This document shows positions 1 to 64,000 of a DNA stretch of 64,000 nucleotides, piece after piece. The stretch is taken from the NCBI GenBank assembly GCA_017889635.1, contig JAGGAC010000017.1:1-64000 (forward strand). Reading direction: 5' to 3'. The position numbers and the translations under genes are program-made. The stretch is from Bacillota bacterium. Lineage in GTDB: Bacteria > Bacillota > Negativicutes > Sporomusales > CTSoil-080. Position 1 is the stretch's first letter. Every line of letters starts with the position of its first letter. The notes under the pieces are model-generated. The model was not told the origin of the DNA and searched no databases. It saw nothing but the letters and a program-made list of their open reading frames with translations.

Positions 1-189
1 AACATCCAAGTAGCTATTCCAGTGCTCCAGCATCATGTCTTCCAAGGTATCTCGCATTGTACCGCTGGCTTGTTCGGTCGCCTCGAGAGCCGTACGCATC
101 AAATCCAATTGCTCCATAGCTTCTTGATGCAGCCGCCGCATGTGTTCGACGTCCAAAGTGACATGTCGTCTGTCGCGAAATTTTTTCAC
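1..189 (-). CDS. hypothetical protein, N-terminal 63 residues only
   Basis: An open frame runs from a GTG start at 189 leftwards off the window edge, so only the N-terminus is visible. A strong ribosome binding site (AAGGAGGGGG, 195-204) sits just upstream of the GTG and decides the start. The visible protein begins VKKFRDRRHVTLDVEH and continues as a charged, Met- and Glu-rich, probably helical segment with no membrane span or recognisable motif. I do not recognise the family. The overlapping plus-strand frame at 22-243 has no ribosome binding site and is taken as a shadow. Confidence 0.6.
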   Translation of the reverse strand, partial: MKKFRDRRHVTLDVEHMRRLHQEAMEQLDLMRTALEATEQASGTMRDTLEDMMLEHWNSYLDV

Positions 190-269
190 GGCAACCCCCT
201 CCTTAAAAGGGAAATTTTTATATTTTATGCCGCCGCGAAATAGGATGTGAAGTCGGCGCTATGTGCTAA

Positions 270-599
270 TTATTTAAAAGGAGCGATAAAACGAATCATC
301 TTGATAGGGATATGCATTGATAAACATCTGTGACGTACATTGACGTTTACTATGATGAAGTCGCAACCGACATAGCAAAGGGTTCCACAAAAACTTTCTC
401 TGTGGCAAATTCTAGCATCAACACTAAAAATTATCTCGCAGCCCAACAGGCACAAAATGCGATCTTTCAGGCTTTCGCGATGAAAATCATACATTTTGTA
501 AGGAAATGTTTCTTCACAACAGTTGTCAGGTAGAATGTACTCTTCATAGCTAGGTTCCATTTTTTCACCTTCATACCAATGTGGATATTTGCAATCCAT
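270..599 (-). CDS. hypothetical protein, Cys-rich, 109 aa
   Basis: An ATG at 599 follows the ribosome binding site AAAGGAGG at about 612-619. The protein is 109 residues with seven cysteines (including a CC pair) and alternating hydrophobic residues in its second half (for example CDFIIVNVNVRHR), which suggests a small beta-rich domain. There is no signal peptide or obvious membrane helix. I do not recognise it, and no function is assigned. A spore-coat or cytoplasmic stress role would fit a spore former but is only a guess. Confidence 0.55.
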   Translation of the reverse strand: MDCKYPHWYEGEKMEPSYEEYILPDNCCEETFPYKMYDFHRESLKDRILCLLGCEIIFSVDARICHRESFCGTLCYVGCDFIIVNVNVRHRCLSMHIPIKMIRFIAPFK

Positions 600-909
600 A
601 GGCCTTAATATCCTCCTTTAAATTTTTTTGTCGAAGGTTAAAGTCCTTATTGTGTCACCTGCTACATCATATGAGAATTTATAACATAATGTTACTTTTC
701 GTTAACACTGGCGCTTATTAAGTAGGATCAGCTTGGTTAGGCCTTCGAGCTATTCCTATAACCATAATATGTTGAAAAAGCCAGTAGTGTGCAAGAACAG
801 GTCGAACGATGAAAAGTGCATGCGAAGATAGGAGCAGGAAGTTTATGAATTATACCGAATAAAATATAAGACTAAAATCAATTATATTGTTGAAGATACG
901 GAGGTAGTA
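600..909. other. intergenic region, divergent promoters presumed
   Basis: About 310 bases lie between the divergent genes at 599 and 910. I see no open frame with a ribosome binding site of useful length. AT-rich stretches around 675-695 and 855-890 could hold the promoters of the two flanking genes, but no clear -35/-10 pair stands out. Confidence 0.4.
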
Positions 910-1161
910 ATGGATTTCAGTAGTTATAGCAACGTGATTGTTATCGGATTTTTGGTTTGGGTGGCGATGGCACCAAAATCAAAATCTAATAATTTTGGTG
1001 AATGGTTTCTGGCCTATATGGCTGCGTTGATGTTTAGTTTGATTGGCAGTTCAGAGATTATGATGATCAAACCAAATGCTTTCTTTTTTTCAATTGGTGG
1101 AGCACTGGCGTTTTTTTATGTAGTAGCTCGTTCGGTGATTACAGTGCAGATTAAGAAATAG
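910..1161 (+). CDS. small membrane protein, 83 aa
   Basis: The ATG at 910 follows a ribosome binding site (CGGAGG, 899-904). The protein has three hydrophobic stretches at about residues 7-20, 32-48 and 57-75, so it is probably a small integral membrane protein with a short basic tail (VQIKK). I do not recognise the family. It stands alone, with an intrinsic terminator immediately after its stop codon, so it appears to be a monocistronic gene. The function is unknown. Confidence 0.55.
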   Translation: MDFSSYSNVIVIGFLVWVAMAPKSKSNNFGEWFLAYMAALMFSLIGSSEIMMIKPNAFFFSIGGALAFFYVVARSVITVQIKK

Positions 1162-1165
1162 GACT

Positions 1166-1195
1166 GTCTACCTAGGAGTTGGTAGACGTTTTTTT
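1166..1195 (+). terminator. intrinsic terminator of the 910-1161 gene
   Basis: A 7-bp stem GTCTACC/GGTAGAC with an 8-base loop is followed by a run of T residues. Confidence 0.8.
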
Positions 1196-1328
1196 ATTTG
1201 TCTATTTAATGATTATGTCCTACCAGCTATGCCAGGATTTCTTGGGTTAAAAGGAAAATCAATAAGGTGCGAGAATATATACAATCATTATATAAAATTT
1301 GGAGATGAATCAGTTGAGGAGGATTTGA

Positions 1329-2552
1329 ATGGCGCTAGTTGTAAAAAAATTTGGCGGCAGTTCGGTTGCTACACCGGAAAAGATTATAGCGGTTGCCCAG
1401 CGGGTTATACGCGATAAGCAGCCTGACGATAAAGTTGTTGTGGTAGTATCAGCAATGGGGGATACTACTGATCATCTGGTTGAGTTGGCCAACTCGATGA
1501 CCGATGTCCCAACTGGCCGGGAAATGGATATGCTACTTTCTACGGGTGAGCAAATTTCTATAGCCTTATTAGCCATGGCTTTCAACAAATTGGGATATCC
1601 AGCGGTATCATTGACTGGGTTCCAGGCTGGTGTTTCTACAAATAATGCTTTTAATAAAGCCAAGATAACAAAGATTAAGCCACAGCGAGTATTGGAGGCG
1701 CTAGAAACGGGCAAAATCGTGGTGGTGGCTGGATTTCAGGGGATGACTCCTGGTGGTGATATTACTACTTTGGGGAGAGGCGGCTCAGATACTACAGCAG
1801 TGGCTCTGGCGGGTGCAATGCGGGCTGATGTATGTGAGATTTTTACTGATGTGGATGGAGTTTATTCTTCCGATCCACGGGTGGTAAAAGACGCTAAGCG
1901 CATGAAAGAGATTACCTACAATGAAATGCTGGAGATGGCTCGGCTTGGTGCGGTGGTGATGCAGCCACGGTCAGTGGAAATGGGCAAGCATTTTGGTGTG
2001 CCTATCCATGTTCGCTCTACATTTAGCCGAGAGCTTGGTACTATTATCAGGGAGGAATATACTGTGGAAGAAAAGGAATTTGTTATTCGGGGAGTAACTC
2101 ATGATACTAATGTGGCTAAAGTTGCGGTACTAGGTGTGCCTGACAGCCCTGGTATTGCCTATAAGATTTTTTCAGCATTAGCTAAAGCCAATATCGATGT
2201 TGATATGATTGTACAAAGTATTCGCAACGTTGATAAAAATATTATAGATATGGTATTTACTATTGCTAAACCAGAAATTGTTGAAGCTCGCGCTATTGTT
2301 GAGGAAGTTGGCAAAGAACTAAATGTTCTTGGGGTGATGATTGAAGAAGACGTAGCTAAGGTTTCGGTGGTGGGAGCAGGAATGTTCGGCAGCCCTGGTA
2401 TAGCTGCAACGATGTTTGGAGCGCTTTCCGATGCTGGTATAAATATTGAAGTTATCAGTACTTCGGAAATCAGTATTTCCTGTCTGATTCGAGCTGGGCA
2501 GGTAGATAAAGCGGTTAATGCTATTCACGCTTGCTTTTTTAAAGAGGCCTAA
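1329..2552 (+). CDS. lysC: aspartate kinase
   Basis: This enzyme phosphorylates L-aspartate, the first step towards lysine, diaminopimelate, threonine and methionine. The catalytic domain fills roughly residues 1-245, starting with the family signature KFGGSSVA at residues 7-14. Two ACT regulatory domains follow (about 265-335 and 345-405), which normally bind the feedback-inhibiting amino acid. The 407-residue length matches the Bacillus LysC type. The start is set by GAGGAGG just upstream. The gene is monocistronic, with a terminator about 40 bases after the stop. I looked for a lysine riboswitch upstream and saw none, although there are only about 130 bases before the previous terminator. 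Confidence 0.95.
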   Translation: MALVVKKFGGSSVATPEKIIAVAQRVIRDKQPDDKVVVVVSAMGDTTDHLVELANSMTDVPTGREMDMLLSTGEQISIALLAMAFNKLGYPAVSLTGFQAGVSTNNAFNKAKITKIKPQRVLEALETGKIVVVAGFQGMTPGGDITTLGRGGSDTTAVALAGAMRADVCEIFTDVDGVYSSDPRVVKDAKRMKEITYNEMLEMARLGAVVMQPRSVEMGKHFGVPIHVRSTFSRELGTIIREEYTVEEKEFVIRGVTHDTNVAKVAVLGVPDSPGIAYKIFSALAKANIDVDMIVQSIRNVDKNIIDMVFTIAKPEIVEARAIVEEVGKELNVLGVMIEEDVAKVSVVGAGMFGSPGIAATMFGALSDAGINIEVISTSEISISCLIRAGQVDKAVNAIHACFFKEA

Positions 2553-2590
2553 AGGACATCTATAATTAGAAAATAATAAGTTAGGAAAAA

Positions 2591-2619
2591 GAATCCGAAT
2601 GTGCCGGATTCTTTTTTTT
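2591..2619 (+). terminator. intrinsic terminator of lysC
   Basis: A stem GAATCCG/CGGATTC is followed by eight T residues. Confidence 0.85.
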
Positions 2620-2962
2620 ATTGTAAAGAACCGTTAGCAATGCTGGTGATTGGGGAAGAACTTAAAGTTAGTAGACATAAAATAACGATGCGTTTGTAGT
2701 TATTTCAGATAAACCAATAATTGCAAATGGTTTGTTGGTTTGTTTGTGAAGGAATTATGTAAACTTAATCGAAGTAATATTATAAAGAGCTAGTCTCTTT
2801 AGGTAATGCGAAAGGAGGATTAGTGTCGGTAGAAAAAGGGTTCTTGGGAGTCTACTTGTAGTGACCAGGTTTAGCACTGTGAGGAAACATGGATACTCAG
2901 GGGGGCTAAGCATGGTTTGCCGGTTGTGAGAAAAACAAAGGTCAAATCAGGGAGGAAAAATC
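2620..2962 (+). other. long 5' region of the porin gene, with a possible 12-codon upstream ORF
   Basis: About 340 bases separate the lysC terminator from the porin start. There is a small hairpin (AAAGAG/CTCTTT, about 2785-2801). A well-formed ribosome binding site (AAAGGAGG, 2811-2818) precedes a GTG at 2823 that opens a 12-codon frame (MSVEKGFLGVYL, stop at 2859-2861). The GC-richer stretch 2862-2935 can pair TTAGC with GCTAA, but I cannot match it to a known riboswitch. It may be a regulated leader of the porin mRNA; this is inference. Confidence 0.3.
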
Positions 2963-3850
2963 ATGAATAAGAAATTATTGGTTGCTGCGATTATGGCTGC
3001 GTTGACTATTTCTACTTCTACTACTTTAGCTGCTCCGACTTTTTCCGGTGACGCCCGTATTCTATCGCAAAAGGACGATGGTGCACACACTTATACCGAC
3101 ACTCGCTTCCGTCTGAATGCTGATTCCGAAATAAGTGATGGTTTTTATGCCCATGCCCGTATAATGGGTATTGATGATCAAGAGGGAGCGAATTTATTTG
3201 CAGCAGCCGGTACCGGTTCAACTGGTGCTGGGGTTAATATGGATCAAATGTATATTGGAACCAAAGTTGGTGCTATTGATGTGAAGGCTGGCCGTCAGGC
3301 ACTTTGGGCCGGTAATGGTATGTTGGCAGACATTAGCGGTATTCAAGGATTATCGTTAGCTACTGACACTGGAAATATCGGTATGGATGCTTTTGTTGGT
3401 CGTTCGGAAGGAACTGATGTTACTGCCGCCAATTTGAAGACAAAAGGCGAAGCAGTTAAATTCGGTCTTGGATATTTGAAGGAAGAAAACACCAATTATT
3501 GGGCGCTTAATGCTGATACCAAGTTAACCAACAATGTTGTTCTTTCAGGAAACTATGTTAAAAATGATACCGACAATAAGAACGGATTTTTGGTTAAAGC
3601 AACTTTTGGCGAAGCTATCCACAAAGGTGATTTCAACTACGCTCTTTCCTATCGTAAGATCGATGACAATGCTGTAAAATCTGACTGGACTACTGACAGT
3701 GCTTACAACAATTCAAAAGGTGTTCGTGTTGAGGCTAACTACAAGGTTGCTGAAAATGTAAGTTTGAACATGTATAAGGATTTTACGAAAACTAATGATT
3801 CTAATGTTGGAATGAATAGAGCAAAAGCAGAAATGACTGTCGAATTTTAG
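2963..3850 (+). CDS. outer-membrane beta-barrel porin
   Basis: The 295-residue product begins with a typical signal peptide (MNKKLLVAAIMAALTIS, cleavage likely after TLAA at about residue 23). Alternating polar/hydrophobic strands rich in Gly, Asn and aromatic residues follow. It ends in Phe (MTVEF), the C-terminal signature recognised by the barrel-assembly machinery. Cys is absent from the mature part, as usual for porins. It should form a channel in the outer membrane, which places the organism among diderm Firmicutes. Unlike the OmpM porins of Negativicutes it carries no S-layer-homology domain to tether it to peptidoglycan. GGGAGG upstream fixes the ATG. It is monocistronic, with its own terminator. 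Confidence 0.8.
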   Translation: MNKKLLVAAIMAALTISTSTTLAAPTFSGDARILSQKDDGAHTYTDTRFRLNADSEISDGFYAHARIMGIDDQEGANLFAAAGTGSTGAGVNMDQMYIGTKVGAIDVKAGRQALWAGNGMLADISGIQGLSLATDTGNIGMDAFVGRSEGTDVTAANLKTKGEAVKFGLGYLKEENTNYWALNADTKLTNNVVLSGNYVKNDTDNKNGFLVKATFGEAIHKGDFNYALSYRKIDDNAVKSDWTTDSAYNNSKGVRVEANYKVAENVSLNMYKDFTKTNDSNVGMNRAKAEMTVEF

Positions 3851-3862
3851 ATAAGTGGTTTG

Positions 3863-3893
3863 AGGCGGCCTAGTACAGGGCTGCCTTTTTTTT
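3863..3893 (+). terminator. intrinsic terminator of the porin gene
   Basis: A stem AGGC(G)GCC/GGC(T)GCCT is followed by eight T residues. Confidence 0.8.
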
Positions 3894-3908
3894 GTCCAGT
3901 TTTTTCAA

Positions 3909-3938
3909 TGTATTGCAAGGCTCTTTTGAGCCATGCTA
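3909..3938 (+). promoter_or_regulatory. candidate forespore (sigma-G type) promoter of the spore protein gene
   Basis: TGTATT (3909-3914), a 17-base spacer and CATGCTA (3932-3938) resemble the sigma-G consensus (TGAATA, CATACTA). The position, 40 bases before a small acid-soluble spore protein start, fits. The match is by eye. Confidence 0.5.
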
Positions 3939-3977
3939 TAAACGGGATCAAAATTTATTTACGGGAGGTTTTGCGTT

Positions 3978-4244
3978 ATGTCGAGGAGTCGTAAAACAGT
4001 TAATCCGGCTGCCCAGCAGGCTCTTGATCGCTTGAAGGTCGAAACTGCGTCCGAACTCGGCCTCACGAATTATCAAAACACTTATAAAGGTGCTTTGACT
4101 TCCGCCGATAATGGACGGGTTGGTGGCCACATGGTTCGCAAAATGATTCAAGCACAAGAACAGCAGTTTACTGGTAGCAGTGCCCAAGCGGCTCAGTCCA
4201 GTAAAACTCTCACCGCACAGTATGATGCTAATAATAAAGCTTAG
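3978..4244 (+). CDS. alpha/beta-type small acid-soluble spore protein
   Basis: These proteins coat and protect DNA in dormant spores and are degraded on germination. The 88-residue product carries the family core: NPAAQQALDRLKVETASELG near the N-terminus and the NGRVGGHMVRKMIQAQEQQ segment in the centre, corresponding to the usual N-G-x-V-G-G signature. The germination-protease site expected in the first part (ETASELG) resembles the family's E-x-A-x-E-(F/L)-G. The C-terminal tail rich in Ala, Ser and Gln is longer than in the Bacillus proteins. GGGAGG precedes the ATG, and a terminator follows directly. Its presence shows that the organism forms endospores. Confidence 0.93.
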   Translation: MSRSRKTVNPAAQQALDRLKVETASELGLTNYQNTYKGALTSADNGRVGGHMVRKMIQAQEQQFTGSSAQAAQSSKTLTAQYDANNKA

Positions 4245-4265
4245 CAGGCCAACTGGCCTGCTTTT
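4243..4265 (+). terminator. intrinsic terminator of the spore protein gene
   Basis: An 8-bp perfect stem AGCAGGCC/GGCCTGCT with a 4-base loop starts at the stop codon and is followed by TTTT. Confidence 0.8.
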
Positions 4266-4467
4266 CCATTATTTTATCATTTAGACGACTGGTTATTCGA
4301 AAATGTTACACAACGTATTTATGGTCTGCGGGAGGGAAAATATGGTGGAAACAAGAAGTAATAAACGCAAGTTAAATTTTTAGGAGGGCAGTTAACGCAT
4401 TTATTTGGTATTATTACATGATTTATAAATAAATTATTATGTATTACAAAAAAAGGAGTGTCAACAA

Positions 4468-5760
4468 TTGGCGACGGTTTTAATAAAAAACCTTGATAAA
4501 CATATTGGCGAGGAGGTTTCGGTTCGGGGGTGGCTTTATAATCAGCGGTCTTCCGGAAAAATATCATTTCTGATAGTGCGGGACGGAACAGGACTTGTTC
4601 AAGGCGTTTTGGTAAAAAAGGATGTTGGTGAGGAGTTGGCTAGCCTGGCAGGGAACCTGACTCAGGAAAGTTCGCTTATTATACGTGGGGTTGTACGGGA
4701 GGAACCTCGTTCGGTTGGCGGGTATGAGATCCTGATTGCAGGGCTAGAAATTGTCAGCATTGCCGAAGAGTATCCAATAACTCATAAAGAACATGGCGTG
4801 GATTTTCTGGCGGATAGGCGTCACCTATGGCTGAGAACGCCACGACAGACTGCCATTATCAGAGTTAGATCGGAAATTGAGCAGTCTATTCGCGATTTTT
4901 TTTATGAGAATGATTTTGTTTTGGCTGACGCGCCAATTATTACTCCTGCTGCCTGTGAGGGAACTACAACCTTGTTTGAACTGGATTATCATGGTGACAA
5001 GGCATTCTTATCTCAGAGCGGCCAGCTTTATAACGAGGCTGCAGCAATGGCATTAGGACGCATTTACTGTTTGGGACCAACTTTTCGAGCAGAAAAATCC
5101 AAAACGCGGCGTCATCTTATGGAATTTTGGATGATTGAGGCTGAGATGGCCTATTTTGACATGGATGATAATATCAATTTGCAGGAAAAAATGCTGCATT
5201 TTGTTATACGGCGGGTGCTTGAACGGTGCGAGCGTGAAATGAAAACTTTGGAGCGGGATGTGGCAAGACTGGAAAAAATTACGTTGCCTTTCCCACGGAT
5301 AAGTTATACTGAAGCAGTGGAAATCCTCAAAAAGGAAGGGGTAGACTTTGTATGGGGGGATGATTTTGGTGCGCCGCATGAGACGGCGATATCAAAATAT
5401 TTTGATGCGCCGGTCTTTGTTCACCGCTATCCCGCTACCATCAAGGCTTTTTATATGAAACCTGATCCAGAAAATCCAGCGGTGGTTCTTGGGGCTGATC
5501 TTTTGGCTCCGGAAGGGTATGGAGAAATTATTGGCGGCGGCCAGCGAATTGATGATTTTAAACTATTAGAGCAGCGGATTGCTGAGCATAATTTGCCGCA
5601 GGAAGCGTTTGCGTGGTATTTGGACTTACGCCGTTATGGTTCGGTGCCACACTCGGGATTCGGGCTAGGAATAGAGCGGACTGTAGCATGGCTTTGTGGT
5701 CTTGACCATATTCGGGAAACTATTCCATTTCCGCGGATGTTGCATAAGATGTATCCGTGA
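4468..5760 (+). CDS. asnS: asparaginyl-tRNA synthetase
   Basis: This class II synthetase charges tRNA-Asn. The 430-residue protein has the N-terminal OB-fold anticodon-binding domain (roughly 1-105, [23 protein letters not shown] region). The catalytic domain follows, with motif 2 ([12 protein letters not shown]) near residue 205 and motif 3 ([13 protein letters not shown]) near residue 405. Loop residues and overall length are those of bacterial AsnRS rather than AspRS, which would carry an extra GAD domain. The start is TTG at 4468, set by AAAAGGAG eight bases upstream. No T-box was seen in the 200 bases before it. Confidence 0.95.
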
Positions 5761-5864
5761 ATTAATCTGATGTTCATATTTTTCCAGAGCGGCAGGAAAA
5801 AGTGAAGTAATGCCAAATATAAAAAAGATTCGAGCGATAATGGAATATTAGGGGGAGACCAACA

Positions 5865-7112
5865 ATGATTGATCATGTTGCCGCATTGCATATGCGGGAT
5901 AAAGTTGCGGAGGATAAGATTTTTGGAGCAAGCGCTGCCGCAAAAGCTGCAGTAGCTAAATATGGCAAAGAAAAAGTCGTTGACGCAACTATCGGTGTTA
6001 TTTTGGATGATAATGAGGCGCTTGTTAGCTTGTCTACGGTGGAGAAAGTTTATCGTAATTTGCCGATGTCAGAAATAACAAGTTATGCACCGATTGCGGG
6101 GTTGCCTGATTATTTGGATTCGGTTATTGATGTAGCTTTTATGGATAGCAGGCCTGAGGCGTATATAAAAGCAATAGCTACTGCCGGAGGTTCGGGCGCT
6201 ATCCACCATGCTATTTGGAATTACACCGAAACAGGCGATACTGTGTTGACTACAGACTGGTATTGGGATCCCTATCAGGTTATGGCTGACGCATTGATGC
6301 GCAATATTGACACTTTTACAATGTTTGATGAAAAACAGAAATTTAATACAATGGCATTTCAAACGAAAGTTCAAGAGTTGCAGGCTAAGCAGAATAATGT
6401 TCTTATCATTCTTAATACTCCGGCTCACAATCCAGTAGGCTACAGTCTTGACGACAACGAGTGGGGTGGCGTGCTGGAAGTGCTCAAAAACTGTGCGAAG
6501 AATAAGGATAAAAACGTTATTCTGTTTGTTGATATAGCGTATGTGGCTTATGCAGGCAACCAACATGACTGTCGGTCATTTATGAAGAAATTTTCAGGCT
6601 TGCCGGAGAATGTGCTTGTCCTTGTCGCCTATAGCATGTCGAAGGGGTATACTCTTTATGGTCAGCGTACCGGGGCAATAATTGGCGTATCTTCCAGTCG
6701 CAGAGTTATTGACGAGTTTGAAAGTGTTAACCAGTATCTTTGCAGGGCTACCTGGTCTAACATTAACCGGAGTGCGATGAAGGTGTTGACGACGATACAT
6801 AAAGATAAGGCGCTAACGGACGAGCTTGATCGGGAGCGGGATTATTTTTACAAAATGATTCATGAGCGCGCTAAGGTTTTTACTGCTGAGTCACAAGCAG
6901 CTAATCTAAAAATAATGCCGTATATCGCAGGTTTTTTCTTGTCTGTACCAGCGAGTAACCCCGACGCTGTCTGCGAAAAGCTGTATGAGGATAATATTTT
7001 TGCTGTGCCTCTGACGAAGGGGATCCGTGTCGCGGTCTGCGCCGTGCCGTTAGAAAAGGTCAAGGGCATGGCTGCTAAAATGGCAAAGGCTAAAGATTTA
7101 GTTGAAAAATAG
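5865..7112 (+). CDS. PLP-dependent aminotransferase, class I/II
   Basis: A 415-residue fold-type I pyridoxal-phosphate enzyme. The Schiff-base lysine is in SMSKGYTLYGQRTG (about residue 262). The cofactor-binding NTPAHNPVGYS loop (about 185-195) and the FVDIAYVAYA segment with the conserved Asp are present. The sequence resembles aromatic-amino-acid/aspartate-type aminotransferases, but the substrate cannot be read from the sequence. The ATG follows GGGGGAGA. It stands alone between asnS and a small membrane protein; amino-acid synthesis or catabolism are both possible. Confidence 0.85.
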   Translation: MIDHVAALHMRDKVAEDKIFGASAAAKAAVAKYGKEKVVDATIGVILDDNEALVSLSTVEKVYRNLPMSEITSYAPIAGLPDYLDSVIDVAFMDSRPEAYIKAIATAGGSGAIHHAIWNYTETGDTVLTTDWYWDPYQVMADALMRNIDTFTMFDEKQKFNTMAFQTKVQELQAKQNNVLIILNTPAHNPVGYSLDDNEWGGVLEVLKNCAKNKDKNVILFVDIAYVAYAGNQHDCRSFMKKFSGLPENVLVLVAYSMSKGYTLYGQRTGAIIGVSSSRRVIDEFESVNQYLCRATWSNINRSAMKVLTTIHKDKALTDELDRERDYFYKMIHERAKVFTAESQAANLKIMPYIAGFFLSVPASNPDAVCEKLYEDNIFAVPLTKGIRVAVCAVPLEKVKGMAAKMAKAKDLVEK

Positions 7113-7235
7113 TCGGTAATAAAAGGCAGCTAACTGTAGTAATGTTGTTGTGTGAAGCATCTTATTTTGTAAAATTATCCACTAGAGAGTTAAGCTTTTA
7201 TTGGCAATACTACCGCTAAAGGAGGGAATATACTT

Positions 7236-7418
7236 ATGGGGCAATATAATGAAAATTGGATTGATGACACGTCGCTTGAATTTCCTCGCGGTGGTTTTTG
7301 GCTGGTTCATATTCTTGGTGCAGTGGTAATTTTCTTTTTGGGAATGCGGTTTGCGGTTCGACGTACCCCTTTTTCACTTATAGCGTATCGGATGCTGAGA
7401 ATGTTGACGCATCGCTAA
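7236..7418 (+). CDS. small membrane protein, 60 aa
   Basis: A strong ribosome binding site (AAAGGAGGG) precedes the ATG. The 60-residue product has one hydrophobic helix (about residues 21-39, FWLVHILGAVVIFFLGMRF) and a basic C-terminal tail, so a single-pass membrane protein is likely. I do not recognise the family. An intrinsic terminator lies shortly after the stop codon, which supports a real transcription unit. Confidence 0.5.
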   Translation: MGQYNENWIDDTSLEFPRGGFWLVHILGAVVIFFLGMRFAVRRTPFSLIAYRMLRMLTHR

Positions 7419-7438
7419 AAAAATATCGGTGGAAAAGA

Positions 7439-7464
7439 CTTGGCAACAGAGGCCAGGTTTTTTT
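7439..7464 (+). terminator. intrinsic terminator
   Basis: A stem CTTGGC/GCCAGG (one G-U pair) is followed by seven T residues. Confidence 0.65.
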
Positions 7465-7581
7465 CAGTTTTAATAAGTTAGAGAGTATTATGTTAGATGT
7501 CGAATACTAGTATTTTTTTACAAAACTCGTTATAATTATATTTTGGGAAACGTAATATTCTGTAATGATGGAGGCTAGGAC

Positions 7582-8208
7582 ATGTTTAGTTTTAAGCCGC
7601 GTGAGGACAAGTTTTTTAAACTGTTTTCCGAAAGTACCAGGATACTTTGCCAAGGGGCAGAAGTACTCCGAGATTCTATGCAAGAGGCATACGATCTTGA
7701 GCAGAAAATGAAATATATTTCCGATATTGAGCATCAGGCAGATGAAACAAATGATGCGATAATTGACTTGCTCAATCAGACATTTATTACTCCTTTGGAT
7801 CGAGAGGACATCCATTTATTGGCAACAATGCTGGATGATGTAGTGGATTTTTTACAGGGAACGATTGAGCGAATAGTGCTCTATAAGGCTGGAAAACCTT
7901 CCAGTGGGGCATCCGAACTGGCAAGGATACTGGCTGATTGTACCAAGGAAATGGTAAAAGCGTTTGATATGTTGCCTAACATCAGGGGCAATCGGGACAA
8001 AATTCTTGATCATACCCGCAAAATTGCAGTGCTGGAGAGTGAAGGAGACCGTATCTATCGTCAGGAGATTGCGCATTTGTTTAATACTTGTCCTGATCCG
8101 GTAGAGATAATCAAATGGAAAGAAATATTGGAACATTTGGAGGACGCTCTCGATCATTGTGAAAAGATCGCTGATTTACTGCGGGGCGTGGTTATGAAAT
8201 ATGCCTGA
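7582..8208 (+). CDS. DUF47 (PhoU-like) phosphate transport regulator
   Basis: This 208-residue, almost entirely helical protein belongs to the DUF47 family, related to PhoU. Such proteins are nearly always encoded directly before a Pit-type phosphate transporter and are thought to modulate it. The opening MFSFKPREDKFFKLF is typical of the family. The conserved acidic runs (EGDRIYRQEI, HCEKIADLLRG) correspond to the metal-binding face of PhoU-like bundles. The stop codon overlaps the pit start by eight bases, so the two genes are translationally coupled. Confidence 0.92.
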   Translation: MFSFKPREDKFFKLFSESTRILCQGAEVLRDSMQEAYDLEQKMKYISDIEHQADETNDAIIDLLNQTFITPLDREDIHLLATMLDDVVDFLQGTIERIVLYKAGKPSSGASELARILADCTKEMVKAFDMLPNIRGNRDKILDHTRKIAVLESEGDRIYRQEIAHLFNTCPDPVEIIKWKEILEHLEDALDHCEKIADLLRGVVMKYA

Positions 8209-9193
8209 TATACTTCTTTTAATTGTTGTTGTTCTATCTTTGGCTTTTGATTATATTAACGGTTTTCATGATACTGCTAACGCGATTGCCACTTCTGTGT
8301 CAACTAGGGCTTTAACACCGCGTGTAGCTGTATGGCTAGCCGCAGGGCTGAATTTTTTGGGGGCTATGTATAGCACTGGGGTAGCGAAAACCATCGGCTC
8401 TGATATTGTCAGATCAGCTAATTTGGTTAATGAACAGACAATTATTGCTGCTATGATCGGAGCGATATGTTGGAATCTTATAACCTGGTGGTTAGGAATA
8501 CCAAGCAGTTCTTCCCATGCGTTGGTGGGTGGCGTGATTGGTGCAGTTCTGGTTTCGACTGGGGTCGAAGCTCTCAAGGTTGACGGAATTATAAAGATTG
8601 TAATGGCACTTGTTTTTTCGCCGCTGATTGCAATTGTTTTGGGTGTCATAATAATGACGGCTATTTTTTGGATGGTAGGACGGAAGGCTCCTTCAAGTAT
8701 CAACAATAAGTTTCGGCGTCTCCAGATTCTTTCTGCGGCAATGATGTCGTTTGCACATGGTTCTAATGATGCCCAGAAGGCGATGGGGATAATTACGCTT
8801 ACGCTAGTTAGCGCCGGGTATTTGACGACTTTTGAAGTTCCGTTATGGGTGAAAATTGTGGCAGCATCAGCAATGGGAGCAGGTACTGCAGCAGGGGGCT
8901 GGCGGATTATCCGTACGATGGGCGGTAAGATTTTTAAATTGGAACCGGTTAGTGGATTTGCTGCTGATCTAAATTCATCTTGCGTTATTTTTGGAGCAAC
9001 TTTGTTTCATTTACCGGTTAGTACTACACATGTTGTTTCAGGTTCGATTATGGGAGTTGGAACAGCTAAACGGCTTAATGCGGTGCGATGGGGTGTGGCA
9101 CAGCAAATGTTAGCTGCATGGGTTTTAACTATTCCAAGTACAGCATTGGTTAGTGCGCTCGCATATAAATTTATTAGTCTTTTAGTGAAGTGA
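8201..9193 (+). CDS. pit: low-affinity inorganic phosphate transporter, Pit family
   Basis: The 330-residue membrane protein moves phosphate (usually as a metal-phosphate complex or with a cation) across the inner membrane. It has about ten hydrophobic segments. Both copies of the internal repeat signature are visible: GFHDTANAIATSV near residue 21 and the paired HGSNDAQKAMG near residue 185. The family's length ranges from 330 to 500. The ATG lies inside the end of the DUF47 gene, an overlap that supports a two-gene operon. The gene contains Pit-specific loops (PSSSSHALVGG, PVSTTHVVSG). Confidence 0.93.
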   Translation: MPDILLLIVVVLSLAFDYINGFHDTANAIATSVSTRALTPRVAVWLAAGLNFLGAMYSTGVAKTIGSDIVRSANLVNEQTIIAAMIGAICWNLITWWLGIPSSSSHALVGGVIGAVLVSTGVEALKVDGIIKIVMALVFSPLIAIVLGVIIMTAIFWMVGRKAPSSINNKFRRLQILSAAMMSFAHGSNDAQKAMGIITLTLVSAGYLTTFEVPLWVKIVAASAMGAGTAAGGWRIIRTMGGKIFKLEPVSGFAADLNSSCVIFGATLFHLPVSTTHVVSGSIMGVGTAKRLNAVRWGVAQQMLAAWVLTIPSTALVSALAYKFISLLVK

Positions 9194-9224
9194 GATCCTG
9201 GGGAGTTTTGGGTTGGAGACTGCT

Positions 9225-10097
9225 ATGGCTAATTGGTACGGATATATATTAGTAATCATTGCAGCGGCAATATTCGGAGCGTCGTCGATTATTGCAAAAT
9301 ATGTTTATTTTACAGGTCTTTCGCCTGTACCAGTATTAATTATGCAAGGATTGCTCGCAATGGTTATTGCTTGGGGCTGGGTTATTGTTAGTGGCAAATG
9401 GGTTGCGATTCCAAAGTCGCTGATTTTTTCGTTGATGACCCAAGGGATTATTGGTTCTTTTCTTACTACGGTTTTGTTTTATTCTGCTCTTGGAAGTATG
9501 AGTGCTTCACTGGTTACGTTGCTTTTTTTTACTTATCCTGCCTTTGTTCTTATTTATAATGTGTTGCTAAATGGACACCAAGTTACTAGGGCTGAGAAAG
9601 TAGCGTTAGTAATGGCTAGCGTCGGGTTGGTTTTTTGTGTTGATTTGCCCAAGATTGGCTTGGGTGAGGTAGACGTATGGGCGGCTATGATGGCTGTGGG
9701 CGCTGCTATAACTAATGCTTATTTGATTATAAATGGCGAGAAATTATTGGAGAAAATATCTTTGCCGGTAGTTACTGCTTGGACACAGACTATTTCTCTG
9801 GTGATGCTTCTTGTAATTTATCAGCCGCTTTGGTTGGTCAGTATATCGTTGTCCTGGTATCAGGTGGGATTGCTGGCGGCAGGTGGGATAATGAATTTGT
9901 TGCCACTAATGATTTATTTAGCAGGGATTAGGCGTGTCGGAGCCGGAATAGCCTCGATTGTCAGTACTGCGGAAATTCCCTTTACACTTATTTTAGCCTG
10001 GGTGCTTCTGGGAGAAACTTTGAATGGAATGCAAACGGTTGGTGGGCTGTTAATTATGTTGAGTGTTGTTATTTTGTACTGTTACCGCATAGAATAA
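9225..10097 (+). CDS. EamA/DMT-family transporter
   Basis: About 290 residues with ten predicted transmembrane helices arranged as two EamA repeats, the drug/metabolite transporter architecture (RhaT/YdcZ-like exporters). The substrate cannot be told. An upstream in-frame TTG at 9213 also has a ribosome binding site (GGGAG). I prefer the ATG at 9225, but both are possible. It starts only about 30 bases after pit, with no terminator between, so it may be the third gene of that operon. Confidence 0.8.
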   Translation: MANWYGYILVIIAAAIFGASSIIAKYVYFTGLSPVPVLIMQGLLAMVIAWGWVIVSGKWVAIPKSLIFSLMTQGIIGSFLTTVLFYSALGSMSASLVTLLFFTYPAFVLIYNVLLNGHQVTRAEKVALVMASVGLVFCVDLPKIGLGEVDVWAAMMAVGAAITNAYLIINGEKLLEKISLPVVTAWTQTISLVMLLVIYQPLWLVSISLSWYQVGLLAAGGIMNLLPLMIYLAGIRRVGAGIASIVSTAEIPFTLILAWVLLGETLNGMQTVGGLLIMLSVVILYCYRIE

Positions 10098-10224
10098 GTT
10101 GTGCAATATATTAGCATTGGGCAATTTGAGATGGGTGTGTTTTTTTAGGTTGCTACGCCAGACTTAAGAATAATTTGTTAGGCTGATACTAAAAAATGCG
10201 TTGCTTCTGGTTGGAGGGCTTTTG

Positions 10225-11886
10225 ATGAAAAAAATGGTTAGTGTAAATGTTAATGGAAGCGGAAGCAGAGAGTATGAATGCGGAACAAGTTTACTGTCGA
10301 TTTGTCATGAGTTTCAGTCGCTGTTCCCAACCAATATTGTAGCAGCTAAAGTTAATAATATTGTGAAGGATCTTAACTCGATACTTACGGATAATTGCAC
10401 AATTGATTTTTTGGATATGACAACAACTGAAGGGATGAGGGTTTATCAACGCAGTCTTGTTTTTGTGTTGGTTGCTGCGGCGCGGGAGCTTTATCCTGAA
10501 GGTGAGGTAACGGTTGAACATTCTTTGAGTAAAGGCCTTTATTGTGAATTGCACTTTGGACGGGAAGTCGTTGCTAAAGATATATGTAAACTGGAAGAGT
10601 GTATGAGGAAGATTATTGCAGCAAATCTTTCGTTTGTTAGAAAGAAAGTAGCGAAGGATGATGCACTCGAATTGTTTAAAGCTTCTGGCCAACCGGAAAA
10701 GGTTAGGTTACTCGAACAGTTAGCACGTGATTCCGCCAGTATTTATTATTGCGGTGATGTTTATGACTATTTTTACGGCACCATGGTGCCTGGGACAGGC
10801 TATTTAAAGTTGTTTGAAATAAGACACTGTGCGCCAGGCATAATCTTGCGCTTCCCAGAAAAGGAAAGACCGGATGAATTGCCGGAGTTTGTTGAGCAAC
10901 CCAAACTTGCTAAAATTTTTCATGAAGCTGAGGAATGGGGAAGAGTTTTGCGGTGCGGCTATGTCGGAGCTTTAAATCAGGCAGTGCAGGAAAACAAGAT
11001 TGACGAGATTGTTCGAGTTGCAGAAGCGTTGCATGAAAAGAAGTTAGCCCAAATTGCTGATTACATCGCCGGCCATCGTAAAGAAGTAAGAGTTATCTTA
11101 GTGGCCGGACCGTCGTCATCAGGTAAAACTACTTTTGCCAAGCGGTTAAATGTACAGCTAAGGGTGAACGGAGTGCGGCCTGAGTCTATTTCGCTTGATG
11201 ATTATTTTGTTGATCGAGGGCTTACACCTCGTGATGAAAACGGCAACTATGATTTTGAGTCCATTGAGGCACTTGATTTGGAGCTTTTTAATGAGCATCT
11301 TGTGCGGTTATTAAAAGGAGAAAATGTAAAAATTCCAACATATAATTTCATTGTTGGACAGCGTGAATATAGGGGGCATACTTTACAACTAGAGCCTGAT
11401 CAGCCGGTTATTATTGAGGGCATTCACGGTCTTAATGAGCGGTTGACTAAGGCGGTAGGACATGACCAGAAGGTTAAGATTTATATTAGTGCTATTACCC
11501 AGCTTTCTATCGATAATCATAATCGTATTCCTACCACCGATACTAGGTTAATCAGGCGGATTGTGAGGGATAGTCAGTTTAGAGCTCATGATGCTCTGCA
11601 GACTTTACAGCTTTGGCCTTCGGTTCGTCGAGGGGAAGAACGCAATATTTTTCCTTTCCAGGAGGAAGCTGATATTATGTTTAACTCAGCATTAATTTAT
11701 GAGTTAGGGGTATTGAAGAGTTATGCTGAACCACTGCTTAAGGAAGTCACATCTGATAAGAGTGAGTATTCAGAAGCAATGCGATTGTTAAACTTTTTAT
11801 CTTTCTTTAGGTCAATTAACATTGATGAGGTTCCGTCCAATTCGATACTTCGGGAGTTTTTAGGAAAGTCGTGTTTTTATAAATAG
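10225..11886 (+). CDS. nucleoside kinase with N-terminal TGS domain (uridine kinase-like)
   Basis: The protein combines a TGS-like ubiquitin-fold domain (about 1-70), a region resembling the second additional domain of threonyl-tRNA synthetase (about 75-210), and a C-terminal uridine kinase/phosphoribulokinase domain. The kinase has Walker A GPSSSGKTT at about residue 296. Residues SLDDYFVDRG and IEGIHGLNE are the expected substrate-binding segments. Such proteins are annotated as uridine kinases, but the true substrate is uncertain. The ATG at 10225 follows GGAGGG and is preferred over the in-frame TTG at 10201. The stop codon lies inside the arm of a 21-bp hairpin terminator. Confidence 0.85.
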   Translation: MKKMVSVNVNGSGSREYECGTSLLSICHEFQSLFPTNIVAAKVNNIVKDLNSILTDNCTIDFLDMTTTEGMRVYQRSLVFVLVAAARELYPEGEVTVEHSLSKGLYCELHFGREVVAKDICKLEECMRKIIAANLSFVRKKVAKDDALELFKASGQPEKVRLLEQLARDSASIYYCGDVYDYFYGTMVPGTGYLKLFEIRHCAPGIILRFPEKERPDELPEFVEQPKLAKIFHEAEEWGRVLRCGYVGALNQAVQENKIDEIVRVAEALHEKKLAQIADYIAGHRKEVRVILVAGPSSSGKTTFAKRLNVQLRVNGVRPESISLDDYFVDRGLTPRDENGNYDFESIEALDLELFNEHLVRLLKGENVKIPTYNFIVGQREYRGHTLQLEPDQPVIIEGIHGLNERLTKAVGHDQKVKIYISAITQLSIDNHNRIPTTDTRLIRRIVRDSQFRAHDALQTLQLWPSVRRGEERNIFPFQEEADIMFNSALIYELGVLKSYAEPLLKEVTSDKSEYSEAMRLLNFLSFFRSINIDEVPSNSILREFLGKSCFYK

Positions 11887-11933
11887 TGAAAAGGTAGTTG
11901 CATCGAAAAGAGGCAACTACCTTTTCACTATTT
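11881..11933 (+). terminator. strong hairpin terminator overlapping the kinase stop codon
   Basis: Perfect 21-bp inverted arms at 11881-11901 and 11913-11933 flank an 11-base loop. The left arm contains the TAG stop. The T tail is short (TTT), and an IS3 element begins six bases later, so the original downstream sequence was displaced by the insertion. Confidence 0.7.
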
Positions 11934-11938
11934 GGGGT

Positions 11939-11964
11939 TGGATAGGCTACACTGAAATGGACAG
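11939..11964 (+). repeat. left inverted repeat of the IS3 element
   Basis: It begins TGGATAGGC and ends GGACAG. It aligns with the reverse complement of 13123-13148 over 26 positions. Confidence 0.8.
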
Positions 11965-12015
11965 TTTTCTTAAGGGGTAGTAAACTTAGAACCACTAAGG
12001 AATGGAGAGATTACT

Positions 12016-12300
12016 ATGACCAGAAGAAAACGGCGTGAATTTACAGATGAATTTAAAAATCAGATGGTTCAACTGTATCTGAGCGGTAAGCTCCGATCCG
12101 AGATAATCAAGGAATACGATTTAACAGAGACTGCCTTTGATCGTTGGGTAAAACAGAGTCAGTCAACCGGTTCCTTCCGCGAAGCAGACAATCGCAGTGT
12201 CGAAGAAAACGAACTCATTAAACTTCGTAAGGAAAATCAGCGTCTCAAGATGGAGAACGATATACTAAAGCAAGCAGCGCTGATCTTAGGACGAAAGTAA
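12016..12300 (+). CDS. IS3-family transposase OrfA
   Basis: 94 residues: a helix-turn-helix DNA-binding domain (about 5-55, with the RREFTDEFKNQMV opening typical of IS3 OrfA) followed by a leucine-zipper-like coiled coil (about 65-90) used for oligomerisation with OrfAB. Its last codons (CGA AAG TAA) contain an A-AAG sequence where a -1 shift would enter the orfB frame and yield the OrfAB fusion transposase. That frameshift is inferred from the family, not shown. Confidence 0.9.
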   Translation: MTRRKRREFTDEFKNQMVQLYLSGKLRSEIIKEYDLTETAFDRWVKQSQSTGSFREADNRSVEENELIKLRKENQRLKMENDILKQAALILGRK

Positions 12301-12302
12301 AT

Positions 12303-13130
12303 GTGATCAGGCAGAATGCCCACAAGTACTCTGTATCAGCAATGTGTAACGTCCTACAGATAAATCGAAGTACTTACTATTATGAATCCATCCTCCAGCC
12401 AGCCGACAGTTCCGTGGAAGAGGCGGTCGTGCAAATCTTTGAAGACAATCGTCGAGTTTATGGGACTCGCAAAATTAAAGTTGAGTTGAGAAAGCTCGGT
12501 ATGGTTGTGTCCAGACGCCGAATCGGCAGACTAATGAAGAAAAACGGGCTAGTTTCCGCGTATACGGTGGCCCAATATAAAGTGCATAAATCGGTATGTA
12601 ATGAGGCCGGAATTCCCAATGAACTAAATCGCCAATTTCAAAAACTAACACCGCTGGAAGCCGTTGTTAGCGATCTTACTTACGTACGTGTAGCTGGAAG
12701 ATGGAACTATATCTGCCTCTTAATTGACCTATTTAACCGTGAAATCATCGGGCACAGTTGTGGCCCTGCTAAGGACGCCAAACTAGTGTACCAGGCCTTT
12801 GCTAAAGTTAAAGAGAATTTAAGCAATATACAGCTTTTTCATACCGACCGCGGTCGCGAATTCAAGAACGAGTTGATAGATAAGGTAATCGAGACTTTCC
12901 AGATTAAGCGGTCGCTTAGTATGAAGGGCTGCCCATATGACAATGCCGTATCTGAAGCAACCTACAAGTTGGTCAAGTCTGAATTCGTCAGAATCAGGCG
13001 TTTTGAGACTCTTGAACAGCTCAAACGGGAACTGGATGACTATATTCAATGGTTTAATGAAAAACGAATTCATTCTACTTTAGGCTATCTTAGTCCGCAT
13101 CAATTCAAGTCCCTTAACAAAACTGTCTAG
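12303..13130 (+). CDS. IS3-family transposase OrfB (DDE integrase core)
   Basis: 275 residues. A HTH_21-type segment (VYGTRKIKVELRKLG) precedes the DDE catalytic core: first Asp in VSDLTYV, second in HTDRGREF, and the Glu in NAVSEATYKLVKSE. The frame opens with GTG at 12303, three bases after the orfA stop, in the -1 frame. The protein may be made alone or, more usefully, as an OrfAB fusion by frameshifting. The length is normal for the family and no disruption is seen. Confidence 0.92.
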   Translation: MIRQNAHKYSVSAMCNVLQINRSTYYYESILQPADSSVEEAVVQIFEDNRRVYGTRKIKVELRKLGMVVSRRRIGRLMKKNGLVSAYTVAQYKVHKSVCNEAGIPNELNRQFQKLTPLEAVVSDLTYVRVAGRWNYICLLIDLFNREIIGHSCGPAKDAKLVYQAFAKVKENLSNIQLFHTDRGREFKNELIDKVIETFQIKRSLSMKGCPYDNAVSEATYKLVKSEFVRIRRFETLEQLKRELDDYIQWFNEKRIHSTLGYLSPHQFKSLNKTV

Positions 13131-13148
13131 TTTTCTGTTGACAGTCCA
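13123..13148 (-). repeat. right inverted repeat of the IS3 element
   Basis: It reads TGGACTGTC inward from 13148, matching the left end. It is followed by the GGT target duplicate. Confidence 0.8.
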
Positions 13149-13195
13149 GGTTAATAAAACTAATGTTGCTTGTAAAATGAAGGTTGTGTGAGATT

Positions 13196-13236
13196 AATAT
13201 GGGAGTGGCCTATTTTGAATGGGTTACTCCCATATT
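13196..13236. repeat. 11-bp perfect inverted repeat upstream of mntH
   Basis: AATATGGGAGT (13196-13206) and its complement (13226-13236) enclose a 19-base loop. There is no clear T tail. It could be an operator, a transcript-end hairpin, or a remnant separated from its gene by the IS insertion. Confidence 0.45.
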
Positions 13237-13392
13237 TAATTTCATAAGTGATCTACTTATTATATAAAGGACAGGCGTATGACTCACCAATTTATTACTT
13301 AGCTCATAATCTAAAGTAGCTACTTTTCGCCGGTTTGAATAGTTTAAGCACATGATTTGAGGTGGTTGTAAATTAGAGAAAGGGAGAAAAAA

Positions 13393-14658
13393 ATGAAAGA
13401 CGAACAGGCTGCAAGACTTCCACTTCATGTTTTACCGGAAGCTGGCGAAATAAAGGCCAAGGCTAAAGGTATTTTTAAGTACCTTGGTCCAGCATTTGTT
13501 GTCAGTGTTGCATACATGGACCCAGGTAATTTTGGTACGAATATCGCAGGAGGAACGCAGTTCGCCTACGAGCTTATCTGGGTTATATTATGGAGTAACC
13601 TTATGGCAATTTTCGTCCAGACGTTATCAGCTAAATTGGGAATTGCAACAGGGCTTAATTTACCTGAACATTGTGGGCTTGCTTTCTCGCGACCAGTCAA
13701 CTGGGGATTGTGGTCAATAGCTACTGTAGCAGCGATGGCTACAGATCTTGCAGAATTTCTTGGAGGAGTGTTAGGTTTTTATCTTTTATTCGGGATACCT
13801 ATGGTTTGGTCGGCTCTTCTTACAGGAGCAATTTCCTATGGGATTTGCCACATGCAAAAATATGGACAGATTATTGTTGAGCGCATTATCACAGTTATGG
13901 TAGCGGTGATAAGTTTGGCTTATATTTGGGAAATGTTTATCGCAAAACCTGATTGGGGACTGATTGCTTATCATACCGCAGTTCCTATACTTACTCCGGA
14001 TAGTGTGCTGGTAGCTGTCGGAATGCTTGGCGCAACAGTAATGCCTCATGTCATTTATTTGCATTCTCAACTAGTGCTACCAAGACGTACAGACTGCATA
14101 GAAGATTGTAAGCACCATTTAAAAATGGCAAAAATTGATGTATTTGTGGCGATGAATATGGCGTTTATAGTAAACGCCGCGATGGTAATTGTATCAGCTG
14201 CTGTTTTTAATGGCAATGGTCTAAACATTGATAGCATTGAAGCTGCATATATGACACTGCAGCCTTTAATGGGTAATATGGCAGCAGGAGCTTTTGGATT
14301 AGCTCTTTTGGCTTCTGGTCTATCATCATCGGCGGTTGGAACAATGGCTGGAGAAGTTATTTTAAAGGGGTTTGTGGGGTTCGACATACCATCTAGTATT
14401 CGGCGTTTAATAACGATGGTTCCGGGATTAGCGATTATATTGACTGGTGTTAATCCGCTAGAAGCACTGGTATATAGTCAAGTATCTTTAAGCTTCGCGT
14501 TGCCTGCGGCGATTATTCCGTTAATGATTGTTACCAATAAAATTGATATAATGGGGAAATTCAAAAATGGTGTCTTTACAAATACAATTGGCTGGGTTAT
14601 TGTTAGTGTGATTCTGGTTATGAATGCTGTATTAATGTACTTAACTTTTGCCAGCTAA
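13393..14658 (+). CDS. mntH: Nramp-family divalent metal (Mn2+) transporter
   Basis: 421 residues with eleven predicted membrane helices. The proton-coupled metal site is complete: DPGN at about residue 44 in helix 1 and MPHV at about residue 217 in helix 6, whose Asp, Asn and Met coordinate Mn2+ in characterised family members. MntH proteins import manganese (also iron or cadmium) into the cytoplasm. The ATG follows AAAGGGAG. The gene stands alone between an IS element and a hairpin terminator. A manganese riboswitch on the opposite strand is aimed at its 3' end, suggesting antisense control. Confidence 0.93.
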   Translation: MKDEQAARLPLHVLPEAGEIKAKAKGIFKYLGPAFVVSVAYMDPGNFGTNIAGGTQFAYELIWVILWSNLMAIFVQTLSAKLGIATGLNLPEHCGLAFSRPVNWGLWSIATVAAMATDLAEFLGGVLGFYLLFGIPMVWSALLTGAISYGICHMQKYGQIIVERIITVMVAVISLAYIWEMFIAKPDWGLIAYHTAVPILTPDSVLVAVGMLGATVMPHVIYLHSQLVLPRRTDCIEDCKHHLKMAKIDVFVAMNMAFIVNAAMVIVSAAVFNGNGLNIDSIEAAYMTLQPLMGNMAAGAFGLALLASGLSSSAVGTMAGEVILKGFVGFDIPSSIRRLITMVPGLAIILTGVNPLEALVYSQVSLSFALPAAIIPLMIVTNKIDIMGKFKNGVFTNTIGWVIVSVILVMNAVLMYLTFAS

Positions 14659-14689
14659 GCTTAATTACAATAGAGTATAATTGTCCTTT

Positions 14690-14740
14690 TTCGCAAGGTT
14701 TATAGTTTGCGGCAAATTAACTATAAACCTTGCGAATTTT
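14690..14740 (+). terminator. intrinsic terminator of mntH
   Basis: A perfect 18-bp stem (14690-14707 with 14719-14736) and an 11-base loop are followed by TTTT. On the minus strand the hairpin is followed by A residues, so it should not stop transcription arriving from the riboswitch. Confidence 0.75.
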
Positions 14741-14758
14741 CTGGGGAGAAAATCATAA

Positions 14759-14800
14759 GAGACCTTTATTTCCCGCTTTTTTGTGGGAAATAAAGGTCTC
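14759..14800 (-). terminator. riboswitch-controlled terminator
   Basis: A perfect 16-bp stem, reading GAGACCUUUAUUUCCC from 14800, with its complement at 14774-14759 and a 10-base loop. The 5' arm contains the 3' strand of riboswitch helix P1, so terminator and ligand-bound aptamer exclude each other. The tail UUAUGAUUUUCU is only moderately U-rich. Confidence 0.75.
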
Positions 14801-14891
14801 GCTATAGCAGAAGTACTGCCAGTAGAACCGGGCTTTCGCCAGTGTGTCGATTCTACTCACGGATTAGTCATCCGTTAGCTACTCCCCTTTA
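14791..14891 (-). promoter_or_regulatory. yybP-ykoY manganese riboswitch, antisense to mntH direction
   Basis: Reading the minus strand from 14891, the RNA shows the class hallmarks. P1 is UAAAGG pairing with CCUUUA; the conserved loop is GGGGAGUAGC. A P2 hairpin (ACGGAU/AUCCGU) follows, then a P3 arm (GUAGAA/UUCUAC) holding UCGACA and CCGG, a P4 hairpin (GCAG/CUGC), and the closing AGCGAGACCUUU. This layout matches the Lactococcus yybP-ykoY aptamer as I remember it. The class binds Mn2+ and usually turns on manganese exporters. Here nothing is encoded downstream on this strand; the transcript would run into mntH antisense. Aptamer identity is strong; the antisense role is inference. Confidence 0.88.
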
Positions 14892-14900
14892 CGGGTTATC

Positions 14901-14930
14901 ATCTTAAACCATGTGAAACAGATTAGGCAA
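14901..14930 (-). promoter_or_regulatory. candidate promoter of the riboswitch RNA
   Basis: On the minus strand TTGCCT (14930-14925), 18 bases, then TAAGAT (14906-14901) would start transcription near 14894, only a few bases before the aptamer's first P1 nucleotide. It is a moderate match to the vegetative consensus. Confidence 0.45.
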
Positions 14931-15025
14931 AGAATTTGATAAGAACTAGAATCGGTATTACTACTTGGTTAGTATATATTATTCAGTTGTTGGTTATTTG
15001 CTACTAACTGGAACAGTTAAAATTA

Positions 15026-16417
15026 TTATTTTTTAGCTAGTGGCTGTCTAGCCAAAATGGCAGCGGCCGGGCCTTCAACTGTTAGGTCGGTAACCTGAGC
15101 CTCGGAGCCGAGACGTGCTAGCAGCGAATATACATGGGGATTTTCTACAGGCGTAGGACTGGCAGAGGATTTACTGTAAATATTAATATGTTTTGTACCT
15201 TCTTCAGGAGGTATGTTTATTCCGGGGCCGCCGACGCAACCGCCTTTACAGGCCATGCCTTCAATAAAATTCGCCTTCAGTTCGCCGTGTTTTAGCTGTT
15301 CAAGCCCTTTTTGGCAATCAGGGATACCGTCTAGTTTTACTGGAATAAAACTTTGGGCGCGTCTAGGTACAAGGTTTTTTAGGGTGGCTTCAACAGCGGC
15401 GCTAACCCCTCCTGTACGACCATAAACTCGGCCGCCCCAGGATGCCTGAGGATTTTCATCATCTTTTTCCATGGCTGGGTTGATTTCAGTTGCTTCAAAG
15501 ATGGTGGAAAGTTCCTGAAAGGTAAGAACGAAATCAACAGCACCTTTTAAATCTGGTAATAAAGCTTCGGATTTTTTTGCTATGCAGGGGCCTATAAATA
15601 CTACTTTAGCATCTTGTTCAAAGGTCTTTATAATTCTGGCGGATGCAATCATTGGTGATACTGATGGCGAAATATGTTTGAATAGTTCAGGAAACCTGTT
15701 TTCAATTAATTTAATCCATACCGGACAGCAGCAACTTGTGATTAAAAAGTCATTTTCATTTTTGACATAATGGTCAAATTCAAAGGCTTCTTTTATGGTG
15801 ACGATATCGGCGTAAAGGGCTGTTTCAACCATTTCTTTAAACCCGAGCTTTAGGAGAGCAGAGCGTAGTTTACCTGGAGTGACGTCAACTCCAAATTGGC
15901 CGGCAAAGGCTGGTGCTACAGAGGCATACACAGGGTGGGTTCGTTGACGCAACAGGTCAATTAAGGGCACAAGATTGGCTTTTTCGGTAAGGGCACCGAA
16001 GGAACAAGCTGCGACGCAGTGTCCTTCGCCCATGCATTTGGTGTGGTCAATTTTTACTTGTCCGAGTTCGTCGTGAGTAATAGCGGCAACTGGGCAGATA
16101 TTTTCGCAGGGGCGATTATTGCTATCGCATCTTGAGCAGGCATCTGGATTGGCTACTATAATTGGTTCGCTAGACATTCCCATCAGAGCTTCCTGGTCAT
16201 GACTACTGATTACACTATCGCTGTTGTGTGGATCTAGTCCCATTGCAATTCGGATTTGATTGGCTACATGACGACGAGTGGTTTGGTCGGCAAATTCTTT
16301 ATGGACTAGGCTACAGATTTCTTCGCGACGTTCAAAAAGCTTGCCTTCCCAAGCGGCTTTGGCTACTTGATATAGAATACGGGGCTTGATATTAAATGGT
16401 TTTGGCTGTTCGTTCAT
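15026..16417 (-). CDS. monomeric [FeFe]-hydrogenase, group B-like
   Basis: It interconverts protons, electrons and H2. The start is the ATG at 16417 behind AAAGAGGTG (463 residues). A helical N-terminus is followed by a ferredoxin-like region with two Cys clusters: CSRCDSNNRPCENICP, with unusual spacing, and CMGEGHCVAAC. The H-cluster domain has all three signatures: TSCCCPVW, IGPCIAKKSE and MACKGGCVGG. The extra Cys in the first signature resembles the group B (B1/B3) hydrogenases rather than the well-studied clostridial CpI type. No partner subunits are adjacent. Its maturase HydG lies about 28 kb away. The physiological role (fermentative H2 production or sensing) cannot be told. Confidence 0.88.
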   Translation of the reverse strand: MNEQPKPFNIKPRILYQVAKAAWEGKLFERREEICSLVHKEFADQTTRRHVANQIRIAMGLDPHNSDSVISSHDQEALMGMSSEPIIVANPDACSRCDSNNRPCENICPVAAITHDELGQVKIDHTKCMGEGHCVAACSFGALTEKANLVPLIDLLRQRTHPVYASVAPAFAGQFGVDVTPGKLRSALLKLGFKEMVETALYADIVTIKEAFEFDHYVKNENDFLITSCCCPVWIKLIENRFPELFKHISPSVSPMIASARIIKTFEQDAKVVFIGPCIAKKSEALLPDLKGAVDFVLTFQELSTIFEATEINPAMEKDDENPQASWGGRVYGRTGGVSAAVEATLKNLVPRRAQSFIPVKLDGIPDCQKGLEQLKHGELKANFIEGMACKGGCVGGPGINIPPEEGTKHINIYSKSSASPTPVENPHVYSLLARLGSEAQVTDLTVEGPAAAILARQPLAKK

Positions 16418-16505
16418 ATAAACACCTCTTTGTAAATTACAGTTTGGCATTATATGTATTATTTTATCCGTTTAGACTGTTTTCCTGTGCAATTTGATAA
16501 TAAAC

Positions 16506-16533
16506 AACAAGCACCAGGATTTTGGTGCTTGTT
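16506..16533 (-). terminator. hairpin between the cyclase and hydrogenase genes
   Basis: A perfect 10-bp stem AACAAGCACC/GGTGCTTGTT with an 8-base loop. The minus-strand tail GTTTATT is weakly U-rich. It probably ends the cyclase transcript. Confidence 0.55.
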
Positions 16534-16582
16534 GGAACAGGGGTGTCTAAAGCTGTTTGATTTTTGTGATCTCTATTTAAAA

Positions 16583-18964
16583 TCATATTTCTGAGGCAGT
16601 ACAGACGAGATTGCGACCCTGCTTCTTAGCTCGATATAAGGCATCATCAGCCATAGCGACAAGTTGGGCAATGTCGGGTAGTGGTGACCCATCAGCTGGA
16701 TTGTAGGTGACAACACCAAGGCTCGCGGTAATGCGGGCGGTAAAGGTGCCGAAGTTATCAGGAAACTCGCTACTTTCGACTTTATAACGAATTTTTTCAG
16801 CGATAGCAGAAGCGTCGGCGCTATTGCATTCTGGAAGAATAACAGAAAATTCCTCCCCGCCGTAACGAGCTGGAAAATCAATACTACGAACTGCTTGTTG
16901 GAGAATTTTGCCGATTTGACTTAGAAGTTTGTCGCCGATGGGGTGACCGTAGGTGTCGTTATAGTTTTTGAATTTATCCAGGTCAAGCATAATGAGGCTG
17001 AGTGGCCGTTTTAGAGTGACAGCCCGTCTAAGTTCGGTATTTAGAAACATATCAAAGTTGCGCCTGTTGGCAAGCCCGGTCAGACCGTCTGAAAGGGCCA
17101 TTGCTTTGACTTGATTATAAAGGTGAGCTTTTTCTAATCCAAGAGCGATCTGTTGCGCCATTAGTGCGGCAAAGGAGTCTCTCTCGAGTTGCTCTGGACT
17201 GATAAAGCGGCGCCAACCGATAATTATTAAACCCAATAGGCGATGATCTACTAGAAGTGGCATAATCATGATCGGAGCACTAGTAGCATCGGGATAATTA
17301 TCATTGAGGGGCGGAAATGCTTCGGCAGTGGTTACTGACGGAGAAAGAAGAGTAACCAGATCTACCAGTTTTGGATAGCTAGCGAGTTCAAAACTTGCTG
17401 GCTTGGAGTTTAGACCTACCGAAGTTTTATAAGTGAGAGTGCATTTTTTTTCATCGGTGACTAAAAAGCCTACACCGATATCAGCGTTTAAGGCTTTGAC
17501 AGCGTGGCTGGTGCTACTTTCCATGATGGTATCGGTATCAATGGTGGCGGCTGAAAACTGGGCTATTTGATATAGATATTGTTCTTCGCTTAGTCTAATT
17601 TTTGTTTGTTCGAACAATTCTGCGCTAGAAATAGCTGCGCCAGCGTGATGGCCTAGCGCTTTTAGGAGAAGGGCATCACGCTTGGTGAAAGCCCCCTTTT
17701 CGCTTGAGTATGCTTCGATAACGCCGATAATTTCATGATCATTAACCAGTGGGGCGCAAATAATTGACCGAATGCTGGAAAATATTAATTGAGGCCGGAA
17801 TATGTCTGGTTGCAGTGTAATATCGTCGGTATACTGAACTGATTTGTCAGCGCATGCTTGCCCAGCTAGGCTACATTTTAGTGGAATCTGGTCAGGCGGA
17901 GTATTGATGCCATAAGCAATTACAACCTTTAGGGCGGAGCGGTCTTTATTAAAAAGAGCAATGATACTTTGACGAACATCCATCAGATCAGCCACCATAT
18001 CGGCTATTGCCTCTAGAGTTTCATTAACATTTAGTTGCGATGAAATTATCATTCCTACTTTCGCTAGTGTGTCTTCGAAAAGGTCCTGTTGTTGTTCTGA
18101 TTCTTGGTATAGTTTAGCGTTATTTTCTGCAAGTTGCTCCATTTTTTCATTTAACTGAATAATTTCGTCGTATGGTTGGCGAACAACCAGAATGTAGAGT
18201 GAACGGAGTACAAAAAAGTCGGCTAGTAGTTTGAAAAAATGACCAGCGATATTTAGACTGAAGGCGGTGTGGAATCCAAGGGAAAAGCTGAAATCAGCTA
18301 AAGCGACGAATAATAATGCCACTTGGAGCAGTTTTCCAGCATTATCAGTGTTCTGGCGGTGCAGAATAAATAATGCCAATAGATCGACGACACAGACGAC
18401 ATATTGAGCGTAAACTGCTATCGGTTGGTTGTAGTAGTAGGCAGTTACATTTGGCCATAGGTTATAGTTGAGGATAATATTGGCGACAAGCCCGGTTGTG
18501 GCTACAAGTGTGCCGTAAAATAAAGTGCGATTCGATAAGAGGGTGCTATTTGAGCTATTGCCGTTAGTTGGCAATTTTATGGCAAAGAGAAGACCAAACG
18601 ACCAAATAAGATGAGAAAATACCCAAGCTGTTAACCAGATGTGTTCACCTACTGAATTCATGTCAGGTAAGCCAGCATAGAACAACATGTGTACCAGTTC
18701 AAGAATGGTAGCGCTCAGTACGGCTAGACTGATAGCAATAATACGTGGGCCAATTTGGGGTGCGGTCCCATACCAGGCTATAAAAAAGGTAATGAATCCC
18801 ATGCTAATACTGGCAATTTCAAATATGCCATGAAGAACGATTAGATAAGGCGTATAAAGAATAACTGAGTTTAGGCCATTACAGATAGTGAAAATAAATA
18901 AACCTAGTATTAGCGGTATGATTAAATTGTGAGTGTTGAAGTTACGGGAATTTTTGAGGTTCAT
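16583..18964 (-). CDS. membrane-anchored GAF-GAF diguanylate cyclase
   Basis: The predicted product makes cyclic di-GMP. The N-terminal ~260 residues contain seven or eight hydrophobic helices resembling the MASE3 sensor domain. A short coiled coil follows, then two GAF domains (roughly 300-440 and 475-620) and a C-terminal GGDEF domain. The active-site motif is intact as RYGGEEF. An RSID (RxxD) inhibitory site lies five residues before it, so product inhibition is expected. There is no EAL domain. The ATG at 18964 is chosen because GGGAGG is eight bases upstream; a GTG nine bases earlier is less well placed. The signal sensed is unknown. Confidence 0.9.
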   Translation of the reverse strand: MNLKNSRNFNTHNLIIPLILGLFIFTICNGLNSVILYTPYLIVLHGIFEIASISMGFITFFIAWYGTAPQIGPRIIAISLAVLSATILELVHMLFYAGLPDMNSVGEHIWLTAWVFSHLIWSFGLLFAIKLPTNGNSSNSTLLSNRTLFYGTLVATTGLVANIILNYNLWPNVTAYYYNQPIAVYAQYVVCVVDLLALFILHRQNTDNAGKLLQVALLFVALADFSFSLGFHTAFSLNIAGHFFKLLADFFVLRSLYILVVRQPYDEIIQLNEKMEQLAENNAKLYQESEQQQDLFEDTLAKVGMIISSQLNVNETLEAIADMVADLMDVRQSIIALFNKDRSALKVVIAYGINTPPDQIPLKCSLAGQACADKSVQYTDDITLQPDIFRPQLIFSSIRSIICAPLVNDHEIIGVIEAYSSEKGAFTKRDALLLKALGHHAGAAISSAELFEQTKIRLSEEQYLYQIAQFSAATIDTDTIMESSTSHAVKALNADIGVGFLVTDEKKCTLTYKTSVGLNSKPASFELASYPKLVDLVTLLSPSVTTAEAFPPLNDNYPDATSAPIMIMPLLVDHRLLGLIIIGWRRFISPEQLERDSFAALMAQQIALGLEKAHLYNQVKAMALSDGLTGLANRRNFDMFLNTELRRAVTLKRPLSLIMLDLDKFKNYNDTYGHPIGDKLLSQIGKILQQAVRSIDFPARYGGEEFSVILPECNSADASAIAEKIRYKVESSEFPDNFGTFTARITASLGVVTYNPADGSPLPDIAQLVAMADDALYRAKKQGRNLVCTASEI

Positions 18965-19067
18965 ATTATTCACCTCCCGGACAAAGTAGTAAAGTTGTTT
19001 TGTAATGTATTTTATGCCTGATAGGTGATAACGTTAACTCTATTAATGGAGTGAGGCGGATAATGCG

Positions 19068-19301
19068 GTGGAAAAGGTATGTCCGGTATGTAATGGAATG
19101 GAGGAAGCATCCTTTTGTTGTCCAATGTGTGGTGGACCATTAAAGGATGGCGGAGTGCTGGAAGACTACTTTGGTCCATACAGCCCATATATGGATATTG
19201 ACTCCTTTGCGGAAAAGAGTGATGCAAAATGTGTTCATTTGTTTTATTGCCCCAATTGCAACTATGATACATGGGTGGCTTGGAATTTGACTGTTGTTTA
19301 A
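19068..19301 (+). CDS. small zinc-ribbon-like protein, 77 aa
   Basis: Start at GTG 19068, with GGAGTGAGG about 13-20 bases upstream. The product has CPVC, CCPMC and CPNC knuckles, enough for one or two zinc ribbons. The middle part (DYFGPYSPYMDIDSF) is acidic and aromatic. I do not recognise a named family. It could be a regulatory or RNA-binding small protein. It precedes the DUF1540 gene by about 60 bases and might be co-transcribed with it. Confidence 0.55.
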   Translation: MEKVCPVCNGMEEASFCCPMCGGPLKDGGVLEDYFGPYSPYMDIDSFAEKSDAKCVHLFYCPNCNYDTWVAWNLTVV

Positions 19302-19359
19302 AGTAGGAATAGGAAATAGCTTATAGGCTAATAATAGGAGAAAAAGAAGGTGGTAAAAT

Positions 19360-19749
19360 ATGGCCAATAGTAATCCAATAGTAAAATGCTCCGTTGATCA
19401 GTGTACCCATTGGATGTCTGGCGATCAATGTATGGCAGCGAAAATTGGAATTTACAATGATGAAGAAACAGGTCAGTCGGAAACTTCGTCTGATACTCAA
19501 TGTAAATCGTTCCATGCAGGTAAAGGCGTTGGGGACTATGTTGGAGCACTCCATAACGCTAATATTGGAGGTTCAATTAAAGCTGCATTTGCCGATGGAA
19601 CTCAGATTACGCCTGCGGTAGAGTGTTATGTGAATAATTGCAAGTTTTGGGATCAAGGAAATTATTGCAAGGCTCCAAGTATCGAAGTTAATGGTATGAA
19701 TGTCGCGAAAAGCAGTGAGACCGATTGCAATACATTTGAAGAAGGATAA
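19360..19749 (+). CDS. DUF1540 protein with two repeats
   Basis: 129 residues with two copies of the DUF1540 pattern: about 8-50 (VKCSVDQCTHWMSGDQCMA...C) and about 85-127 (VECYVNNCKFWDQGNYCKA...C). Each repeat has four cysteines spaced as expected for a small metal-binding knuckle. DUF1540 proteins are common in spore-forming Clostridia and Negativicutes; their function is unknown. A good terminator follows. Confidence 0.88.
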   Translation: MANSNPIVKCSVDQCTHWMSGDQCMAAKIGIYNDEETGQSETSSDTQCKSFHAGKGVGDYVGALHNANIGGSIKAAFADGTQITPAVECYVNNCKFWDQGNYCKAPSIEVNGMNVAKSSETDCNTFEEG

Positions 19750-19754
19750 AGTAA

Positions 19755-19796
19755 AACAAGGATCTGTATCAGTGGCTGAGACAGATCCTTGTTTTT
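19755..19796 (+). terminator. intrinsic terminator of the DUF1540 gene
   Basis: A perfect 13-bp stem (19755-19767 with 19781-19793) is followed by a T run. Confidence 0.85.
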
Positions 19797-19856
19797 GGAA
19801 CCGGCGATTTTAATTAGTGAACTTGGTCAAGTGTAGTTCTTATAAATGTGGAAAGA

Positions 19857-21032
19857 TTAACTGGGCGCATCAGCAATACTTTTTTCTTTAAGCGGAATGG
19901 TGACTGCAATAATTACGGCCAAGGCTAAAGGAGCCACTGTCCATAAAAGAGCGCTTCTCAGGCCGATGATGTCAGCTGCAGCACCGGTGATAGCAACGCT
20001 AGCTCCACCAAGGCCAAAGCTCAAACCCAACATCATGCCGGATACCATTGCGGCACTATGGGGAATAATGTCTTGAGCCCAGACAATGGAGGACGGCATG
20101 ACGCCTTGGAGGGCAATTCCGCTGATGATCAACATGGCCCAGGAAAGAGGGGTTATTTCTCGGTTGGAGATAAAATATATTAGGGCTGGTACACATACTG
20201 TGAGTAAGGTGACAATGCAGGTTTTGCGGCCTAATTTGTCGTTAAGCCAGCCGCCGATAAAACCGCCGCAGGCACCGCTTATCAGGAATACGGTAATCAT
20301 TGTACCGGCCAAAGTAGGTGGATGTCCTTCGGTAGCCAGCAAGAGGGGGAGAAAATTTGGCAATGCTGTTTGTATCCAGGCTCTAAGCGCCATGACAGCA
20401 TTAAGTTTGATAAGACTGCTGGATTTATACCACGGAACAGCTTCTGTTATCTGGGAAACGTTAACAATATTTATGCGGTGAAGGCCGTGAAAGTAATAAA
20501 TTAGCGCCAGAATTATCGAAGGAGCAATTAGCCAAGGCAGGCTCGTGATGCCAAATTTGATTAAAAACAGCACCACACAAACCGGGGCAACAGCGAATCC
20601 GACATTGCCTCCGGCGATAAATAACGACATAAGCACACCTTTATTGTGCGTAGGGGTAACTTTATTGGTTAGGGTTGAGCCTAATGGATGAAATACTGAA
20701 GATCCCAGTCCGGAAAGGGCGACTAAAATCGCCAGTGTAAAAAAGTTTGGGGCGAAGCCCACAAAACACATGAAAAGAGCTCCTGCCGGGAGCGTAAGGA
20801 GTATTAACCAGGAATAGCCTTTCTTGTCGATGAAGTAGCCGCAAAAAGGCTGAAGAATGCTGGAAGTAAAAGAGTATAAGAGGATTAATAGACCAGCTGA
20901 TGTAAGTGATATATTTAGATTGGTAGTAAGCAAGGGTAAAAGAGGTGGAAGAAAGTTGTTGTAAAAATCGTTAAAAAAGTGACCTGCAGTTAACAGAGTC
21001 ACAGAAGAAGCGTATTTTTTTTGTATCTGCAA
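19857..21032 (-). CDS. MFS transporter, fosmidomycin-resistance (Fsr) type
   Basis: 391 residues with twelve predicted membrane helices of the major facilitator superfamily. The N-terminal GHFFNDFYNNFLPPLLPLL segment is typical of the Fsr-like drug exporters. The MFS loop motif appears as GGWLNDKLGRKT between helices 8 and 9. The substrate is not known. The DUF896 gene lies about 50 bases upstream on the same strand, so the two may share a transcript. Confidence 0.85.
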   Translation of the reverse strand: MQIQKKYASSVTLLTAGHFFNDFYNNFLPPLLPLLTTNLNISLTSAGLLILLYSFTSSILQPFCGYFIDKKGYSWLILLTLPAGALFMCFVGFAPNFFTLAILVALSGLGSSVFHPLGSTLTNKVTPTHNKGVLMSLFIAGGNVGFAVAPVCVVLFLIKFGITSLPWLIAPSIILALIYYFHGLHRINIVNVSQITEAVPWYKSSSLIKLNAVMALRAWIQTALPNFLPLLLATEGHPPTLAGTMITVFLISGACGGFIGGWLNDKLGRKTCIVTLLTVCVPALIYFISNREITPLSWAMLIISGIALQGVMPSSIVWAQDIIPHSAAMVSGMMLGLSFGLGGASVAITGAAADIIGLRSALLWTVAPLALAVIIAVTIPLKEKSIADAPS

Positions 21033-21079
21033 TATTAGGCTCCCTTTCGTTCTAAGATGAAACTATGCTAAAAATAATA

Positions 21080-21289
21080 CTAGTGCTTGTGGTGACAACC
21101 ACAGTTGCAGTTCTGGGTATGAGCATCGTTTTTGGCTGCGTCAAACACCGTTTTAATTTGATTTTTAATGTTATCAATATAAGCTCGGCGAAGTATAGCC
21201 TGTTCTTCTCTTTCGGTTTCAGTAAGTTTACCTTCACGTTGCTTACGGGCCAGCTCGTTGATTTTGGATACCATTTCCATGGTTATCAA
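21080..21289 (-). CDS. DUF896 (YnzC-like) protein with a His/Cys tail
   Basis: The first ~55 residues match the two-helix DUF896/UPF0291 family (INELARKQREGKLTETEREEQAILRRAYI), whose Bacillus members are linked to the SOS and stress response. This copy ends in NCNCGCHHKH, an extra metal-binding-looking tail that I do not associate with the family. The start is TTG at 21289, placed well behind GAGGTG; the ATG nine bases later is the alternative. Confidence 0.85.
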   Translation of the reverse strand: MITMEMVSKINELARKQREGKLTETEREEQAILRRAYIDNIKNQIKTVFDAAKNDAHTQNCNCGCHHKH

Positions 21290-21618
21290 GCTTTATCACC
21301 TCGTTTTGTTAATGTAAAAATACTATCAAAGTATTGGTTATTTTGCAAGTATGGCGTATTTTGACGTTTAAGGCCAACGCACTGGATAGGGTATGGATTT
21401 AACTTAGTTGTAAACAGATATGGGAGGTCATTTGGCTAAAGTTTTGTCAAAATGAGGCAGGAGAATCTTAAGAGAACTACGAATTAGTAACAAATTAAAT
21501 CGAATTTGGCGCCTGCAGTCGGTCTCAAAGTCGTAGTCTGACTGCGCGAGGGGCTTATTTTTATGCTTTTTTATCTTGGCGCTAGAAGTAAATATATTAA
21601 GAAGGTGTGTATGTAAAA
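21290..21618 (+). other. leader region of uraA with a GC-rich hairpin
   Basis: About 320 bases without a gene. Near 21511-21546 the arms GCAGTC and GACTGC (with flanking CGC/GCG) form a hairpin, followed by GGGGCTTATTTTTATGCTTTTTT. That could be an attenuator for the uracil permease. A PyrR binding loop was considered, but the consensus is not clearly present. Confidence 0.35.
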
Positions 21619-22941
21619 ATGGAAAAACGAGTTGTCCAGGTTGAAGAACGTTTACCGCTTGTTCAGACTTTGCCTTTGAGTATTCAGCACTTATTTGCTA
21701 TGTTTGGTTCTACTGTCCTTGTTCCTTTTTTATTTAAGGTTAATCCGGCTACTTCTCTACTGATGAACGGTATTGGAACACTTATCTATCTGTATTTTGC
21801 CAAAGGGAAAATACCGGCTTATCTTGGATCAAGTTTTGCGTTTATCGCGCCAGTATTTGCTGTGATGGCGATGCCCGGTCTAGGCGGTTACGCTGCAGCC
21901 CAGGGCGGTTTTATTATATTCGGTCTATTTTTTGTTATTGTGTCATTGATAGTCAGGGTGGCTGGTGTACGCTGGATTGACGTGATATTTCCGCCAGCGG
22001 CCATGGGGGCTATTGTAGCGGTTATTGGTTTGGAGCTAGTGCCTGCAGCCACTAACATGGCCGGGTTGACAGGCACTATGTTTGCGGATTCGAGCACGAT
22101 AACCTATGGTCAGGCGGTTACTGTTTCAATGTTTACTCTGGTAGTTACTATTTTCGGTTCGGTGCTTTTTCGCGGCTTTTTATCTGTTATTCCGGTGCTT
22201 ATTGGTGTTGTTGCTGGCTATATCATGTCGCTATATCTTGGTATTGTCGATTTTGAAAGTGTGGAAAAGGCTGCCTGGTTTGCAATGCCGGAGTTATATA
22301 GTCCAGTGTTTAATATTAATGCTATTCTGATGATTATGCCAGCAGCGCTGGTTGTTTTGGCCGAACACATTGGTCACTTGGTGGTAACCGGTAATATTGT
22401 AGGAAAAGATCTTCTTAAAGAACCTGGTCTTGACAGGTCACTTTTTGGTGATGGCATATCTAATATTTTATCCGGATTGGTTGGAGCTACACCTAATACC
22501 ACATATGGTGAAAACATTGGAGTTATGGCAATTACTAAAGTTTTTAGCGTGTGGGTAATTGGCGGTGCCGCTATTATTGCTATTTTAGTGTCATTTATTG
22601 GCAAATTTGCGGCTCTTATCCGTAGTATTCCTGTACCTGTTATGGGAGGCGTCTGTATTTTGTTGTTTGGAGTTATTGCGGTGGCTGGAATTAGGATGCT
22701 GATTGAAAAACAAGTGGATTATACCAAAGCAAAGAATCTTGTATTGACCTCAGTAGTGCTGGTTAGTGGTGTTAGTGGTGCAGCAGTAAAATTTGGTACA
22801 ATTGAGCTAAAGGGGATGGCGCTGGGAACAGTTGTTGCTATTATCTTTAGTTTGATATTTGAGTGCTTTAATCGTTTGGGATGGACAAGCTGCGAGGCAG
22901 GTGAACAAGGTATACCTGTAACAGAAGATGGCGTGGAGTAG
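21619..22941 (+). CDS. uraA: uracil permease (NCS2 family)
   Basis: The product imports uracil with protons. It is very similar along its length to E. coli UraA as I recall it: the LPLSIQHLFAMFGSTVLVPFLF start, the GKIPAYLGSSFAFIAPV helix, the FPPAAMGAIVAVIGLEL segment, and the substrate-site AEHIGHLVVTGNIVGKDL. The GATPNTTYGENIGVMAITKV loop is also present. Fourteen membrane segments are expected. I take ATG 21619, with AGGTG upstream; an in-frame GTG at 21607 is possible. It may be under attenuation control by the upstream hairpin. Confidence 0.92.
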   Translation: MEKRVVQVEERLPLVQTLPLSIQHLFAMFGSTVLVPFLFKVNPATSLLMNGIGTLIYLYFAKGKIPAYLGSSFAFIAPVFAVMAMPGLGGYAAAQGGFIIFGLFFVIVSLIVRVAGVRWIDVIFPPAAMGAIVAVIGLELVPAATNMAGLTGTMFADSSTITYGQAVTVSMFTLVVTIFGSVLFRGFLSVIPVLIGVVAGYIMSLYLGIVDFESVEKAAWFAMPELYSPVFNINAILMIMPAALVVLAEHIGHLVVTGNIVGKDLLKEPGLDRSLFGDGISNILSGLVGATPNTTYGENIGVMAITKVFSVWVIGGAAIIAILVSFIGKFAALIRSIPVPVMGGVCILLFGVIAVAGIRMLIEKQVDYTKAKNLVLTSVVLVSGVSGAAVKFGTIELKGMALGTVVAIIFSLIFECFNRLGWTSCEAGEQGIPVTEDGVE

Positions 22942-23020
22942 CAATTTGTAATATAATAAATTAAATGCGATATATTATTGTTCAAGGACAGGTAATTAAT
23001 TTATAGCGGAGCGTGGTTGT

Positions 23021-23290
23021 ATGAGAATCGTAATTACAATAATCGGTCAGGACCGTGTTGGCATTGTTGCTAGAGTCAGCAATGTTTTGGCTGAGCATAA
23101 CGTTAATATCCTCGATATTAACCAGAATATCATGAATGGCTTTTTTAATATGGTAATGATAGCTGATATGGGCGGAGCTTCGATGGCTCTGAAGGAACTG
23201 CAGCAACTTTTAAAGGACGAGGGGCAAAATATCGGGGTGGAAATTAAAGTCCAACATGAAGATATCTTCAAGATTATGCACCGAATTTAG
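23021..23290 (+). CDS. ACT-domain protein (UPF0237)
   Basis: 89 residues forming one or two ACT-like folds, opening MRIVITIIGQDRVGIVARVSNVLAEHNVNILDI, a classic ligand-sensing ACT start. This family is almost always encoded directly before a PFL-like (UPF0210) gene, as here 36 bases later. The pair is widespread in Firmicutes, and the exact role is unknown. Binding of an amino acid is likely from the domain. Confidence 0.92.
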   Translation: MRIVITIIGQDRVGIVARVSNVLAEHNVNILDINQNIMNGFFNMVMIADMGGASMALKELQQLLKDEGQNIGVEIKVQHEDIFKIMHRI

Positions 23291-23325
23291 TATAAATACG
23301 AAATTTTTATCAGAGGGGGTTCTTC

Positions 23326-24684
23326 ATGTTATCGGTTCAGGATATTCTTGAGACAAACAGGATGATAGAAGAGAATAAATTGGATGTGCGCACTATAACA
23401 ATGGGTATTAGCTTGCGTGATTGCGCTCATCCTGAGGTTAAGACATTTTGTAATAATATTTATGATAAGATTACCCGCACGGCGGAGCATCTGGTAGCGA
23501 CTGGCGAAGATATTGAGGCTGAGTACGGCATACCTATTATTAATAAACGGATTTCGGTGACACCGATTGCCATTGCAGCGGAGAGTTGTCGTACTGATAG
23601 TTTTTTACCTGTTGCTGAAGCGATGGATGCTGCGGCAAAAGCAGTAGGGGTAAATTTTATTGGCGGTTTTTCCGCACTGGTGGAAAAGGGATTTACTAAA
23701 GGTGACCGGGTATTGATTTCCTCTATTCCTGAGGCGTTAGCTAAGACCGAACGGGTTTGTTCATCGATTAATTTGGCGTCAACTAAAGCCGGTATTAACA
23801 TGGACTGTGTACAGGAAATGGGGGAGATTATCAAGAAGGCGGCGGAACTTACTGCTGACAGTGATGCGATTGCATGCGCTAAATTGGTGGTGTTTGCTAA
23901 TGTACCAGAGGATAATCCGTTTATGGCTGGTGCTTTTCATGGTGTCGGTGAGGGCGAGAATACAATTAATGTGGGTGTAAGTGGTCCTGGAGTTGTCAAA
24001 CGGGCATTGGAGGATGTAAAAGGTCAGAATTTTGGTGCCGTTGCTGAGACGATTAAACGAACAGCTTTTAAAATTACTAGAGTGGGACAACTTGTGGCAC
24101 AGGAAGCCTCTCGGCGTTTGGGTGTACCGTTTGGAATTATTGATTTGTCGCTAGCTCCAACACCAGCGGTTGGCGACAGTGTAGCGCATATTTTGGAGGA
24201 GATGGGAATTGAAAGTTGTGGCGCACCTGGAACTACTGCGGCACTGGCGCTACTCAATGACGCGGTGAAGAAAGGCGGACTAATGGCCTCATCGTTTGTT
24301 GGCGGCTTAAGTGGTGCGTTTATCCCGGTGAGTGAAGATGCGGGAATGATCGCGGCGGTAGAGTGCGGCAGTTTGACGCTGGAAAAACTTGAAGCAATGA
24401 CATGTGTTTGTTCGGTGGGGTTGGATATGATTGCTGTTCCTGGTGATATTTCGGCGGCCACGATTTCGGCGATTATTGCTGATGAAGCTGCGATAGGTAT
24501 GATCAATAATAAAACTACTGCGGTTCGAATCATTCCAGTACCAGGGAAAAAGGTAGGCGACCAGGTGAATTTTGGCGGCCTTTTAGGGCACAGTCCAATT
24601 TTGCAGGTCAATAAGTTTAAACCTGACGCGTTTATCGCCCGTGGAGGGCGAATTCCTGCGCCGTTGCGCAGTCTTACTAACTAG
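23326..24684 (+). CDS. PFL family protein (UPF0210)
   Basis: 452 residues, the usual length for the UPF0210/DUF711 family, which is distantly related to pyruvate formate-lyase-like barrels. Conserved stretches include [12 protein letters not shown] and [15 protein letters not shown]. No glycyl-radical motif is visible, so it is unlikely to be a radical enzyme. A strong RBS (GAGGGGG) precedes the ATG, and it is co-transcribed with the ACT protein. The function is unknown. Confidence 0.92.
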
Positions 24685-24736
24685 TTTACTTTACAGTCCT
24701 AATTTTGTATTCTATAATTTAAAATAGAAACCGTTT

Positions 24737-24766
24737 AACCGTTTTCTTAAAGAAAGCGGTTTTTTT
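24737..24766 (+). terminator. intrinsic terminator of the ACT-PFL operon
   Basis: A 12-bp stem with one G-U pair (24737-24748 with 24750-24761) is followed by T residues. Confidence 0.8.
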
Positions 24767-24814
24767 CTAGGACTAATAAATAGAATTGGTTAGTTGGTTG
24801 GAGGTGGAGAGAAA

Positions 24815-25843
24815 TTGAGTATTAGGAAAGTGCGTGTGGATGATGCTGTTGGAATGGTAGTAGCTCATGATATGACTAAAATAGTGCCTGGTGAATATAA
24901 AGGACCGAAGTTTAGAAAAGGCCATATTATTTGCTCAGAGGATATTCCTCACTTAAAAGATATGGGGAAGGAGCATATTTATCTTATTGATTTGGCAAAA
25001 GGCCAAATTCATGAAAATGAGGCTGTACGACGAATGGCCCAAGCCGTTGTGGGAGAAAATGTTTTTTTGACTGAGGTAGTGGAAGGTCGGGTCAATGTGA
25101 AGGCGGCGGTGGATGGTTTCTTAAAAGTTGATCAAGGGGCAGTGGATGCTGTAAATGGTGTCGAGCATGCGGTATTGTCAACTTTGCATAGTAATCGTCT
25201 GGTGAAAGCCGGAGACTTGGTGGCCGGAGTTAAAATTGTACCGCTGGTAGTAGATGAGGCCACTGTGCAGGCGGTTGAGGCTATTTCTGCAGCTACAAGC
25301 CAGGGGATTGTCAGTGTAAAGCTACTTGCTGAAAAGTCCGTTGGAGTGGTTATTACCGGTAACGAGGTATTTTACGGGCGAATTGATGATAAGTACGCAC
25401 CGGTTATTGCCGCTAAAATGAACCAATATGGTGCTCGTATTCTGGGAACGGTATTCCAGCCTGATGAACGTGAGAAGATTGTTGCTGCTATTACTGAGTT
25501 TTACCAGCAGGGAGCAGATATTGTAATTGCCACCGGCGGTATGTCGGTTGATCCTGATGATGTTACTGCTGCGGCTATTAGATCAACCGGAGCCCAAGTG
25601 GTAACTTATGGCTCACCGGTTCTTCCGGGAGCAATGTTTATGCTGGCGTATCTTGGTAATATGGCAGTGCTTGGGATGCCTGCATGCGGAATGTATTCTA
25701 AGATAACGGTTTTGGATTTGGTGTTGCCGCGAATACTAACGGGAGAACAACTGACAAAAACAGATATTGCACGGCTTGGCTATGGAGGATTATGCGTTTC
25801 GTGTCCTGATTGTCATTATCCACAGTGTCCTTTTGGCAAATAA
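24815..25843 (+). CDS. molybdopterin-binding domain protein (MoeA-like)
   Basis: The C-terminal half contains the MoCF-type molybdopterin-binding fold: VGVVITGNEVFYGRI near residue 180 and the IATGGMSVDPDDVT segment near residue 240. The N-terminal half is a MoeA-like substrate domain (VDDAVGMVVAHDMTKIVPGEYKGPKF). At about 342 residues it is shorter than true MoeA and ends with a Cys cluster (CVSCPDCHYPQC) that could bind a metal. The start TTG 24815 follows GGAGGTGGAG. It may insert or transfer molybdenum/tungsten cofactor. The moaA-moaC-mogA genes lie far to the right. Confidence 0.85.
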   Translation: MSIRKVRVDDAVGMVVAHDMTKIVPGEYKGPKFRKGHIICSEDIPHLKDMGKEHIYLIDLAKGQIHENEAVRRMAQAVVGENVFLTEVVEGRVNVKAAVDGFLKVDQGAVDAVNGVEHAVLSTLHSNRLVKAGDLVAGVKIVPLVVDEATVQAVEAISAATSQGIVSVKLLAEKSVGVVITGNEVFYGRIDDKYAPVIAAKMNQYGARILGTVFQPDEREKIVAAITEFYQQGADIVIATGGMSVDPDDVTAAAIRSTGAQVVTYGSPVLPGAMFMLAYLGNMAVLGMPACGMYSKITVLDLVLPRILTGEQLTKTDIARLGYGGLCVSCPDCHYPQCPFGK

Positions 25844-25868
25844 TCGAATTTTGGAGAGGCTCGTTTTT

Positions 25869-26528
25869 ATGCGTATAACTAGCGCTAAGAAAAAGGAAAT
25901 ACTTAAAATATTGGCTGAAACATATCATGGTACTACCACAGCGCTCGAATATTCCTCCCCATTCGAACTATTGGTAGCGGTAGTCCTATCTGCACAGTGC
26001 ACTGATACAAGGGTGAATGTTATTACTGGCCGCCTGTTTCCTAGTTATAATACACCGGAAAAGATGCTAAAGTTGAAGGAAGCACAACTGGCCGAGCTTA
26101 TCCGGGACTGTGGGCTGTATCGAAGTAAAGCCAAGAATATAATTGGTGCTTGTGAAATGCTATGTCAGGAGTATGATGGCCAAGTACCGGATAGTTTCGA
26201 CAAGCTGATAAAACTGCCAGGTGTTGGCCGTAAAACGGCTAATGTACTTTTGAGTCAGTTGTTTAAAGTGCCGGCTATTGCAGTTGATACACACGTTTTT
26301 CGGGTCGCCAATCGACTAGGCTTGGCTAAAGGCGATACTCCTGTAATGGTAGAACAAGGTCTAATGAAGCTCATTCCACAGGAGGAATGGGGCGAAGCTC
26401 ATCATTGGCTAATCTGGCATGGACGAAAAGTTTGCAAGGCTCGCAAGCCGAATTGTTTGAGTTGTCCGCTAGTGAAACTGTGCCCGAGTGCTGAAAAAAG
26501 TCCTGCTTTAACAGCTGTAAAAATTTGA
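25869..26528 (+). CDS. nth: endonuclease III
   Basis: This DNA glycosylase/AP-lyase removes oxidised pyrimidines. The helix-hairpin-helix LPGVGRKTANV carries the catalytic Lys, and VDTHVFRVANRLGL carries the catalytic Asp. The C-terminal iron-sulfur signature is complete with the standard C-x6-C-x2-C-x5-C spacing (CKARKPNCLSCPLVKLC). The ATG at 25869 follows GGAGAGG and gives the usual ~220 residues; the open frame extends 34 codons further upstream, overlapping the previous gene, but this is not needed. Confidence 0.95.
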   Translation: MRITSAKKKEILKILAETYHGTTTALEYSSPFELLVAVVLSAQCTDTRVNVITGRLFPSYNTPEKMLKLKEAQLAELIRDCGLYRSKAKNIIGACEMLCQEYDGQVPDSFDKLIKLPGVGRKTANVLLSQLFKVPAIAVDTHVFRVANRLGLAKGDTPVMVEQGLMKLIPQEEWGEAHHWLIWHGRKVCKARKPNCLSCPLVKLCPSAEKSPALTAVKI

Positions 26529-26625
26529 TATTGACAATGCTAAGCAGGACATTTATATTAATATAGTAAAATTAATGCATAAATATAGAAATGACAGAAT
26601 AATTATGCGTGAGGGGGGATGGGCA

Positions 26626-27078
26626 GTGATTTACCGTAAGGCAGTTTTTAAGGATGTAGAGGAGATTCATAAACTGGTCAACGCTCACGCCGATGACGGG
26701 ATGATGTTGCCACGTTCGCGTAATGTGCTGTATGAAACGCTCAGGGACATGGTGTTGGCAGAGGAAGACGGTAGAATTATTGGTGTTGGGGCATTGCATC
26801 TAGTTTGGGACGAACTAGCCGAAATTCGTGCATTGGCAGTAAGCTCTGATAAAGCGCGGCAGGGGATTGGGCGGAGTATTGTTGAAAAGCTTACTAATGA
26901 GGCTAGGGAATTGGGTGTAAAAACTTTGTTTACACTGACATATCGAGATGACTTTTTTTGTAAATTAGGATTTAATGTTTTGCCTAAAGAGAAACTGCCG
27001 CATAAAGTGTGGAAAGAATGTATAAATTGTCCTAAGTTCCCCAATTGCGATGAAATCGCTATGATCAAGGACCTATAG
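26626..27078 (+). CDS. GNAT-family N-acetyltransferase (ArgA-like)
   Basis: About 150 residues with a GNAT fold: beta-strand EIRALAVSSDKARQGIGRSIVEKL carries the acetyl-CoA pyrophosphate loop (Q/RxxGxG). The opening IYRKAVFKDVEEIHKLVNAHADDGMMLPRS and the closing LPHKVWKECINCPKFPNCDE are characteristic of the stand-alone N-acetylglutamate synthase-like group. An arginine-synthesis role is therefore plausible but unproven. GTG 26626 is chosen because GAGGGGGGAT lies just upstream. The stop codon lies in an 11-bp tandem repeat. Confidence 0.82.
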   Translation: MIYRKAVFKDVEEIHKLVNAHADDGMMLPRSRNVLYETLRDMVLAEEDGRIIGVGALHLVWDELAEIRALAVSSDKARQGIGRSIVEKLTNEARELGVKTLFTLTYRDDFFCKLGFNVLPKEKLPHKVWKECINCPKFPNCDEIAMIKDL

Positions 27079-27090
27079 GGGACCTATAGG
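27069..27090 (+). repeat. tandem 11-bp direct repeat at the end of the GNAT gene
   Basis: GGACCTATAGG occurs twice head-to-tail (27069-27079 and 27080-27090). The first copy contains the TAG stop codon. It looks like a small slippage duplication. Confidence 0.7.
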
Positions 27091-27322
27091 AATCCATGGC
27101 AGAGGTAGATTAAAAAGTCTTTTGGCCAATATAGTTATTTAGTAGGATTAAAGTGTAATTGTTTAGCATTAAGATGTTGAACATTTGCACTTTAATTTTT
27201 CATGCGCAAATATGTAACTTGTATTTTGCGCAGTCAAATATATTATATATAAAGATACTGGAAAAATCCTGATTCGCTTTGAAGATCGTTATGTGATATT
27301 TATTGTTCTTGAAACCAAGATT
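27091..27322. other. AT-rich intergenic region
   Basis: No open frame with a ribosome binding site and no clear RNA structure is seen between the tandem repeat and the long inverted repeat. A short tract around 27180-27250 is very AT-rich. Confidence 0.35.
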
Positions 27323-27378
27323 CCCTGGTTAGATTAGAAGGAGTCACACTCGTGTGACTCCTTCTAATCTAACCAGGG
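27323..27378 (-). terminator. very long perfect hairpin downstream of the PBP gene
   Basis: 27-bp perfect arms (27323-27349 and 27352-27378) leave a two-base centre. The hairpin lies 24 bases past the PBP stop on the minus strand, so it probably ends that transcript, although the following sequence is not U-rich. It could also serve as a bidirectional barrier. Confidence 0.6.
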
Positions 27379-27402
27379 ATATAATTTTAGGAGAATTCAT
27401 GT

Positions 27403-29454
27403 TTATTTTGTTTGGGAGTAGATTTCTCTTTCTTGTTCTGATTGTTTAGGTTGTTCAGTTGGTTTTGGAATAGGTCTTTCTCTCTTAGGTGGAGAATAAT
27501 GAGTTTGTTGTGTTCTTTCAGATGGTACATTATTCTCTCTAGCCTGTTCGGCTGTTGTCAAATGTTTAGGGTTTCTGTCATCATTGTTCAGTTCAGAAGT
27601 ATCAATGATTCCGGCATTTGGATTAGTTTCGGCGCTTACAAGACCTTCTGGTTTCAAAAAGTCGCGCACCGGAATATCTTTTAAGGCTTCTTTCATGAAA
27701 TCATGCCATATCATAGCAGGAGTATCGCCGCCGGTTATACCTTGCAGAGAGGCATTGTTATCTTGGCCCATCCATACAGAACATACTAAATCGGGTGTAA
27801 ATCCTACAAACCATGCGTCAACATAATTGCTTGTAGTACCGGTTTTTCCAGCTGCTGGTCGTCCTATGTCAGCTGCAGTTCCGGTTCCTCTTGCAATAAC
27901 ACCTTTCATCATATCAATTAAGATGTATATTGTTTTCGGATTATAAACAGCTTGCTGATTGGGGGCAAATTCTCCAAGGAGTTTGCCATTACGGTCTTCA
28001 ACCTTAAGAATTGCCATTGGTTCCGACTTTATTCCCATGTTGGCAATTGTAGCATATGCACTGGCCATTTGTAATGGTGTAACTCCGTTCGTAAGACCAC
28101 CCAAAGCGCTTGCTAAATTAAGATCGCTTGCCGGGCCTGACGTTGAAAGCCCAGTTAATCCTAAAGTCTGAGCGGTTCGTAAAACCTTATCAATTCCTAC
28201 CTTTTGTGCCAACTTAACTGCAATGGTATTTATTGATTTTTCTATTGCTTGTCTTAAAGTGATAGTTCCTCTGTATTTTCCATCATAATTTGATGGTGAC
28301 CAATCATCAATCGATATTGGAGAGTCACTTACATATGTTGCAGCTGAAAAACCATTTTCAAGGGCAGTCAAGTATACAAACGGTTTAAATGATGAGCCGG
28401 GTTGGCGCTCAGCCATGACAGCACGATTAAAATGGTCGTCCCCTCGTCCTCCAACCATGGCTTTTATGTAGCCATTATTGGGATCAATTGCAACAATAGA
28501 AACTTGTGGTTGTTTGGTACCATTGGTGTCTGTTCGGTATGTTGGGATTTGTTTTATAGCTTGCTCTGCGGCTTTTTGAGCATCAATATCAAGTGTGGTA
28601 TAAACCTTTACTCCGGCTTTAAAGACCTGCTCAGCTCCATAACGATCAACCAATTGCTGCGTTATATACTCAATGAAATAAGATGCAAAAGAATCATTAG
28701 AATGATTTGAGGCTAAAACTATTTCTTCTCCTCGCGCTTGTTGCGCCTGCTCAGCAGAAATGTAATTATACTTTACAAGCTGATCTAAAACGATATTTTG
28801 AACTTCTTTTGCCGCTTTCATATTGGTACTTGGGGAATAATAGTTTGGACTTCGTGGAATGCCAGCTAACATCGACGCTTCGGCTAAAGTTAAATCTTCA
28901 GCATTTTTTCCAAAGTAAATTTGTGCTGCAGACTGTAAGCCATAGGCCCCTTTTCCAAAGTATATCTGATTTAGATACATTTCTAAGATTTCATCTTTTG
29001 TATATTTTTGTTCAATTTGAATAGAAAGAATAATTTCTTTGATTTTTCGTTTTAGTGTCCTGTCGTGTGTTAGAAGGGTATTTCTTGCAAGTTGTTGAGT
29101 AATTGTACTAGCTCCTTCATATAAACCGGCTCCTGTTAAGTTTGACCAAGCTGCTCTTGTCATCCCTCGAATATCTAGGCCAAAGTGAGAGTAAAACCTA
29201 ACATCTTCGCTTGCTATAAATGCGTTTTTTACGTAATTTGGCAACTTGTTAAATTTCACTGGAACTCTGTTTTCATCTGTGTTTACGATACCGATTAGTC
29301 GCCCTTTTACATCGTAAACTTGCGTAGAGATATGAGGACGCATATTGTCGCCTACGCTTGGAAGAGCCTTAATGGTTGCAGTTGCAATTCCCAAAAGAGA
29401 GCCAGTTATGGTAACAAACACAGCTAAAAGTATAAACATTACTTTCCTATACAT
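27403..29454 (-). CDS. class A penicillin-binding protein (PBP1A-type)
   Basis: A bifunctional peptidoglycan synthase. An N-terminal membrane anchor (about 5-28) is followed by the glycosyltransferase domain with the catalytic Glu in IASEDVRFYSHFG (about residue 84) and the EGASTITQQLARN motif. The transpeptidase domain has SxxK as GSSFKPF, SxN as SIN and KTG as KTGTTSN. A Pro/Glu/Gln-rich tail of about 70 residues closes the protein. ATG 29454 is preferred, with AAGGGGAA upstream, over an earlier in-frame start. Total length about 683 residues, normal for the class. Monocistronic. Confidence 0.94.
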   Translation of the reverse strand: MYRKVMFILLAVFVTITGSLLGIATATIKALPSVGDNMRPHISTQVYDVKGRLIGIVNTDENRVPVKFNKLPNYVKNAFIASEDVRFYSHFGLDIRGMTRAAWSNLTGAGLYEGASTITQQLARNTLLTHDRTLKRKIKEIILSIQIEQKYTKDEILEMYLNQIYFGKGAYGLQSAAQIYFGKNAEDLTLAEASMLAGIPRSPNYYSPSTNMKAAKEVQNIVLDQLVKYNYISAEQAQQARGEEIVLASNHSNDSFASYFIEYITQQLVDRYGAEQVFKAGVKVYTTLDIDAQKAAEQAIKQIPTYRTDTNGTKQPQVSIVAIDPNNGYIKAMVGGRGDDHFNRAVMAERQPGSSFKPFVYLTALENGFSAATYVSDSPISIDDWSPSNYDGKYRGTITLRQAIEKSINTIAVKLAQKVGIDKVLRTAQTLGLTGLSTSGPASDLNLASALGGLTNGVTPLQMASAYATIANMGIKSEPMAILKVEDRNGKLLGEFAPNQQAVYNPKTIYILIDMMKGVIARGTGTAADIGRPAAGKTGTTSNYVDAWFVGFTPDLVCSVWMGQDNNASLQGITGGDTPAMIWHDFMKEALKDIPVRDFLKPEGLVSAETNPNAGIIDTSELNNDDRNPKHLTTAEQARENNVPSERTQQTHYSPPKRERPIPKPTEQPKQSEQEREIYSQTK

Positions 29455-29650
29455 ATACTTCCCCTTTTCAAAATACCTAGCGAGTAACAACTTTCATTCA
29501 TAATATGAAGAGTTTTTTGACAATTTAAGATAAAGTTCTATTATATTTTAATATGTAATATAAAGCATTACAATAGTATTTAGATTGTGTTTAAATTCTG
29601 TTTAAAATTAAACTAGGGTAATATTATTATAAAATCGATAAAGAGTGGTA

Positions 29651-29710
29651 ATGTTATCCAATTTAAAGGATGTACTGAATTATATTGAAGCAAAGGGATT
29701 AGAAGCGTAG
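29651..29710 (+). CDS. candidate 19-residue peptide ending in a terminator
   Basis: ATG 29651 opens a 19-codon frame, MLSNLKDVLNYIEAKGLEA, preceded by AAAGAGTGG. It would form an amphipathic helix. Its last codons and stop lie within the 5' arm of a palindromic terminator, so the whole unit is a very short independent transcript. A leader peptide, a small RNA that happens to contain an ORF, or chance are all possible. No function is proposed. Confidence 0.35.
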   Translation: MLSNLKDVLNYIEAKGLEA

Positions 29711-29736
29711 CTAATTGCAATTAGCTACGCTTTTTT
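29703..29736 (+). terminator. palindromic terminator
   Basis: 30-base perfect palindrome (29703-29732), arms 15 bp, followed by TTTT. It overlaps the stop of the 19-codon frame, and is about 140 bases before the REC-GGDEF gene. Confidence 0.75.
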
Positions 29737-29875
29737 AGCATTTTTGCCTAGTGGTTAGAAACTAGCAATTGAATGTAGGAATTTGGAGAAAAATGTCGAA
29801 ACGTATATAAGTTAATTAAGGGAATTCTATCGTAAGCAATCACCATAACTAAATGGAACATTTGAGGTGGATTAA

Positions 29876-30787
29876 GTGTGCAATACAGAAATAAAAGAAA
29901 AGATTTTAATTGTCGATGATTCCCGCTTAAATATTGAATTAATTAAGAATATTTTAATTTACGACTACGATGTTATAACAACTACGTCAGGCAAAGAAGC
30001 TATGGTTATACTTGGTAAGGAAAATGTAGATTTGATTCTTTTGGATATTATTATGCCGGAAATAGATGGTTTTCAGTTATGCAAAATGATAAAACAGGAT
30101 TCGCAGATATGCAATATACCAATAATTTTTATCTCAGCAAGATTTGATGAAGAGCATGAAACAAGAGGACTGGAATTGGGGGCGATTGATTATATTCATA
30201 AACCTATTAGCCCATCAATAGTAAAAGCGCGAGTTAAGAATCATTTAGAGCTGAAGCGATATAGAGATATTTTAGAAAAGCAGTCGAGAATCGATGGTCT
30301 AACCGGTATTGCTAATAGGCGGTATTTGGATGAAGTTTTAAATATAGAATGGAAACGCGCATTAAGAAACGGGGATACATTAGCATTAATATTATTAGAT
30401 ATTGATTATTTTAAAAAATATAATGATTATTATGGGCATTTAGTGGGTGACGATTGTCTTAGAGAAGTTGGAAAAATTTTGCTTGAGTCAGTGAAACGGG
30501 AGACTGATTTTGTAGCGCGTTATGGCGGAGAGGAATTTGTGGTATTATTGCCATCTGCAAAGTTAGGGGGAGCTCTGAAAGTAGGGGAACGAATAAGAAA
30601 GAGTATTGAAGAAGCGAAGATAGAACATAAAAAATCTGATACAAGTGATTATGTAACTGTAAGTATTGGTATTGCATTGCAAAAGCCTTCTCGTGATCAA
30701 GTGTGTAGTTATCTGGTGGAAATGGCGGACAAGGCATTATATAAAGCAAAAAATGAAGGGCGAAATAGAATAATGCTTAGCAGTTGA
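29876..30787 (+). CDS. response regulator with GGDEF output (diguanylate cyclase)
   Basis: An N-terminal receiver domain (about 8-125) with the phospho-accepting Asp in LILLDIIMPEIDG and the Lys in HKPIS. A GGDEF domain (about 140-300) follows, with the RYGGEEF active site. An RETD (RxxD) inhibitory site lies five residues upstream. Phosphorylation should promote dimerisation and c-di-GMP synthesis, like a short PleD/WspR. No kinase gene is adjacent. The start is GTG 29876 behind TGAGGTGG. This is the second cyclase in the window. Confidence 0.92.
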   Translation: MCNTEIKEKILIVDDSRLNIELIKNILIYDYDVITTTSGKEAMVILGKENVDLILLDIIMPEIDGFQLCKMIKQDSQICNIPIIFISARFDEEHETRGLELGAIDYIHKPISPSIVKARVKNHLELKRYRDILEKQSRIDGLTGIANRRYLDEVLNIEWKRALRNGDTLALILLDIDYFKKYNDYYGHLVGDDCLREVGKILLESVKRETDFVARYGGEEFVVLLPSAKLGGALKVGERIRKSIEEAKIEHKKSDTSDYVTVSIGIALQKPSRDQVCSYLVEMADKALYKAKNEGRNRIMLSS

Positions 30788-31086
30788 TATTTAAATGATC
30801 TTGTTTTACTACTAAAGATAAAGCTATTATGTAGACAAATTAACTCCGTACTGTAAAGACTTAGTTAATTTGTCTACATTGAAAGAATGAGTATTTTTCC
30901 TGTGGTTTAAGTTATTTTGCCAAAAATATCGATTTGATGGCTTGGAGGAGGATTTTATGGCAAGATGAGGAAATAAATCAATGTAGCTTACTGCTATAAG
31001 TAGTATGGCCTTGTTATATATGGAAGAAGCTGTCGAGTGGCGATAGATGAATATGATATAATTGTATAGACACAAATATTTAGGGA
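30788..31086. other. intergenic region with a 15-bp inverted repeat
   Basis: About 300 bases with no convincing gene. A consensus ribosome binding site (GGAGGAGG, about 30943-30950) precedes ATG at 30958, but the frame closes after three codons (ATG GCA AGA TGA). Apart from this and the inverted repeat at 30831-30877 I see nothing. Confidence 0.4.
30831..30877. repeat. 15-bp perfect inverted repeat
   Basis: GTAGACAAATTAACT (30831-30845) and its complement (30863-30877) enclose a 17-base loop. No U-rich tail is present on either strand, so it is not an obvious terminator. An operator or small RNA element is possible. Confidence 0.5.
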
Positions 31087-32433
31087 GTGGTATTGTTTTT
31101 GGATACTGATCCAGTTGGGCTTAAATTGTTTGTTATATTGTTGATGATTTTTGCGAATGGCCTGTTAGCCATGGCGGAGATCGCAATAGTGTCATCGCGC
31201 CGGATGCGGCTTGAGATTCTTGTTGCTGAAGGGACGCGGGGTGCTAAGGCTGCTTTAGCATTGGCGAATGATCCGAATCAACTTCTGGCGGTTGTACAAA
31301 TCGGTATTACGTTGATTGGTGTTTTGACAGGAGCATTTGGTGGTGCAACCCTTGCGGCTGGTTTCGCAAAATACTTAAATAATGTAGCAGTTTTAGCTGC
31401 ATATAGTGAGACACTTAGTTTGGTTATCGTAGTTGCTGGTATTACATTTTTTTCATTGCTGATTGGTGAAATGGTGCCTAAAAAGGTGGGTTTGAATAAT
31501 CCTGAGCCTATTGCTTGTATGCTTGCAGTGCCAATGAGACTATTAGCACAAGTTGCGGCGCCGCTGGTAAAAATCATCAGCTTTTTAACTGAGTCGATTA
31601 TTAATCTCTTCGGACTACCTCGGACGTCTGAAACGGCGGTAACAGAAGAGGAAATTAAGGTTCTTATTGCTGAGGGGGCTCGTAATGGGACTTTTGAAGA
31701 ATCAGAAAAAGAAATGGTGGATAAGGTTTTCCGATTAGGAGATATGAAAATCAGTGGACTGATGAGGCCGCGTACACAATTGGAATGGTTGGATACGGAA
31801 GATAGTGAAGATAATAATTTTCATATCTTAATTGAAAGTGGTTATTCTTGTTTCCCTGTGGCCAGAGGAAGTCTTGATGAAGTTTTGGGAGTTGTCTATG
31901 CTAAAGATTTGCTAGCTGGCAAGCTGTTAAATGGCAAGCTTGATATTGAAGCTGCTCTTAAGGCTCCGCTTTATGTGCCGAAGAGTGTGAAAGTTATGCG
32001 GATGCTGGAGATGTTCAAGCAGTCGGGCAATCATATTTCTTTTGTTATTGATGAGTATGGGGGATTTCAGGGAATAGTGACCCTTGATGATATAATGGAA
32101 GAACTTATTGGTGATGTGGTGATCGAGGATACAGCAGAAGAACCGGAGATAATTCTTCGTGATGATGGATCCTGGTTAATGGACGGCATGCTTGGCATCG
32201 AAGAATTAAAAGAGTTTTCTGGTGTAGACGAACTGCCGGGAGAGGATCGTGATCACTTTCAAACGCTGGGGGGGTTCGTTGTATCTTATTTCGGATATAT
32301 TCCAGAGATTACGGAAGGCTTTGAATGGAATGGTATGCGATTTGAGGTGGTAGATATGGATCGCGTACGTGTCGATAAGGTATTGGTGTCCAAAATTTTT
32401 ACCACTGAAAGTGTAAATGGCATTGTCGGATAA
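31087..32433 (+). CDS. CorC/HlyC-type membrane protein (DUF21-CBS-CorC)
   Basis: The protein has the full three-part architecture: a DUF21 transmembrane domain (about 1-195, four helices), a pair of CBS domains (about 215-335) and a C-terminal CorC_HlyC domain (about 350-435). Such proteins (YqhB/YrkA/MpfA-like) are linked to magnesium/cobalt export; many are loosely called hemolysins. The start is uncertain among GTG 31087 and nearby TTG codons at 31093 and 31099, all behind AGGGAG. A terminator follows closely. Confidence 0.88.
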   Translation: MVLFLDTDPVGLKLFVILLMIFANGLLAMAEIAIVSSRRMRLEILVAEGTRGAKAALALANDPNQLLAVVQIGITLIGVLTGAFGGATLAAGFAKYLNNVAVLAAYSETLSLVIVVAGITFFSLLIGEMVPKKVGLNNPEPIACMLAVPMRLLAQVAAPLVKIISFLTESIINLFGLPRTSETAVTEEEIKVLIAEGARNGTFEESEKEMVDKVFRLGDMKISGLMRPRTQLEWLDTEDSEDNNFHILIESGYSCFPVARGSLDEVLGVVYAKDLLAGKLLNGKLDIEAALKAPLYVPKSVKVMRMLEMFKQSGNHISFVIDEYGGFQGIVTLDDIMEELIGDVVIEDTAEEPEIILRDDGSWLMDGMLGIEELKEFSGVDELPGEDRDHFQTLGGFVVSYFGYIPEITEGFEWNGMRFEVVDMDRVRVDKVLVSKIFTTESVNGIVG

Positions 32434-32437
32434 AGGG

Positions 32438-32463
32438 GGCAAGGCGAGTAGCCTTGCCTTTTC
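32438..32463 (+). terminator. intrinsic terminator of the CorC-type gene
   Basis: An 8-bp stem GGCAAGGC/GCCTTGCC with a 5-base loop is followed by TTTTCT. Confidence 0.75.
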
Positions 32464-32481
32464 TCAATATGGAGGAATGCT

Positions 32482-35400
32482 ATGCATAATTTGTATTGTT
32501 CACCGCTTGGTGAGACAGTAAGAGACAAGTTTGCGCACAGCATGGCTGATGCTGGTCGATATGGCGCTGGGCAGGAAACGGTTTATCTTTTGCCTAGCAT
32601 CTATCTTTTGAAGGATGTGCGCAAAACACTCCGTATGGCGAACGATGGACATGAGCAACCGAAATTAATGTTATTTGATGATCTGGTTACCGAAATTGTA
32701 CGGGCGGCTGGTGGGCGACAACGGGTTATGAGTCGTGTAAATCGTCAACTAATGATGGAAAAGGTGCTGGAGGATTTAGCGGCTTGCGGGAGGTTGCCAT
32801 ATTTCAGTTCAATAACGTCCTTTCCTGGATATGTTGGAACAGTGAATGCGTTGTTGACAGAGATAAAGCGATCAGGGACTTTGCCTGAAGAATTCAAGGT
32901 AGCTGCTGAGGCTGCTGCCGAGGCCAGAGGCTGGCAGGATAAAGACAGCGAGGTTTTTGCTATTTATGCGCTGTACCAGGAGCGGCTTAAGGAATATGGA
33001 TTGGCCGACATGGAGGAAATGTACTTTTTGGCAATTGAGGCTTTGATGGAAGGTCGATGGGAGTTACCTTACCGTCAGCTTTATATAAGCGAATTTGATA
33101 TTTTAACGCCGATGCAGCTAGAAATTGTGCGCCAACTTAGGCCGCTACTTAAGATTAATATTGGGATTATGTACGAAAAAAACCGACCAGGGGTGTTTAA
33201 AGCTGTAGAGCCAACATATGCAGCGCTGGTGGGGGCTGGATTTAATCCAATTTTTTTGCCTGCAAGACGTGAGAGCACTCGCAGTTTGAAGCATGTCAGA
33301 AATAATTTATATTCTGTTGGAATAGATGCAGGTTCAACGGACGGACAAATAAAAGTAGTTTATACGCCAAATCCGGAAAAAGAAATGGCGGTTATAGTAA
33401 GGCAAATTAAGCAAATGGTCCTAAAAAATGAGTTTTCATTAGAAGATGTTGTTGTCGTGGTGCGTGAGAAGGGAAGATATGCCGATTTTCCCAGGGTGTG
33501 TTTCGACTATAATTTGCCAGTAGACTTAGAAAGTACGGAGTGTCTTGCCACTCAGCCATTGTTTAATATGCTGACAGCGATGCTGGAAGCCAAAGCAGAC
33601 GGTGGCTCACGTGAGATGGTATTGAATGTACTCAAAAATCCATTGGTGGAAGCTGCTTTTGGGATTGATGCCGAAGCGGTTGAACACCGGTCATTGGAGC
33701 TTGTTATCAGTGGCTGGACTGAGTGGTTGGAATTGGCCGGATTTTTAGAATCTGATGGTGCGGAAGTTACTGCCTTTTGCAGTCTTATTAATAGTTGGCC
33801 ATCAAGCGGTTGGTGTGAGCAGTGGACTGCTGTTCTTGGTACGTTTCTACAAAAGTTAAACATTCCAGCTAAACTGGGCAGTGATTTTCGGCAAGGAATG
33901 TTAGATCTGTGTGCTTTAAAGGCAGGTTTGTCAGCTTTTAAAGCAACGGAGGAGCTTATGGAAGAGTTGGCTGATGATTTTCTTATTGGGGGCCAGCAAG
34001 ACCGGTTGCTTTCAGCGACGGAGTTTCTCCGCTATTTTCGTCAAGCGGCGGCAGAGAAAAAACTTGGAGGAAATGAACGAGAAAACGGTGGCGTAAAAAT
34101 AGTAACTCCTGCTGAGGCACGGGGAGTGACTTGTAGAGCTACTTTTGTCCTAGGTCTTGCTGATGGCGAGTTTCCGCGGCGGGAACGGGACAGCTGGTTG
34201 TATGATGAACGTGAGCGTGGGTTATTTAAGGACTTGGGGCTGGAGCTTATGACGGCTTCTTTTAGGCGTTCAGAGGAGGATTTGTATTTTGCGGTGGCGG
34301 CAGCGATGGCGGAAGAGTTTTTGGTTATAAGCGCGATGGAAGATGTCGAGACAATGCCCTCACCATATGTAGATGAAATTAGACGGCTGTTTTTGCCAGA
34401 AACACTGGCGGTGGAGCGGTATACAGTAAGCGATATTTTTCCGAGTGATTATCAATATATTTATGCGGCGAAAGAGTTGGCTGGCCGGGCACTTTGTGAT
34501 AGTTTTGGCAAGAAGAAGACAAGCTTTGAAGCAAGAACTATGTTAAAGTATGTTTTGACGGAGATTGTTGATAACGATTTTATGCGCCGAGTTGTTGCCG
34601 AGGCAGAGCGTTTGGGGGGAGGGGTAAGCAGTTATAATGGTATCTTGACAAACAATATAGCAGCGGCAACATGGAAGGAAAGTTTTTTAGGCCGATACAG
34701 TATTAGTGCTTTAGAAGATTATGCAGTATGTCCGTTTAACTATTTTGCTAGCCGGGTACTTAAACTTAATGAATGGGAAGAAAAAGAGGAAGAAGCGGGC
34801 GGAGATGTCATCGGAACAGTATATCACGAAGTATTGGCGACCTTCTTGCGATCCCATTTAGGCATCCGCCTGAGAAACGAAAATATTGAACAGTATTACA
34901 CTGAACTGGTGGCGGCGCTTGATGCTGTGTCTAATCGGCTTATTAAGGCGAAAGGTATTGTTTCTCCCAAATGGTGGGATTATCGTCGTCGCCATTTGAT
35001 GCAGGCGCTAAGGCGGTGGCTAAATTTTGAGTTGATGGAAGAAAATTCTGAAGGTCTTGCCTTTACTCCGGCTTGGTTGGAGTGGGGGTTTGGTTTGCCG
35101 GTGACTAATGATATGGATGAGGCATCGACTGTTACGCCGCTGACCATGATGATAGATGGTAATCTTATTGAGGTAGTCGGTAAGGTTGATCGCATTGACC
35201 GAGCCGGTGACATTTTAGTGGTTGTTGACTATAAACGCAAGAACTGTCCACAGTTCTCAGCTTTGAAACAAGGCACTGATTTGCAGGCGGCTCTCTATAT
35301 AATGGCGGTAGAACAGCTCTTGTGTTCAGCAAACAAAAAGGTGGCCGGAGGTGGCTATTATTCTGTGGAAGGCGGCAAAAAGGACGGCGGAATGTGGCGT

Positions 35401-35646
35401 AGCGAACTGGCTGGCGAAATACGGCACCGGGCAAAAAAAAATACAGGTAATTTGGATGGTGGTGAGTGGCTGGAGATGCAGGATAAAGTACGTCATCATG
35501 TCGCAGAGATTGTAGCATCAATTAAAACTGGACGTTTTTTTGTAAGACCGGCTATTGAATGTCCTGAGTACTGCGTGGCCAAGGAGATTTGCCGGAATAG
35601 ACAAGGCCTAGCTGCATCAGAAACAGGAGATGAGGTAAATGGCTAA
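32482..35646 (+). CDS. addB: ATP-dependent helicase/nuclease subunit B
   Basis: AddB works with AddA to resect double-strand breaks for recombination. This 1054-residue protein has a degenerate helicase body and a C-terminal RecB-type nuclease: IGTVYHEVLATFL, VVVDYKRK (catalytic Asp and Lys) and the Q-x3-Y element in LQAALYIMAVE. An iron-sulfur staple is indicated by Cys in EDYAVCPFNYF plus CPEYCVAKEIC at the end. The N-terminus lacks a recognisable Walker A motif, unlike Bacillus AddB. The gene overlaps addA by eight bases, so the operon is coupled. Confidence 0.9.
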   Translation: MHNLYCSPLGETVRDKFAHSMADAGRYGAGQETVYLLPSIYLLKDVRKTLRMANDGHEQPKLMLFDDLVTEIVRAAGGRQRVMSRVNRQLMMEKVLEDLAACGRLPYFSSITSFPGYVGTVNALLTEIKRSGTLPEEFKVAAEAAAEARGWQDKDSEVFAIYALYQERLKEYGLADMEEMYFLAIEALMEGRWELPYRQLYISEFDILTPMQLEIVRQLRPLLKINIGIMYEKNRPGVFKAVEPTYAALVGAGFNPIFLPARRESTRSLKHVRNNLYSVGIDAGSTDGQIKVVYTPNPEKEMAVIVRQIKQMVLKNEFSLEDVVVVVREKGRYADFPRVCFDYNLPVDLESTECLATQPLFNMLTAMLEAKADGGSREMVLNVLKNPLVEAAFGIDAEAVEHRSLELVISGWTEWLELAGFLESDGAEVTAFCSLINSWPSSGWCEQWTAVLGTFLQKLNIPAKLGSDFRQGMLDLCALKAGLSAFKATEELMEELADDFLIGGQQDRLLSATEFLRYFRQAAAEKKLGGNERENGGVKIVTPAEARGVTCRATFVLGLADGEFPRRERDSWLYDERERGLFKDLGLELMTASFRRSEEDLYFAVAAAMAEEFLVISAMEDVETMPSPYVDEIRRLFLPETLAVERYTVSDIFPSDYQYIYAAKELAGRALCDSFGKKKTSFEARTMLKYVLTEIVDNDFMRRVVAEAERLGGGVSSYNGILTNNIAAATWKESFLGRYSISALEDYAVCPFNYFASRVLKLNEWEEKEEEAGGDVIGTVYHEVLATFLRSHLGIRLRNENIEQYYTELVAALDAVSNRLIKAKGIVSPKWWDYRRRHLMQALRRWLNFELMEENSEGLAFTPAWLEWGFGLPVTNDMDEASTVTPLTMMIDGNLIEVVGKVDRIDRAGDILVVVDYKRKNCPQFSALKQGTDLQAALYIMAVEQLLCSANKKVAGGGYYSVEGGKKDGGMWRSELAGEIRHRAKKNTGNLDGGEWLEMQDKVRHHVAEIVASIKTGRFFVRPAIECPEYCVAKEICRNRQGLAASETGDEVNG

Positions 35647-38600
35647 ATTTACTCCTGCCCAGCATCAGGCTATCCATAATTTAGCGACAAACTTAATTGT
35701 AGCGGCTGGAGCAGGGGCTGGGAAGACTCGGGTGTTGGTGGAAAGATATATTCATATTCTCAGCCAACGTGAGGCTGAATGTGATGAAATTTTGGCGATA
35801 ACCTTTACCAATAAGGCAGCTAAGGAAATGAAAGAGCGGATTAGAATGCAAGCCAGTATGTTGGCTGAGCGTTCAGGTGCAGAGGTTGAGCAGGTTTTTT
35901 GGCGGGAGGTAAAAAGCTGTTTGGAGTATGCGCCTATTGGTACTTTCCATAGCTTCTGCGCAAGGGTGCTACGGGAGAACCCGGTGGAGGCGGCGATGGA
36001 CCCTAATTTTGCAGTTTTGGACGAGTTTGAGGCTGATACTGTCGTCGCTAAAGTACTGAAACAGGTAATGGAAACGGCACTTCGCGAGCAGACTCCCTGG
36101 TTAGAGCGGTTACTTAACGCTTATGAGAAAAGTCTGCTTGTTGAAAGTGTGACCAGTCTTTACGAAAAGATTGGGTCTGAAGGTATTTTGACAGATAGTT
36201 TAGGGGCGCGGTTAGCTGAGCCATACTGTCGAGCCATAGACAGGAGTGGTCATCTAAAGGACGAACTTAGAAATTTGTGCCTTGAACTTATAGCTTTTAG
36301 AGTTAAACTTAAGCCCGGCAGTGCCCATTACCGTTTGGTAGAACAGTTGGAAAATAACTGGGCAGAAGTGGCTGAAGCTATCGAAACTCTAAATTTAGTA
36401 GTAATGAGGCACTATCTAGGGGGCCTTAAGGCTCAGTCGAAGGATAAGGAGATTGTGGCCTCGATAAGAGAAGTCTGTAAGTCACTTGAACTGGTACGGG
36501 CAGATAGGATTGCGCTGATGCTTATTCCCGATTTGTGCAATTTGTTATTAGCATTTAAAGCGGCACTAGACAAATATAAAACTGAGCATCGGGTATTGAC
36601 CTTCGGCGATATGGAAGTTCGCACGGTGGAATTATTAAAGAATTATCCTGCAGTTTGTAATAAATACAACACCCGGATTCGTCGTATTATGGTGGATGAG
36701 TTTCAGGATACCAATGATCTTCAGCGGCAGATTATCTACTTATTAGCGGGAGGGGACGCTGAACGGCTTTTAGGCAACAAATTGTTTGTTGTCGGTGATG
36801 CAAAACAGTCGATTTACCGATTTCGGGGTGCTGATGTCGCAGTTTTTGACCGTGTGAGGCAGGATATTGTCGCTGCCGGGGGCGAAGCGTTGGAACTTGA
36901 TATTAATTTTCGATCAATGGACGGTTTATTGGCAGTATTTAATGAGTGTTTTGCTGCTGTTATGGGAACCGAGGCTGATCAGGTGAGGTTTTGCCCGCTT
37001 GAAGGGCATCGTTGTACTTCTGGAGAGGATGAGCCCAAGGCTGAGTTTTTAGTTATTCCCAAAAGCAGTCTGCAAGAAGGGCAAAGTGCTAGGAGTGCTG
37101 AGGCTGAGGCGATTGCCGCCAGAATAAGGGAAATGGTTAACGGTGATGAAACGCTGGTTGATCAGGATGCAAAGTCCCGGAAGGTATGCTATGGGGATAT
37201 TGCAGTATTGTTTCGGGTGGCAAGCGACATCAATATTTATGCCTCTGCCTTGCAGCAGGCTGGAGTACCGTATTATGTAATTGGTGGACGGGGGTTTTTC
37301 CGGTGCCAGGAAGTGCTTGATGTCATTAATCTTATAAGGGTAGTAGATAATCGCTATCAGGAAAAAGCATTGGCAGGGGTACTGAGATCGCCGATGTTTT
37401 TACTGGCGGACGAAACATTGGTATTATTAAAGCTTTATTGCGGTAGCATGTGGCAAGGTCTCAAGAATTATGAAGTTATTGTTGGATTGTCTGATGAAGA
37501 ACGCCGAGGAGCAGGACGAGCCTGGCAGGTAATAAACCGCTTAAGACGATTGCGCGGAATAGTTAGAAATTCAGAGCTTGTCAGGATGGCGCTTGAAGAT
37601 ACCGGGTATCTTAACTTTGTGCTGACACAATTTATGGGGGAACAAAAGTATGCTAATTTAATCAAATTGGTGTCAATGGCTACAACGCTTGAAACGAAGG
37701 GGCTCAAGAGTCTTGGCGATTTTATTCGTTATTTAACAAAATTAGTTGAGGATGATGTCAAAGAAGGCGAGGCTCAGATTGAAAGTGAGGGTGGCGATAC
37801 TGTTAAACTTATGACTATTCATAAGTCTAAGGGATTGGAGTACCCAGTAGTGTTTATTCCAGACTTGCATCGTAAGTTTAATAATGATAATGCTGCACTG
37901 ATGTTTGGTCCTGGTGGACTTGGGTTGAAGGTGCCGGATGAAAATGGACTTTTGACGGTTACGTCTGTATACCAGGGGATTGCTGCTGAGGATAAACGGC
38001 TGGCACTTTTAGAACTTAAGCGAGTATTGTATGTTGCTTTTACTAGGGCCAAGGACTATTTAGTATTGTCGGCGGTGGGCGACAAGGCGACGGGAGGTAA
38101 AGATTATATCGAGCTTAGTACATGGCTAGACTGGATGGGGAGGGTTTACGAGTTTGATGATTTGACAGAAATCCCCCATATGCTGGGGAGAGATAAGGCC
38201 GCAATTTTGGTACGAGGGAGAGTTTCGTATCAGTCGGATGACACAAATTTATTATCAGGTGTAGATAACGAAGTATCAGCCGAGGATGAGATTTTAATAA
38301 GGCACCTGGAATATAGAATCGGGCCATTGTCAAGTGATGGTAATACCCATACATTCTCTCCTAGTGATATTATCCGTTTCAAAAGGTGCCAACGGTCGTT
38401 TTATTACAAAAAGGTCGCTGAGCTTCCTGAGTATTACGCCGCTTCACATTTAGCCGAAGATGATAGCCCGCCAGGACACCTGGTTGGTTCGGTGCTACAC
38501 CGATCGTTGGAACTTTTACGTCCGGGGTTTGGATGGCGGCTGTGCTTAGACCAAGCGGTTGAAGAAATGGTTTCTTTTAAATGGAGGAAAAAATTGCAAA

Positions 38601-39100
38601 ATAAGGTGGCTCCACTTTTAAACAAGTATATTAAAAGCGATATCGCCCAGCAATTAGAATATTTATCGACTCGTAAGGAGTGGCCATTTTTCTTTCGACT
38701 AGTTAATAGAAAAGCGGATGGCGGATACCAGTTTACCGGCGTTGTTGATTGTCTTGTCACATACGAGGATGGAACTTTTGGTATTATTGACTATAAAACT
38801 GATAATTTTCCTATTGAACAAACCGCAGATAAGGCGAGGGAACATAGTCTGCAATTGGTGTTGTATGCTGTGGCGGTGGAGACTGCTTTAAAGCAGCCGG
38901 TAAAAGATGCGAGAGTATATTTTGCTAGGCATGGTGTTGCTGTGAATGTTTCTTTGGAAGATAAGGTTAGGCAAGCTGCGCTGGCAGAGGCTCTAGCTGT
39001 TTGCGAACATGCCGAGCGTTTTACTATAGAAACTGATTTTGTCTGTAGTCTTCAAGGGTGTGAATATTGCGGGTTTCAACATGTTTGCCAAAGAGGATAG
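35639..39100 (+). CDS. addA: ATP-dependent helicase/nuclease subunit A
   Basis: 1153-residue UvrD-like superfamily 1 helicase with Walker A AGAGAGKTR near residue 23, motif Ia AITFTNKAAKEMKERI and motif II VDEFQDTN. The nuclease domain at the C-terminus has LVGSVLHRSLEL, IIDYKTDNF and LQLVLYAVAVE, so it is expected to be active. Unusually for AddA, it also shows the Cys set of an iron-sulfur nuclease: a Cys in RFKRCQRSFYY before the domain and CSLQGCEYCGFQHVC at the very end. It moves 3'-5' along one strand in known complexes. Confidence 0.92.
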   Translation: MAKFTPAQHQAIHNLATNLIVAAGAGAGKTRVLVERYIHILSQREAECDEILAITFTNKAAKEMKERIRMQASMLAERSGAEVEQVFWREVKSCLEYAPIGTFHSFCARVLRENPVEAAMDPNFAVLDEFEADTVVAKVLKQVMETALREQTPWLERLLNAYEKSLLVESVTSLYEKIGSEGILTDSLGARLAEPYCRAIDRSGHLKDELRNLCLELIAFRVKLKPGSAHYRLVEQLENNWAEVAEAIETLNLVVMRHYLGGLKAQSKDKEIVASIREVCKSLELVRADRIALMLIPDLCNLLLAFKAALDKYKTEHRVLTFGDMEVRTVELLKNYPAVCNKYNTRIRRIMVDEFQDTNDLQRQIIYLLAGGDAERLLGNKLFVVGDAKQSIYRFRGADVAVFDRVRQDIVAAGGEALELDINFRSMDGLLAVFNECFAAVMGTEADQVRFCPLEGHRCTSGEDEPKAEFLVIPKSSLQEGQSARSAEAEAIAARIREMVNGDETLVDQDAKSRKVCYGDIAVLFRVASDINIYASALQQAGVPYYVIGGRGFFRCQEVLDVINLIRVVDNRYQEKALAGVLRSPMFLLADETLVLLKLYCGSMWQGLKNYEVIVGLSDEERRGAGRAWQVINRLRRLRGIVRNSELVRMALEDTGYLNFVLTQFMGEQKYANLIKLVSMATTLETKGLKSLGDFIRYLTKLVEDDVKEGEAQIESEGGDTVKLMTIHKSKGLEYPVVFIPDLHRKFNNDNAALMFGPGGLGLKVPDENGLLTVTSVYQGIAAEDKRLALLELKRVLYVAFTRAKDYLVLSAVGDKATGGKDYIELSTWLDWMGRVYEFDDLTEIPHMLGRDKAAILVRGRVSYQSDDTNLLSGVDNEVSAEDEILIRHLEYRIGPLSSDGNTHTFSPSDIIRFKRCQRSFYYKKVAELPEYYAASHLAEDDSPPGHLVGSVLHRSLELLRPGFGWRLCLDQAVEEMVSFKWRKKLQNKVAPLLNKYIKSDIAQQLEYLSTRKEWPFFFRLVNRKADGGYQFTGVVDCLVTYEDGTFGIIDYKTDNFPIEQTADKAREHSLQLVLYAVAVETALKQPVKDARVYFARHGVAVNVSLEDKVRQAALAEALAVCEHAERFTIETDFVCSLQGCEYCGFQHVCQRG

Positions 39101-39128
39101 CGACAACCATACAATAACTTGACTGAAG

Positions 39129-39260
39129 CTAATACTTCACTTTTTGGATCTGGTTTTCTTGGCAGGATGGACTAAGTATTGTATCGTCTTGGCCAGCCTC
39201 TTTGCATGCTGTCCAAAAATCACAGGCTGGGCCGATACAATTAGTGATACAGCTATACAT
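39129..39260 (-). CDS. small cysteine-rich protein, 43 aa
   Basis: An ATG at 39260 with a good ribosome binding site (GGGGAG) opens a 43-residue frame, MYSCITNCIGPACDFWTACK at the start, with cysteines at residues 4, 8, 13, 19 and 33. A near-consensus promoter lies about 35 bases upstream, which supports a real gene. The Cys pattern suggests metal binding, loosely like DUF1540 knuckles, but I cannot assign a family. It is convergent with addA and too short for usual gene-calling thresholds. Confidence 0.6.
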   Translation of the reverse strand: MYSCITNCIGPACDFWTACKEAGQDDTILSPSCQENQIQKVKY

Positions 39261-39294
39261 TTAATACTCCCCTTTTTAAAATATTCTGTATTTT

Positions 39295-39323
39295 ATTATA
39301 ACAAAGTGAATTAATAAAATCAA
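39295..39323 (-). promoter_or_regulatory. promoter of the 43-residue Cys-rich gene
   Basis: On the minus strand TTGATT (39323-39318), exactly 17 bases, then a perfect TATAAT (39300-39295). Confidence 0.7.
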
Positions 39324-39641
39324 ACATAGTAGCACGTATTGATGAATAGTATATAAAAAAATACCATTATTGTTTAAACAAAACTATATTTTGCCTAGTT
39401 TTGCTTGTCTTTATAAGGGTGAGGGGTGTCCCGTTAGAGATTGCTGTTGATAGGCTGGCAGAGTTTAGGTTATCAAGGCTCTTGCCGTACTGTTCAATTA
39501 ATCGGATTTGAATTTTTGAAAGTCCGAACTGGAATTAATTTACAAATTATGGAAAGGGAGGCAGGAAATTTTATTGTTTTGTCCGAATAAATATATATAA
39601 TAGAGATATATTTTGAAAATGATAGGAAAGGCGGGGATGAT
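39324..39641. other. intergenic region
   Basis: About 320 bases. A 30-codon frame from GTG 39419 lacks a ribosome binding site and is not accepted. Near the right end ATATATATAATAGAG could provide a promoter -10 for the MoaD-like gene. Nothing else stands out. Confidence 0.35.
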
Positions 39642-39887
39642 TTGGTAATAGAAGTGCGGCTTAATGCTTCACTCCGGCATTATCGCCCCCTTGGTTCGGA
39701 TAGCGGACTGGTAGCGGTAGACGTGCATGATAGTATTACTTTAGGCGAGCTATTAGAAGAGATGGAGATAAATGTGGATGAAATAAAGATAATGACGGTT
39801 AATGGGGCTGATACCGGTTGTGAAAAGATTCTTTTCGATGGTGACCGTGTCGAGTTGTTTCCAGCTGATTTTGACGCAAAAGTGTAG
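39642..39887 (+). CDS. MoaD/ThiS-like ubiquitin-fold protein without terminal GG
   Basis: 81 residues with the beta-grasp pattern of MoaD/ThiS (IEVRLNASLRHY, ITLGELLEEMEI, VNGADTGCEKILFDGDRVELFP). Sulfur-carrier members end in Gly-Gly, which is adenylated and thiocarboxylated. This one ends PADFDAKV, so it cannot use that chemistry in its present form. It may be a binding or regulatory relative. The start is TTG 39642. It precedes the tyrosine T-box but is probably a separate unit. Confidence 0.7.
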   Translation: MVIEVRLNASLRHYRPLGSDSGLVAVDVHDSITLGELLEEMEINVDEIKIMTVNGADTGCEKILFDGDRVELFPADFDAKV

Positions 39888-39964
39888 TAAGATTATGTTC
39901 CAATGTATTGACATATTTAAGGACTCTTGATATTATTATAAAAAATGAGTTTTGAAATGCAATG

Positions 39965-40221
39965 AACGTGGAGAAGTAAGCTAGAGGCATTTTTCAGAGA
40001 GCCTAGGGGTGGTGAGACTAGGTAAATGCACTGACTGAAATACACCCGTGAGCAGCAGGTTGAAAGCTTTGGCGAGTAGACCGCGCCGGAATGCCTCCGT
40101 TAACATGGGCTAGGGTATCGGATTTAATCCCGTACCTGATTAAGAGCTGGCTTGTAAAAGCAAGCAGGGTGGTAACGCGGGTACTATATCCCGTCCCTGA
40201 ATTTTCAGGGACGGGATTTTT
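39965..40221 (+). promoter_or_regulatory. tyrosine-specific T-box leader
   Basis: It has the T-box elements in order: a Stem I start with AGAAGTAAG, the CAGAGAG bulge, a GGTG motif, a specifier loop GAAATACACC whose codon is TAC (Tyr, 40041-40043), and the T-box core AGGGTGGTAACGCGGG (40166-40181). The core is followed by a terminator. Uncharged tRNA-Tyr should stabilise the antiterminator and turn on aroF-tyrA. The tyrosine specificity fits the genes it controls. Confidence 0.92.
40190..40221 (+). terminator. T-box attenuator terminator
   Basis: A perfect 11-bp stem CCCGTCCCTGA/TCAGGGACGGG with a 4-base loop is followed by ATTTTTAT. The 5' arm competes with the T-box antiterminator. Confidence 0.9.
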
Positions 40222-40296
40222 ATATTTTCTGGTTGGAAATATATTTCCAACCAGAATTGAAGAAAATAGTGTGCAGATAAAATAGGGGGAATAAAG

Positions 40297-41313
40297 ATGA
40301 TTTTAGTAATGAATTCTAAGGCTAGTCAGAAGGAATTGGATTATGTTATTGCCAAAGTGACGGAGCGAGGATTAAGAGCCCATGTATCGGAAGGCAAAGA
40401 ATGTACTATTGTTGGGCTTATCGGAGAGAAGGACATTATTGCTGAGTTTAATGGCGAAGCCTTGCCGGGCGTGGAAAAAGCGTTGGCGGTTACTGAAAGC
40501 TATAAATTAGCAAGCCGCAAGTTTAAAGAGGCTGATACTGTTGTTAATGTGGGCGGTGTTTTCGTTGGTGGTAATAACATTGCAGTTATGGCAGGACCAT
40601 GTGCGGTGGAAAGCCGCGAGCAGTTGTTAGAGTCTGCTTGGGCCGTAAAAAGCGGCGGAGCACAGTTTTTGCGCGGTGGCGCTTTTAAGCCTCGTACTTC
40701 ACCTTATGCTTTCCAGGGCTTAGAGGAAGTCGGACTGAGGATGCTGGCTGAAGTTGGTAAGATTACCGGTCTTAAGATTGTTACTGAGGTGGTTGATGTG
40801 GGGTCTTTACCGGTAGTATGCGAGTATGCTGATATGCTTCAGGTTGGGGCTCGCAATATGCAAAATTTTCAACTTTTAAAAGCCATAGGAAAATTGGGTA
40901 AACCAGTGCTCTTAAAGCGAGGATTGTCTGCTACTTTAGACGAATGGCTGAATGCGGCAGAGTATATCCTGAATGAAGGGAATTGTAATGTTATAATGTG
41001 TGAACGCGGTATTCGCACATTTGAGAACTACACACGGAATACTTTGGATCTTAGTGCAGTTGCTGCACTTAAGCTTCTAACTCATTTGCCTGTGGTTGTT
41101 GATCCGAGTCATGGCACTGGCCGCTGGAAGCTGGTTGCGCCAATGGCTAGGGCAGCGGTGGCCGCAGGTGCGGATGGTTTGATGATTGAAGTGCATCCTT
41201 GTCCCGCTAATGCCTTGTCGGACGGACCGCAATCTCTTACACCTGATAATTTTACCTCTTTGATGCTGGAGGTGGCGGCTGTAGCAGGGGCTATTGGTCG
41301 GAAGTTGCAATGA
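40297..41313 (+). CDS. aroF: 3-deoxy-7-phosphoheptulonate (DAHP) synthase
   Basis: It condenses phosphoenolpyruvate with erythrose 4-phosphate, the first step of aromatic amino acid synthesis. The 338-residue protein is of the Thermotoga/Bacillus AroA-I-beta type. A ferredoxin-like regulatory domain (about 1-70) joins a TIM barrel with [11 protein letters not shown], the [12 protein letters not shown] loop and [10 protein letters not shown]. The N-terminal domain usually binds tyrosine, so feedback inhibition on top of T-box control is likely. The tyrA gene overlaps by four bases. Confidence 0.95.
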
Positions 41314-42176
41314 GGAAAATGAAGGTTGCAATTATTGGAGTCGGGTTAATTGGAGGTTCAATTGGACTAGGCCTTAAGGCAGCTGGGGCGAGAGAGTTTG
41401 AGATTACTGGAATTGATGCCGTTCAAGATAGTTTGGTTCAGGCTGTTGAGATAGGGGCAATTGACAAAATGAGTGCTGATTTGGCGGTAGTTAATGGTGC
41501 TGATGTAGTATTTATTTGTACGCCGGTACTCGAAATTCCCCGGTTAGCAGCAAAGGTAGCTTGTTATTTAAGAAAAGGAACAATTCTCACAGATACAGGA
41601 AGTACGAAATTATCAATAAAACAGAATATCAGCAATGTCTTGCCTTCAGGAGTTCATTATGTTGGCGGCCATCCGATGGCTGGACGCGAAAAAAGCGGCA
41701 TTGCAGCCGCGGATAAGGATCTATTTAAAGATAAGTGGTATATTATTACAGATGCAGCAGCAGCTTCACCAGAAGCTGTCGAGACAGTGGCTGGTTTAGT
41801 GGAACGGATCGGAGCAAAGGTGAAGGTCATGGATGCAGAACACCATGACCTTTGCGCAGCAGTAATCAGCCATGTGCCACATGTGGCTGCCGCTGCATTG
41901 GCTAATTTACTGAATTATTATCCGGAGTATGCTGATGAAATGCTTAATTTGGCTGGGGGAGGCTTCTGTGATACCACAAGAATTGCCTCGTCAGATGCCA
42001 ATATGTGGGCCGACATCTGTATTCAAAATGCAGGAGCAATAACTGGCGGATTAGAAAATTTACAGATGTTAATTGGGGATGTGATTAAGGCCGTTCACCA
42101 AGGAAACCGTGCTGCTCTCTATGCTTATTTCAAGAATGCCAAAGAACGCAGAGATAGTATTATTGCGTCACTCTAG
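41310..42176 (+). CDS. tyrA: prephenate dehydrogenase
   Basis: NAD(P)-dependent oxidative decarboxylation of prephenate to 4-hydroxyphenylpyruvate, the tyrosine branch. The Rossmann fingerprint is [16 protein letters not shown] near the N-terminus. [10 protein letters not shown] and the [11 protein letters not shown] segment hold the prephenate-binding residues. The 288-residue length lacks the extra C-terminal ACT domain found in Bacillus TyrA. The start may be ATG 41310 or 41319. The end overlaps the convergent SGNH hydrolase gene by 17 bases. Confidence 0.93.
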
Positions 42177-43749
42177 CCCAAGAAGCATTAATAGCCTGAG
42201 CAATGAGTTGTTTTCCTGGTATATCCGGGTGGAGACCATCAACAGCAAGTTCGACAGGCAATTCACCATTGGAGTCGGTAAGGTAGGGGGCTATATCAAT
42301 GAAATAGCGCTGTTGGCGGATGAAGGCGTTAACCCTGGCAAATTCTATACGCCAATCAGGCGCTGTTTCTTCATTAAAAACTTTTTTTATTGATGCCGGG
42401 TTGATTGGTGGCAGGGTCAAAAAGATGGGTCTGATACCTCGAGCCAGGCATTTATCACGAATGGCGGTAAGCTCGGCAATTACTTTTGCGGCTGGAACTC
42501 CTCCTCGCAGGCTGTTGGAACCGCCGAGAATGATAAGATATTTGGGATGGTAAGGCATTACGTCTTGATTGAATCTTTCTAGCATAGTTTTCGATGTATC
42601 GCCGCTTCGACCAAGGTTAAATGTTGAAAAGTCGAGATAAGTCTGATAGTTGTATTCGGGGTTGGCGGGTGAATAGGAAACTGCGCCACCACCGTGGGTG
42701 ATGCTGTCTCCGAAGGTAGCTGCGTAAAGGTTCTGTGGTGGACTGATAATGAACTTGCTGGCATCGGAGAATACTCCAACTGGCTTATCGGCTTCATCAA
42801 GCCCTCTTACCCGCCAATAATATATTCCCGGTGTGAGGCGTGGCTCATCGTCATAACAATCAAAACCAGTAGTTTTACTGCTCCAAATCCGGTGGGATGA
42901 TGGTGCTATTCCATGGGGGTTTTCAGGCAACTCATCTAGCACTTCGACTTCGTATTTAACGGCATGAGCAATAGGAATCCAGGAATATACTGGATATAGT
43001 GCTGGACCGTCCTTGTCAAAATCAACGTTAATTGTTGGTTTTAAAGGCTCAATTTTGGAATGGTCAATATATACTTTTTGGGCATCAGAAAATACGCCAA
43101 GAGGATTGCCATCATAGTTTAGGGCGCGTACTCGCCAGTAGATGTAACTACTTTGATATTGGGATAAATCGATGTTGTAACCATTGGTAAATACTTCTTT
43201 TGAGGCTGACAGTTGGTATGTTGATGGTTCGATGCCATTTGGGTTTTCTGGCGGAGCTGAGAGTAGTTCGAATTCATAGTAGACTGCTCCAGGAACTGAT
43301 TTCCAGGTCAAGATCGGTTTATCTGAGGCCGGAGCTGATAATGGGTAGTTTGAGGTAGGTTCGGGTTTGATAATTGAGTTGTCGCCGTGAATTTCCGTTA
43401 AATAAAGTGGATCGGAGTATTCCCCCAGCGGTTGAAAAAACAGGCCATGCGCTGATACTCGACAGTAGGTATTGGCTGGTAAGCTTTGGTTAATAGTTAT
43501 TTTATTATTCCAGGTGCGATACATCATCACTCGCTCAGTGGGGGCGTTTAGCTCGGCTTGAGGCGACTTAAAAACTTCGACATCATAGTAGCTTGGATAG
43601 GGCGACTTTGCCCAGGTTAACACATATTCATGATCAACGATAGCAGCTTCCAGCGTGGGTCTGTAACTGTGAAGACCAAGAATATTGGTGGCCTCTATAG
43701 CATATATGACTCCAAAGGCGACAAATAATGAGAGCAAAATCCGTTTCAT
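42160..43749 (-). CDS. exported SGNH/GDSL hydrolase with fibronectin-like repeats
   Basis: 529 residues. The N-terminal hydrophobic segment (about 3-20) is a signal peptide or membrane anchor. Three repeats of roughly 105 residues follow, with the pattern ...YYDVEV.., YYEFELLSAPPENPNGI and KYEVEVLDELPENPHGI, each closing with YYWRVRGLDEADKPVGVFSDA-type strands; these resemble fibronectin type III modules. The C-terminal SGNH domain has FGDSITHGGG (Ser), the block III GGSNSLRGG, and DGLHPD (Asp, His). It is probably an extracellular esterase or acetylhydrolase on cell-wall carbohydrate; the substrate is unknown. Confidence 0.85.
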   Translation of the reverse strand: MKRILLSLFVAFGVIYAIEATNILGLHSYRPTLEAAIVDHEYVLTWAKSPYPSYYDVEVFKSPQAELNAPTERVMMYRTWNNKITINQSLPANTYCRVSAHGLFFQPLGEYSDPLYLTEIHGDNSIIKPEPTSNYPLSAPASDKPILTWKSVPGAVYYEFELLSAPPENPNGIEPSTYQLSASKEVFTNGYNIDLSQYQSSYIYWRVRALNYDGNPLGVFSDAQKVYIDHSKIEPLKPTINVDFDKDGPALYPVYSWIPIAHAVKYEVEVLDELPENPHGIAPSSHRIWSSKTTGFDCYDDEPRLTPGIYYWRVRGLDEADKPVGVFSDASKFIISPPQNLYAATFGDSITHGGGAVSYSPANPEYNYQTYLDFSTFNLGRSGDTSKTMLERFNQDVMPYHPKYLIILGGSNSLRGGVPAAKVIAELTAIRDKCLARGIRPIFLTLPPINPASIKKVFNEETAPDWRIEFARVNAFIRQQRYFIDIAPYLTDSNGELPVELAVDGLHPDIPGKQLIAQAINASWARVTQ

Positions 43750-43842
43750 CGGAACCTCACTTATGTTAACTTTATGTTAAAATATTATTATTATATTATA
43801 GCATATTTGATACGGAAGGCTATAATAAACTGCTTTAATGTT

Positions 43843-43884
43843 AAAGAGCCGGATGGGGGCATACGAAACCCCATCCGGCTCTTT
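43843..43884 (-). terminator. terminator of the TM1266-hydG operon
   Basis: A perfect 16-bp stem (43843-43858 with 43869-43884) lies 29 bases after the hydG stop on the minus strand. Confidence 0.75.
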
Positions 43885-43912
43885 ATAAAATAATAATGTA
43901 TGAGTGTTGGCG

Positions 43913-45349
43913 CTAAAAATAGAAATCGCGTTTCCCGGCTTCGATTTGTTTGAGGCGCTCGGTGGTGGCGTTACGGATTGTCTGTTGGGGAATAGTAACC
44001 AGCGAGCTTTCAATAAGTGCGTCGCCAACTGCCTTGGTTGATTCGTCAGCATAGTCCATGAGATATTCTTTAAAGGTTAATAAGGCGTTGGGTAGGCATA
44101 CATTTTGAATTTCGCCGGTTTTGGCCAGACTCATAAACCGATCCCCGGTGCGCCCCTGGCGGTAGCAGGCGGTACAGTAACTGGGGATAAACCCTTTTTC
44201 ACACAACATGCGGATAATTTCATTGGGAGAGCGTTGGTCGCTGGGGACAAATTGCAAACCATTGTTTTGGTTAGAATTTGAAGCGTGGTTTTGATATTTG
44301 TTTTGATAGCCGCCTACGCCGGGACAGGAACCAGCGCTGATTTGGGAAATGCCGTAAGTGATGAGCTCATCGCGGAGCTCTGAGGTTTCTCGGTTGGATA
44401 GAAGCATGCCGGTGTAAGGTACAGCTAAGCGGATGATGGCGATAATTTTTCGAAAGGCATCATCGTCGACTAGATGGGGAAAGCTGGTTAGGTTGACACT
44501 ACCGGCTGGTCTCAGTCGCGGCACCGAGATTGTATGCGGTCCGACCCCGAAGGTGTGCTCAAGATGTTCGGCGTGGAGAAATAGAGCCACTGTTTCGTAT
44601 TTATAGTCATTGAGCCCAAAGAGAACTCCGAGGCCAACATCATCAATACCGCCCTGCATTGCCCTGTCCATGGCGGTGGTGTGCCAGTTATAGTCGCTCT
44701 TTGGACCGCTTGGATGCATGGCAGCGTAAGTAGGGCGGTGGTAGCTTTCCTGAAAGAGGATATAAGTTCCAATGCCGACTTCTTTTAGTTTGCGGTATTC
44801 TTCGACTGTGGTGGCGGCGATATTGACGTTGACGCGGCGGATGCTGCCGTTACCATCCTTTATGCTATAAATTTCTTTAATAACGTCAGTAACATAATTA
44901 ATTGGACAGTTTTCTTGGTCTTCGCCTGCTTCTACAGCCAAGCGTTTATGGCCGAGCGATTCAAGAATCTCCACTTCTTTTTTTACTTCTGCCGGTGTAA
45001 GACGGCGGCGTACTTGTTCTTTATTGGTTCGCTGGTAGCCACAGTAAACGCAATCATTAATGCAGTAACTGGAGATATAGAGGGGAGCGAACAGTACTAC
45101 TCTTTTGCCGTAAATGGCTTCTTTTACCTCAGCTGCTGCCGCGAACATTTCTTTTAACAGGGTAGGATCAGTTATTTCCAGGAGTATCGCTACTTCTTTT
45201 GCTGATAAGCCTTTATGCTGACGGGCTTTGAAGATTATTTGCCTGACAACGGATTTGTCGTCTGCCATCGTCCGGGCAGTAGTGAGCAGTTGCTTGATAA
45301 GGGCATCATCAATAAAAGCGTCGGAAGTACGTTCTTTTTCGTCAATCAT
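43913..45349 (-). CDS. hydG: [FeFe]-hydrogenase H-cluster maturase HydG (radical SAM)
   Basis: HydG cleaves tyrosine to make the CO and CN ligands and the iron synthon of the H-cluster. The radical SAM CxxxCxxC is YCINDCVYCGY near residue 95. The C-terminal auxiliary-cluster motif is CTACYRQGRTGDRFM, which distinguishes HydG from the thiamine enzyme ThiH. ATG 45349 sits behind AGGAGGA and overlaps the end of the TM1266 gene by eight bases. The other maturases, HydE and HydF, are not in the window. Controlled with TM1266 by a switch-like leader. Confidence 0.94.
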   Translation of the reverse strand: MIDEKERTSDAFIDDALIKQLLTTARTMADDKSVVRQIIFKARQHKGLSAKEVAILLEITDPTLLKEMFAAAAEVKEAIYGKRVVLFAPLYISSYCINDCVYCGYQRTNKEQVRRRLTPAEVKKEVEILESLGHKRLAVEAGEDQENCPINYVTDVIKEIYSIKDGNGSIRRVNVNIAATTVEEYRKLKEVGIGTYILFQESYHRPTYAAMHPSGPKSDYNWHTTAMDRAMQGGIDDVGLGVLFGLNDYKYETVALFLHAEHLEHTFGVGPHTISVPRLRPAGSVNLTSFPHLVDDDAFRKIIAIIRLAVPYTGMLLSNRETSELRDELITYGISQISAGSCPGVGGYQNKYQNHASNSNQNNGLQFVPSDQRSPNEIIRMLCEKGFIPSYCTACYRQGRTGDRFMSLAKTGEIQNVCLPNALLTFKEYLMDYADESTKAVGDALIESSLVTIPQQTIRNATTERLKQIEAGKRDFYF

Positions 45350-45620
45350 TTTGGTGTTCCTCCTCAATTGTGGTTTTGGCAGTAAGCGCTGATTTTACAT
45401 TTACGCCGGGAATGCGGCCTAGTTTGCCGGTGAATGAGCCAACTTCGTCGGTGGTTCCTTCAATGATCAAGGCAATGACGCCAACATGGGCATCATTACG
45501 GGGAATGCCCATACGACCGATAATTAGATGACTGAAGGCACTGATGACTGAGTTAACTTTATCGCCAACAATTTTGGGCTCATCAATGACAATTCCGATG
45601 ACGCCTATGCGTTTGGACAT
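45342..45620 (-). CDS. TM1266-family iron-only hydrogenase system regulator
   Basis: 92 residues with an ACT/NikR-C-like ferredoxin fold (RIGVIGIVIDEPKIVGDKVNSVISAFSHLIIGRMGIP). The family is named for Thermotoga TM1266 and occurs almost only beside [FeFe]-hydrogenase maturation genes. It is a putative regulator without a visible DNA-binding domain. The stop codon lies inside the hydG start region. The start follows TAGGAGG directly after the attenuator terminator. Confidence 0.9.
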   Translation of the reverse strand: MSKRIGVIGIVIDEPKIVGDKVNSVISAFSHLIIGRMGIPRNDAHVGVIALIIEGTTDEVGSFTGKLGRIPGVNVKSALTAKTTIEEEHQND

Positions 45621-45634
45621 ACGATTTCCTCCTA

Positions 45635-45674
45635 AACAAAAAACCTTCTATATGCATATAGCAATAGAAGGTTT
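45635..45674 (-). terminator. attenuator terminator in the hydG operon leader
   Basis: On the minus strand an 11-bp stem AAACCUUCUAU/AUAGAAGGUUU is followed by UUUU, ending just before the operon's ribosome binding site. Confidence 0.8.
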
Positions 45675-45790
45675 AATTTACTTATAAGTAAACCTTACTA
45701 TCCTATGCGCAGGCTGATTGCCCTGACATCAGATTTGTTGGTTGTTCGGTTTCCTCGGAGCAGGGTAAAACAATACTGCTCTTTCAGAAT
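45635..45790 (-). promoter_or_regulatory. unclassified riboswitch-like leader of the hydrogenase-maturation operon
   Basis: Transcript reading from about 45790 downward. It holds a hairpin GAGCAG/CUGCUC (45782-45759), a conserved-looking purine-rich stretch (CGAGGAAACCGAACAACC), a hairpin CUGAU/AUCAG, and AAGGUUU (45696-45690). AAGGUUU can pair with AAACCUU (45674-45668), the 5' arm of the terminator. That is a textbook mutually exclusive antiterminator. I compared it mentally with SAM, TPP, FMN, cobalamin, lysine, T-box, THF, Moco and NiCo leaders and found no good match. Ligand unknown. Confidence 0.6.
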
Positions 45791-45947
45791 TCCTTTTTAT
45801 TAGTATACACCATTTTTTTCTATGGGGGAAGAAGATGTTTTGCAGTGATTTGATACCAGGAAATGGATTGGGATACATTGGTTGAATATTGCTGTAATAA
45901 ACTGCCAATATTATTATAGTTAAGCATATGAAAGTGGAGGCTGGTGT

Positions 45948-46865
45948 TTGGTGGCGTTAACAATAGGCATACCGCGCGGGCTGTTATATTATTACTATGG
46001 TGAGATTTGGCGTAGGTACTTTGAAAGGTTAGGGGTACAAGTAGTGGTTTCCGGGGAAACCACCAGAAGCATGATTGATCAGGGGGGTAAAATTGATGAA
46101 GTCTGTTTACCGGTAAAAGTTTATATAGGGCATGCCTGCGCATTGAAGGATAAAGCCGATTTCATATTTATTCCGCGCATTGTCAGTGTGGCGGCTAGGC
46201 AATATAATTGTCCGAAAATTATTGGTTTGCCGGACCTCGTGAGGTCTAATTTTCCTTCACTGCCGCCGCTATTAGATACTGAGATTAACCTGAGAAAAGG
46301 ACGGTATGACTTATTCCGGGCGGTGGTTGAACTAGGCAAAAGAATAGGCAACTCTCCGATAGCAAGTTTAACCGCATGGCTAAAGGCGGTAAGGAGCGTT
46401 AAGCCAGTTATGACAAGCTCGGGTGGAAAAGTAAATGGGGTACAGGTTGGATTAATTGGTCACCCTTATATACTTAATGATAGTCATATTAGTATGGATA
46501 TTACTGGAAAATTGGAGCGCCTTGGCGTGAACGTGGTAGGGGCGGGAGCGATTAATGATAAGGAGATTGTTAAAGCTGCAAAGCAGTTATCAAAAGAAAT
46601 ATTTTGGCATTACTGCCAGCATTTAGCTGGAGCGGCACTTGCTCTTATGAAATTTCCGCAGCCGCTTGATGGTGTTATTTTTGTTACTTCGTTTGCTTGC
46701 GGACCAGATTCCTTGGTAGGCGAGGTGCTGAGCTGGCATGCCAGACAATTGAATATACCTGTCCTGATGTTAACTATGGATGAACATACTGGCGAGGCCG
46801 GTTTAGTAACAAGATTGGAGGCATTCATTGATATGCTGGTAAGAAGGAAAAAACTATGCTGTTAA
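45948..46865 (+). CDS. acyl-CoA dehydratase activase-related protein (DUF2229-like)
   Basis: 305 residues resembling the DUF2229 part of the 2-hydroxyacyl-CoA dehydratase activator family: IGIPRGLLYYYYGEIWRRYFERLG at the start, DEVCLPVKVYIGHA, and FACGPDSLVGE near the end. The ASKHA ATPase domain of true activators is absent. Conserved cysteines could hold an iron-sulfur cluster at a dimer interface. It overlaps the next, related gene by ten bases. Start TTG 45948 or GTG 45951 behind GGAGG. The role is unknown. Confidence 0.75.
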   Translation: MVALTIGIPRGLLYYYYGEIWRRYFERLGVQVVVSGETTRSMIDQGGKIDEVCLPVKVYIGHACALKDKADFIFIPRIVSVAARQYNCPKIIGLPDLVRSNFPSLPPLLDTEINLRKGRYDLFRAVVELGKRIGNSPIASLTAWLKAVRSVKPVMTSSGGKVNGVQVGLIGHPYILNDSHISMDITGKLERLGVNVVGAGAINDKEIVKAAKQLSKEIFWHYCQHLAGAALALMKFPQPLDGVIFVTSFACGPDSLVGEVLSWHARQLNIPVLMLTMDEHTGEAGLVTRLEAFIDMLVRRKKLCC

Positions 46866-47881
46866 CTTTTCCACATATGGGGACATTGTATATTGTATTA
46901 GAGACGTTATTCAAAGGCTTAGATATAGAAGTTTTGACGCCGCCGCCAATGACTAGGGAAACGTTAGAAATTGGTGCGAAATATTCGCCGGAGACAGCCT
47001 GTCTGCCATTTAAAATGAATTTGGGTAATTTCATCCAGTCACTATCGCGTGGTGCAGATACCATTATTACCTGCGGCGGTGAGGGACCGTGCCGTTTAGG
47101 ATATTATGCCGAAGTACAGAAGAATATTTTGGCTGAACTCGGCTATAAATTTAAGATAATTGCTATTGAACCAAACTTCAGGCATGTTTGGCAAGTGTTT
47201 AATCAGTTGACTGGTAAATGCAGTTGGCAGAAAATCTACAGGACTTTTAAGTTAGCGGGGGCTAAGTTGTCGGCCTTGGATTATATCGAGCGCCAGAGCT
47301 GGTTTTACCGTCCATGTAAGGCTAATGATCTGGTAAGTGTAGATAATGCATTGGCGGGATTTGATGGTGGACTGGCAAAGTTGGTGTTAAAAAAGTCGGA
47401 AAACCCGCTGCGAATTGGTATCGTTGGTGAAATATATGTTATGTTAGACAACTTTATTAATCATGAGCTAACACAAAAGTTGGGGCGAATGGGGGTGGAG
47501 GTTTATGGGACAACGCTTTTAGGAGATTATGTGCGTACTCATCTTGTAAAGAACCGTAAGGCGTGGAATGTATATCAGACGGTTTTAAGGCAGGCGTTAC
47601 CATACCTTGGACATTATGTAGGCGGACATGGTATAAAAAGTATTGGTTATACAGCAAAATTAGCTCAAGAAGGGTTTGACGGTATAATTCATGTCTTTCC
47701 CTTTACCTGTATGCCGGAAGTAATCGCCAAGAATATTCTGCCGGAGGCCAGCCGCAAATTGGATATTCCTGTTTTGTCGTTGGCCTTTGATGAGCAGACT
47801 GGCATCGCCGGAATGGTAACAAGGCTGGAGGCATTTGTTGATTTATTGGCCTATAGGCGAAGAAAATTAGTTCAGGGATGA
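46856..47881 (+). CDS. second acyl-CoA dehydratase activase-related protein
   Basis: 341 residues of the same general family as the preceding gene: KYSPETACLPFKMNLGNFIQ, TCGGEGPCRLGYY, FPFTCMPEVIAKNILPEA and the closing DEQTGIAGMVTRLEAFVDLL, which parallels DEHTGEAGLVTRLEAFIDML in its partner. Cysteines are conserved in pattern. The two proteins probably form a complex. No dehydratase subunits or ATPase component are adjacent. A role in hydroxyacyl-CoA or related radical-electron chemistry is possible but unproven. Confidence 0.78.
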   Translation: MLLTFPHMGTLYIVLETLFKGLDIEVLTPPPMTRETLEIGAKYSPETACLPFKMNLGNFIQSLSRGADTIITCGGEGPCRLGYYAEVQKNILAELGYKFKIIAIEPNFRHVWQVFNQLTGKCSWQKIYRTFKLAGAKLSALDYIERQSWFYRPCKANDLVSVDNALAGFDGGLAKLVLKKSENPLRIGIVGEIYVMLDNFINHELTQKLGRMGVEVYGTTLLGDYVRTHLVKNRKAWNVYQTVLRQALPYLGHYVGGHGIKSIGYTAKLAQEGFDGIIHVFPFTCMPEVIAKNILPEASRKLDIPVLSLAFDEQTGIAGMVTRLEAFVDLLAYRRRKLVQG

Positions 47882-47944
47882 ATGGGGGAGGAAAACGCTA
47901 CATTAGTGAAGAAGAAACATACGACGAATTATTAGGAGCGGCGT

Positions 47945-49114
47945 ATGGATAATAAGATTAGGCAATTAGTTAAGCAGTCAGCGGATGCGGTAATTTCTTT
48001 AAGACGGTACTTTCATACATATCCTGAGGTAAGTGGAGAAGAGTTTAATACGCAGCGAAAAATCACGGAGGAACTTTGTTCGTATGGTCTGTTGCCGCGG
48101 AAGGCAGCATCAACCGGGATAATAGCTGACTTGTGTGGCAGGAATGATGGCCGCATGGTAGCGCTCAGGGCTGATATGGACGCTTTAAAGTTAACGGACA
48201 AGATTGAACGTCCATATCGCTCAGTGAATAAAGGGGTGTGCCACGCCTGTGGCCATGATGGTCATATGGCGATGCTCTTAGGAGCAGCAAGGGTTCTGGC
48301 GGTGTTAAAGGATGAGTTATCCGGTACAGTGCGGTTTTTATTTCAGCCTAATGAAGAAGTCTTTCCTGGCGGAGCGCATGCGCTGATTGCGGAGGGGGCT
48401 CTTGATGGGGTTTCGGCAATTGTCGGTATCCATTTGTGGCAGCCATTATTGGTGGGACATGTTGGGATTAACGCTTCGCGTATGATGGCGGCTCCGGATG
48501 AGTTTATTATTACTGTAAAAGGTCGTGGCGGACACGGATCAATGCCTCATCAGACCATTGATCCAATTTTGGTTGGAGCGCAGTTGGCGGTGGCTCTGAA
48601 TACTATTGTTGGCCGGAAAGTCGACCCCCTGGAACCGGCTGTTTTGTCTTTAGGGATGTTCAAGGCGGGCGAGGTATACAATGTTATTCCCGATCAGGCA
48701 GTGTTGAAGGGGACGGTTCGTTCTTTTGAAGAAGGAGTGCGCGATAGTATTTTTAAAAATATCGAGCAAGCAGCTAAGGGGATATGCGCTGCGGCAGGGG
48801 CGGAAGTTATTTTAGAAAAAGTTCTTGGCCATCCGCCGGTAATTAATAACCCTAGTGTTGCAGAAGTGGTGGCTCAGGCTGGACGGGAAACGCTTGGCGC
48901 TGAGCAGGTGACTGATATAAAACCGGTAATGGGTGGTGAGGACTTCTCTATTTATCTTGAACAAGTGCCTGGTGCACTTGCCTTTATTGGTGCAGGCAAC
49001 CCGGATAAAGACATAGTTTATCCTCACCATCATTCAATGTTTGATATTGATGAGGCTGCACTTAGTCATGGCGTTGAGGTGTTGGTACGGGCAGCGCTAA
49101 AACTGTTGAAGTGA
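47945..49114 (+). CDS. M20-family amidohydrolase (hippurate/N-acyl-amino-acid hydrolase type)
   Basis: 389 residues, zinc-dependent. Metal ligands appear in ALRADMDAL, HACGHDGHMAMLLG and, later, EEVFPGGAHALI; a dimerisation lid domain occupies about residues 180-290. The family includes IAA-amino acid hydrolases, hippuricases and N-acetyldiaminopimelate deacetylases; which it is cannot be told here. The ATG is behind TAGGAGCGG. It is followed by a terminator before atoS. Confidence 0.9.
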   Translation: MDNKIRQLVKQSADAVISLRRYFHTYPEVSGEEFNTQRKITEELCSYGLLPRKAASTGIIADLCGRNDGRMVALRADMDALKLTDKIERPYRSVNKGVCHACGHDGHMAMLLGAARVLAVLKDELSGTVRFLFQPNEEVFPGGAHALIAEGALDGVSAIVGIHLWQPLLVGHVGINASRMMAAPDEFIITVKGRGGHGSMPHQTIDPILVGAQLAVALNTIVGRKVDPLEPAVLSLGMFKAGEVYNVIPDQAVLKGTVRSFEEGVRDSIFKNIEQAAKGICAAAGAEVILEKVLGHPPVINNPSVAEVVAQAGRETLGAEQVTDIKPVMGGEDFSIYLEQVPGALAFIGAGNPDKDIVYPHHHSMFDIDEAALSHGVEVLVRAALKLLK

Positions 49115-49121
49115 TTATATA

Positions 49122-49148
49122 AGACTTGGCGGAAGCCAAGTCTTAATT
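49122..49148 (+). terminator. intrinsic terminator of the M20 gene
   Basis: A perfect 9-bp stem AGACTTGGC/GCCAAGTCT with a 4-base loop is followed by TAATTT. Confidence 0.65.
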
Positions 49149-49188
49149 TGGTTAGAGAGTTTATATTGCTTTTGCGAGGAAGAAGAAT

Positions 49189-51033
49189 ATGAAACGCTTT
49201 TGGCCGCAGACAATGCAAAATAAAATGATCTTGTTTACCCTGATAATTGTAAGCGTACCAATACTTTTGGCTGGATATATAATAAAATTAAAAACAGAAG
49301 AAGCTTTATTAGTTGAGAAAAAAACGAAATTATTTGGCGTCGTACAATTACTTGATAGTTATCTTGGTGAAGGTTATAACAAAATATTGATAGATAAGAA
49401 CGTTTTGAATCAAGATCGAGCAACTAAAATAAGGGTATTAAATGAAGCTTTGAAAAATTATACTGATGTAGTGGCTCGAGCTTATCCTGGGGTTGGTACA
49501 GGTTACTATAGCAAAGAACTTGATGCAATTATTACTTATGGTCCGAGTGCCGATTATGCAGATAAGGTTGGCCTGTCTATAGAACAAAATCATCCTGGGC
49601 GCAAGGCTATGAATACAAGTACGAGCTTGGTTGAGTTTGCACCAATGGTACGCGGGAATATTATGAACGCTATGATGCCAATTGTTCGGAATGGTGAGGT
49701 TATCGGCTATATTTGGGCAAACGAGTTGACAAATACTATCAATAATCAGTTGGCTGTTATTGATTACAATATATACCTGTCGGTTGGGGTTGGAATCATT
49801 GTAAGTGTTCTTATGATACTATGGATGACAAGCGGTTTTATTCAAGATGTTGAAACAATTAAGAATGGTCTTGATAATCTAAGATTTGATTTAAGAAAAA
49901 AGCTTATCCCAATGCAAGGGGAAATGGGCCAAATCGGCGAGGCTATTAATCATATGGCCCAGTCGCTTATTAATGCCTGGACATTAAATGAAAATATAAT
50001 GCATAGTATTGCTGATGGCGTTATTACAGTAGATACCGATGGAATTATTACAAGTATCAATGAATCTGCCGAAAAATTGACGGGATTTACATGCGAAGAA
50101 ATTATCGACAGGCCATATAAGGAAATTTTCTGCGAAGGTAAGGAGTTTAATAGTTTGCTCTTAGATACTTTGCTTACTGGAACGAATTATATCGGGATCG
50201 AGACAGATTATCCTGTTAAGCATAGCCATATTTATTGTAGTATCAGTACCAGCCAGTTAAAGGACAGTTCCGATAATATTATTGGTGCTGTGGTTGTATT
50301 TCGTGATCTGTCGGAAAAACATCAGCTTCAGGCCCGGATGATAAGAGCCGAACGTTTAGCTGCATTAGGTGAATTAATGGCGGGAGTCGCGCATGAAATA
50401 CGCAACCCGCTGACAGCAATCAAAGGGTTTGTGCAATATTTGGACGCAGCTGATAATGAGGAAGAAAGGCAGGAATACATGCCGATTATAATTAAGGAAG
50501 TTGATCGAGTAAATCGCGTTATTGATACGCTTTTGTATTTTGCCAGACCCTGTAAAACAAATTATACGTTTGTGAATATAAACAGTTTGATTAAGGAAAC
50601 CATGGTGTTGGTAAAAAATATTAATACTAGAGATAAAGTACAATTTGAGTTGCAATTAGATGATGATGGTACAGTTATCGAAGGTGATGCAGAGCAGCTT
50701 AAACAAGTTTTGTTAAATCTTTTGATTAATGCTGTTCAGGCTATCCCGGAACAGGGTGTGATCTGTATTTCGACTGGACGGCAAGATGATAGTTTTGTTT
50801 TTGTAAGGATAACCGATACCGGCAGTGGTATTAAACAGGAAGATTTAGTTAAAGTTTTTGATCCTTTTTTTACGACAAAAGCAGCCGGGACTGGTTTGGG
50901 TTTAGCTGTAGTACAGCGTATTATTAACGCGCACTATGGCCGGATAGATATTATAAGTAATGTGGGCAGTGGTACTGCTGTTATATTGCAGATACCGATT
51001 TTGCATTGTGAGGGCGAAGCTAATGAACAGTAA
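49189..51033 (+). CDS. atoS: sensor histidine kinase AtoS
   Basis: 614 residues in AtoS order: membrane helix (about 13-30), extracytoplasmic sensor (about 35-190) with a second helix (about 195-215), HAMP-like linker, PAS domain (about 270-380), HisKA with His in MAGVAHEIRNPLTAIKG (about residue 402), and HATPase with NLLINAVQAIP, DTGSGI and GTGLGL. Stretches such as GYYSKELDAIITYGPSA and VIGYIWANELT match E. coli AtoS closely as I recall it. It should phosphorylate AtoC, next to it. The signal in E. coli is acetoacetate or spermidine; unknown here. Confidence 0.88.
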   Translation: MKRFWPQTMQNKMILFTLIIVSVPILLAGYIIKLKTEEALLVEKKTKLFGVVQLLDSYLGEGYNKILIDKNVLNQDRATKIRVLNEALKNYTDVVARAYPGVGTGYYSKELDAIITYGPSADYADKVGLSIEQNHPGRKAMNTSTSLVEFAPMVRGNIMNAMMPIVRNGEVIGYIWANELTNTINNQLAVIDYNIYLSVGVGIIVSVLMILWMTSGFIQDVETIKNGLDNLRFDLRKKLIPMQGEMGQIGEAINHMAQSLINAWTLNENIMHSIADGVITVDTDGIITSINESAEKLTGFTCEEIIDRPYKEIFCEGKEFNSLLLDTLLTGTNYIGIETDYPVKHSHIYCSISTSQLKDSSDNIIGAVVVFRDLSEKHQLQARMIRAERLAALGELMAGVAHEIRNPLTAIKGFVQYLDAADNEEERQEYMPIIIKEVDRVNRVIDTLLYFARPCKTNYTFVNINSLIKETMVLVKNINTRDKVQFELQLDDDGTVIEGDAEQLKQVLLNLLINAVQAIPEQGVICISTGRQDDSFVFVRITDTGSGIKQEDLVKVFDPFFTTKAAGTGLGLAVVQRIINAHYGRIDIISNVGSGTAVILQIPILHCEGEANEQ

Positions 51034-52402
51034 CTATACGATATTGGTAGTTGATGATGAGGATAGTGTGCTTAAGTTATTGTCAGCAGTATTAAAACGC
51101 GAAGGATACCAGGTTTTATGTGCCGAGAGCGGAGGGGAAGCGCTAGAAAAGTTCAATAGTGTCCAGCCGGATTTGATAATTATGGACATCCGTATGTCTA
51201 ATATGGACGGGATAACGGCGTTAAAAGAAATGCGGAAAACAAGCCGAAGTATCACTGTAATTTTGATGACAGCTTATGCCGCGGTAGAAACGGCGGTAGA
51301 GGCTATTAAGTTAGGGGCATTTGATTATATTATTAAGCCTTTTGATATAGAAGAGGTAAAGCTAATTGTCAGTCGAGCTATCCAACTAAAAAAAATGACT
51401 CGTAAAATAAATGTCTTAAACCGTCAACTGCTTGAAAGTTATCGACTGGATAAAATTCTGACTAATAGTTCGAAGATGCAGGAGTTATGCAAAACCATCG
51501 CTAAAATAGCACAGAGTAACGTTAGTGTGCTTATTACCGGAGAGAGCGGCACTGGAAAAGAGTTGCTTGCCAATGTAGTGCATTATAATAGCAAACGGAA
51601 AAATGGTCCGTTTATAAAAATTAATTGCGGGGCATTGTCGGAAGGCTTATTAGAAAGCGAGTTATTTGGTCATGAGAAAGGAGCATTTACTGGGGCAATA
51701 GTTCAACGCTCAGGGAGATTTGAACAAGCTAACCAAGGAACCATTTTTTTGGATGAGATAGGCGAAATTTCACCCAATTTGCAGGTGAAGCTTCTAAGGG
51801 TACTTCAGGAGCGGGAGTTTGAGCGGGTAGGTGGCAACGAAACAATTAAAACTGATATCAGGGTAATTGCCGCAACTAACCGCAACTTGGAAGAAATGGT
51901 TAGTCTGGGAAAATTTCGTCAGGATTTATATTACCGGTTGAATGTGGTGTGTCTCGAAGCGCCTTCCCTTCGGGAACGGAGAGAAGATATTGAACTATTA
52001 GCCGATTATTTCCTGCAAAAATATGCTGAGGAAAACAATAAAGATATTATCGGGTTTGATCAGGACGCAGTAAAACTTCTGGAGAGTTATGATTGGCCGG
52101 GAAATGTGCGGGAATTATCAAATGTAGTTGAAAGGGCAGTTATAATGAGTACTGGCAGTATTATTTTTTCGGAAGATTTGCCTGATAATTTAAAGGTAGT
52201 TAAAGGAAATGATTTGGTTAGTTCATTTGATCTTGAGATCGCGAATGGACAAACCTTAAAAGCGAAGATAAAACAGATGGAGTGTATGCTAATAAAAGAA
52301 GCGCTGCAGCGTAACCAAGGAAATCGTGTAAAAACAGCCCAAGAATTAGGGATGAGCAGACGTTCGATTTTATATAAAATCCAGGAGTATGAAATTGATT
52401 AA
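51023..52402 (+). CDS. atoC: sigma-54-dependent response regulator AtoC
   Basis: The ATG at 51023 overlaps the atoS end. The receiver domain has its phospho-Asp in IIMDIRMSNMDG (about residue 55). The AAA+ domain has Walker A GESGTGKE and the sigma-54 contact loop GAFTGA (about residue 221). A Fis-type helix-turn-helix closes it (NRVKTAQELGMSRRSILYKIQEY). Sequence similarity to E. coli AtoC is strong throughout. Its likely target is the atoE promoter downstream, which is of sigma-54 type and has a distal palindromic site. Confidence 0.92.
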   Translation: MNSNYTILVVDDEDSVLKLLSAVLKREGYQVLCAESGGEALEKFNSVQPDLIIMDIRMSNMDGITALKEMRKTSRSITVILMTAYAAVETAVEAIKLGAFDYIIKPFDIEEVKLIVSRAIQLKKMTRKINVLNRQLLESYRLDKILTNSSKMQELCKTIAKIAQSNVSVLITGESGTGKELLANVVHYNSKRKNGPFIKINCGALSEGLLESELFGHEKGAFTGAIVQRSGRFEQANQGTIFLDEIGEISPNLQVKLLRVLQEREFERVGGNETIKTDIRVIAATNRNLEEMVSLGKFRQDLYYRLNVVCLEAPSLRERREDIELLADYFLQKYAEENNKDIIGFDQDAVKLLESYDWPGNVRELSNVVERAVIMSTGSIIFSEDLPDNLKVVKGNDLVSSFDLEIANGQTLKAKIKQMECMLIKEALQRNQGNRVKTAQELGMSRRSILYKIQEYEID

Positions 52403-52424
52403 GTGTGAAAAAAATTTCCCTTTC

Positions 52425-52470
52425 GCGCAAAAAAATGCATAGAATATGTCAAATGTGCAATTTTTTGTAT
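52425..52470. promoter_or_regulatory. candidate AtoC upstream activating site
   Basis: Two inverted half-sites, GCGCAAAAAAATGCATAG (52425-52442) and TGTGCAATTTTTTGTAT (52454-52470), lie about 120-165 bases before the expected atoE start point. The reverse complement of the first reads CTATGCA...TTTGCGC, close to the half-site I remember for E. coli AtoC. Position and form fit an enhancer. Confidence 0.55.
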
Positions 52471-52523
52471 GATGAGTTTTGAATATAAAAAATCTTGTGA
52501 ACATAGTATTTATAATCCTTCGG

Positions 52524-52561
52524 AAGGTCTTGTCGAATTCTCGATAAGATCTTTATTTTTT
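52524..52561 (+). terminator. intrinsic terminator of atoS-atoC
   Basis: A 13-bp stem with two G-U pairs (52524-52536 with 52541-52553) is followed by TTATTTTTTT. Confidence 0.75.
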
Positions 52562-52577
52562 TGGTATCAAACTTGCA
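52562..52577 (+). promoter_or_regulatory. sigma-54 promoter of atoE
   Basis: TGGTATcaaacTTGCA matches the -24/-12 consensus TGGCAC-N5-TTGCA with correct GG-to-GC spacing. It lies 85 bases before the atoE start and next to the sigma-54 activator gene. Confidence 0.8.
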
Positions 52578-52661
52578 ATTAGTATATTTAGCTGAAATAT
52601 GGCCATGATTCAGCAGGTAGTTATTTCAATGACAAAATATTTATTTCGAGGAGGTAAAGCA

Positions 52662-53987
52662 ATGGTTGGAGTTATTTCAAAGTTTTTTAGCAGTATAGTA
52701 AACAAATATTTGCCTGATCCATTAGTATTCGCAATTTTGCTAACAATTCTCATCTTTGTATTGGGGATAACAGTTACGCCTCATTCGGCAATGGATATGG
52801 TAAATATGTGGGGGGATGGTTTTTGGAATTTATTGGCTTTTGCGATGCAGATGTCGCTTGTTTTGGTTACTGGACATGCGTTGGCTAGTTCCCCGCCGAT
52901 AAAAAAGGCTATGGCTAGGTTAGCTAGTGTAGCTAAAACTCCAGGACAGGGTGTTATGTTGGTTGGTTTTTGCTCTGCTTTTGCTTGTGCTATTAATTGG
53001 GGTTTTGGGCTGGTTGTAGGGGCAATGTTTGCGAGGGAAGTTGCCAGGCGGATTCCAAAATCAGATTATCGATTGTTGATTGCTACTGCATATATGGGAT
53101 TTTTGACATGGCACGGCGGGCTGTCGGCCTCAATTCCTCTTGTAGCAGCAACCAAAGGGAATCCGATGGAAAAGTTATGTGGTCTTGTACCAATATCCAG
53201 TACTATTTTTACTGCTTATAATATTTTTATTACTGTTGCCTTAATCATTTTTGTTCCAGTTTTGGCACGAATGATGATGCCTAAAGAACAGGACATTGTT
53301 AGTGTTGATTCAACGTTATTGCAAGATGATGCAGCGGCAACAGTCAAGATAATAGGTTCTGACGCGACTTGCGCAGAAAAGCTAGAAGAGAGTCGTATAC
53401 TGAGCTGGGTTGTCGGAGCTTTTGGAATAATCTATCTTGTAGCGTACTTCGCCCAAAAGGGTTTTGATCTTAATGTGAATAACGTAAATTTAATATTTTT
53501 GACTGCCGGTATTTTGTTGCACAAGACGCCAATGGGTTATGTGAGGGCAATCACTGCTGCCACGCGAGGTACGGCCGGGATATTAATTCAGTTTCCGTTC
53601 TATGCTGGTATTCAAATTATGATGGAGCATTCTGGCCTTGGTGGTATTATTACTAATTGGTTTGTGAATGTAGCTACAGCTCAAACATTTCCGGTATTAG
53701 TATTCTTTAGTTCAGCGATAGTTAATTTTGCAGTACCTTCAGGCGGTGGACACTGGGTTGTACAAGGTCCGTTTGTCATACCAGCGGCTCAAGCACTTGG
53801 TGCAGATGTTGGTAAAGCAGCTATGGCTATTGCATATGGCGAGGAATGGATGAATATGGCTCAGCCGTTTTGGGCGCTGCCAGCACTGGCAATTGCCGGA
53901 CTTGGAGTGCGTGACATTATGGGATATTGTGTAACCGCATTGTTGTTTTCTGCGCTTATCTTTGTTGTGGGACTATCTTTTCTATAA
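52662..53987 (+). CDS. atoE: short-chain fatty acid transporter AtoE
   Basis: 442 residues, many membrane helices, and very similar to E. coli AtoE as I recall it: LPDPLVFAILLTILIF, MVNMWGDGFWNLLAFAMQM, INWGFGLVVGAMFAREVARR and SGGGHWVVQGPFVIPAAQALG. It should import butyrate-type short-chain fatty acids. ATG 52662 follows GAGGAGG; the frame extends upstream but is not needed. The degradation genes atoD, atoA and atoB are not in this stretch. Expression is expected to need sigma-54 and AtoC. Confidence 0.92.
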   Translation: MVGVISKFFSSIVNKYLPDPLVFAILLTILIFVLGITVTPHSAMDMVNMWGDGFWNLLAFAMQMSLVLVTGHALASSPPIKKAMARLASVAKTPGQGVMLVGFCSAFACAINWGFGLVVGAMFAREVARRIPKSDYRLLIATAYMGFLTWHGGLSASIPLVAATKGNPMEKLCGLVPISSTIFTAYNIFITVALIIFVPVLARMMMPKEQDIVSVDSTLLQDDAAATVKIIGSDATCAEKLEESRILSWVVGAFGIIYLVAYFAQKGFDLNVNNVNLIFLTAGILLHKTPMGYVRAITAATRGTAGILIQFPFYAGIQIMMEHSGLGGIITNWFVNVATAQTFPVLVFFSSAIVNFAVPSGGGHWVVQGPFVIPAAQALGADVGKAAMAIAYGEEWMNMAQPFWALPALAIAGLGVRDIMGYCVTALLFSALIFVVGLSFL

Positions 53988-54023
53988 ATTTAGGACTTTA
54001 ATTTTTAGGGCTTTACTACAACG

Positions 54024-54056
54024 AAAAATCCTGCCTAATTTGGGTAGGATTTTTTG
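54024..54056 (+). terminator. intrinsic terminator of atoE
   Basis: A stem AAAATCCTGCC/GGTAGGATTTT (one G-U) is followed by T residues. Confidence 0.8.
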
Positions 54057-54094
54057 TTGTATTGTGGAATTATATACTAAGGAGGGTGATTGAT

Positions 54095-54487
54095 ATGGTA
54101 CGTGAGTTTGAGGTGTACACTCCTGATATGGGATTGGTAAATATTAGCTCTCAGATTTCTGAGGCGGTAAAATCAATCGGCATTCAGGAGGGAATATGCT
54201 TGATTTTTGTGCCGCATACCACGGCAGGTCTAACTATAAATGAGGGAGTTGACCCTTCAGTAGCCGCAGATATCTTGGCAGGTTTAGATGAGCTTGTTCC
54301 GCGCCTGCCATATAGTCATGCCGAGGGGAATTCTCCGGCTCATATCAAGGCCTCGCTTATCGGAGCATCGGTTACTGTTCCTGTGACTGACGGTGAATTA
54401 TATCTAGGTCCGTGGCAAGGCATTTTTCTGTGTGAGTTTGATGGTCCGCGTCTACGGTCGGTTCGCGTTAATTGCGTCGGTGCCTAA
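54095..54487 (+). CDS. YjbQ-family protein (UPF0047)
   Basis: About 130 residues of the UPF0047/YjbQ family: ISSQISEAVKSIGIQEGICLIFVPHTTAGLTINE and the LYLGPWQGIFLCEFDGPR ending, with the family's conserved His, Asn and Glu positions. Family members are described as secondary thiamine-phosphate synthases, an activity thought to be incidental; the true role is unclear. ATG 54095 is behind AAGGAGGGTG. Confidence 0.9.
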   Translation: MVREFEVYTPDMGLVNISSQISEAVKSIGIQEGICLIFVPHTTAGLTINEGVDPSVAADILAGLDELVPRLPYSHAEGNSPAHIKASLIGASVTVPVTDGELYLGPWQGIFLCEFDGPRLRSVRVNCVGA

Positions 54488-54615
54488 TGTATATTATATG
54501 TTTTAAGCATAACGCGGGGTTTTTTGAGCAGATAGATAGGTGATTACAATACCAATATGATGTATAGCAAGAGTATATTTTGGCATGATATTTGACAGTA
54601 TGGGGTGATATGCTG

Positions 54616-55074
54616 ATGCATGTTGTTCTGGTTGAACCTGAAATACCAGGTAATACGGGCAATATCTCCCGGCTGTGTGCTGCCACTGGTTGTGAACTTC
54701 ACTTAGTTCGGCCATTGGGTTTTTCTACTGACGACCGCTACTTGAAACGAGCAGGTTTGGATTATTGGCACTTGGTGAAAATTCACTACTATGACGATTT
54801 TTCCGCTGTGGAAAAGGCACTAACCGGACGAGAATTTTATTTTAATACCACTAAAGCGGATAAGTTTTATAGCGCAGTTGCATATGATCCGCAATCTGTA
54901 TTGGTATTCGGCAAAGAGACAGCGGGTTTGCCGGACCGTCTTTTGGCTAAAAATAAAGAGCGGTGTGTGCGGATTCCAATGCAAGATGAGGCGCGCTCAC
55001 TGAATCTGTCTAACGCTGTGGCGATAGTGGTGTATGAGGCACTTCGTCAACAGAGTTATAATGGGCTTTGTTAG
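54616..55074 (+). CDS. trmL: tRNA (cytidine(34)-2'-O)-methyltransferase
   Basis: SPOUT-class methyltransferase acting on the wobble base of certain Leu tRNAs. The 153 residues have the family opening MHVVLVEPEIPGNTGNISRLCAATGCELHLV, FGKETAGLP and the knot-forming RIPMQDEARSLNLSNAVAIVVYEALRQ. ATG 54616 is chosen for its spacing from GGGGTGA; ATG 54610 is also possible. The gene overlaps the start region of the next gene. Confidence 0.93.
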   Translation: MHVVLVEPEIPGNTGNISRLCAATGCELHLVRPLGFSTDDRYLKRAGLDYWHLVKIHYYDDFSAVEKALTGREFYFNTTKADKFYSAVAYDPQSVLVFGKETAGLPDRLLAKNKERCVRIPMQDEARSLNLSNAVAIVVYEALRQQSYNGLC

Positions 55075-55972
55075 AAAAAAGCTGCTTGACAGGGGGGAGT
55101 TTTTGAAATACGCGCAATTTGGACCAGCTGGTAATCCGGAAGCATTTTATAACAGCGGGGGCAAGGCATCGGCACAAATGCCGGCTTGGCTTGCAACTTT
55201 GGAACTTAGGGCTTATGAGTATCAGTGCAGTCGAGGGGCTACCATTAAGGAAGAGACTGCCCGGATGATTGGTGAAGCAGCAAGGTATTATGGAGTACAA
55301 CTAAGTATTCATGCTCCTTATTACATCAATCTAGCAACCGAAGATGAAACTATTGCCAAAAATACCACAGGGCATATCTTGAAATCGCTTAGGGTTGCTC
55401 AATGGATGGGGGCTGATCGTGTGGTTTTTCATATTGGCGGCCCTGGCAAGCAAGAGCGTTCACAAGCAATTTCAGGAGCACGCGAGTTGTTTTGTGTTAT
55501 TTTAGATGAAGCTGAGCGGCAGGGGCTTTTGAATGGTGTATTTTTGGCGCCGGAGACGATGGGAAAAAAGAACCAGCTGGGCAATTTATCTGAAGTGGTA
55601 GCGTTTTCTAAGCTTCATCGTATGGTTATTCCCACATTGGATTTTGGTCACTTGCATGCCGTTACTGGTGGACGTTATTTAGCGAAAAAGGAATATGAGG
55701 ACGTTTTCAATTTTGTGGCCGCGGAATTGGGGGAGGAGACTGCAGCTAATGTCCATATCCATTTCAGTCGGATTGAATTTACTCAGGCTGGAGAGAAAAG
55801 GCACTGGACTTTCAATGACCAATATGGTCCTCCATTCGAACCTCTGATGGAGGTTATTGCTGCACGTCGCTATACACCGCGTATTATTTGTGAGTCGGCA
55901 GGAACTCAGGCCGATGATGCTAAACAGATGCAGGATTATTATTTCCGGCTGCTTGATGCGGTAGCAACCTAG
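55061..55972 (+). CDS. endonuclease IV-like TIM-barrel protein
   Basis: About 300 residues of the AP-endonuclease-2 (EndoIV/Nfo) fold: AQFGPAGNPEAFY at the start, SIHAPYYINLA, FHIGGPGKQ, APETMGKKNQLG, TLDFGHLHA, HIHFSRIEF and IICESAG supply the expected His, Glu and Asp zinc ligands. Either AP-site repair or another zinc-dependent function of this branch is possible. The start is uncertain: ATG 55061 inside trmL, or TTG 55103 just after AGGGGGGAG. Confidence 0.82.
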   Translation: MGFVRKKLLDRGEFLKYAQFGPAGNPEAFYNSGGKASAQMPAWLATLELRAYEYQCSRGATIKEETARMIGEAARYYGVQLSIHAPYYINLATEDETIAKNTTGHILKSLRVAQWMGADRVVFHIGGPGKQERSQAISGARELFCVILDEAERQGLLNGVFLAPETMGKKNQLGNLSEVVAFSKLHRMVIPTLDFGHLHAVTGGRYLAKKEYEDVFNFVAAELGEETAANVHIHFSRIEFTQAGEKRHWTFNDQYGPPFEPLMEVIAARRYTPRIICESAGTQADDAKQMQDYYFRLLDAVAT

Positions 55973-56077
55973 ACTAAAATTGTGTATGAGATGAAGGCCT
56001 AAAGCATAAGATAGACAGTATATTATTTATAAAATAATGTAGTCGCCTCGTAGGACAATTGACGATAAATGAGACTT

Positions 56078-56111
56078 AATTAAGGTGGGGGTTTAACCCC
56101 AGCTTAATTTT
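56078..56111 (+). terminator. hairpin downstream of the endonuclease IV-like gene
   Basis: 13-base arms with one mismatch (56078-56090 with 56097-56109) are followed by TTT. The rest of the gap to murB shows no gene. Confidence 0.55.
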
Positions 56112-56232
56112 AGTCGAATTATCCAGGGAATTAGCCGTTCTTTACTCCAGCCTGTAGAGGATGGAGCACGCGAACGGGTTATTCATTGGATAAAGTTAAA
56201 AATAATTGGCGTAGCTGCCGCCGAAGGAATGA

Positions 56233-57171
56233 ATGTGTTTGCAAAAAGCTAAATCAAAATTAGAACAAGAGCTGCTGGCAAGTTTAAAAGAAATTATTGC
56301 TGCACCAAGGCTTTATATTAACGAGCCAATGTCACGTCACACTAGTTTTCAGATTGGAGGACCGGCAGATTTCCTTGTTTTTCCTGCGTCAGTTCAGGAG
56401 GTTTCGGCCGTATTTACACTGGTCAGGGAGTTAGGGGTGCCTGTGCTGGCGCTGGGAAATGGCTCTAATGTCTTAGTAAGTGATAAAGGTATTCGTGGTG
56501 TTGTTGTTAAATTTGGCGATGATTTTGCGGGGATTCGGCATTTGGGTAAAACTGTTATCGCAGGTGCGGGAGCGTCTTTAACAAGCGTTTCTCGTTATGC
56601 TGCCGACTGCGCCTTAACTGGAATGGAGTTTGCGGTTGGGATTCCTGGCAGTATCGGCGGCGCAGTATTTATGAACGCTGGTGCTTATGACGGCGAAATC
56701 AGCAAGGTTATTTCGGCTGTTACGACAGTGTGTCCAGACGGTACGGTTCAGCGGTTCAATCATGCTGATATTCGGTTTGACTATCGGCAAAGCGTTTTTC
56801 AGCAAAACGGATGTATTATTTGCGAAGTGGAATTGATGCTTGAACAGGGTAGTGAAAAAGATATTTTAGCTAAAATGGATGAGTATACAAACAGCAGGGA
56901 AACGAAACAGCCCCTGGAAATGCCGAGTGCAGGAAGTACTTTCAAACGGCCACCGGGATATTATGCCGGAACGCTTATTGAGCAGACCGGATTGAAAGGG
57001 TTTAGTATTGGCGGAGCCCAGGTGTCGAATAAACATGCCGGTTTTGTTGTTAATGCTGGAGGCGCTACTGCTGCCGATGTTTTGGCGTTAATCAGTGAGG
57101 TTCAAAGAAGGGTGTTCGACAAATTTGGTGTTCGATTGCAACCGGAAGTACGAGTGATAGGTGAAAAGTAA
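56233..57171 (+). CDS. murB: UDP-N-acetylenolpyruvoylglucosamine reductase
   Basis: Flavoenzyme that reduces enolpyruvyl-UDP-GlcNAc to UDP-MurNAc in peptidoglycan synthesis. The 312 residues match type II MurB: RHTSFQIGGPADFL, LGNGSNVLVSDKGIRG (FAD binding), GIPGSIGGAVFMNAGAYDGE, YRQSVFQ and the catalytic SAGSTFKRP serine, with LQPEVRVIGEK at the end. It is followed directly by a strong terminator whose stem includes the stop codon. Confidence 0.95.
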   Translation: MCLQKAKSKLEQELLASLKEIIAAPRLYINEPMSRHTSFQIGGPADFLVFPASVQEVSAVFTLVRELGVPVLALGNGSNVLVSDKGIRGVVVKFGDDFAGIRHLGKTVIAGAGASLTSVSRYAADCALTGMEFAVGIPGSIGGAVFMNAGAYDGEISKVISAVTTVCPDGTVQRFNHADIRFDYRQSVFQQNGCIICEVELMLEQGSEKDILAKMDEYTNSRETKQPLEMPSAGSTFKRPPGYYAGTLIEQTGLKGFSIGGAQVSNKHAGFVVNAGGATAADVLALISEVQRRVFDKFGVRLQPEVRVIGEK

Positions 57172-57202
57172 CGAGGGTAATACTCTCGTTACTTTTCTTT
57201 TC
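57163..57202 (+). terminator. intrinsic terminator of murB
   Basis: A perfect 13-bp stem (57163-57175 with 57185-57197) covering the stop codon, followed by TTTTCC. Confidence 0.75.
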
Positions 57203-57393
57203 CGACAAAATTGGCAACACTAACATAAAGCAGGAATATCGACAATATTTATGGAATATTTGACAAAAAACTAAAATAATGTATGATTGATTAGAATAAC
57301 CGGTTTTTGTTGGTTTGTCGGTCTGGGCAAGTCGAAGCTCAACTTATATTGACGTCTGGAGCTTTTTTAGAGAAAAAGGAACGGGGGAAGGTT

Positions 57394-59010
57394 ATGCAGT
57401 TAACTTTTTTGGGAGCGGCTATGATGGTTACCGGATCCTCATATCTACTGGAAACAGACGGATATAAGTTGTTGGTGGATTGTGGGATGTTTCAAGGTCC
57501 GAAGGCTACTGAAGCTTTAAATCGTCGTCCGTTTGCCTATGATCCGGCAACTTTGGATTGTGTGCTGTTGACTCACGCCCATATTGACCATAGCGGTTTG
57601 TTGCCCAAACTGTGTAAAGCAGGCTTCAAGGGTAAGATTTATGCTACTGATGCAACAGCTGCTTTGTGTCGCATTATGCTTGCTGATAGTGCTCACATCC
57701 AGGAGTTTGAGGCAGAGATTGCTAATCGTAAGGGGCGGCGTTCTGGGGGCAAGGTTGTTGAGCCAGTGTACACAGTTGAGGATGCCGAAAATTGTATAAA
57801 GCAATTTAAGGCAGTAGCATATGGCGCTGAAATTAGGATTGCTCAAGATATTGTAGTGAAATTCGATGATGCCGGACATATTCTTGGGTCATCAATGATT
57901 GAAATTTTGGTGACAGAGAAAGATAAAAAAACTAAGCTGGTGTTTTCAGGCGATTTGGGACAACCTGATCAGCCGATCATCAAAGATCCGAGTTATATCG
58001 AAGAGGCTGACTATATAGTACTGGAATCTACCTATGGAAACCGGTTGCATGAGCATTTCGATGCACCACTCAAACTGGCGGAAATTATCAATGATACGGT
58101 GAAACGTGGAGGAAACGTAGTTATTCCTGCATTTGCTGTGGGGCGAACTCAGACTATTGTTTATTATTTGCACCAGTTGTTAAAGGCAGGAAAAATCCCT
58201 GATTTGCCAGTTTTTATTGATAGTCCGTTGGCTATTTCGGCTACTGACATTTTTATGGCTCATCCTAATGATTATGACTCTGATGCTTTAGCTATGCTGT
58301 ACACAGACAAGGATAATCCACTTAAACTGCCGCATCTTGTATTTACTAAGACATCGGAAGAGTCTAAGGCCATTAACTTCCTAAGCGAACCGGCGATAAT
58401 TATTTCAGCCAGTGGTATGGCTGATGCCGGGCGTATTCTTCATCATTTGAAGCATAATTTGTGGCGCCCGGAATCAAGCGTGCTTTTGGTAGGGTATCAG
58501 GCTGAGGGCAGCATGGGACGGCGCCTTATTGAAGGCGTAAAACGGGTAAAAATAATGGGTGAGGAAGTTACCGTCAAAGCAAAAATTTATAATCTGGATG
58601 GCTTTTCTGCCCATGCGGATAAGGAGCAACTTATTAATTGGCTGACACATGTTTATAAGGCTCCGGCAAAAATTTTTCTTGTTCATGGTGAGCCTGATAA
58701 AGCCGAAAGTTTAAGCAGCCTAATCAAGGAAAGACTAGGCTTTTCAACTTATATACCCCAATTCGGCGATTCAGCTGTGATTGATGGACGGGAGTATAAA
58801 TTGGAAGGAAATCAGGCTAAAGCGATTGATCGCTCATCAGTAGTGCTCCAGAAGTATCTTGACCAGTTGGACGGCGATTACCTTGAATTGCGTAAACGGG
58901 TTGAACAAATTTTAGTGCAAGGCAATGGTAAGGTACCTGGAGTATTGAGTGTAGTAGAAGACGCCTTAAAGTTTGTAAAAAAGACGTTGGATACTATCGA
59001 TAAAGGCTAG
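57394..59010 (+). CDS. beta-CASP metallo-beta-lactamase RNase-like protein
   Basis: About 538 residues. The metallo-beta-lactamase core has HAHIDHSGLLPKL zinc ligands, and the beta-CASP domain has ESTYGNR, SASGMADAGRILHHL and GFSAHADKEQL. Such proteins are RNA endonucleases or 5'-exonucleases related to CPSF73 and the YsiA/TTHA0252 group. A C-terminal ~75-residue extension after the RNA-specific motif is charged. ATG 57394 sits behind GGGGGAAGG; an earlier frame start is unlikely. Confidence 0.9.
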   Translation: MQLTFLGAAMMVTGSSYLLETDGYKLLVDCGMFQGPKATEALNRRPFAYDPATLDCVLLTHAHIDHSGLLPKLCKAGFKGKIYATDATAALCRIMLADSAHIQEFEAEIANRKGRRSGGKVVEPVYTVEDAENCIKQFKAVAYGAEIRIAQDIVVKFDDAGHILGSSMIEILVTEKDKKTKLVFSGDLGQPDQPIIKDPSYIEEADYIVLESTYGNRLHEHFDAPLKLAEIINDTVKRGGNVVIPAFAVGRTQTIVYYLHQLLKAGKIPDLPVFIDSPLAISATDIFMAHPNDYDSDALAMLYTDKDNPLKLPHLVFTKTSEESKAINFLSEPAIIISASGMADAGRILHHLKHNLWRPESSVLLVGYQAEGSMGRRLIEGVKRVKIMGEEVTVKAKIYNLDGFSAHADKEQLINWLTHVYKAPAKIFLVHGEPDKAESLSSLIKERLGFSTYIPQFGDSAVIDGREYKLEGNQAKAIDRSSVVLQKYLDQLDGDYLELRKRVEQILVQGNGKVPGVLSVVEDALKFVKKTLDTIDKG

Positions 59011-59108
59011 GTTATTCGGTATAATATTAACTATGTTATTCGACACTAAGCATGATGAGAAATATTCGAATGCATCATGCCCTGTTTTTAGGAGGAGAAA
59101 GAAATAAT

Positions 59109-60929
59109 ATGGAACGAAACGATCTAAGAAACATTGCAATAATTGCCCATGTTGATCATGGTAAAACGACATTGGTTGATGCCATGCTCAAACAGAGCGG
59201 CGTTTTTCGTAGCAATGAGCAGGTAGCAGAGCGAGTAATGGATTCCAACGACCTGGAACGGGAGCGTGGTATTACCATTTTAGCTAAAAATACTGCAATA
59301 ATGTACAACGGTATCAAGATTAACATTGTGGATACTCCAGGGCACGCCGACTTTGGTGGCGAGGTGGAGCGGGTTCTTAATATGGTGGACGGAGTACTGC
59401 TTTTGGTTGATGCCTTTGAGGGGCCGATGCCTCAAACGAAGTATGTGCTCAGAAAGGCGCTGGAACAAGATTTACAACCAATTGTAGTTATCAATAAGAT
59501 TGATCGGCCTGACCAACGTGTTGATGATGTTTTAGATGAAGTTCTTGAGCTTTTTATGGAACTTGAAGCTAATGACCGACAATTGGATTTCCCTACGGTT
59601 TATGCAACTGCAAGAGATGGTATCGCCAAACTGTCAATGGATGATGATAGTCAGAATTTACAGCCGTTGTTTGAGCTTCTAATAAATACTATTCCAGCGC
59701 CAAAAGGAGATGTGGATGGGCCGCTGCAGGCAATGGTTACAACACTGGACTATGATGAATATGTTGGCCGTATTGCCATTGGGCGGATAATTCGTGGGCG
59801 AATTGCTGGAGGGCAACCGGTTGCGGTACTTAATGGAGAGACTGAAGTCAAGGCTAAAATTGGCAAATTATACGTTTATGAAGGTCTAAAACGGGCTGAA
59901 GTTAAAGAGGCGGCTTTAGGCGATATTGTGGCTATAACCGGCTTGGATGAGGTGAATATTGGTGATACGGTAGCAGATTCAGAATCGCCGGAAGCCCTAC
60001 CGACCATTAAGATTGACGAGCCAACTTTAGCGATGATATTTAGTGTCAGTACCAGTCCCTTTGCTGGAAAAGAAGGTCAGTACATTACAACTCGTCATTT
60101 GCGAGACCGGTTATTTCGGGAAGTTGAAACTAACGTTAGTTTGAAGGTAACAGAAACTGATAGTCCAGACGCTTTTGAAGTGGCAGGACGTGGTGAGCTT
60201 CATTTGTCGATTCTTATTGAGACGATGCGGCGGGAGGGCTATGAGTTTCAAGTTGGTAAACCGCGGGTTATTTATAAGGAGATTAATGGCAAACGTTGTG
60301 AACCGCTTGAAGCATTAAGTATCGATGTGCCGCAGGAATTTATGGGGGCGGTGATGGAAGGTCTGGGTACAAGACGGGCGGAACTAATCAACATGATTGA
60401 ATTGGCTGGGTATCTCCGAATGGAATTTGTTATTCCGGCCCGAGGGCTTATTGGCTTCCGTTCAGAGTTTCTCACCAGTACCAAAGGTAATGGTATTATG
60501 AATCATGTTTTTCATGGTTACGCTCCATATAAAGGCGAAATTTCTGGACGCAGTCGCGGGGCGCTGGTGGCCTTTGAGGCGGGAGAAACCACAGGATATG
60601 GCATTTATAGTGTTCAGGATCGTGGAACAATGTTTGTCGTTCCTGGGCAGGCCGTCTACGAAGGAATGATTGTGGGTGAGAATTCCCGGGAGATGGATAT
60701 GGAAGTTAATCCATGCAAAAAGAAGCATGTAACGAATATGCGATCAAGCGCTGCGGATGAGGCGCTAAGGCTGACATCACCTCGTATACTAAGTCTGGAG
60801 CAGGCGCTAGAATATATTAATGATGATGAGCTTGTGGAAATTACGCCTAAGAGTATTAGATTGCGGAAGGCAATACTTGATCGTAGCGCCAGAGCGCGTG
60901 ACAGAAAGAGAGTACAGGAAGGTAACTAA
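59109..60929 (+). CDS. typA: ribosome-associated GTPase TypA/BipA
   Basis: 606 residues of the translational-GTPase family. G1 is [10 protein letters not shown]3 is [15 protein letters not shown], and G4 is NKIDRPDQR. Domains II, III, V and the BipA-specific C-terminal domain follow ([35 protein letters not shown]). It assists 50S assembly and stress adaptation at low temperature. ATG 59109 follows AGGAGGAG. It is probably monocistronic. Confidence 0.96.
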
Positions 60930-61079
60930 GCTTAGTTAGAACTTAATTGTGTAGTCGATAAATAGGACATAAGTCCTGATTATGGCCAATTTCTGCTAAT
61001 TTTAATAAAATATAGCAGGATCATTAAAACGTTTGTCGAAACCTACCGGAAAATGAATTATTTTCGGGGGGTGAGTTGA

Positions 61080-61481
61080 ATGGCATTAGGGCTTCTTGAT
61101 AAGTTGACGAATTTTTTGGTGGAGGATGAAGACGCTGCCGTGGAAGATGAATTAAGTACTGGCGAACGACGGACGAAACTGAGGGTACATGAATTATCAA
61201 CTTTTAAGGTCTATGTTATGAATCCGTCGGCTTTTGATGATGTGCGTGTTTGTGCTGATTACTTGAAAGCTAATGTGGCTGTAGTATTTAATTTTGAAGG
61301 CGTTGATAGTCAAACACAACAGCGTATTTGCGATTTTATTGATGGGGTATGTGTTGTGATTGGTGGTGCAAGCCAGCGGGTATCAGAAACAGTTATGCTA
61401 TGTGTGCCTCCAAATGTTGACATAAACAGAGAGCTTTATACATATTCTCTACCAGCCTTTAAACGGAAGAAAATTTTATAA
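61080..61481 (+). CDS. sepF: cell division protein SepF
   Basis: A partner of FtsZ that tethers it to the membrane. The 133 residues have the amphipathic N-terminal membrane anchor (MALGLLDKLTNFLV), an acidic linker and the DUF552 core (VYVMNPSAFDDVRVCADYLKANVAVVFNFEGVD, DFIDGVCVVIGGASQRVSETVMLCVPPNVDI). In many Firmicutes it sits in the ylm operon next to ftsZ; here it is alone, with terminators after it. Confidence 0.94.
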   Translation: MALGLLDKLTNFLVEDEDAAVEDELSTGERRTKLRVHELSTFKVYVMNPSAFDDVRVCADYLKANVAVVFNFEGVDSQTQQRICDFIDGVCVVIGGASQRVSETVMLCVPPNVDINRELYTYSLPAFKRKKIL

Positions 61482-61539
61482 GCAGGGCAGGTGCGGATAT
61501 CTGCCGATAATTTTATATTTCGATTGTAATAATCATAAT

Positions 61540-61575
61540 AAACGGTAAAGCCGAGTTGGCTTTACCGTTTTTATA
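61540..61575 (+). terminator. intrinsic terminator of sepF
   Basis: A perfect 13-bp stem (61540-61552 with 61558-61570), 5-base loop, followed by TTAT. Confidence 0.8.
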
Positions 61576-61585
61576 TTGTGGGGTG

Positions 61586-61616
61586 TGATAAAAGAGCCTA
61601 TAAGGCTCTTTTATCA
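61586..61616. terminator. second hairpin between sepF and moaA
   Basis: A perfect 13-bp stem (61586-61598 with 61604-61616) and a 5-base loop, only 15 bases after the first hairpin. It may be a backup terminator or belong to the moaA promoter region. Confidence 0.5.
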
Positions 61617-61760
61617 TATGAATTTGGTATGTTATAACTTATCATAATTGTATGGATTTGGGGCAGGAAAGAGATGTCAGAAGGGAGAAATTATCGATTA
61701 GATGTTTATAAGCAGTACGGTGACGCAAGTTTTACTCATTATTGGTTCGGAGGAGTAAAG

Positions 61761-62738
61761 GTGGAAAGTGCTCATAAGCGGGTGATTAGTTATTTAAGGG
61801 TATCGGTTACTGACAGGTGTAATTTTCGTTGTGCTTATTGCATGCCTTATGGAATAAAGTGGTTGAATCATTCGGATATTCTGAGCTATGAAGAGCTTTT
61901 AAGGTTAATTTCAGTTTTTGCTGGTGAAGGGATTGCTAATATCCGACTGACCGGCGGAGAGCCATTGGTCAGAAGAGATATTGTCGATTTTGTCAGCGCT
62001 ATTACAAAACTAAGGGTAGTAAAAGATTTATCGATGACTACTAATGGTAGTTTACTTCCTGTTATGGCGCAAAAGCTAAAAGCTGCTGGACTTGACCGGG
62101 TAAATATCAGTCTTGATACCGTAAATAGGGAGCGATTCGCTAAGGTTACTGCCTGTGGGCGGTTAGAAGACACTCTGCGTGGGGTGGAGAGTGCGCTGGC
62201 TGCAGGTCTTACACCTGTAAAACTAAATGTGGTGCTGACTGACGCCCTTAAAGAAAGCGATCTCGCTTATTTTATTGAACTTACAGACACTCAGCCTATT
62301 TCGGTAAGATTTATTGAATATATGCCAATAGGCGGTAAGGTCAATAGTCTTGGCCCGGATATTGAAGGTGTGAAAAAATTACTTGAGGCATTAGGGCATG
62401 GAAAACTAGTGCCGGCTGATTCTGCGATTGGCTCCGGGCCGGCTCGCTATTATCGGCTTAATGAGTCCATAGGTACTTTTGGCTTCATAACCCCGATTTC
62501 TGATCATTTTTGCAGTGCCTGTAATCGTCTGAGGCTGACTGCCGACGGTAAGCTCAAACCGTGCTTATTGTCAGATAATGAAGTGGATCTAAAAACACCA
62601 CTGAGATCTGGAGCAAGTGATGTTGAGTTGGCTAGGTTATTCCAGCTAGCGGTGGAGGCAAAGCCAGAGGGGCATTCCTTGTGTCGGAGCAGTGGTTATC
62701 CTGAGTTTCAACGAAAAATGTCACAAATCGGGGGGTAG
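61761..62738 (+). CDS. moaA: GTP 3',8-cyclase (radical SAM)
   Basis: First step of molybdenum-cofactor synthesis, making the cyclic intermediate that MoaC converts to cPMP. The radical SAM site is CNFRCAYC; the second cluster is HFCSACNRLRL plus a later Cys (KPCLL); the protein ends in GG as MoaA must. GTG 61761 with GGAGGAG gives a typical length of about 325 residues. An in-frame ATG at 61674 with AGGAAAGAG would add 29 residues of unknown use; which start is used is open. First gene of the moa cluster. Confidence 0.93.
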   Translation: MESAHKRVISYLRVSVTDRCNFRCAYCMPYGIKWLNHSDILSYEELLRLISVFAGEGIANIRLTGGEPLVRRDIVDFVSAITKLRVVKDLSMTTNGSLLPVMAQKLKAAGLDRVNISLDTVNRERFAKVTACGRLEDTLRGVESALAAGLTPVKLNVVLTDALKESDLAYFIELTDTQPISVRFIEYMPIGGKVNSLGPDIEGVKKLLEALGHGKLVPADSAIGSGPARYYRLNESIGTFGFITPISDHFCSACNRLRLTADGKLKPCLLSDNEVDLKTPLRSGASDVELARLFQLAVEAKPEGHSLCRSSGYPEFQRKMSQIGG

Positions 62739-62782
62739 AATCTGCTTTTAGACTAAGTGGGGAGAAACGGAGGAAATAATCA

Positions 62783-63259
62783 ATGGAACTGACGCATTTT
62801 AATCAGTCTGGTCATGCACATATGGTGGATGTTTCGCAAAAGGAAGACACTGTGCGCTTAGCGGTTGCTGAGGGACGAGTAAAAATGCTGCTTGAAACGA
62901 TGCAACTGGTAAAAAAAGGACTCATTGGAAAAGGGGATGTCCTTGGCGTAGCTCAAGTGGCTGGCATTATGGGGGCGAAAAATACCTGGCAGTTGATTCC
63001 GATGTGTCATCCGCTTTTATTGACTGGTATTAATATTGAATTTGATTTGGATGAGGCGGAAAGTTGTATTAATATAACAGCGACAGTCAAAACAACCGGA
63101 AAAACTGGAGTAGAAATGGAGGCGCTTACGGCAGTTTCTGTTGCCGCCCTGACTATCTATGATATGTGCAAGGCTGTGGATAAGGGGATGATCATCGAAT
63201 ATATTCGCCTCAATGAGAAGTCTGGCGGCAAGAGCGGAACATATCGCCGGAATAAATAA
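62783..63259 (+). CDS. moaC: cyclic pyranopterin monophosphate synthase
   Basis: Works after MoaA to form cPMP. The 158 residues match Moa[30 protein letters not shown], and [26 protein letters not shown] with the active-site Lys, Asp and Glu residues. It is encoded 44 bases after moaA with GGAGG before the ATG, so it shares the operon. Confidence 0.95.
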
Positions 63260-63280
63260 GTTGATAAGGGGGAACTGAGT

Positions 63281-63721
63281 ATGGCGGGAAAAATTATTGC
63301 AGTATGTACTAGTAAAAATAAGGGAGAACGGAAAAAAAATGTCGGTTGTTCACAGCTACTGCCCGGACTAGGGCTTGATGGTGACGCTCATGCCGGATTT
63401 ATTCATCGGCAAGTAAGTTTGTTGGCGATGGAAAGTATTGAGAAAATGCGTTCTTGTGGGCTGGATGTTGGTCCGGGAGATTTCGCAGAAAACTTGACAA
63501 CTGAAAACATTAATTTGGTAAATCTACCGGTGGGGACTAAGCTAAAAGTTGGCGATGCGCTCTTGGAGGTAAGCCAGATTGGTAAAGAGTGTCATAATCG
63601 CTGTGCGATATACTATCAGGCCGGTGATTGCGTTATGCCTAAAGAGGGTATCTTTGCCATTGTTTTATCAGGTGGTATGGTGAAATCCGACGACGTTATC
63701 GAGGTGGTAGATAATGTATAG
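63281..63721 (+). CDS. MOSC-domain protein
   Basis: 146 residues, a stand-alone MOSC domain (DGDAHAGFIHRQVSLLAMESIEKM, GPGDFAENLTTENINL, GKECHNRCAIYYQAGDCVMP). In stand-alone form such proteins are linked to molybdenum- or sulfur-handling; the conserved Cys in KECHNRC is typical. It lies between moaC and mogA, a common order in Clostridia-like genomes. Overlaps mogA by eight bases. Confidence 0.92.
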   Translation: MAGKIIAVCTSKNKGERKKNVGCSQLLPGLGLDGDAHAGFIHRQVSLLAMESIEKMRSCGLDVGPGDFAENLTTENINLVNLPVGTKLKVGDALLEVSQIGKECHNRCAIYYQAGDCVMPKEGIFAIVLSGGMVKSDDVIEVVDNV

Positions 63722-64000
63722 CATTGGTATAATTACTGCAAGTGACAAGGGCGCGTGCGGTGAGCGGCAGGATGTGAGCGGTGCCATGATCAAATCTATG
63801 TTGATGGGGTTGGGTGAAGTCAGACATTATGTGGTAGTGCCTGATGAGCAGGAGATGTTAGCCCAAGAGCTGATTAACATGATTGATAACTTGGGAATTG
63901 ATTTGGTGCTTACTACTGGCGGAACCGGCCTTGGACCTAGGGATGTTACACCGGAGGCGACGCTTGCGGTTATAGATAAAATTGTGCCAGGTATTTCGGA
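63714..64000 (+). CDS. mogA: molybdopterin adenylyltransferase/MoaB-type protein, 5' part
   Basis: The visible 95 residues show the MoCF fold: IGIITASDKGACGERQDVSG, LVLTTGGTGLGPRDVTPEATL, which bind molybdopterin. The gene continues past the window edge, so MogA and MoaB cannot be separated by length. The ATG overlaps the end of the MOSC gene, showing operon coupling. Confidence 0.9.
   Translation, partial: MYSIGIITASDKGACGERQDVSGAMIKSMLMGLGEVRHYVVVPDEQEMLAQELINMIDNLGIDLVLTTGGTGLGPRDVTPEATLAVIDKIVPGIS

Follow-up and report, generated by a model that had tools for sequence, protein, structure and literature searches.

Why should a manganese riboswitch lie next to mntH, the gene of a Mn2+ importer, on the opposite strand and with no gene of its own to switch? 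The question is raised by a 64,000-nucleotide stretch of a Bacillota genome of the class Negativicutes (contig JAGGAC010000017.1, positions 1 to 64,000; hereafter the window). A preliminary description of this DNA had proposed a yybP-ykoY aptamer on the minus strand, a terminator that shares one strand of the aptamer stem P1, and a Mn2+-gated antisense RNA that lowers mntH expression. The features of the locus are collected in Table 1.

Table 1. Features of the mntH-riboswitch locus in the window, with the evidence for each
Feature	Position	Strand	Evidence and remarks
IS3-family transposase ORFs directly upstream of mntH	12016..13130	+	NF033516 for 12303-13130
mntH, Mn2+-uptake Nramp transporter, 421 aa, proposed antisense target	13393..14658	+	NF001923 MntH, 491 bits; PF01566
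Likely intrinsic terminator of mntH	14690..14736	+	17-bp hairpin, then TTTTCT; the minus strand lacks a T run
U-rich tract after T1, UUAUGAUUUUC	14748..14758	-	Sequence; U-rich in relatives too
Terminator hairpin T1, 16 bp, putative expression platform	14759..14800	-	-26.0 kcal/mol alone; covariation over 20 sequences
Mn2+ (yybP-ykoY) riboswitch aptamer, antisense-type variant	14789..14901	-	RF00080; model R1, 130 bits (window sequence itself in the R1 training set)
P1 3' strand, CCUUUA	14791..14796	-	Also within the 5' arm of the terminator; sequence and folding energies
L1 motif, GGGGAGUAG	14879..14887	-	Invariant in 15/15 antisense-type aptamers of the alignment
P1 5' strand, UAAAGG (antiterminating state)	14886..14891	-	Pairs with 14796-14791; same in 15/15 sequences
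Promoter-like TTGCCT-N18-TAAGAT	14901..14930	-	Weak, 8/12; unlike the promoter that relatives share
Iron-only hydrogenase-like gene, upstream on the riboswitch strand	15026..16450	-	PF02906; outside the conserved unit

An ORF scan confirmed that no sense gene follows the riboswitch and that its transcript would reach the 3' end of mntH in antisense. In the interval from the terminator to the first part of mntH, no ORF of at least 30 codons begins on the minus strand, and a search for a conserved small ORF on the antisense strand across the loci found none in common. The mntH stop codon lies approximately 100 nt past T1 and approximately 230 nt from the riboswitch motif. The element is thus located as expected of an antisense riboswitch: it lies on the strand opposite a gene, no more than 500 nt from its 3' end and with no intervening sense gene, and the function of MntH as a Mn2+ importer fits the sensed ligand. 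In an excludon test, the 5 kb past mntH in the window contained no co-directional gene of at least 150 aa; the element acts like half an excludon, yet it is not an excludon.

The proposed aptamer proved to be real. A search with RF00080 matched positions 14899-14806 of the minus strand with 36.6 bits (E 2.2e-8 for the region and 3.9e-8 for the genome), which is under the curated gathering score of 45 bits. At Rfam gathering scores, a scan of the window missed the riboswitch and reported only a T-box; this T-box leader is located at 39953-40201 on the plus strand (109 bits). The sub-threshold score appears to be no sign of decay and the cut-off a poor divider here, since the sense copies preceding exporters in relatives mostly fall short of 45 bits too. 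When 60 related genomes were searched with RF00080, a single genome passed the cut-off, and nearly all other examined matches preceded exporters. Multi-genome searches with strict filters even missed true sites (G016, G038 contig C11 and G009). These were later recovered by motif and by the covariance model R1, whose training set comprised 15 antisense-type aptamers, and absence in the strict-filter searches was therefore not trusted.

The features of the class, namely L1 GGGGAGUAG, the L3 internal loop and the P1-P4 architecture, are all present in the window element. The antisense-type variant carries an additional ACGG..CCGU hairpin and the L3 sequence UCGACA instead of UCAACA. Folding of positions 14915-14650 of the minus strand gave a z-score of -9.75, and in a strand test at locus L265 model R1 scored 120.8 bits on the riboswitch strand versus 10.7 bits on the other, suggesting that the aptamer works only as minus-strand RNA. 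Judged from its sequence and predicted architecture, the window element is a Mn2+ (yybP-ykoY) riboswitch, whose UCGACA variant would be expected to bind Mn2+. In this class, Mn2+ stabilises the aptamer and allows read-through by antitermination.

Sequence and folding also bore out that the 3' strand of P1 lies within the terminator's 5' arm. As long as the 3' arm of T1 does not exist, the aptamer with a closed P1 has the lowest calculated energy; with this arm present, the hairpin wins (-69.7 kcal/mol versus -48.8 kcal/mol for the P1 state). Because T1 is far more stable once formed, switching must be kinetic, as is usual among such riboswitches. Across 20 sequences, 97.5% of the T1 cells were paired, a share that dropped to 34-59% when the alignment was slid out of register, and double-sided changes were counted in 12 cells versus 2.1 in shuffles. 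These values indicate that the terminator is under selection as a structure, with its pairing kept by compensatory changes. The tract UUAUGAUUUUC is an imperfect U tract and exists on the minus strand only. As modelled, the layout is that of a transcriptional ON switch of the yybP-ykoY class, in which a mutually exclusive terminator shares the 3' strand of P1; the ON sign is suggested by analogy to the known class and by the mutually exclusive pairing.

The element is very probably an antisense-acting, ligand-ON manganese riboswitch that provides negative feedback on manganese import. RNA polymerase would initiate minus-strand transcription shortly past the end of mntH, producing the aptamer. 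At low Mn2+, CCUUU would enter the terminator hairpin, transcription would end after approximately 150 nt, and mntH would be left free. At high Mn2+, the stabilised aptamer would hold CCUUU in P1 and block the terminator, and the read-through polymerase would continue for approximately 100 nt and enter the 3' end of mntH in antisense. The output of mntH would then be reduced by polymerase collision, by duplex cleavage or by both, and the data are compatible with either. In this scheme we infer the binding of Mn2+ by the variant, the read-through and the effect on mntH; the comparison with relatives supports a Mn2+-gated antisense RNA that would lower mntH expression, the transcript and the sign of regulation being predicted.

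This comparison revealed that the variant stays at the 3' end of mntH, in antisense orientation, in the relatives. Among 300 genomes of the class, R1 yielded 17 matches of at least 106.8 bits, the next match scoring 71 bits. All 17 faced the 3' end of mntH or, in G007 and on contig C3 of G038, of an mntH remnant, and the lower matches that were checked were sense riboswitches, mostly in front of exporter genes (GDT1/UPF0016). Members of the training set match R1 by construction, and the evidential point is the complete link to mntH together with the score gap. G064 and later G443 were outside the training set and were found by the searches; the G061 locus is the Pelosinus record used in R1. 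The same 300 genomes contain 18 close mntH genes, the one of the window included, and 14 of these carry the element. In G073 the contig edge leaves no assessable site, hence 14 of 17 assessable genes are carriers. In nearly all intact copies the distance from the motif GGGGAGTAG to the mntH stop codon is about 200-260 nt. The element was found beside none of 49 other Nramp paralogues (at most 36% identity), and among about 105 mntH loci of greater distance, drawn from Clostridia and other phyla, only L100, G303 and G349 carried it. Taken together, the association of riboswitch and mntH appears to be conserved beyond chance across many genera and several families.

One of the Nramp paralogues has a different setting. 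In the genome of the window (G000:C122:8586-6302, L174) and at L188, L189 and L190, a sense manganese riboswitch, terC and a distant Nramp paralogue follow each other on the same strand. This paralogue behind terC, which occurs in several related genomes, is 23% identical to MntH, and its place behind an exporter gene induced by Mn invites the question of which substrate it transports.

The three exceptions among the assessable close mntH genes, G031, G067 and G093, possess a 140-aa MntR-like gene (PF01325 and PF02742) that is convergent at exactly the spot of the riboswitch. In the protein tree they are nested inside the antisense-bearing clade with 100% support, beside a carrier. The simplest history is therefore that the riboswitch was lost in one family (f12) and replaced by the MntR-like repressor gene. 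A c-di-GMP-I riboswitch was observed near the MntR-like/mntH locus in genomes of this family (L137 1106-1197 and L262 1198-1289). In the genome of the window itself, a search for the DtxR/MntR dimerisation domain PF02742 yielded no protein, the controls Escherichia coli and Bacillus subtilis being positive. The assumption that carriers always lack MntR was rejected, as DtxR/MntR-family proteins are encoded in four carriers (G005, G016, G023 and G046). In G005 (L041 5429-5854) an MntR-like gene is divergent from mntH and the antisense riboswitch is also present, which suggests that repressor and antisense riboswitch can coexist.

Most loci seem to own a promoter. In relatives, TGTCAC-N17-TATNAT is conserved, with the -10 element ending 23-28 nt before GGGGAGTAG. 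A match to CATANNAT at the fixed place was present in 13 of 21 loci versus 0.25 expected, and the pairwise identity among loci remained at background until approximately 40-60 nt before the motif and rose from the promoter block onward. The window copy is without the conserved -35 and -10 elements upstream of 14901, where the sequence is GTTTCACATGG. The promoter suggested in the preliminary description did not hold up well: TTGCCT-N18-TAAGAT is a weak match, and the promoter conserved in relatives is missing here. Between the hydrogenase stop codon and the aptamer, a search of the minus strand detected no terminator-like site, and read-through is therefore a possible supply of transcripts. 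Transcription of the window copy may rely on the weak promoter or on read-through from the hydrogenase gene, and transcription itself is doubtful, the least certain step for this copy.

The missing -35 and -10 elements raise the question of whether the arrangement works in the relatives and in a second copy of the same genome, with the window copy being non-functional after loss of its promoter. We consider this unlikely, if well conceivable. The second mntH, on another contig (L037, G000 contig C61), is 78% identical, has the riboswitch at the equivalent place and retains an intact promoter; in addition, the IS3 element upstream of the window mntH fits an inactive copy and may have altered the sense promoter of the gene. 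However, the aptamer (130 bits with R1, a model that contains this sequence) and the 16 terminator pairs are intact in the window, read-through can supply transcripts, and an alternative weak promoter exists.

The preliminary description had also considered a relic, that is, the riboswitch of a lost co-directional exporter gene, whose position beside mntH would be meaningless. Sense manganese riboswitches in these genomes do precede GDT1/UPF0016, TerC and similar genes, and mntH remnants lie beside the element at two loci (G007 and G038 contig C3). On the other hand, a full-length mntH lies opposite the variant in numerous genera from several families, the distance to the stop codon being conserved and the upstream genes changing, and the pairing of the terminator is under selection. 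Moreover, G004, G011, G016 and G020 carry a sense riboswitch, a GDT1 exporter gene and mntH on one strand, followed by the antisense riboswitch facing back; here the exporter has its own sense riboswitch upstream of mntH and the antisense copy is additional. Among close relatives, none with an exporter gene between riboswitch and mntH was seen. Relatives with the riboswitch in front of a co-directional exporter at this place would have spoken for a relic, and the comparison gave the opposite outcome, a riboswitch antisense to mntH. A variant locked to the mntH 3' end in relatives rules out the relic as a general explanation, and we regard it as very improbable for the window.

Equally improbable is an active role of the terminated RNA of approximately 150 nt, as a trans-acting or 3'-UTR-pairing small RNA that would affect mntH at low Mn2+. 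From the layout, the short form would be expected to be abundant under these conditions; however, it ends approximately 100 nt short of mntH, outside the coding region, and the MntR-like control of the importer in family f12 predicts repression at high Mn2+. The last alternative, that the element merely ends transcripts from the gene behind it and that Mn2+ tunes this boundary, agrees with the hydrogenase gene lying 126 nt upstream on the same strand in the window, but it is hardly credible and is ruled out as a general explanation, since a transcript boundary needs no sensor and the gene on this flank varies among relatives (hydrogenase, cation-diffusion facilitator, CbiM-type, Kdp-type and others) and is mostly divergent, which leaves nothing to terminate and shows the element to be bound to mntH and not to the gene behind.

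The antisense-acting riboswitch extends beyond the closest relatives. In a wider search of 398 genomes of the phylum, the element was found opposite mntH in G443 (mntH 73% identical) and in G303 and G349 (51%). Further cases opposite mntH are the locus L100 of a metagenome-assembled genome (56%) and G467 (39%). In G565 (L295 2143-2400) an antisense manganese riboswitch lies opposite a feoB-type metal transporter gene, 212 nt from its stop codon; FeoB proteins in some bacteria can carry Mn2+. This feoB-type gene reads as two overlapping ORFs, a G domain and a membrane part. UCGACA was rejected as an exclusive mark of antisense copies: it held for 23 of 25, but sense copies with this sequence precede Na/Ca-exchanger-type genes (L278 and, by sequence, L312). 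In G413 (L302), a UCGACA-type manganese riboswitch with a strong terminator faces a transposase gene on the opposite strand. A search for an mntH remnant beside this element detected none, and its target was possibly displaced by an insertion.

The chances appear about even that in much of the Negativicutes mntH is chiefly under the control of a riboswitch-gated antisense RNA instead of MntR, the two being interchangeable at the same spot. Manganese would then turn the exporter on through a sense copy and the importer off through an antisense copy, sometimes with the two copies flanking a single exporter-importer cluster, as in G004, G011, G016 and G020.

The preliminary description knew of no precedent for Mn2+ and mntH, but one exists. 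An antisense yybP-ykoY riboswitch was predicted at the 3' end of the Mn2+ transporter gene cthm-CFE_2050 of Carboxydocella thermautotrophica 019 (Serrano-Gutierrez and Merino 2023; PMC9943018). As presented in that survey, the case resembles ours in riboswitch class, in the position at the 3' end on the opposite strand, in the kind of target and in the proposed purpose, and it is one discussed computed case with no comparative test. The survey used intergenic sequences and standard models and counted five antisense yybP-ykoY elements with no enrichment (p 1.00) (PMC9943018); the Negativicutes set may have gone unnoticed there since the variant scores below the Rfam cut-off. The present set goes beyond the Carboxydocella case in its conservation across Negativicutes, the covariation of the platform, the conservation of the promoter, the replacement by an MntR-like gene and the feoB target. 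Hence, as far as the survey's account goes, the pairing itself had already been predicted once, and ours is the first comparative evidence found for a manganese riboswitch antisense to mntH.

Two other antisense systems are described in the same source (PMC9943018). AspocR of Listeria monocytogenes, a B12 riboswitch antisense to pocR, is likewise a riboswitch-controlled antisense RNA that enters the gene from the 3' end. According to this account, B12 terminates the antisense RNA (ligand-OFF) and thereby permits the target, whereas in our case the ligand would be expected to permit the antisense RNA and repress the target. The SAM riboswitch antisense to ubiG-mccBA in Clostridium acetobutylicum, as summarised there, shares the setting of antisense transcription by a riboswitch terminator and the interference with a convergent target; it differs in being ligand-OFF, in its ligand and in its target, an operon of metabolic enzymes. 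The sense yybP-ykoY riboswitches preceding exporter genes (GDT1/UPF0016, TerC) have the same aptamer architecture as the antisense type, and one occurs in the genome of the window before a GDT1/UPF0016 gene (L003). Unlike the antisense type, they lead to a co-directional exporter gene, contain UCAACA and have no additional ACGG/CCGU hairpin.

In the survey's account, antisense-acting riboswitches have so far comprised two experimentally described cases and a series of computed predictions. The present set adds a device retained opposite one target gene in many genera, its platform and promoter being conserved and its predicted ligand-ON logic the reverse of the earlier cases. It also includes a natural exchange of the riboswitch for a protein repressor, and a second importer as target. 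It makes the class testable by simple experiments, and it would explain how manganese uptake is restrained in bacteria without MntR.
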